The notes under the pieces are model-generated. The model ran no database searches. It was not told the DNA's origin and saw nothing but the letters and a program-made list of their open reading frames with translations. Positions 1-20,066 of a stretch of 20,066 bases of DNA are shown here, in pieces. How positions within the stretch are numbered: position 1 is the first letter of the stretch; each line of letters opens with the position of its first letter. Location of the stretch: positions 1 through 20,066 of IMG/VR virus record IMGVR_UViG_3300020392_000104; one strand, given 5' to 3'. This DNA comes from a virus. The translations under genes and the position numbers were made by a program.

Positions 1-2343
1 TAACACATCAAAAGCATAGCTAGGTGCAGTATTATTAATTCCTACTTTTCCAGCATCTATAATTGTGTTATCTTTTTCTACACTTAATACTCCAACTCCA
101 ACAGTATCCTGATTATCATTTAGTTGTGAAACACCAATTTCTAATCTACCTCCTTTATCTTGATCACTATGGGGTTCATTAGCATAAGCCGCTATGTAAA
201 CTGAAGATTCAGTTACACTACTAGGAACATTACCATCACGCGCATCAAAACCAATACCTCCTAAATATTCACCAGATGAAATACTAGTATCATCTTTAAT
301 GATCATTAAACCGTCGTTCCCATCTGTTCCATCATGCCAAATATTAAGTACATTAGGGGTTGTAGATGCTCTATCTCCTACTCCTACTCTAGATGTACTT
401 CCTTCAAAATAAAAACTAGGGTCTGTTTTTGAATTACCGAAGATTTGAAAATCTACATCATTACCATCGGGATTAATTGATACCTTTCGTGCAGTGCTTA
501 CTTCATGTAATGCTAAATGAGTTACACTACCTACTTTAAATACGTGACCTAAATTAGTGTTATCATAATCTTTAGTTACATATTCTATATTTTTATAATC
601 TGCGGCAGTTGATCCACCAATAATAAGTTTATCAGCACCACCAATACCAGATCTACTAAGAGAAGCTGTTTCTGCTAATTTTAATACATTTGTTGAGTCA
701 GCTACAAGACCAAAGCTAGGATTTGAAACTTCACTTAAGGCTAAATCAAATGTAGATGTACCGGTTAATCCAGTACCTGCTGTAGGAATTGTGTCATCAA
801 CATCACTAGGACTAAGATTACTACATTTTAAATTACCATCACTAGTAACTGTTACTATATTAAGGCTATTGTTACCCGCGTCTGCTGTGACTAAATCAAC
901 AAACTGAGCTGAAGATGCTGTTATATTTCCTGAAGAGGATATATGGCCATTTTGGTCTACTGAAAATATTTGGGTAGCCGTATCAGGGTTTGCGGAACCA
1001 TGTTTAATTCTAAAGTGACCTGAAGTGTCATTAACATTAGTATCTAATAAAACATCTACACCATGTATAGAAGCTAACGTAACAAAATTAGTATTAGCTC
1101 TATCATCATCTAGATTAATATAACTGTGTGTAGGGGCAGCAGAACTAGATATTAAATTTGTAGTTAAGCTCGATCCAATAATAGCACCACTTGCACTTAT
1201 ACCCGAACCCGTTATACTCCCACTAGTGAAAATACTACCACTATCTTGAACTACAACAATTGGCCTAGCTGTAGTAGCAGTAGTTCCATCACTAAAAATC
1301 GTAAATTTATCACCAGAAGTATTATTATTACCATCTATATAGACATTTATATCTGATGGAGATGACATTTCTATATCTCCTTCAATATCTACAAAGGCAA
1401 AATTATTATTACTATCTTTTATTTTATGATTGGATATTGATAAACCGTCTATAGAAGCTGTAGTTGCTACTGTTAATAAAGAACTTGTAACTCCATTAGC
1501 TATAACATTTTTACTAGAACTTATATTACCCGAGGCTGTTATATGGCCTCCTTGGCTTATTGAAAATAATCTAGTACTAGAAAAAGGACTGGTATTACCA
1601 TGGCTAATTCTAAATTCACCAGTTGTATCAGTGTTATTACTATCTATTATTAAATCTACACTATTTACGGAAGCTAATGTAACACTATTATTCCCTTCAG
1701 CTCTATCATCATCTAAATTTAAGTAGTTAGGAGTACCGGCACTAATTTGAGAGGGAGAAGAGCTAGATATAATATTAGTAAGTAAAATAGGAACTTTAGT
1801 TGTAACTGAGGAAGATATAATAGAACCACTTATAGTTAATTTAGGGATTCCTAAATCAGTATCTTGATCATCAGCTGTATAAAATTCTAATTTAGCTCCT
1901 TTTGTATTAGCATCAAAATTTTGTACTGCTACAGCCTGTATTGTAGCTGAGGGGCCTTGTATAACAGCAGATCCAGTACCTATAAAATTTAAATTACCTA
2001 GCGTATTACCGCTACTAATGCCCCCATCTCTACCTATATTAATAGATCCTTCTTCAGAAGCAGATATTATTAACTCGGTATTTACTTCATCAAAAAGAAG
2101 ATTATTACTACCACTTAAAAGAAAACTTGAACCCCCATCTGTAGTGTAGGCAAATTGAACTGCCATATCTGGGCCACTAGCCCCACCTCCAAAATCTCCT
2201 CTGCTTGCTGTTTGAAAACGTCCATTACTATCTAAAGTTACTACATCATCAGTAGCACTGCTTTCTCCTGGGAGATTGCTAGCCGTAATATCATAAACGG
2301 AGGCTTTTGAGCCTGATAGTAAGACTTTTTTCCAGTTCGGCAT
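1..2343 (-). CDS. Tail fibre / adhesin paralogue, partial (3' end beyond window)
   Basis: An open frame of 781 codons runs from ATG at 2343 to the left edge without a stop, so the C-terminus is missing. It begins MPNWKKVLLSGSKASV, the same N-terminal signature as the 436-aa and 533-aa fibre genes of this window, which argues for a common attachment domain. The body is rich in Ser, Gly, Thr and Asn, with recurring short strands such as ITGSGISASG, typical of beta-structured phage fibres. Two copies of a segment of about 85 residues (LNLDDDRA ... GHISSSGNI) lie about 600 bases apart. The last visible residues, DAGKVGINNTAPSYAFDVL, resemble the 'VGIGTTSP..KLDV' stretch that in many phage fibres precedes a C-terminal S74-type self-cleaving chaperone; that domain would lie outside the window. 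Probable role: virion appendage binding the host surface. Function is inferred from composition, context and motifs. Confidence 0.72.
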   Translation of the reverse strand, partial: MPNWKKVLLSGSKASVYDITASNLPGESSATDDVVTLDSNGRFQTASRGDFGGGASGPDMAVQFAYTTDGGSSFLLSGSNNLLFDEVNTELIISASEEGSINIGRDGGISSGNTLGNLNFIGTGSAVIQGPSATIQAVAVQNFDANTKGAKLEFYTADDQDTDLGIPKLTISGSIISSSVTTKVPILLTNIISSSSPSQISAGTPNYLNLDDDRAEGNNSVTLASVNSVDLIIDSNNTDTTGEFRISHGNTSPFSSTRLFSISQGGHITASGNISSSKNVIANGVTSSLLTVATTASIDGLSISNHKIKDSNNNFAFVDIEGDIEMSSPSDINVYIDGNNNTSGDKFTIFSDGTTATTARPIVVVQDSGSIFTSGSITGSGISASGAIIGSSLTTNLISSSAAPTHSYINLDDDRANTNFVTLASIHGVDVLLDTNVNDTSGHFRIKHGSANPDTATQIFSVDQNGHISSSGNITASSAQFVDLVTADAGNNSLNIVTVTSDGNLKCSNLSPSDVDDTIPTAGTGLTGTSTFDLALSEVSNPSFGLVADSTNVLKLAETASLSRSGIGGADKLIIGGSTAADYKNIEYVTKDYDNTNLGHVFKVGSVTHLALHEVSTARKVSINPDGNDVDFQIFGNSKTDPSFYFEGSTSRVGVGDRASTTPNVLNIWHDGTDGNDGLMIIKDDTSISSGEYLGGIGFDARDGNVPSSVTESSVYIAAYANEPHSDQDKGGRLEIGVSQLNDNQDTVGVGVLSVEKDNTIIDAGKVGINNTAPSYAFDVL
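913..1161 (-). repeat. Internal fibre repeat, copy 2
   Basis: This is the second copy of the repeat in the partial fibre gene, reading YINLDDDRANTNFVTLAS and ending GHISSSGNITASS. It lacks one codon relative to copy 1. The linker between the copies (about 350 bases) is a different Ser/Gly-rich sequence, so this is a spaced repeat unit and not a perfect tandem. Confidence 0.75.
1513..1773 (-). repeat. Internal fibre repeat, copy 1
   Basis: This is the first of two protein-level repeats inside the partial fibre gene. The shared core runs LDDDRA..N.VTLAS...VD...D.N..DT.G.FRI.HG...P, then F S...GHI..SGNI. At DNA level the copies have diverged, but short blocks remain identical, such as TATCATCATCTA and ATATGGCC. 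The offset between copies is 600-603 bases, the difference being one codon. Boundaries are approximate. Confidence 0.75.
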
Positions 2344-2468
2344 GTTTTTTGTCTATTACGGTTGGTTACGACTTAGTGTCGCCCACTTCCCAGAGGGCCA
2401 ATAATATCCTTATCAATAAATATAATAAATTCTTATTTTAATTGTTATATATACATATTAATTTTAGG
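2344..2468 (-). promoter_or_regulatory. Intergenic leader of the last fibre gene
   Basis: This 125-base gap separates the adhesin stop from the next fibre start. On the minus strand the distal part is very AT-rich and holds a TATTTATT motif (plus-strand 2415-2422). The proximal part is an unusually GC-rich patch that can form two short adjacent hairpins: CGAC/GTCG at 2369-2381 and GCCC/GGGC at 2381-2398. No uridine tract follows, so it does not look like an intrinsic terminator. A promoter plus structured leader is plausible but unproven. Confidence 0.35.
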
Positions 2469-5141
2469 TTAAAGACCATGGGAACCTGAAAAAGCATTAA
2501 ATATGGTTGTTACTTCAGAAGTAGAAAGTTGTTTATTAAAGCTAGCAAAAATACTCATAGAAATAGGTTGGATTTGTGAGGGGGTTTCGGTACTTGATCC
2601 AAGAGCACCTAAATATGCCCCCCTACCTACACCATTAGCAGCATTTGCATTTAAAGAAGCTGAACCTACTAAAGTTGAGTTATAATATAATTTAAATTCA
2701 TCTCCTATATTAGTTCCATCCCATGTTACAGCTAATTGGTGAAAATCTCTTCCCGAAAGAGTTGAACCTTCAGCAAATGTATTAAAATATCTTGGAACTG
2801 ATATTGATACATTTCCCACATTTAATTCAGCATTAATACTACTTACGGCCTCACTACTAAAATTAAAAGTATTTTCATTTAAACCACTTAATGCTTGACC
2901 AAAAATAGTATCATTTTCAGTATTTAAACTGCTTCTTGCTCCCGTTTTTGACCATAATATAAATGAACCCGCCCCAGTACCCTTTAAAGTATTCAAAGGA
3001 TATACCGGGACACGCGTTACGCTATCACCAGTAGATATAACATCAAAGTCTACTGTGTTTCCGTTAGCACTAGTAACTGTATTTGTAATAAAACTCACTG
3101 ATTGAGAAATAGTTGCACTGGTTTGGGTTCCACTAACTATTAATAATTCAGTTCCATTTAGGGGAGAACTGATATCTGTAACTGTATTTGCTAGTTGAGT
3201 AGTAACACCGTCTATTCTTCTTGAAAAGAAGGTTCTTAAATCTCCTAATAAATCAGATCCTAACACATCAATAAATTCATCTACATTATTAATATTAACT
3301 TGAAAAATATGGTATGATTCTTGATCTAAATTATCAGAAGCAGTTACTGCTATTTGTACACCAGCATTAGCATCTATTCTATCATAAAGAGAAGAAGTTT
3401 GTATACTAAAAGTAGCATTATTACCATTAGTTGCATTAGTAGGAGTAAAAATAAAATGATCACTAGATAATCTAGGATCAATACATTGGATTTGGAAATC
3501 TGAACCTGTAGTTATTCTAACGCTTCCTGCGTTTACAGTTCCTATATGAGTAGTATCATCAAAAACTGTTTTATAAGTATTAGATGACAAAGTTGATCCT
3601 ATGTCATTTTCATTGCCCGTTATTGTTTGAGTAACGGCACTCCAAGAAGGAGGTGCATCAATAACTAATACACCTACTGTGTCACCAGCAGTTGCTGTAG
3701 TACCTGCTGGTGAGCATTCGTCCGAAGCTCTTACAGTAGCAAATATTTGTTCATTGCCTTTACTAGCAGTAGTATTAAAATTTAAAGGAAAATTACTTGA
3801 TGTAACTATACGAAATGAAGATGTAATACTATTATTATTTATAAATTCTGTAGTGAAGAAATTGCTATTAAGCCCTTTGGTTCCCGTAGTACTATCACCA
3901 GAAGCAACTTGTATAGTCCCTATTTGACTTAAAGTAATATTATCATCCCCCGGATCAGAAGCACTAGCATAAGTTTTAACAATTAATGATCGTTTACTAT
4001 CAGTATCTATATTTTGTAAAGAAGCAGTAGCTACAGTAGTAGATGCCGACCACACTGGATTTTCATTAGTTATATTTAAGATAATAGAACTACTAGTTTT
4101 AATAGATGTGCCGTCACTAGCTGATATTTCTAATTTATATGGGCTATTTTTTGCTGATAGTTTGTTAGGAAGTAGGGATTGTGATAAATCTAATTGAAAA
4201 TATCTAGCAGAAGCACTTTCATTATTAGCTACTAGATTTGAAGAACTAAATATAAGGTTATCCCCACCTATAGAATGTGTGGTTATAAAAGCATCAAAAC
4301 CCCCATTATAAAGTATTAAAGCTAATGTGTTTTCTCCACCTGACTTTATATCAGTAATATCCATTCTATCCCTATCTTTTATAAAAATTGTAGGAATTAA
4401 ACTAAAATCAGGTGAACTTTCATTACCTAAAGAAAATTCCATTTCACTAATATTATTACTAGGAGTAGTGCTGGAAGAAATGCTTACATTATTTGATTGA
4501 GTAATAATAAAAGGGGATTCTTTAGTATTAGTAATACTTAATTGGTTAAAAATATTATGTTGAGAATTATGATTAGAATCTGAAGGTTTATTTACTCTAG
4601 AAATATAGTCGTGTTGATCTTTAACTTGGATTTCAAATTTATATGTTATATCCTCGTGGATTAAGAAATTAGAAGATGTCTCTATAAAAAATGAAGCTGT
4701 ACCCCCCGGAGAAGCATTATCTGGGAATATAACATTTATATCATTTATACTTATTTCTTGAGTATTATGAGTTCCACTAGACCCAGATACAATAGATTGA
4801 CTTATTAAAGTTAGGGTTAATTCAGCTCCTGTGTTTCGGTCACTGGCACTAAGAAATGTTCTTTCGCTTAATTTAAATGTGCTTCCTACATCAGCTTCAT
4901 TTGCGGAATAGTCTCCATTAATTCCAACCCTAAATGGTCTATATACAAGAAAATCTCCATCAAAAAGAGAAGTTTGAAAATTACCTACGTTTCCCGTAGT
5001 GTTATTAGCTTCTTCCCAAATAGGAGGTACATTAACTTCTACATCAGGACCTTCTACATTTGCTTCAGAACTTGTAATACCTAAAGCAAGTTTTTTTCCA
5101 AAATGGGTTAGGGTTCCTCCTATAGCTTTAACTGTACTCAT
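2469..5141 (-). CDS. Large adhesin with cadherin-like repeats and a C-terminal LamG-like domain
   Basis: 890 residues, low in Cys and rich in Ser, Thr and Asn. About four consecutive cadherin/Ig-like modules can be traced, each opening with a Pro-x-Trp type boundary and closing with a strand such as LEISASDGT or IAVTASDN followed by 'INIxN': roughly residues 38-209, 209-361 (ending NITNENPVW), 361-498 (ending VIDAPPSW) and 498-622 (ending VNINNVDEF). Residues about 715-885 look like a concanavalin A/laminin-G type domain: FILWSKTGA, then HQLAVTWDGTN, FKLYYNSTLVGSASL, and a final helix-like LSTSEVTTIFNAF. Such domains commonly bind sugars or surface proteins, so a receptor-binding appendage is likely. 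Unlike its neighbours it lacks the MxNWKKVLLSGS start. The ATG lies 19 bases after the stop of the 56-aa gene. Domain calls are by eye. Confidence 0.72.
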   Translation of the reverse strand: MSTVKAIGGTLTHFGKKLALGITSSEANVEGPDVEVNVPPIWEEANNTTGNVGNFQTSLFDGDFLVYRPFRVGINGDYSANEADVGSTFKLSERTFLSASDRNTGAELTLTLISQSIVSGSSGTHNTQEISINDINVIFPDNASPGGTASFFIETSSNFLIHEDITYKFEIQVKDQHDYISRVNKPSDSNHNSQHNIFNQLSITNTKESPFIITQSNNVSISSSTTPSNNISEMEFSLGNESSPDFSLIPTIFIKDRDRMDITDIKSGGENTLALILYNGGFDAFITTHSIGGDNLIFSSSNLVANNESASARYFQLDLSQSLLPNKLSAKNSPYKLEISASDGTSIKTSSSIILNITNENPVWSASTTVATASLQNIDTDSKRSLIVKTYASASDPGDDNITLSQIGTIQVASGDSTTGTKGLNSNFFTTEFINNNSITSSFRIVTSSNFPLNFNTTASKGNEQIFATVRASDECSPAGTTATAGDTVGVLVIDAPPSWSAVTQTITGNENDIGSTLSSNTYKTVFDDTTHIGTVNAGSVRITTGSDFQIQCIDPRLSSDHFIFTPTNATNGNNATFSIQTSSLYDRIDANAGVQIAVTASDNLDQESYHIFQVNINNVDEFIDVLGSDLLGDLRTFFSRRIDGVTTQLANTVTDISSPLNGTELLIVSGTQTSATISQSVSFITNTVTSANGNTVDFDVISTGDSVTRVPVYPLNTLKGTGAGSFILWSKTGARSSLNTENDTIFGQALSGLNENTFNFSSEAVSSINAELNVGNVSISVPRYFNTFAEGSTLSGRDFHQLAVTWDGTNIGDEFKLYYNSTLVGSASLNANAANGVGRGAYLGALGSSTETPSQIQPISMSIFASFNKQLSTSEVTTIFNAFSGSHGL

Positions 5142-5153
5142 TAATTATAAATA

Positions 5154-5175
5154 GCTAGGATTATCCTTTCCTAGC
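5154..5175 (-). promoter_or_regulatory. Hairpin over the 56-aa gene stop and the adhesin leader
   Basis: A perfect 7-bp stem (GCTAGGA / TCCTAGC) with an 8-base loop encloses the TAA of the upstream 56-aa gene and ends 12 bases before the adhesin ATG. There is no uridine tract, so a terminator is unlikely. It could affect translation or processing of the junction. Confidence 0.4.
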
Positions 5176-5331
5176 GGCTACTTCAGGAGGAACTGAGATT
5201 TTTTGTAGTTCTTTTTCTAAAGAAGTAATAATATTAGCTACTACAACAGCATCCTTTCCTTGTATGGTAGCATTTTTAGCTGCTACTATTAAAAACGATA
5301 ATTCTTGGGGTCCAAACTTAAAATTTGCCAT
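5161..5331 (-). CDS. Small helical protein of the fibre locus (56 aa)
   Basis: A short frame between the 533-aa fibre and the 890-aa adhesin: ATG at 5331, TAA at 5161-5163. The protein starts MANFKFGPQELSFLIVAAKN and continues with a predicted helix pair (residues about 8-20 and 26-45), ending in a Pro/Arg-rich tail. It fits tightly between its neighbours on the same strand. It resembles the 59-aa protein at 8302-8481: over 30 residues the two align without gaps in their hydrophobic pattern, with matches such as IQGKD versus VQIKN. Similar 50-60-aa helical proteins are common between structural genes in marine phages, but I know of no proven function. It could be a fibre-assembly or small structural accessory; that is a guess from position only. 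Confidence 0.68.
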   Translation of the reverse strand: MANFKFGPQELSFLIVAAKNATIQGKDAVVVANIITSLEKELQKISVPPEVAARKG

Positions 5332-5375
5332 AACTTTTTGTTTTTAGTGTAATGAAAAAAAATTAAATTTCCAAA

Positions 5376-6977
5376 TTAGTCACCACCACCTCCTCCTCCT
5401 TCTCCAGGATCTGAAGTATAAATCCAAACATTACTTTCACCACCAGCGGGGTTCCTATCCCCTTCAATATACCAACTTCCTCTGGTTTCTGTATCAGAAA
5501 ATTGTGGTGAAGATGAGTTTGGGTTTTCATCAGAAGCAGTAAATATTAATGATATTGATTGTATATTGGTTCCTGGTGTACCAGTAGTTGATACTGTTGT
5601 ATCGTCAAAATTTATAGATCCTATTGCATTTCCAATAGGGTTAGTTAAGGCAAATAATCTTTGAACACTACCCGTCACATAAGCTACGGCTGAACCTGAA
5701 TTATTTGTCCCTCTGCTAACTATAATACCACCACCTTTACTAAATAAATCTCCACTACCACTATTTAATGTTAAGAATGCATCACTAGTTTCAAATTGAT
5801 CGGCTTGTAACTGCGTAATATTACTAGAAGAAACTATAGTTAGATTTCCTTTAACAGTAACATTATTTTCAAATGTTACATCACTGTTTGGATTAGTATC
5901 GTTTTCTGATCCCCAAGTTGTAGCTAAATCAAATTCAAATCTAGGATTATTAATAAAAGTAGCACTTAATTCACTATTTGGGGAAGTAGAAGTTAAGCCG
6001 GCATCACTTTGCCTTCTAACGGTTATAATACCATGGCTAATACCCCCTTCCCCTCTAATAGTATTAGTAAATCCTGATATTGAAGGTCCATCAACATCTA
6101 CAGTAATTTCTACACTTTGCGTAACGACTGTAGATCCATCAATATTAATTACACTATGGTTATTATTATTTTGTTGGAAATTTAAACCTGTACCTGCTAC
6201 TGTATTCGCTAAGTGTAAACCGGGATCAGTTCCACTACCGCCAAGTTCATTTACAGCTAATCCTGAGTTAGAAGCAGAATCGATTCTTAAAACACCATTT
6301 TCAAGAACTAATCCATCACCTGCTACAGCTGATGCTAGTTTTAAACCACTACTACCTAAATCAAAAGAAGTATCAGCGTTAGATGATTCATCAAGATCTA
6401 TTGCAAGTTTATGGAACTGATTACTAAATCTTAAACCATGGCCATCTAATGAAGCTGTATTTAATGATAATTCTGCGTTGTCAGCGATGGTTTCTCCTAA
6501 CATAAAGTTAACACCTCCACTAACACCCTGATTAAAGTTGATAATATCAGCTAAGGTACTATCATCGTCAGCATTACCATAATTAGTACCTGGTGCACTA
6601 CCAGTTAATGCTACTGTAAGGTTACTACCATTACTTCCAATAAAAGGAGAAGCGTTAAATCCTAAAGATGTGTTTGAAAGAATATAAAAACCAGCACCAG
6701 CTTTAATTGCTTTATCGGCTGTAGCGCTTACTCCTGTTACACCAGCACCACTACCTGAAAAAGATCCAGAAAAGGTACCAGAAACAAAAGCTAAAGTAGT
6801 AGCATTACTTAATGCAAGGGAAGAAGTAGCTTCAAATGAACCACTAGTGCCAGCTCCAGATCCTGAAGTAGCAAATACTACTTTAGCATTAGTACCTGCA
6901 TCTGGTAAATCACTAATAGTTAGTTCAGCTACTTTAAAGTGGGAACCAGATAATAATACTCTTTTCCAATTAGCCAT
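5376..6977 (-). CDS. Tail fibre paralogue (533 aa)
   Basis: Starts MANWKRVLLSGSHFKVAEL, the signature shared with the 436-aa and the partial fibre genes. Residues 67-83 (SGTFSGSFSGSGAGVTG) match a short 'FSGSFSGdGsgLtG' motif common in phage fibres and seen also in the 436-aa paralogue. Residues about 205-270 contain repeats of the pattern GLxLxxxxxGxGLxxxxGxLxxD. Residues about 373-421 (VTVKGNLTIVSSSNITQLQ ... GGGIIVSRG) correspond to 'nVtVkGnLtV.G' segments that are frequent in long beta-helical fibres. The protein ends in a run of glycines (GEGGGGGGD). No enzymatic motif is seen. It follows the 436-aa gene by only 7 bases and is probably co-translated with it. Likely a virion appendage subunit. 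Confidence 0.75.
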   Translation of the reverse strand: MANWKRVLLSGSHFKVAELTISDLPDAGTNAKVVFATSGSGAGTSGSFEATSSLALSNATTLAFVSGTFSGSFSGSGAGVTGVSATADKAIKAGAGFYILSNTSLGFNASPFIGSNGSNLTVALTGSAPGTNYGNADDDSTLADIINFNQGVSGGVNFMLGETIADNAELSLNTASLDGHGLRFSNQFHKLAIDLDESSNADTSFDLGSSGLKLASAVAGDGLVLENGVLRIDSASNSGLAVNELGGSGTDPGLHLANTVAGTGLNFQQNNNNHSVINIDGSTVVTQSVEITVDVDGPSISGFTNTIRGEGGISHGIITVRRQSDAGLTSTSPNSELSATFINNPRFEFDLATTWGSENDTNPNSDVTFENNVTVKGNLTIVSSSNITQLQADQFETSDAFLTLNSGSGDLFSKGGGIIVSRGTNNSGSAVAYVTGSVQRLFALTNPIGNAIGSINFDDTTVSTTGTPGTNIQSISLIFTASDENPNSSSPQFSDTETRGSWYIEGDRNPAGGESNVWIYTSDPGEGGGGGGD

Positions 6978-6984
6978 AGGTTAT

Positions 6985-8295
6985 TTATGCGTATATGTAA
7001 GTTGAACTTTCGTTGGTAGCAGCAGCCGTAGTAATCATTATTTGACCAATTCTAGAGTTTGAATCAGTACCAAATTGACCATTTCCACCAATAAATGTTG
7101 ATTCCACACTACCAGTAACTTGTACTACTGCAATCATAGAGGTATTAGCTGTAGTACCCGCAGTAAATGCAGTAGTATTTTTAGCTATTTCTGTTGATAC
7201 CCCCCATCTGTTTTTAGTATTATCATAGAAGAAAAAGGCACCATTAGCATCTGTTGTACTAACAATAAAACCACCATCGTTAGCAGAACCACTATTTACA
7301 AGTATAAATTGGTCAGCGATATTTAAGTTTTGGGTTTCAAGATTAACTGTATTAGAGTTACCTTCTACTACAAAATCACCTTTAACAGTTAAATCGTCAT
7401 TAAAAGTAAAGTTACCCGTAAGTGTATCACTTACGTTAAGTTCTAAATGAGGATTACCTATAAGTGTCGTAGAAGATCCTGAACCCGCATTTGTAACTGT
7501 AGTATCCGATTTTAGGTTTATTGTAATATTATTAGATCCGGTTGTAAATTCAATAGTATTACCACTATCAACTACAACAGTTGAATCTATTTGTAATGCA
7601 CTATATTGGGTACCCCATTCTAAACCAGTACCTGGTAAACTACCTGTAAGGCGTAATTTAGCTGAATCTATTTTTAAACCACCTTGGTTGGCTAGATCAA
7701 CTTGTAAAATACCACTACCTAAAGATAAACCGTTGCCATCTATGTTATCACTAAGAGCTAAACCACTAGATCCTGTTTTTAAACCTGAGGTGCCATTAGA
7801 AGTACCATCTAAATCTATTTGTAATTTATTATATTGGGATTGCCAATCTAAGCCATCACCTGGTAATGAAGATGTTATACCTAAAGTAAAATCATCAGTA
7901 CCTGCACCTGTTGCTGTACCCGCATCTGTGGACCCATTATAGAAGGTTAAACCCCCATTAGGTGATAAATCCAAAGAAGCAGTAGCAATAGCACTACCAT
8001 CATAACTAAAGCCTTTAACACCCGCACCATCTACTAATGCAAAACCTAATTCACCAGTAACACCCGTAAGTTCAGAACCATCACCTGAAAAACTACCACT
8101 AAAAGTACCGCCTTCAAATTGTAGTTCATTACCTGTACTACTATATGTGAGGGTAGATAATTTTTCTATTTGACCACTGGTGTTATCAGCAAATAATACA
8201 TTTGAGTTATTTGAAACATCAGGTAAAATAGATGCTGTTACTTGTGATACGTGGGCATTAGATCCAGATAATAGTATTTTTCTAAACTGTGCCAT
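6985..8295 (-). CDS. Tail fibre paralogue (436 aa)
   Basis: Starts MAQFRKILLSGSNAHVSQV, aligning without gaps over 26 residues with the starts of the 533-aa and partial fibres. Residues 62-80 carry GGTFSGSFSGDGSELTG. Residues 143-160 (SLPGDGLDWQSQYNKLQI) and 219-236 (SLPGTGLEWGTQYSALQI) are an internal repeat. Residues about 302-346 (LTVKGDFVVEGNSNTVNLE ... GGFIVS) match the equivalent segment of the 533-aa protein. The C-terminus (about 380-436) is short and unlike that of the paralogue, so the tips differ while shaft and base are shared. This is what one expects for appendages specialised for different ligands. The ATG lies 6 bases after the stop of the 59-aa gene. Confidence 0.75.
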   Translation of the reverse strand: MAQFRKILLSGSNAHVSQVTASILPDVSNNSNVLFADNTSGQIEKLSTLTYSSTGNELQFEGGTFSGSFSGDGSELTGVTGELGFALVDGAGVKGFSYDGSAIATASLDLSPNGGLTFYNGSTDAGTATGAGTDDFTLGITSSLPGDGLDWQSQYNKLQIDLDGTSNGTSGLKTGSSGLALSDNIDGNGLSLGSGILQVDLANQGGLKIDSAKLRLTGSLPGTGLEWGTQYSALQIDSTVVVDSGNTIEFTTGSNNITINLKSDTTVTNAGSGSSTTLIGNPHLELNVSDTLTGNFTFNDDLTVKGDFVVEGNSNTVNLETQNLNIADQFILVNSGSANDGGFIVSTTDANGAFFFYDNTKNRWGVSTEIAKNTTAFTAGTTANTSMIAVVQVTGSVESTFIGGNGQFGTDSNSRIGQIMITTAAATNESSTYIYA

Positions 8296-8301
8296 GTGTT
8301 A

Positions 8302-8481
8302 TTATTGTTTTTGAATAAAGGTTTGTACTTTTAAAACTAAGTCATAAGCTGACTGTATATTTTTAATTTGAACGTTTCCTTCAGCAATTAGATTTATTAA
8401 TAAAACTGCTTCTTCTTTGCTAAGGGTTAATTTTCCTTCTTGTAATTTTTGTCTTTCTTTAGAACCAAAATTTATTGCCAT
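8302..8481 (-). CDS. Small helical protein of the fibre locus (59 aa)
   Basis: A short frame from ATG at 8481 to TAA at 8302-8304, with a second in-frame TAA directly behind it. The protein starts MAINFGSKERQKLQEGKL and then has two amphipathic helices (about residues 21-33 and 40-58) rich in Leu, Ile, Val, Glu and Lys, with no Cys or Trp. It lies between the 224-aa fibre-like gene and the 436-aa fibre, as the 56-aa protein lies before the adhesin, and the two small proteins share a hydrophobic pattern. The function is unknown; an accessory of the fibre locus is the simplest reading. A TATTTATA motif lies 20-30 bases upstream (8502-8509). Confidence 0.68.
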   Translation of the reverse strand: MAINFGSKERQKLQEGKLTLSKEEAVLLINLIAEGNVQIKNIQSAYDLVLKVQTFIQKQ

Positions 8482-8514
8482 AGTAATGTGTATTAATCTC
8501 GTATAAATATATAG
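8482..8514 (-). promoter_or_regulatory. Leader with TATTTATA motif
   Basis: A 33-base gap between the 224-aa gene stop and the 59-aa gene. Read in the gene direction it contains TATTTATA (plus 8502-8509), the same octamer found in several other minus-strand leaders of this window. It is a candidate phage promoter element. Confidence 0.35.
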
Positions 8515-9189
8515 TTATTCAATCCCCGCATAAAAAACAGATGCTGAATATATTATTATTCCTTTTTCGGCAGTAGGTAAAGGGTGATTATCTGCTAGTT
8601 TAATTAGTTCAGCAGATACAAAACCACTGGCACTTATATTAAATGAAGAAGTTAAGCTATTTCTGATTAAAACAGGTGTATTAGTACCAAAGGCTGCTTG
8701 GGTATCCTGTAATATTAATTCAGTAGTTCCACCATTTGCTTGTAATGAAAGAATACCTGGGGCTGAAGAAAAAATTCCTGTATTATCATTATTAAATACA
8801 ATAGCGGGATTGGTTGAATTACCTGCACCTAATTTTAGGTTACTACCTGTAATGTTTCCATTTACATAAACATTTAAAGATGCTGTTATTCTATTATTAG
8901 AAGTATCTATAAACCAATCATCATCACCTGAAGCATTTATTATAGGTGTAAGGTCTATTTGATCTGTAGTACCATCACCTTGGTTAAAGGTAATAATATT
9001 ATTTTCAAACGAAGAACTTATATAAGAATTAGTAGAATCACTTGCGGCCCCTTTAATTTCAAAAACTACATTATTTCTATCTTTAGAATATACTTTTTGA
9101 TCAGCTACATTAATTAATAATTCACCCAAATTAATATCTGTAGCTCTAGGTACTTCATTAGTTTTAAATATGATTTTGTTTTTTGTCAT
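8515..9189 (-). CDS. Short fibre-like / tail appendage protein (224 aa)
   Basis: Residues about 14-48 (ATDINLGELLINVADQKVY ... VFEIKG) match the 'LGEiaiNt.DgKlYvkd' start found in many phage fibre and baseplate-associated proteins. The rest is beta-rich and Asn/Ser/Gly-rich, including ITASLNVYVNGNITGSNLK and DNTGIFSSAPGILSLQANG, again fibre-like. The protein is much shorter than the fibres that follow and lacks their MxNWKKVLLSGS start. Its start lies 2 bases after the stop of the gp15-like gene, so it belongs to the neck/tail-completion operon while opening the appendage locus. It could be a short fibre or an adapter to which longer fibres attach. Confidence 0.62.
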   Translation of the reverse strand: MTKNKIIFKTNEVPRATDINLGELLINVADQKVYSKDRNNVVFEIKGAASDSTNSYISSSFENNIITFNQGDGTTDQIDLTPIINASGDDDWFIDTSNNRITASLNVYVNGNITGSNLKLGAGNSTNPAIVFNNDNTGIFSSAPGILSLQANGGTTELILQDTQAAFGTNTPVLIRNSLTSSFNISASGFVSAELIKLADNHPLPTAEKGIIIYSASVFYAGIE

Positions 9190-9191
9190 AA

Positions 9192-10070
9192 TTAAATGCC
9201 ATCAGGACCAACTACTTTTTCAACTATAGTTGAAATTTTTATTTCACCGGGGGTTATTCTTTTATGTAATGCTTGAGTTTCTGATTTAAATGTATCGGGA
9301 GTTAGGTACCCTGCTAGCTTAAAATTGAGTGATGCTCTTACAATTCTATCTTCTCCTACCTGTAATTCATTTATATTCTGTATAGTGTCTACTTCTACTT
9401 GGAATAGATTTCTTTCTTTATCCCCCCAGTAAGCATCTGAAACATATTCTATAGCTTCTACTAATTTATTATTCTGAGACATAAAATCAGTCCATATAAT
9501 AGCTTCATAATTAGCAAATATATAATCAGGGACTGGTATTTGATAAATTTCTCTTAATGGTTGTCTATCATTAAGTAAATTAAAATTATCATATACGTTT
9601 TTTTTACTATATCTATTTTGTTCAACAATATATAAGTTAGGCTTATTGCCATCTAGTTTATTTCCTATTTCACGTCTTTTTTCTATGGAGGTTCGCTTAA
9701 ACATTATTAAAGGCACCTGAATACGTCCATTTTTATCGCGATAGTATCCATCTGCTTGCACTGTTTTCCAACGCTCACCGGAACCATATATAATAGGTAC
9801 TTTAATTGATTCACCATTATTATCTACAGTAAGATTAAGTTCTTCTTCTAAATAATATTGAACTGTTTCATCTATGTCCTGTAAGTTTATGCCATAAGAA
9901 GAATGAGTATCAGTATCTCTTCTAATTTCCATATGACGGTTTTCACCTAAATTACCCCTAGTAGTATCAAGAGGTAATTCTTCAAATGTAGGAGGAGCAC
10001 TAGCTATTAAATTTCTTCTAAGAAGTGTATTAGTACTTAATATATCGGGTTTTATTCTATTATCAGCCAT
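9192..10070 (-). CDS. gp15-like tail completion / sheath terminator protein
   Basis: 292 residues, close to the 272 of T4 gp15, which caps the contractile tail and joins it to the neck. Visible similarities to the gp15 family are the 'KVPIIYGSGERW' strand (about residues 90-102, like 'RVPITYASKEHF' of T4), a basic PLIMFKRTSIEKRREIGNK segment, then 'LREIYQIPVPDYIFANYEA' (like the 'KMIYELSIFTRYEDD' of T4) with an acidic helix, and near the end 'VRASLNFKLAGYLTPD' (like 'WSLTFEVNGWMYPP'). The recall of T4 residues is from memory. The gene follows the gp14-like gene by 2 bases and precedes the appendage genes, which fits a head-tail joining role. Confidence 0.68.
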   Translation of the reverse strand: MADNRIKPDILSTNTLLRRNLIASAPPTFEELPLDTTRGNLGENRHMEIRRDTDTHSSYGINLQDIDETVQYYLEEELNLTVDNNGESIKVPIIYGSGERWKTVQADGYYRDKNGRIQVPLIMFKRTSIEKRREIGNKLDGNKPNLYIVEQNRYSKKNVYDNFNLLNDRQPLREIYQIPVPDYIFANYEAIIWTDFMSQNNKLVEAIEYVSDAYWGDKERNLFQVEVDTIQNINELQVGEDRIVRASLNFKLAGYLTPDTFKSETQALHKRITPGEIKISTIVEKVVGPDGI

Positions 10071-10072
10071 TA

Positions 10073-10615
10073 TTATCTAGGATTTGCATTTGAGCCAGAA
10101 GCTAGGTTAGTAGTAGGATATATTCCACTTCTTAAAGGGATTAAATTAAGTTTTTCTACTCTTGATAAATGAGTACTTAAAATAATAGATAAAGAAACAC
10201 CAAAATCTTGTGTATCTTCAGATATAGCAAATTCAGGCTTTTTACCTACAAAAAATTGATTTTCAATAAAAGTATCTACTTCCCAAAAATCATTATTAAA
10301 TAATAATAAATCACCTACCTCAGGTATAAGATTTATTTTATTTAAGTCTGCTTTTATAAATCTATACTTATAAGTTTGTCTAATATCAGGGCCAAAATCA
10401 TCATTACTCCATTCTTGGTCATCTTTTTCTATTAAGCAAGAAATCCTTACAGGTTCGTAATAATATTTTTTATTAGATTCCCCATAAACATTAGTAATTG
10501 TTTGATCTAATTCTAATTTATAGTATGCTATTTCCGTCTGAATAATGTCATTAATCAGTTCTCTATTCATTGTTCTGATTAGAGATATATCTCTTGCTCC
10601 TCCAAATAATGGCAT
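10073..10615 (-). CDS. gp14-like neck protein (putative)
   Basis: 180 residues starting MPLFGGARDISLIRTMNREL and containing an alternating pattern in which Tyr-rich strands (IAYYKLELDQ, YGESNKKYYYEPVRISCLI) are followed by DDQEW and by a hydrophobic 'GDLLLFNNDFWEVD'. This matches my recollection of proteins annotated as neck protein gp14 in marine T4-type phages: a short helical start, then a beta-barrel-like core. It has little obvious similarity to the T4 gp14 sequence itself. Its ATG overlaps the stop of the 118-aa gene by one base (TAATG), and it sits between gp13-like and gp15-like genes, the expected order for the neck module. The call rests largely on context. Confidence 0.5.
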   Translation of the reverse strand: MPLFGGARDISLIRTMNRELINDIIQTEIAYYKLELDQTITNVYGESNKKYYYEPVRISCLIEKDDQEWSNDDFGPDIRQTYKYRFIKADLNKINLIPEVGDLLLFNNDFWEVDTFIENQFFVGKKPEFAISEDTQDFGVSLSIILSTHLSRVEKLNLIPLRSGIYPTTNLASGSNANPR

Positions 10616-10971
10616 TATACACGGGTTAAAGTTTCTGGTTTAAATATTAAATGGCGTAATCCTGGTATTCTCATTTCGGGATCTCCTTTATCACTTTTAA
10701 GCATAGTAGTTTTTAAAAATTCTAAATCTTGTTTTGGATCTTTACCCGCAGCAAATTTTAAAGTAGCAGTATGAATTTCTTTATTATCAGTTCTTTGACG
10801 ATTTTTTAATTCTAATTCATCTGAAGTATTAGCGTTAATAATTGTAACCTTTCGGGTAGCCCTCATCCCATCTAATATATCTGTAAAATTTGCATCTCTA
10901 TCCATCACGATTGTTACATTAACCGAAAATAAATTTATATCTTCAAATAATATATCTCTTAATTTAATCAT
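10615..10971 (-). CDS. Conserved-looking protein of the neck operon, unknown function (118 aa)
   Basis: A soluble protein of 118 residues, with no signal peptide or membrane segment. It begins with a short helix (MIKLRDILFEDI), then a beta strand NVTIVMDRDANFTDILDGM and RKVTIINAN, a polar middle, and the C-terminal TTMLKSDKGDPEMRIPGLR. The alternating strand/helix order suggests a small ferredoxin-like alpha/beta fold. It is translationally coupled on both sides by one-base stop/start overlaps (TAATG), so it is expressed together with the gp13-like and gp14-like proteins and is probably a virion or assembly component. I do not recognise a characterised homologue. Confidence 0.55.
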   Translation of the reverse strand: MIKLRDILFEDINLFSVNVTIVMDRDANFTDILDGMRATRKVTIINANTSDELELKNRQRTDNKEIHTATLKFAAGKDPKQDLEFLKTTMLKSDKGDPEMRIPGLRHLIFKPETLTRV

Positions 10972-12125
10972 TAGTAAACATATATTGGGTAAGGAACTTT
11001 AGCAAAAGTATCTTGTGAGTTTTGAGCTATTTGAGCATCTCTTTCCATATATTTAGCTCTTGAAGATTCTTCAAGCATTAATTTTAATTCTTCAATCAAT
11101 GCCTGTTTTTCTGTAGCTGCTTCACTTCTTAAATCACTAGCATTTGTAGTAACTTCAGAACCTGGAATCGGAACTGTTGCATATTTACCTCTTACACTAG
11201 ATAACATTTCTTTTGCCAGTGCTAAGGTATAACGGAATATCCATTGTCTACCAGGTGTATTTATAGTATTATAACTTATATTAGTATATGGTACATTTGA
11301 AACATTTGTAACTAAGTTTGTAGAAGTATTTCTAACAGGGTTATTTCTATCACCTTTTACTACATACTCAAAGTACAAAGTTTCGCTTCTTCTAGGAATA
11401 GGAAATAATTTAAGCCTATTATTATTAATTAACTCAAAACTATAAGCAGATTTTCGAATTTGATCATTAAATTCTATTGCTTGAATTTTAAGAGCATCAT
11501 AATACGTAGGCATTAACATAAAATTAACACCGGGTGAAAAATTACCAAACCCAAAAGTTTCCATTAATGATTGGATACCTGTGCCTGTACCAGCATATGG
11601 ATCAAAATATCTAACTATAGCTGGTGGAGCATAGTGATAAATTCGTTTAATTTCTATAGGGGCCCCTGATTCACTAACATTTGTCCATAAATCAGTTAAA
11701 GAGTAAATTTGTTGAGATTGAGATACAGCTATACTACCGGTTTTATAATCTATATTACCTCCTGTATATGCTTCAGTACCATATTGTTCAGCAATTGCTA
11801 TAGTATTACCTAAATTAGGCTGAATGTATTGGTTATTTAAATCACTACCTGTTGTAGAACCTTCTAAAGTTCCAATATTTTCTATAATTTTATATTGGTA
11901 CACATATTGTGCATAGGTAGTTACGGCTTCTTCAAAAGCTGTAAAGAAATTAACTGCTTGTAATTCAATATCTACTATAGGATATCCTAATCTTTGAGCA
12001 CACCAAGTTGCTACTTGATTCGCAGAAGAAGTAAATTCAGTATCCGCATCATAAAATCCAAAAGGAGTAGGATTTGAAGTATTAGCGAACGAAGCTGAGC
12101 CGGGCCAGATTGAAATAGTTGCCAT
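10971..12125 (-). CDS. gp13-like neck / head completion protein
   Basis: 384 residues. The N-terminal part (about 24-75), with FYDADTEFTSSANQV, WCAQRLGYPIVDIELQ and FFTAFEEAVTTYAQYV, is the segment I associate with neck protein gp13 of marine T4-type phages. A long middle follows with aromatic strands, then EIKRIYHYAPPAIVRYFDP and a C-terminal helix rich in Glu/Lys (SEAATEKQALIEELKLML). T4 gp13 is about 309 residues, so this one is longer. In T4, gp13 and gp14 form the neck collar that seals the packaged head and receives the tail. It heads a tightly packed operon with the 118-aa, gp14-like and gp15-like genes. The assignment rests on remembered family features and gene order. Confidence 0.58.
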   Translation of the reverse strand: MATISIWPGSASFANTSNPTPFGFYDADTEFTSSANQVATWCAQRLGYPIVDIELQAVNFFTAFEEAVTTYAQYVYQYKIIENIGTLEGSTTGSDLNNQYIQPNLGNTIAIAEQYGTEAYTGGNIDYKTGSIAVSQSQQIYSLTDLWTNVSESGAPIEIKRIYHYAPPAIVRYFDPYAGTGTGIQSLMETFGFGNFSPGVNFMLMPTYYDALKIQAIEFNDQIRKSAYSFELINNNRLKLFPIPRRSETLYFEYVVKGDRNNPVRNTSTNLVTNVSNVPYTNISYNTINTPGRQWIFRYTLALAKEMLSSVRGKYATVPIPGSEVTTNASDLRSEAATEKQALIEELKLMLEESSRAKYMERDAQIAQNSQDTFAKVPYPIYVY

Positions 12126-12152
12126 ATATATAGTGATTTACATTAATACATA
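12126..12152 (-). promoter_or_regulatory. Short leader of the neck operon
   Basis: A 27-base gap between the PhoH-like stop and the gp13-like ATG. It contains TATGTATT read in the gene direction (plus 12145-12152), a two-mismatch variant of the TATTTATA leader motif and identical to the one before the 76-aa gene. There is no Shine-Dalgarno sequence and no terminator. Confidence 0.25.
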
Positions 12153-12818
12153 TCAATGATAACCATTTAACAACTCTAAAAGATCATCTATAGCAGCATG
12201 TCTATGAGAATCAGTTAGTACTGTTTTAAATACAAAATTTGAATTAGCTAATTTAGCCATATCATGATAAGCTGAGTGTTGTTTATCTCTTAAATCTATT
12301 TGATAAGAATCACCACAAAATATCATTTTACTATCTTTACCTAATCTGCCAATACACATAGCTAATTGGGATTTAGTTAAATTTTGATATTCATCTACTA
12401 TTACTACAGCATTATCAAATGTTCTACCCCTAAAATGAGCAAGTGATACTAACTCAATCTTTTCTTCTTTTTCCATTTTAGCTAAGATATCGGGTTTATT
12501 ATAAACTTTCCTCATATTAGAACGAATTGGTACTAACCATGGTTCCATTTTTTCACGTTCAGAACCCGGTAAATATCCATTATCTTCAGTAGATACAGTA
12601 GGTCTAGTAATAATAATTTTATTAAACTGACGTTTAAAATATTGATCTAAAGCTACTTGTACCGCTAATAATGTTTTACCACTACCTGCTTTACCAACTA
12701 TAAAATTAAAAGGGTGTTTTAAAATTTCAGTTTTTGCAGCTTTTTGTTCTTCCGATAAGGATATTGAGAACCTAATATTACCCTTAGGTGGGGTTTTTTC
12801 TATATTTTGTTTAGCCAT
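12153..12818 (-). CDS. phoH: PhoH-like P-loop ATPase
   Basis: 221 residues from the ATG at 12818. Walker A is GKAGSGKT (residues 42-49), followed by IIITRPTVS. Walker B is VVIVDEYQN (138-146), and FCGDSYQID (167-175) follows at the motif III position. These are hallmarks of the PhoH family, ATPases related to the helicase domain of PhoH and common in marine phages. The cellular role is uncertain; RNA handling and phosphate-stress links have been proposed for the family. An alternative upstream start at 12869 would place 17 extra residues inside the terminator hairpin at 12862-12878 and is rejected. The gene sits between the capsid and neck modules, so it is probably expressed with late structural genes. 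It covers essentially the bare PhoH domain, with no extra domain. Confidence 0.93.
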   Translation of the reverse strand: MAKQNIEKTPPKGNIRFSISLSEEQKAAKTEILKHPFNFIVGKAGSGKTLLAVQVALDQYFKRQFNKIIITRPTVSTEDNGYLPGSEREKMEPWLVPIRSNMRKVYNKPDILAKMEKEEKIELVSLAHFRGRTFDNAVVIVDEYQNLTKSQLAMCIGRLGKDSKMIFCGDSYQIDLRDKQHSAYHDMAKLANSNFVFKTVLTDSHRHAAIDDLLELLNGYH

Positions 12819-12854
12819 CGTAAATGGTTTAAAACGTTTATCAATTATAAATAT
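12819..12854 (-). promoter_or_regulatory. PhoH leader with TATTTATA motif
   Basis: Directly behind the terminator, the gene-direction sequence contains TATTTATA (plus 12846-12853), then TTGATAAACGTTTTAAACC up to the ATG. The leader of the 76-aa gene has the same order: terminator, TATGTATT, then GAACGTTTAAAA. Two similar leaders after two terminators suggest a promoter restarting transcription. Confidence 0.45.
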
Positions 12855-12882
12855 AAAAAAAGACCGCAAATTGCGGTCTTTT
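12855..12882 (-). terminator. Intrinsic terminator after the 76-aa gene
   Basis: On the minus strand GACCGCA-ATT-TGCGGTC forms a 7-bp stem with a 3-base loop (12862-12878), extended by A/T pairs and followed by seven T. It lies about 25 bases past the stop of the 76-aa gene. Confidence 0.9.
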
Positions 12883-12906
12883 AGTTAGGTAAGAATAAAT
12901 TTTATA

Positions 12907-13137
12907 TTATCCCTGTGATACACATAATAATGCAAAACCACTACCTGTAATTGCACCTAAGAATGCACCAGCAGAACCTGTAATGAATAAAGATCCGGCT
13001 TCTGCGGGATCTGAAGTGGGTAAAGTATTGGTACCGGGAGTTAATAGTTGAACACTATCTACAATATCCCTAAGTTCACTCATACCTGATTTGTTTGAGA
13101 AGTCGTTATCTAGACTTGCTTTGTTTTTTTGTGCCAT
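12907..13137 (-). CDS. Small protein between capsid and PhoH genes (76 aa), unknown
   Basis: The protein starts MAQKNKASLDNDFSNKSGM, with a polar first half and a short helix (SELRDIVDSVQLL). The second half is Gly/Ala/Ser-rich and hydrophobic: LPTSDPAEAGSLFITGSAG, then FLGAITGSGFALLCVSQG. The 'LPTSDPaeAG.Lfi..g' phrase recalls a short segment seen in many phage structural proteins before a beta-strand tip. It is its own transcription unit, bracketed by intrinsic terminators on both sides, directly downstream of the major capsid gene. A small head-associated or decoration protein is possible, but no family was recognised. The hydrophobic C-terminus lacks charge flanks typical of a membrane anchor. 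Its leader resembles that of the PhoH gene. Confidence 0.6.
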   Translation of the reverse strand: MAQKNKASLDNDFSNKSGMSELRDIVDSVQLLTPGTNTLPTSDPAEAGSLFITGSAGAFLGAITGSGFALLCVSQG

Positions 13138-13172
13138 GGCAAATTAATTTTTAAACGTTCACAAATACATAT

Positions 13173-13199
13173 AAAAAAGGGCCGCTTACGCGGCCCTTT
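13173..13199 (-). terminator. Intrinsic terminator after the major capsid gene
   Basis: GGGCCGC-TTAC-GCGGCCC (13179-13196) gives a perfect 7-bp GC stem with a 4-base loop, followed on the minus strand by six T. It is 27 bases past the gp23 stop and is the strongest terminator in the window. Confidence 0.95.
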
Positions 13200-13225
13200 C
13201 TAAATAGAATTAAATAACTCTTATA

Positions 13226-14917
13226 TTACACTAAGTCAAGATCAGCACAAATCACTTTACCATAGAAGTCTGGGCGAACCATCTTCTTAGCGTAGCGAGT
13301 CATGATACCTTTTCTTGGTGTGAACGATACGGGATCGTATACAAGAGGAGTCATAATTAACGGAATATATGGAGCAAACACAGCACCTGTTTCAAGGAAC
13401 TGGTTACCCTTATAACCCATAAGAATTGTATTTTCTTGCATGTATGGGTTCTTATAGACAGTGTATCTAGAGTTGATAGCACCTATCTTTTGAACACCCA
13501 TAGCGTACTTGTTAGAATCACCAGGTGAGTCAGCAGCGAATCCAGGAATTGATTCAAGGATTGTGCTTATCTTAGGGGATACTACCATAAAGTTAGCACC
13601 ACCACGAAGAGTTTTCTGGTGAATAGTATTACTAACAGACTGAAGCTTAATACCTAAGGTTTGGAACCAAGACATCTTAGTGTAGTACTGGTTAGTATTG
13701 GTATCATCAAATGCAGTAGCGGTAGTAGTACCTGTATCGGCTACTTCACGGCCAACTTTAGCACTCCATCTCTTAGTAGTATCAGCATTTCTGATAAGCA
13801 TATCAAGGAGTTCGAGGTCGATTTCCATCGAGATGTACTCAGAAAGAATAGACGTTAATTCTGCCTCAGCATCAATGCTATGGTAAGCATTTAAGTCCTG
13901 AGCGAATTCTGGTGTCCATTGAGCCTTTAACTTACGAGTTTTCGCAGTAACAGTATCACTGTTAAGCTTAACATCGATTGCAGGGATATCTAAGCTACCA
14001 ATTCCATCGAAATCAGTTTCTTCGAAATCACCTCTATCGTCAAGGTTATCTGGGCCTTTCTGGTACTCTACAGTAATGTTACCTAAGCTAGCAGCAGCAG
14101 TTGTTTTTTCAATTACAAATTCAACATCAGTACCATTAACTCTAGTAAATTCAGGGTAGAAAGCACTAATGTTTGAACTAGCTACTGTAAATGCTCTAAC
14201 ACCTTCTAAATCACACTCTGATAAAAGACCATTAGCGGAAGTTGAACCGTGAGGTACCTTAAGAGTAACAATTGTATGCTCTGTACCACCAAATGTTTCA
14301 GAAGCATCACGTCTTGAGGCTGAGAATTCAGTGTTGAAATTTAAAATACCACCGTATTCAGCTGAAGCTGTTTCAACGCCAGAAATGGATTCGTCAAATT
14401 GTGAAGAAGTTTCGTTGATTGAGTAACCGAAACGACCTGCACCATATAAACCACTGTTTTGGCCTACACCTGGTAATTGGGTTTCTTTAAGAGTAGTAGA
14501 ATCTACAGCGTAAAGTGAATCACCAGCGCTAAATCCAGGCTGTGTATCACCAGTGTTTGTTCCGTATTGGAAATCTAAGTAGAAAATGAGACCTGAGGGG
14601 AGGTTCATTGGTTGTACTGAAAGGAGATCCTTAGCAACGATTTCACCAAATACTCTTCTAACAAGTGGAAGAGCAACACCAGCCCAAGCTTCTGAACCAC
14701 CAGCAGAGATAGTAGTACCAGTACCTGTGGTATTAACCTCATTTACTAATTGTCTGGCTTGGTTCTCAAGGAGAACTGCCATATTTGCTTTTTCGCTCTC
14801 GTGGCCATTAAGACCTTCTAAGAGACCGGATTTTTCCCATTTGCCAGCCAACTTAGCAGCTTCATTCTGCTGATGTTGGAGTGGGGAAGCACCCTCTAAT
14901 AATGTATTAACATTCAT
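13226..14917 (-). CDS. 23: Major capsid protein, T4 gp23 family
   Basis: 563 residues (T4 gp23 has 521). An N-terminal propeptide of about 60 residues (LLEGASPLQHQQNEAAKLA ... NMAVLLENQARQLVNE) leads to a probable gp21 cleavage site after Glu60; the next residues are VNTTGTGTTISAGGSEAWAG. Family signatures follow: LPLVRRVFGEIVAKDLLSVQ and PMNLPSGLIFYLDFQYG (about residues 84-120). Further on are KARKLKAQW-like TRKLKAQWTPEFAQDLNAY and the conserved end PRKGIMTRYAKKMVRPDFY. The protein builds the hexamers of the HK97-type head shell after scaffold-directed assembly and maturation cleavage. It lies 12 bases behind the scaffold gene and ends at a strong terminator. Codon use has more C and G in third position than the fibre genes, as expected for the most abundant virion protein. 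Confidence 0.96.
   Translation of the reverse strand: MNVNTLLEGASPLQHQQNEAAKLAGKWEKSGLLEGLNGHESEKANMAVLLENQARQLVNEVNTTGTGTTISAGGSEAWAGVALPLVRRVFGEIVAKDLLSVQPMNLPSGLIFYLDFQYGTNTGDTQPGFSAGDSLYAVDSTTLKETQLPGVGQNSGLYGAGRFGYSINETSSQFDESISGVETASAEYGGILNFNTEFSASRRDASETFGGTEHTIVTLKVPHGSTSANGLLSECDLEGVRAFTVASSNISAFYPEFTRVNGTDVEFVIEKTTAAASLGNITVEYQKGPDNLDDRGDFEETDFDGIGSLDIPAIDVKLNSDTVTAKTRKLKAQWTPEFAQDLNAYHSIDAEAELTSILSEYISMEIDLELLDMLIRNADTTKRWSAKVGREVADTGTTTATAFDDTNTNQYYTKMSWFQTLGIKLQSVSNTIHQKTLRGGANFMVVSPKISTILESIPGFAADSPGDSNKYAMGVQKIGAINSRYTVYKNPYMQENTILMGYKGNQFLETGAVFAPYIPLIMTPLVYDPVSFTPRKGIMTRYAKKMVRPDFYGKVICADLDLV
14684..14740 (-). other. gp23 processing junction with shared NTTGTGTTIS motif
   Basis: Residues 60-78 of gp23 (E/VNTTGTGTTISAGGSEAW) sit where T4-type prohead protease removes the propeptide. 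The same sequence, with small changes, occurs in the 62-aa protein at 17375-17431. The codons differ at many third positions, so the likeness is at protein level. Confidence 0.7.
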
Positions 14918-14929
14918 TTGTTCTAATTA

Positions 14930-16129
14930 TTATTTATTAATGTTTGCGAGTTTTTGGAATCTTGACACTGTCTCGTCAACTGATTCCGTTATAACCTTAT
15001 TAGGAGCAGTTCCAGCAGCTTTAGAAGCACGTCCTAAACCTTCTTTAATTGCTCTTTTTTCTACACCTGTAAAGTTAAATGATTCTTGAAGTGTTTCAAA
15101 TACCAACTTAGCTTCACCTGTTGTAGTAGATTTGTCTAATGCATCAATTACTTTAACCTTTTGGGCTTCGGTAAGTGCATTAGCTCTAAATAGTTTGTTG
15201 CAGTAGAGGAGTTTACTGTTAAGAAGATTCATTTCAGAGATGGTTTCTTTAAGAGAAGCAACGGTAGCGAGGGCTTCTTCAAGGTCTTTTTCGGCCTTTT
15301 TCTTACCCTCTTTCATGTCATCATCATCTTTTTTCTTACCCTCTTTCATGTCATCATCGTCTTTCTTTTTACCTTCTTCGATTTCAGACTCGATTTCAGC
15401 AATTAAAGCATCAATGTCGATGTTTTCATCAAGATCTTCTATACCTTCACTTCTACGGGCAGCGCCAGCACCGCTAGCCGCGCCTTCTAAAGCTTTGTAA
15501 AGTTTTTCCATCTTAGATCCAGACTCAAGTTTACCTTCACGTCCTTTCTTTAAGAGAGCCTCAATACCACCAGCGGCAGCAGCAATGCTAGCAACGACAC
15601 CAAGACCTACCATTTCATCAAGTTGTTCACCTTCTTTCATGTCTTCGTCTTTTTCATCGTCCTTGCCTTCTTTCATGTCTTCATCGGCTTCATCTTTTTT
15701 GCCTTCTTTCATGTCTTCATCGGCTTCATCTTTTTTGCCTTCTTTCATGTCTTCATCAGCATCTTCGTCATAAGACATTTCTTCTAATTCAGCCATAAGT
15801 TCATCAAGATTGATTTCTTCATCTTCTTCAAGATCAAATTCTTCCTTCATGTCCTCATCAGCATCCTCATCATAAGAACCTTCTTTCATGTCTTCATCTT
15901 TTTCATCCTCCATGTAAGACATTTCTTTCATATCTTCATCTTTTTCGTCTTCCATGTAGGTTTCTTCGAGTTCAACATCCTCTTCTAACTCTTCAGCTAA
16001 TTTAGCTGAAAGCATGTTTTTAATTTTAGAGTCGAATGCTTCTTCTAATGCCATTTTAGCATTTTGTAAAGCAACTTCTCTAACAGCTTTTGCGTCAGCA
16101 ATAGCTTCTTTTAGTAATTCTTTAGCCAT
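14930..16129 (-). CDS. 22: Prohead scaffold protein, gp22-like, with acidic tandem repeats
   Basis: 399 residues (T4 gp22 has 269). The N-terminal helix MAKELLKEAIADAKAVREV and C-terminal helices ending in SVDETVSRFQKLANI are typical of the scaffold family; the order protease-scaffold-capsid supports it. Residues 56-167 hold seven copies of an acidic unit around DEDMKEG, and 251-276 hold two more (KKDDDDMKEGKK). Between them, residues about 173-226 (MVGLGVVASIAAAAGGIEA, then KKGREGKLESG) are non-acidic and Ala/Gly-rich, an unusual insertion. Several LxE or IxE sequences (for example LDE, LEE and IEE) could be cut by gp21, which in T4 degrades the scaffold to small peptides so DNA can enter. 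The extra length over T4 is largely explained by the repeats and the insertion. Confidence 0.87.
   Translation of the reverse strand: MAKELLKEAIADAKAVREVALQNAKMALEEAFDSKIKNMLSAKLAEELEEDVELEETYMEDEKDEDMKEMSYMEDEKDEDMKEGSYDEDADEDMKEEFDLEEDEEINLDELMAELEEMSYDEDADEDMKEGKKDEADEDMKEGKKDEADEDMKEGKDDEKDEDMKEGEQLDEMVGLGVVASIAAAAGGIEALLKKGREGKLESGSKMEKLYKALEGAASGAGAARRSEGIEDLDENIDIDALIAEIESEIEEGKKKDDDDMKEGKKKDDDDMKEGKKKAEKDLEEALATVASLKETISEMNLLNSKLLYCNKLFRANALTEAQKVKVIDALDKSTTTGEAKLVFETLQESFNFTGVEKRAIKEGLGRASKAAGTAPNKVITESVDETVSRFQKLANINK
15302..15379 (-). repeat. Second acidic repeat block (KKKDDDDMKEG x2)
   Basis: Two almost identical units of 12 residues (about 36 bases each) in the same scaffold gene, related to the main block but with a lysine run and four Asp. 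Plus-strand TACCCTCTTTCATGTCATCA recurs. Confidence 0.82.
15629..15964 (-). repeat. Acidic DEDMKEG tandem repeat block of the scaffold gene
   Basis: Seven degenerate units of 11-21 residues, each containing DMKE preceded by D/E/A/K residues. The last three, (KK)DEADEDMKEG, are almost identical also in DNA (plus-strand TTCTTTCATGTCTTCATCGG recurs), which points to recent slippage or unequal exchange. Confidence 0.85.
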
Positions 16130-16270
16130 TTTATTTTTAATTTTTAGGTGGCTTCCAGTAAGTTATGTACGGGAAATAGAGATTTTAGTATCTCTAATAG
16201 GGATTTATTTTTAAAATCCAGGGACACTATTTTAATATAGTGTATGCTTCCAAAATAAATATTAAATAAA
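16130..16270 (-). promoter_or_regulatory. Structured leader of the scaffold/capsid transcript
   Basis: The gap between the divergent starts holds three successive short hairpins: TAGAGAT/ATCTCTA (16177-16196), GGATTT/AAATCC (16201-16219) and CACTAT/ATAGTG (16225-16242). Each has a 6-7-base loop, and C-rich linkers (read on the minus strand) separate them. A TATTTATT motif (16254-16261) lies just upstream of them in the gp22 direction. None is followed by a T tract. They would be in the 5' leader if transcription starts near the motif. Confidence 0.4.
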
Positions 16271-16302
16271 TTTGGAAACCAAAAAATTTTTTCGTATCTT
16301 TC
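16271..16302 (+). promoter_or_regulatory. Bacteroidetes-type promoter for the plus-strand gene
   Basis: TTTG at 16271-16274 and TATCTTTC at 16295-16302 are separated by 20 bases. The consensus for the main sigma factor of Bacteroidetes is TTTG (-33) and TAnnTTTG (-7) with about 17-23 bases between them, so only the last base of the -7 box differs. The AAAAAATTTTTT between the boxes is also typical. The start at 16320 leaves a leader of about 10 bases. Confidence 0.75.
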
Positions 16303-16319
16303 GGGAAAACAGTTATATT

Positions 16320-16553
16320 ATGAATCCATTAGAATTATTGGCCGTAGCATTTATTGAAGATATCACTAATCTCCAAACAGTATGTACATACTTTTTAATT
16401 GGGGTTATAGTAGCAGCTTTACTTGAAAGAGCTATTGAAAACGCTGGATACCCTATGGAGTGGTCAGACAGATTTTGGGTTGTATTAGGATGGCCTTTAG
16501 CTTCGGCTATCTTTATTTACCACTTTATTAAAGGATTTTTAGATAAAGATTAA
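16320..16553 (+). CDS. Small two-helix membrane protein, antisense within the capsid operon (77 aa)
   Basis: The only plus-strand gene in the window. It starts MNPLELLAVAFIEDI and has two hydrophobic segments, about residues 19-36 (QTVCTYFLIGVIVAALLE) and 52-72 (FWVVLGWPLASAIFIYHFI), joined by a polar loop with RAIENAGYPMEWSD. It ends in KGFLDKD. There is no signal peptidase site. A TTG start at 16272 would put the coding start inside the promoter and is rejected. The stop shares the four bases TTAA with the gp21 stop on the opposite strand. With a host-type promoter it is probably made early, unlike its late neighbours. Size and topology resemble phage membrane proteins such as the T4 superinfection-immunity protein Imm or small holins, but I see no sequence match and give no function. 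Confidence 0.78.
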   Translation: MNPLELLAVAFIEDITNLQTVCTYFLIGVIVAALLERAIENAGYPMEWSDRFWVVLGWPLASAIFIYHFIKGFLDKD

Positions 16554-17155
16554 CACTTACACATACCCGTGTTATCACAAATGATATCACGAATAATATT
16601 GTGTACTTTAGTGTAATCTTTAGTGGGGGTACTTACTCCTTCATTCATAGGAGACATATATGCACCAGGGGTTGAAGGTGTTGATACAAAATCAAAACAT
16701 AAAAGATCAAAATCTTCCTGTACCATTAATACTCCATCTGCGTTTTCTTCTACTGAACCCATTCCTCTAGAAGATATTCCTACTGTAACACCACAGCGGA
16801 ATAATTCTTTAAGGATATTACCCGCGGGTGTTGTTAATATTTCTACAACGCCATGTACATCGCCACCTTTCATAGTAACTTCTACTATATTATGGGATAC
16901 ATTATTTAAATTAATGACAGAAGAGTCTGGGTGATCTAATTCACCTAAGGCTCTTTTTTCTCTAACGGGACCATCAATATATTTTTTAATTTCTCTTTCA
17001 AGAATTTTTTGCTCATAGATTCTACCATTATGGTTTTTAACACCAGCTCTTTGGATAATACCACCTACTCTAAGTGGTTTATTTTCTTTAATAGATTGCT
17101 CAACTAAAAGCTTATCTACTTTAAATGGCATATGTTCTATAAGTAATTGTTTCAT
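16550..17155 (-). CDS. 21: Prohead core protease, T4 gp21 family
   Basis: 201 residues (T4 gp21 has 212). It is a serine protease of the T4 prohead-protease/herpes-assemblin type that cleaves head proteins after Glu in (L/I)-x-E sites. Visible landmarks are GGIIQRAGVKNHNGRIYE (31-48), ALGELDHPDSS (69-79) with the presumed catalytic His75, and VTVGISSRGMGSV (123-135) with the nucleophile expected at Ser128 or Ser129, then DFVSTPSTPGAYM. The C-terminal tail ends in CKC. Its ATG overlaps the stop of the 46-aa gene (ATGA), and an AGGA lies a few bases upstream, one of the few plausible ribosome-binding sites here. It acts in the prohead on gp22, gp23 and probably the 62-aa protein, and usually on itself. 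Confidence 0.93.
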   Translation of the reverse strand: MKQLLIEHMPFKVDKLLVEQSIKENKPLRVGGIIQRAGVKNHNGRIYEQKILEREIKKYIDGPVREKRALGELDHPDSSVINLNNVSHNIVEVTMKGGDVHGVVEILTTPAGNILKELFRCGVTVGISSRGMGSVEENADGVLMVQEDFDLLCFDFVSTPSTPGAYMSPMNEGVSTPTKDYTKVHNIIRDIICDNTGMCKC

Positions 17156-17292
17156 CGTCCTTGTCCTCTATTTAATTTTCTATAATTTTTAGAATTTTTA
17201 TGGTTACTATGCTTTGTTTTAGCATGAATACCAGGCCTATTTACCTTATTATCTTTTTTATTAAAGTCAAAAGCGTTAATTTTTCTTGGCAT
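17152..17292 (-). CDS. Small basic protein upstream of gp21 (46 aa)
   Basis: A short frame from ATG at 17292 to TGA at 17152-17154, overlapping the gp21 start as ATGA. The protein starts MPRKINAFDFNKKDNKVN and continues PGIHAKTKHSNHKNSKNYR to RGQGR. It is strongly basic, with Lys, Arg, His and Asn dominating and no acidic cluster. I recall similar 'HAKTK.S..K.SKNYKK.YRGQGR' ends in small proteins of environmental phages, without a known function. The position between portal and protease is where T4 has its small prohead core genes 67 and 68, although T4 gp67 is acidic. A basic internal head or DNA-binding protein is conceivable. The tight coupling supports it as a real gene. Confidence 0.66.
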   Translation of the reverse strand: MPRKINAFDFNKKDNKVNRPGIHAKTKHSNHKNSKNYRKLNRGQGR

Positions 17293-17299
17293 AACTATT

Positions 17300-17488
17300 T
17301 TATTTTACTTCTTTATATCCCATATAACCTCGTTTTTTTTTCCTTTTATTATCCCCAAACGCTCTAGGTGTAGCGTAGGCTTCACTAGAACCAGTACTAA
17401 TAGTAGTACCCGTTCCTGTAGTGTTTATTTCGTCAAGCTCAGTTTTAATAAGCTCACGAATAAGGGTTCTAAGTTCATCTATATTCAT
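17300..17488 (-). CDS. Small putative prohead core protein with gp23-like processing junction (62 aa)
   Basis: The N-terminal helix MNIDELRTLIRELIKTELDE is followed by INTTGTGTTISTGSSEAYA, then TPRAFGDNKRKKKRGYMGY. The stretch after Glu20 matches gp23 residues 61-79, and LDE before it fits the gp21 cleavage consensus (L/I-x-E), so cleavage after Glu20 would release a helix and a basic 42-residue peptide. Its place between portal and protease corresponds to the small core genes 67/68 of T4. The start overlaps the stop of the 281-aa gene (ATGA), showing translational coupling. Short phage proteins of the form 'helix - Gly/Ser/Thr linker - TPxAFG - basic tail' are familiar in marine T4-type genomes, but their role is unproven. 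The internal core or peptide role is inference. Confidence 0.68.
   Translation of the reverse strand: MNIDELRTLIRELIKTELDEINTTGTGTTISTGSSEAYATPRAFGDNKRKKKRGYMGYKEVK
17375..17431 (-). other. Second copy of the NTTGTGTTIS processing-junction motif
   Basis: Residues 20-38 of the 62-aa protein (E/INTTGTGTTISTGSSEAY) correspond to residues 60-78 of gp23. Fourteen of nineteen positions are identical, without gaps. Confidence 0.72.
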
Positions 17489-18330
17489 GAATGCAAAGAT
17501 TTTAATTCATTAATTAGTTCATAGTAATTCAACAAATTAATAACATTATCATCATGGACAGAGGATTTTTTACAGAGAGGTTTAATTAAGTTTTTAATCT
17601 CATTTAACTTAATTTTGGTTATTTGATCTGTTTTTTTAGAATAGGTTTCTAATTCACTTATAACTGTTTTGATTTCTTTATTAATAAATGATTTTAATTT
17701 AGGGTTATTAGAAACATTATAAACGTATTCTTTTAATAAGATTTTTTGGTTAGAATTTAAACCTGAATACTTATCGTTAAATTTTTCCATTAACATTTTA
17801 TAAGTAAGAGCTCTAGTTTCTTTATCAAATTTTTCATACTCTTCCATAACCATTTCTTTTTTAGGTTTATTAGGAAGGTTTTTATTTGTAATGTGTTCAA
17901 GAATAGCAACTTTAGAATCTACTATAGACATAGGGCTAGCAGATTTATTTTCTAATAGATTAAATACACTAGCATATATTTTATAGTTAGGTATTTTTGC
18001 TTTAAAAAAATCTTCAATATTGTATGTATCCTTTATTTCTCTAACTAAATTATACCTTTCTCTTCTTAATACAGATTTGTTTAACTTGCTATGAGCATCT
18101 ACTAAAGTTTCTATAAGTACTGTTGCGTTAGCTTCTTTATTGTATCTTTTAGTAAGTAAAGCATGGTATATTTGGTACTCCTTTAAAAGAGTAGAGTCTT
18201 GTTTAAAAAATTTTTTCAAGATACCTACAGCTTTTGGTGAGGAATTTGAAATAGTTTCAGACGTAATTTGTCTGGTTAATAGTTCAAACAATATCCCCGT
18301 ATTTTTGTACTTGGAGTGCTTAGGTTTCAT
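17485..18330 (-). CDS. Conserved-looking phage protein next to the portal, unknown function (281 aa)
   Basis: The protein starts MKPKHSKYKNTGILFELLTR and is almost entirely helical, rich in Lys, Leu, Asn and Ile, with no membrane segment, signal peptide or catalytic motif. The start ('KYKNTGILFELL.RQItsdt') is one I associate with hypothetical proteins beside the portal gene in marine T4-type phages. The rest has helices such as EYQIYHALLTKRYNKEA and VLIETLVDAHSKLNK, and a C-terminal helix KIKLNEIKNLIKPLCKK. The gene follows the portal by 48 bases, and its stop overlaps the start of the 62-aa gene, so it belongs to the head-assembly operon. A prohead core or assembly-chaperone role is possible from position only. 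Confidence 0.7.
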   Translation of the reverse strand: MKPKHSKYKNTGILFELLTRQITSETISNSSPKAVGILKKFFKQDSTLLKEYQIYHALLTKRYNKEANATVLIETLVDAHSKLNKSVLRRERYNLVREIKDTYNIEDFFKAKIPNYKIYASVFNLLENKSASPMSIVDSKVAILEHITNKNLPNKPKKEMVMEEYEKFDKETRALTYKMLMEKFNDKYSGLNSNQKILLKEYVYNVSNNPKLKSFINKEIKTVISELETYSKKTDQITKIKLNEIKNLIKPLCKKSSVHDDNVINLLNYYELINELKSLHS

Positions 18331-18378
18331 GCAATAAATATATTTATTCTTATATAAATATGTAAGGAGTCTTGAAGC
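18331..18378 (-). promoter_or_regulatory. Leader with TATTTATA motif and 16-base palindrome
   Basis: The gap between the portal stop and the 281-aa gene is AT-rich. It contains TATTTATA in the gene direction (plus 18353-18360) and a perfect 16-base palindrome AATAAATATATTTATT (18333-18348) ending just before the ATG. It is a candidate internal promoter or leader. In such AT-rich DNA the palindrome may be chance. Confidence 0.35.
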
Positions 18379-20066
18379 TTATTCTTTTATAATATTTTCT
18401 TCATCTAGTAAAGAAGAAGTATTTTTTTCTTTTAATATTTGTTTACCTTTTAATCTTTTTAAAGATAATTTTTTAAGAATTCTAGAATTTTCTTCAAGAG
18501 CAAATGTAGACACATCATTAGTTCTATTTGGGGTATCATCAGCTGTTAGTCCCGCCTTACCTAAGGGATCTCTACCCATATTAGCTTGGTCTGTGCCATA
18601 ACGACTTAATTTTATAGCTGGTCTCCCTGGTTTTTCTTCATCATAACCATCTGGAATATCCCTAATTGTTTTATCTCTTTTAGTAGAATATAAATTAGCT
18701 AAGTCGTGTGGTGTACCATATGATTCTCCTGATTCTATGGGATCATTACCTTCATTTTCTATTTGATTAACACGGAAAATATGTGCGGCATCATCTAATG
18801 AACGGTTTTTTTCATATTCCATTTCTTTATCAGATAAATTAAATACATTTTTATAAATAAAGTCAGTAGATAAAATTTTCTTATCTGTAATAGAATTAGC
18901 TAATTCTACTTTTGCTTTATATAGTTCTGTTTTTTCTTGTTCAAATACAATTGATGGGCCCGTTAATTCTAATTCAAAATCTACTAAATCCGCATCTGTA
19001 AATCCTTGAGTATATAAGTGTACTAATGCAATTTTATGTAATTCAGATACAATGGTTCTTTGTAAACGTTCTATAGTACGAGCAAAACGAATATCCATAG
19101 CAGCTAATGTAGATTTGCCTTCAAGATTTTCATCATATCCTAAGAATGCTTTAGGTATTTTTAAAGCTGCTAACATTCGGTTCTTTAAGTACTCAATATC
19201 AGTTGTACCATCATAATCTAACCCTTTAGTGGTTTCGATTTTAGTTGATGCATCATTACCTCTAACCGGGATATAAAAATCCTCAGTCATGTTTTGTATA
19301 TTAAATTTTAAATTATAATCACCCGATTGTTGGTCTATATATGGCGTTTTTTTCATTCTCGCCACGGTTTTTTCCATAAACTGATCGATTTCTTGAGGAG
19401 GGATTCCACCAACATTCATATAAAAAATTCTTTTCTCGGGTGCCCTCATTATTCTATGAATAAGCATCGCATCTTCCATCAATATAAGTTGCTTAAATAC
19501 TTTACGAGCAGGTTCAAGATATGAACGTCCATAAGGTAAGTAAGCAGCATCAGATAATAATCTAAAGTGAGCTACTTCATAGTTTTCAAGTTTCATTTGG
19601 TCCGATCTTCTAGCACTATAAGTATTAGATTGTGATAAACCATTAGGATCTAAAATAAACTGAACATAGTTTGGATTTTCTGGATTTTGTCCTTCTTCTC
19701 TTACTACTTGGTATACAGAAAGTGGTAAAACATTATAAACACCAAATTTTTCAGAAATTTGAAGATGTAAATAAAAATCACCATATTTACACATCTGTCG
19801 AACCCAAGAAGGTAAATTAAATTCTATATTTAGTACATCATAAAATAAATTATGAAGTACTCTTTTAACATTTTCATTAGATGACTTAATTGTTAATACA
19901 TCTCCGTATTCATTTTTAAGAGTTGCTTCTTCAGAAATTATATCAAGTGCAGGAGCAATTAATGAATCATAATCCATCGCTTCATAATCACTATACAATT
20001 GAAGTCGCATAGACGCATAATTAAGTGTAGGGTTATACTGTAGTGAAGATCCTACAGGTCTATGTA
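18379..20066 (-). CDS. 20: Portal protein, T4 gp20 family, partial (5' end beyond window)
   Basis: The frame is open to the right edge: 18 further codons (HRPVGSSLQYNPTLNYAS) precede the first in-window Met at 20008-20010, so that Met is not the start. About 561 residues are visible; T4 gp20 has 524. Conserved portal features include the YSDYEAMDYDSLIAPALDI start, SEEATLKNEYGDVLTI, PSWVRQMCKYGDFYLHL, and STLAAMDIRFARTIERLQR with the preceding IPKAFLGYDENLEGK. MRAPEKRIFYMNVGGIPPQ is the other strong signature. The protein forms the dodecameric ring at one head vertex: it starts prohead assembly and is the DNA channel and docking site for terminase and neck. The Lys-rich C-terminal tail (KKLSLKRLKGKQILKEK) is longer than expected. 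The gene is the first visible one of the capsid operon. Confidence 0.94.
   Translation of the reverse strand, partial: HRPVGSSLQYNPTLNYASMRLQLYSDYEAMDYDSLIAPALDIISEEATLKNEYGDVLTIKSSNENVKRVLHNLFYDVLNIEFNLPSWVRQMCKYGDFYLHLQISEKFGVYNVLPLSVYQVVREEGQNPENPNYVQFILDPNGLSQSNTYSARRSDQMKLENYEVAHFRLLSDAAYLPYGRSYLEPARKVFKQLILMEDAMLIHRIMRAPEKRIFYMNVGGIPPQEIDQFMEKTVARMKKTPYIDQQSGDYNLKFNIQNMTEDFYIPVRGNDASTKIETTKGLDYDGTTDIEYLKNRMLAALKIPKAFLGYDENLEGKSTLAAMDIRFARTIERLQRTIVSELHKIALVHLYTQGFTDADLVDFELELTGPSIVFEQEKTELYKAKVELANSITDKKILSTDFIYKNVFNLSDKEMEYEKNRSLDDAAHIFRVNQIENEGNDPIESGESYGTPHDLANLYSTKRDKTIRDIPDGYDEEKPGRPAIKLSRYGTDQANMGRDPLGKAGLTADDTPNRTNDVSTFALEENSRILKKLSLKRLKGKQILKEKNTSSLLDEENIIKE

Follow-up and report, generated by a model that had tools for sequence, protein, structure and literature searches.

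In an uncultured marine phage of the T4 type, a 62-aa protein of the head module carries, directly after a predicted cleavage site of the prohead protease gp21, almost the same sequence that the major capsid protein gp23 carries after its own predicted site. This near-copy of about the first 18 residues of processed gp23 recurs in small head proteins across a large uncultured group of the T4 type. The joint change of both motifs in many lineages suggests that the small protein may occupy the same shell pockets. Our main reading, to which we give about an even chance (roughly 0.5), is that the processed small protein is a mimic of the gp23 N-fist, which would be released by gp21 and would dock into the shell at N-fist pockets.

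A marine Far-T4-type head module

The window, the whole stretch of DNA that we analysed (a 20-kb IMG/VR record of 20,066 nucleotides), is a marine Far-T4-type head module. The T4-type head genes are encoded on the minus strand in the order portal, 281-aa protein, 62-aa protein, 46-aa ORF, gp21, gp22-type scaffold, gp23 and PhoH. Matches to PF07068 (E=3e-78), PF03420 (E=1.5e-29) and phrog_213 reveal the order 20-21-22-23 of Far-T4 and T4-type phages, which is kept in essentially all loci that we compared. The nearest cultured relatives of gp23 are found in Flavobacterium phage immuto (55%) and Microcystis phage Mel-JY01 (52%), and a more distant one (36%) in Rhodothermus phage RM378, the reference of the Far-T4 group (PMC4360716). 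The genes of the module are:

18379..20064, minus strand: portal protein gp20 (phrog_213), with its 5' end cut by the window
17485..18330, minus strand: conserved 281-aa neighbour of the portal gene (synteny)
17300..17488, minus strand: 62-aa small head-module protein, with a start that overlaps the upstream gene's stop
16550..17155, minus strand: gp21 prohead protease (PF03420 Peptidase_S77, phrog_207)
14930..16129, minus strand: gp22-type scaffold (named for its position), with acidic repeats
13226..14917, minus strand: major capsid protein gp23 (PF07068, phrog_138)

The protein in the gp22 slot has no match in Pfam or PHROGs; it contains repeated DEDMKEG-type acidic/basic units and differs from T4 gp22. 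The 281-aa protein, encoded right after the portal and kept in syntenic relatives, also has no Pfam or PHROG match and is a candidate core or portal-associated protein.

The small protein and its family

The 62-aa ORF is a real gene, with 18 synonymous and 7 nonsynonymous codon changes against its relative L009. Searching IMG/VR viral contigs with the small protein, gp23 and gp21 yielded several hundred loci, and 97 distinct gp23/small-protein pairs constitute our sample. Synteny is conserved across the loci: the portal gene is followed by the 281-aa gene and the small gene, then sometimes by other ORFs, and then by gp21, gp22 and gp23; in L022 and L023, an insertion of about 2.6 kb separates the module gene from gp21. 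The length of the small protein varies from ~50 to >300 aa, because unrelated N- and C-terminal extensions come and go around a constant core, which leads from hydrophobic-x-E and x[SN]x[TS]G through a stretch rich in Gly to Y-x-[TS]-P-x-A-F and a region of basic residues. The parts of the small protein and the corresponding stretch of gp23 are:

17375..17431, minus strand: residues 20-38 of the 62-aa protein, predicted junction LDE20^I21 and shared motif INTTGTGTTISTGSSEAY
17357..17377, minus strand: YATPRAF, residues 38-44 of the small protein, the most conserved part of the family and present in a single copy per genome
17303..17356, minus strand: basic C-terminal tail GDNKRKKKRGYMGYKEVK, residues 45-62 of the small protein
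14684..14740, minus strand: gp23 residues 60-78, predicted gp21 junction E60^V61 and shared motif VNTTGTGTTISAGGSEAW, matching the start of the T4 N-fist (gp23 66-91)

Short forms of the small protein in immuto and Mel-JY01 make the family wider than the close match to gp23. A weak match of the immuto protein in Vibrio phage 1.070.O was set aside, as its gene context is unrelated. Our literature search found no published description of the small protein. It has no match in PHROGs, Pfam, NCBIfam or PDB; together with hhalign probabilities of 0.05 and 0.04 per cent, these negative searches led us to reject homology to T4 gp67 and gp68. The long records that we searched have one YxTPxAF module per genome (two pattern matches in a single 484-kb record), on which ground we rejected the idea that several cargo proteins are tagged with the module in these records.

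A motif common to gp23 and the small protein

A preliminary description of this DNA had pointed to a likeness between residues 60-78 of gp23 and 20-38 of the 62-aa protein, and the comparison bears it out. The gp23 stretch (codons 14740..14684) reads EVNTTGTGTTISAGGSEAW and that of the small protein (codons 17431..17375) reads EINTTGTGTTISTGSSEAY, with 15 of the 19 positions identical. The best 18-mer identity of the small protein is 15/18 with gp23 and at most 8/18 with the 18 other proteins of the window, and 1000 shuffles of the motif, in which its T/G/S composition was kept, gave a maximum of 11/18 against gp23 and two long proteins. Moreover, when the record was searched in six frames with the small protein, the gp23 site was the sole second match (E=8e-8). 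The two genes are 2.6 kb apart, and strong similarity is confined to this one stretch.

As the description also held, LDE before the junction of the small protein fits the gp21 rule. Residues P3-P1 of gp23 are VNE, which is not the textbook L/I-x-E, and most gp23 proteins of the group (81/97) likewise have V at P3. Glu occupies P1 of both predicted junctions in all 97 pairs, and P3 of the small-protein family is L or I in 73/97 and one of L, I, V and M in 96/97. The pattern x[SN]x[TS]G follows the junction in 64/97 gp23 proteins and 77/97 small proteins, and the glycines at P5', P7' and P13' are near invariant in both motifs. In gp23 of the relatives, E at the equivalent junction is likewise followed by the same kind of sequence.

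Co-variation of the two motifs

When distinct pairs, each taken from a single contig, are compared, the motif of gp23 is more similar to the small-protein motif of its own genome than to those of other genomes, and this is also seen within clades. Our tests of this co-variation rest on gene trees from the same cassette and on motif extraction by regular expressions. Since label permutation ignores descent, we simulated the independent evolution of both motifs on a tree of the gp23 body and gp21; in 27 gap-free pairs the own-genome excess was 1.27 identities (null sd 0.21, p<=0.0005), and the 62-aa-type subclade shows such an excess by itself. At P2' (Asn vs Ser) the motifs agree in 52 of 66 pairs, where 31.7 were expected; by parsimony, this position changed 16 times in one gene and 12 times in the other. 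For phylogenetically independent pairs with a long small-protein motif, 22 contrasts were for and 3 against matching (sign p=8e-5), and on a gp21-only tree 16 were for and 6 against (sign p=0.026).

In a fresh set of 31 pairs, both the P2' agreement (Fisher p=0.004) and the own-genome matching of long motifs (permutation p=1e-4) were replicated, in each case with phylogeny ignored. When the fresh long-motif pairs were tested by themselves as independent pairs, the contrasts were 6 vs 1 on the gp21 tree and 3 vs 3, which is not significant, on the combined tree. Own-genome matching of short motifs was not replicated in the fresh set (p=0.15), and short small-protein motifs (MSTTGAVGGY, TSGAAGAY) beside a long gp23 motif showed no coupling (6 vs 8 contrasts), which indicates that the close match is dispensable in these lineages and not universal. 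The check proposed at the outset, for co-variation across relatives, is thus positive for the long small-protein motif, but several lineages pair a shortened motif with a long gp23 motif, which partly agrees with the outcome that had been named there as a refutation. Overall, motif lengths in gp23 and the small protein were not correlated.

Furthermore, rare insertions are shared within genomes: NSLGASG in L205 and L206, TGGGxGx as TGGGAGS in L119 and L133 and in similar form in L269 and L302, and another in L016. In L005 and L213, SLGASG is present in gp23 alone, so that the coupling is not absolute. Co-variation extends to P8'-P10' and was not detected on the P side (P6-P2); it is confined to the P' side, i.e. 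the part kept on the mature chain.

We also scanned the columns of gp23 and gp21 for coupling to P2', and gp23 residue 315 ranked first for both proteins in the discovery set (z about 8):

13973..13981, minus strand: gp23 residues 313-315 (A-I-D), which showed the strongest coupling to P2' among the body columns of the discovery set and are no more than suggestive

Defined in this way, the coupling of residue 315 was not replicated in the fresh set (p=0.40). As a contact, residue 315 failed validation as stated and is kept as a lead only, with contrasts of 4-0 (Asp) or 5-0 (acidic) among 152 gp23 proteins.

A putative N-fist mimic in the shell

The T4 N-fist comprises gp23 residues 66-91 (PMC9958956, PMC7136217). 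It contacts two subunits of its own capsomer and two of the neighbouring one; in the prohead it is disordered, and expansion brings it into order (PMC9958956). In the five portal-facing subunits it remains disordered (PMC7136217). In our alignment, gp23 residue 74 (query residue 73) corresponds to T4 gp23* residue 21, which places the motif within the first ~25 mature residues. The gp23 motif therefore resembles the N-fist of T4 gp23* (66-91) in being formed by the first ~25 mature residues after the gp21 cut (PMC9958956, PMC7136217), but the sequences of the two are unrelated. A single-chain AlphaFold2 model of gp23, of low confidence (pLDDT 63, residues 63-86 unstructured), was uninformative on the motif and on docking.

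On this background, gp21 would probably cut the 62-aa protein after E20 and release a 42-residue fragment. At its start would stand an N-fist mimic, equivalent to the ~18-25 residues with which mature gp23 begins, and behind it YATPRAF and the basic tail. The mimic would dock on the gp23 surface with which gp23's own N-fist clasps neighbouring capsomers, and the small protein would be present in the virion. Both peptides would answer to the same pocket and hence evolve together. The predicted fragment contains nine K/R residues, and the median net charge of the family is +7 over the 40 residues after the motif; such a K/R-rich tail might face and contact the packaged DNA or help to keep the fragment within the head. 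Of the three readings in the preliminary description, the one in which the assembling shell reads the sequence agrees best with these data.

Likely docking sites might be N-fist pockets that lack a donor, for example around the portal vertex. No gp24 vertex paralogue was found in the relatives' IMG/VR records of 110-190 kb, which are perhaps incomplete and carry one gp23-family (PF07068) protein each (L108, L120, L128, L362, L347, L317, L027, L028); the vertices may therefore be special. More tentatively, and at less than even odds, we propose that in Far-T4 phages a peptide released by gp21 mimics the N-fist and fills such pockets, e.g. at the vertices or around the portal, so that maturation would employ two interchangeable, co-evolving clasps, an exchangeability that the short-form lineages would have lost.

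Alternative explanations

Instead of the shell, both peptides could bind a third prohead partner, such as the gp22 core, the 281-aa protein or the portal, and co-evolve with it. Co-variation on the P' side would be equally expected in this case, the 281-aa gene always adjoins the small gene, and the N-terminal regions of gp23 are inside the T4 prohead (PMC9958956). However, the propeptide halves face the core as well and do not co-vary, and the segment matches a known shell-shell contact in T4; we consider a common third partner unlikely.

Slightly less probable still is that the shared stretch represents an extended recognition sequence for gp21, as had also been suggested, with the protease reading the P' side of both junctions and co-evolving with it. 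In both proteins the Glu directly before the motif agrees with the gp21 rule, x[SN]x[TS]G after the junction is retained even in short-motif lineages, and certain columns of gp21 are coupled to P4' or P10'. In contrast, the coupling of P2' is weaker with gp21 columns than with gp23 columns, and co-variation as far as P8'-P10' speaks against a protease signal. Furthermore, the P' motif follows none of 2640 [LIVM]-x-E positions, putative sites defined by pattern, in 96 gp22-slot scaffolds, which together with the absence of co-variation at P6-P2 makes a gp21 recognition signal unlikely. T4 gp21 itself needs only L/I-x-E, the sole feature common to its substrates (PMC9026906).

A fragment of gp23 might also have been duplicated into the neighbouring gene and its similarity kept by recombination, with no shared binding function, for which the high similarity in a single stretch of two genes only 2.6 kb apart could be taken as a sign. 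The codons argue otherwise and make this improbable. The two motifs use the same codon at 6 of 14 identical residues, and codon matches at identical residues are no commoner within genomes (0.485) than between genomes (0.479), which agrees with the earlier view that the codons have diverged and the motifs are not a recent copy, and which argues against gene conversion, for which no codon signature was seen. L053 and L133 even have 14-15 residues but only 4 codons in common, and the small-protein family with its short forms extends beyond the close match. Duplication of a capsid fragment into a core protein, as once proposed, may thus be the origin of the motif, but the codons carry no sign of recent copying. 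Finally, two low-complexity Gly/Thr/Ser linkers, of which only flexibility after cleavage is required, could have converged on similar sequences; this would account for the T/G/S-rich composition and the near-invariant glycines, but is the least credible explanation, as shuffled motifs never exceeded 11/18 and the residues and insertions are specific and lineage-matched.

Comparison with known systems

Like the small protein, the T4 prohead core proteins gp67 and gp68 are small and encoded in the slot between portal and gp21, and gp68 also has a basic C-terminus. However, profile similarity is absent (hhalign probability below 0.1%), and the products of T4 genes 67 and 68 lack an N-fist-like sequence. 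The T4 internal proteins with a capsid-targeting sequence are short head proteins cut after L/I-x-E (PMC9958956), as is predicted for the small protein. Their targeting peptide precedes the cut and is lost, whereas the conserved part of the small protein follows the predicted cut and would stay. By analogy, a precedent for two proteins with a common capsid-docking motif is provided by the scaffolding protein of 80alpha and CpmB of SaPI1, which have RIIK in common and use the same docking site on the capsid protein (PMC5644958). The CpmB mimic copies a scaffold and redirects capsid size, while the small protein would copy the N-terminus of the capsid protein of its own genome.

With the small protein, an abundant uncultured group of T4-like phages gains a head gene that had no name before, and a concrete role for it that can be tested. 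Should docking prove right, a second molecule would use the maturation clasp of the capsid protein, which bears on the timing of expansion and on the sealing of donor-less sites such as vertices and portal. Moreover, co-variation of this kind offers a sequence-only route to shell-docking peptides in other phages.

Other features of the window

A very basic 46-aa ORF (17152-17292, minus strand) lies between the small protein and gp21, and gp21 (16550-17155, minus strand) ends in the conserved Cys-rich C-terminal tail of its clade (IICDNTGMCKC). In addition, three proteins encoded within 1-8295 (minus strand) have an N-terminus of the MxxWKKVLLSGSxA type in common and look like fibre or decoration proteins.
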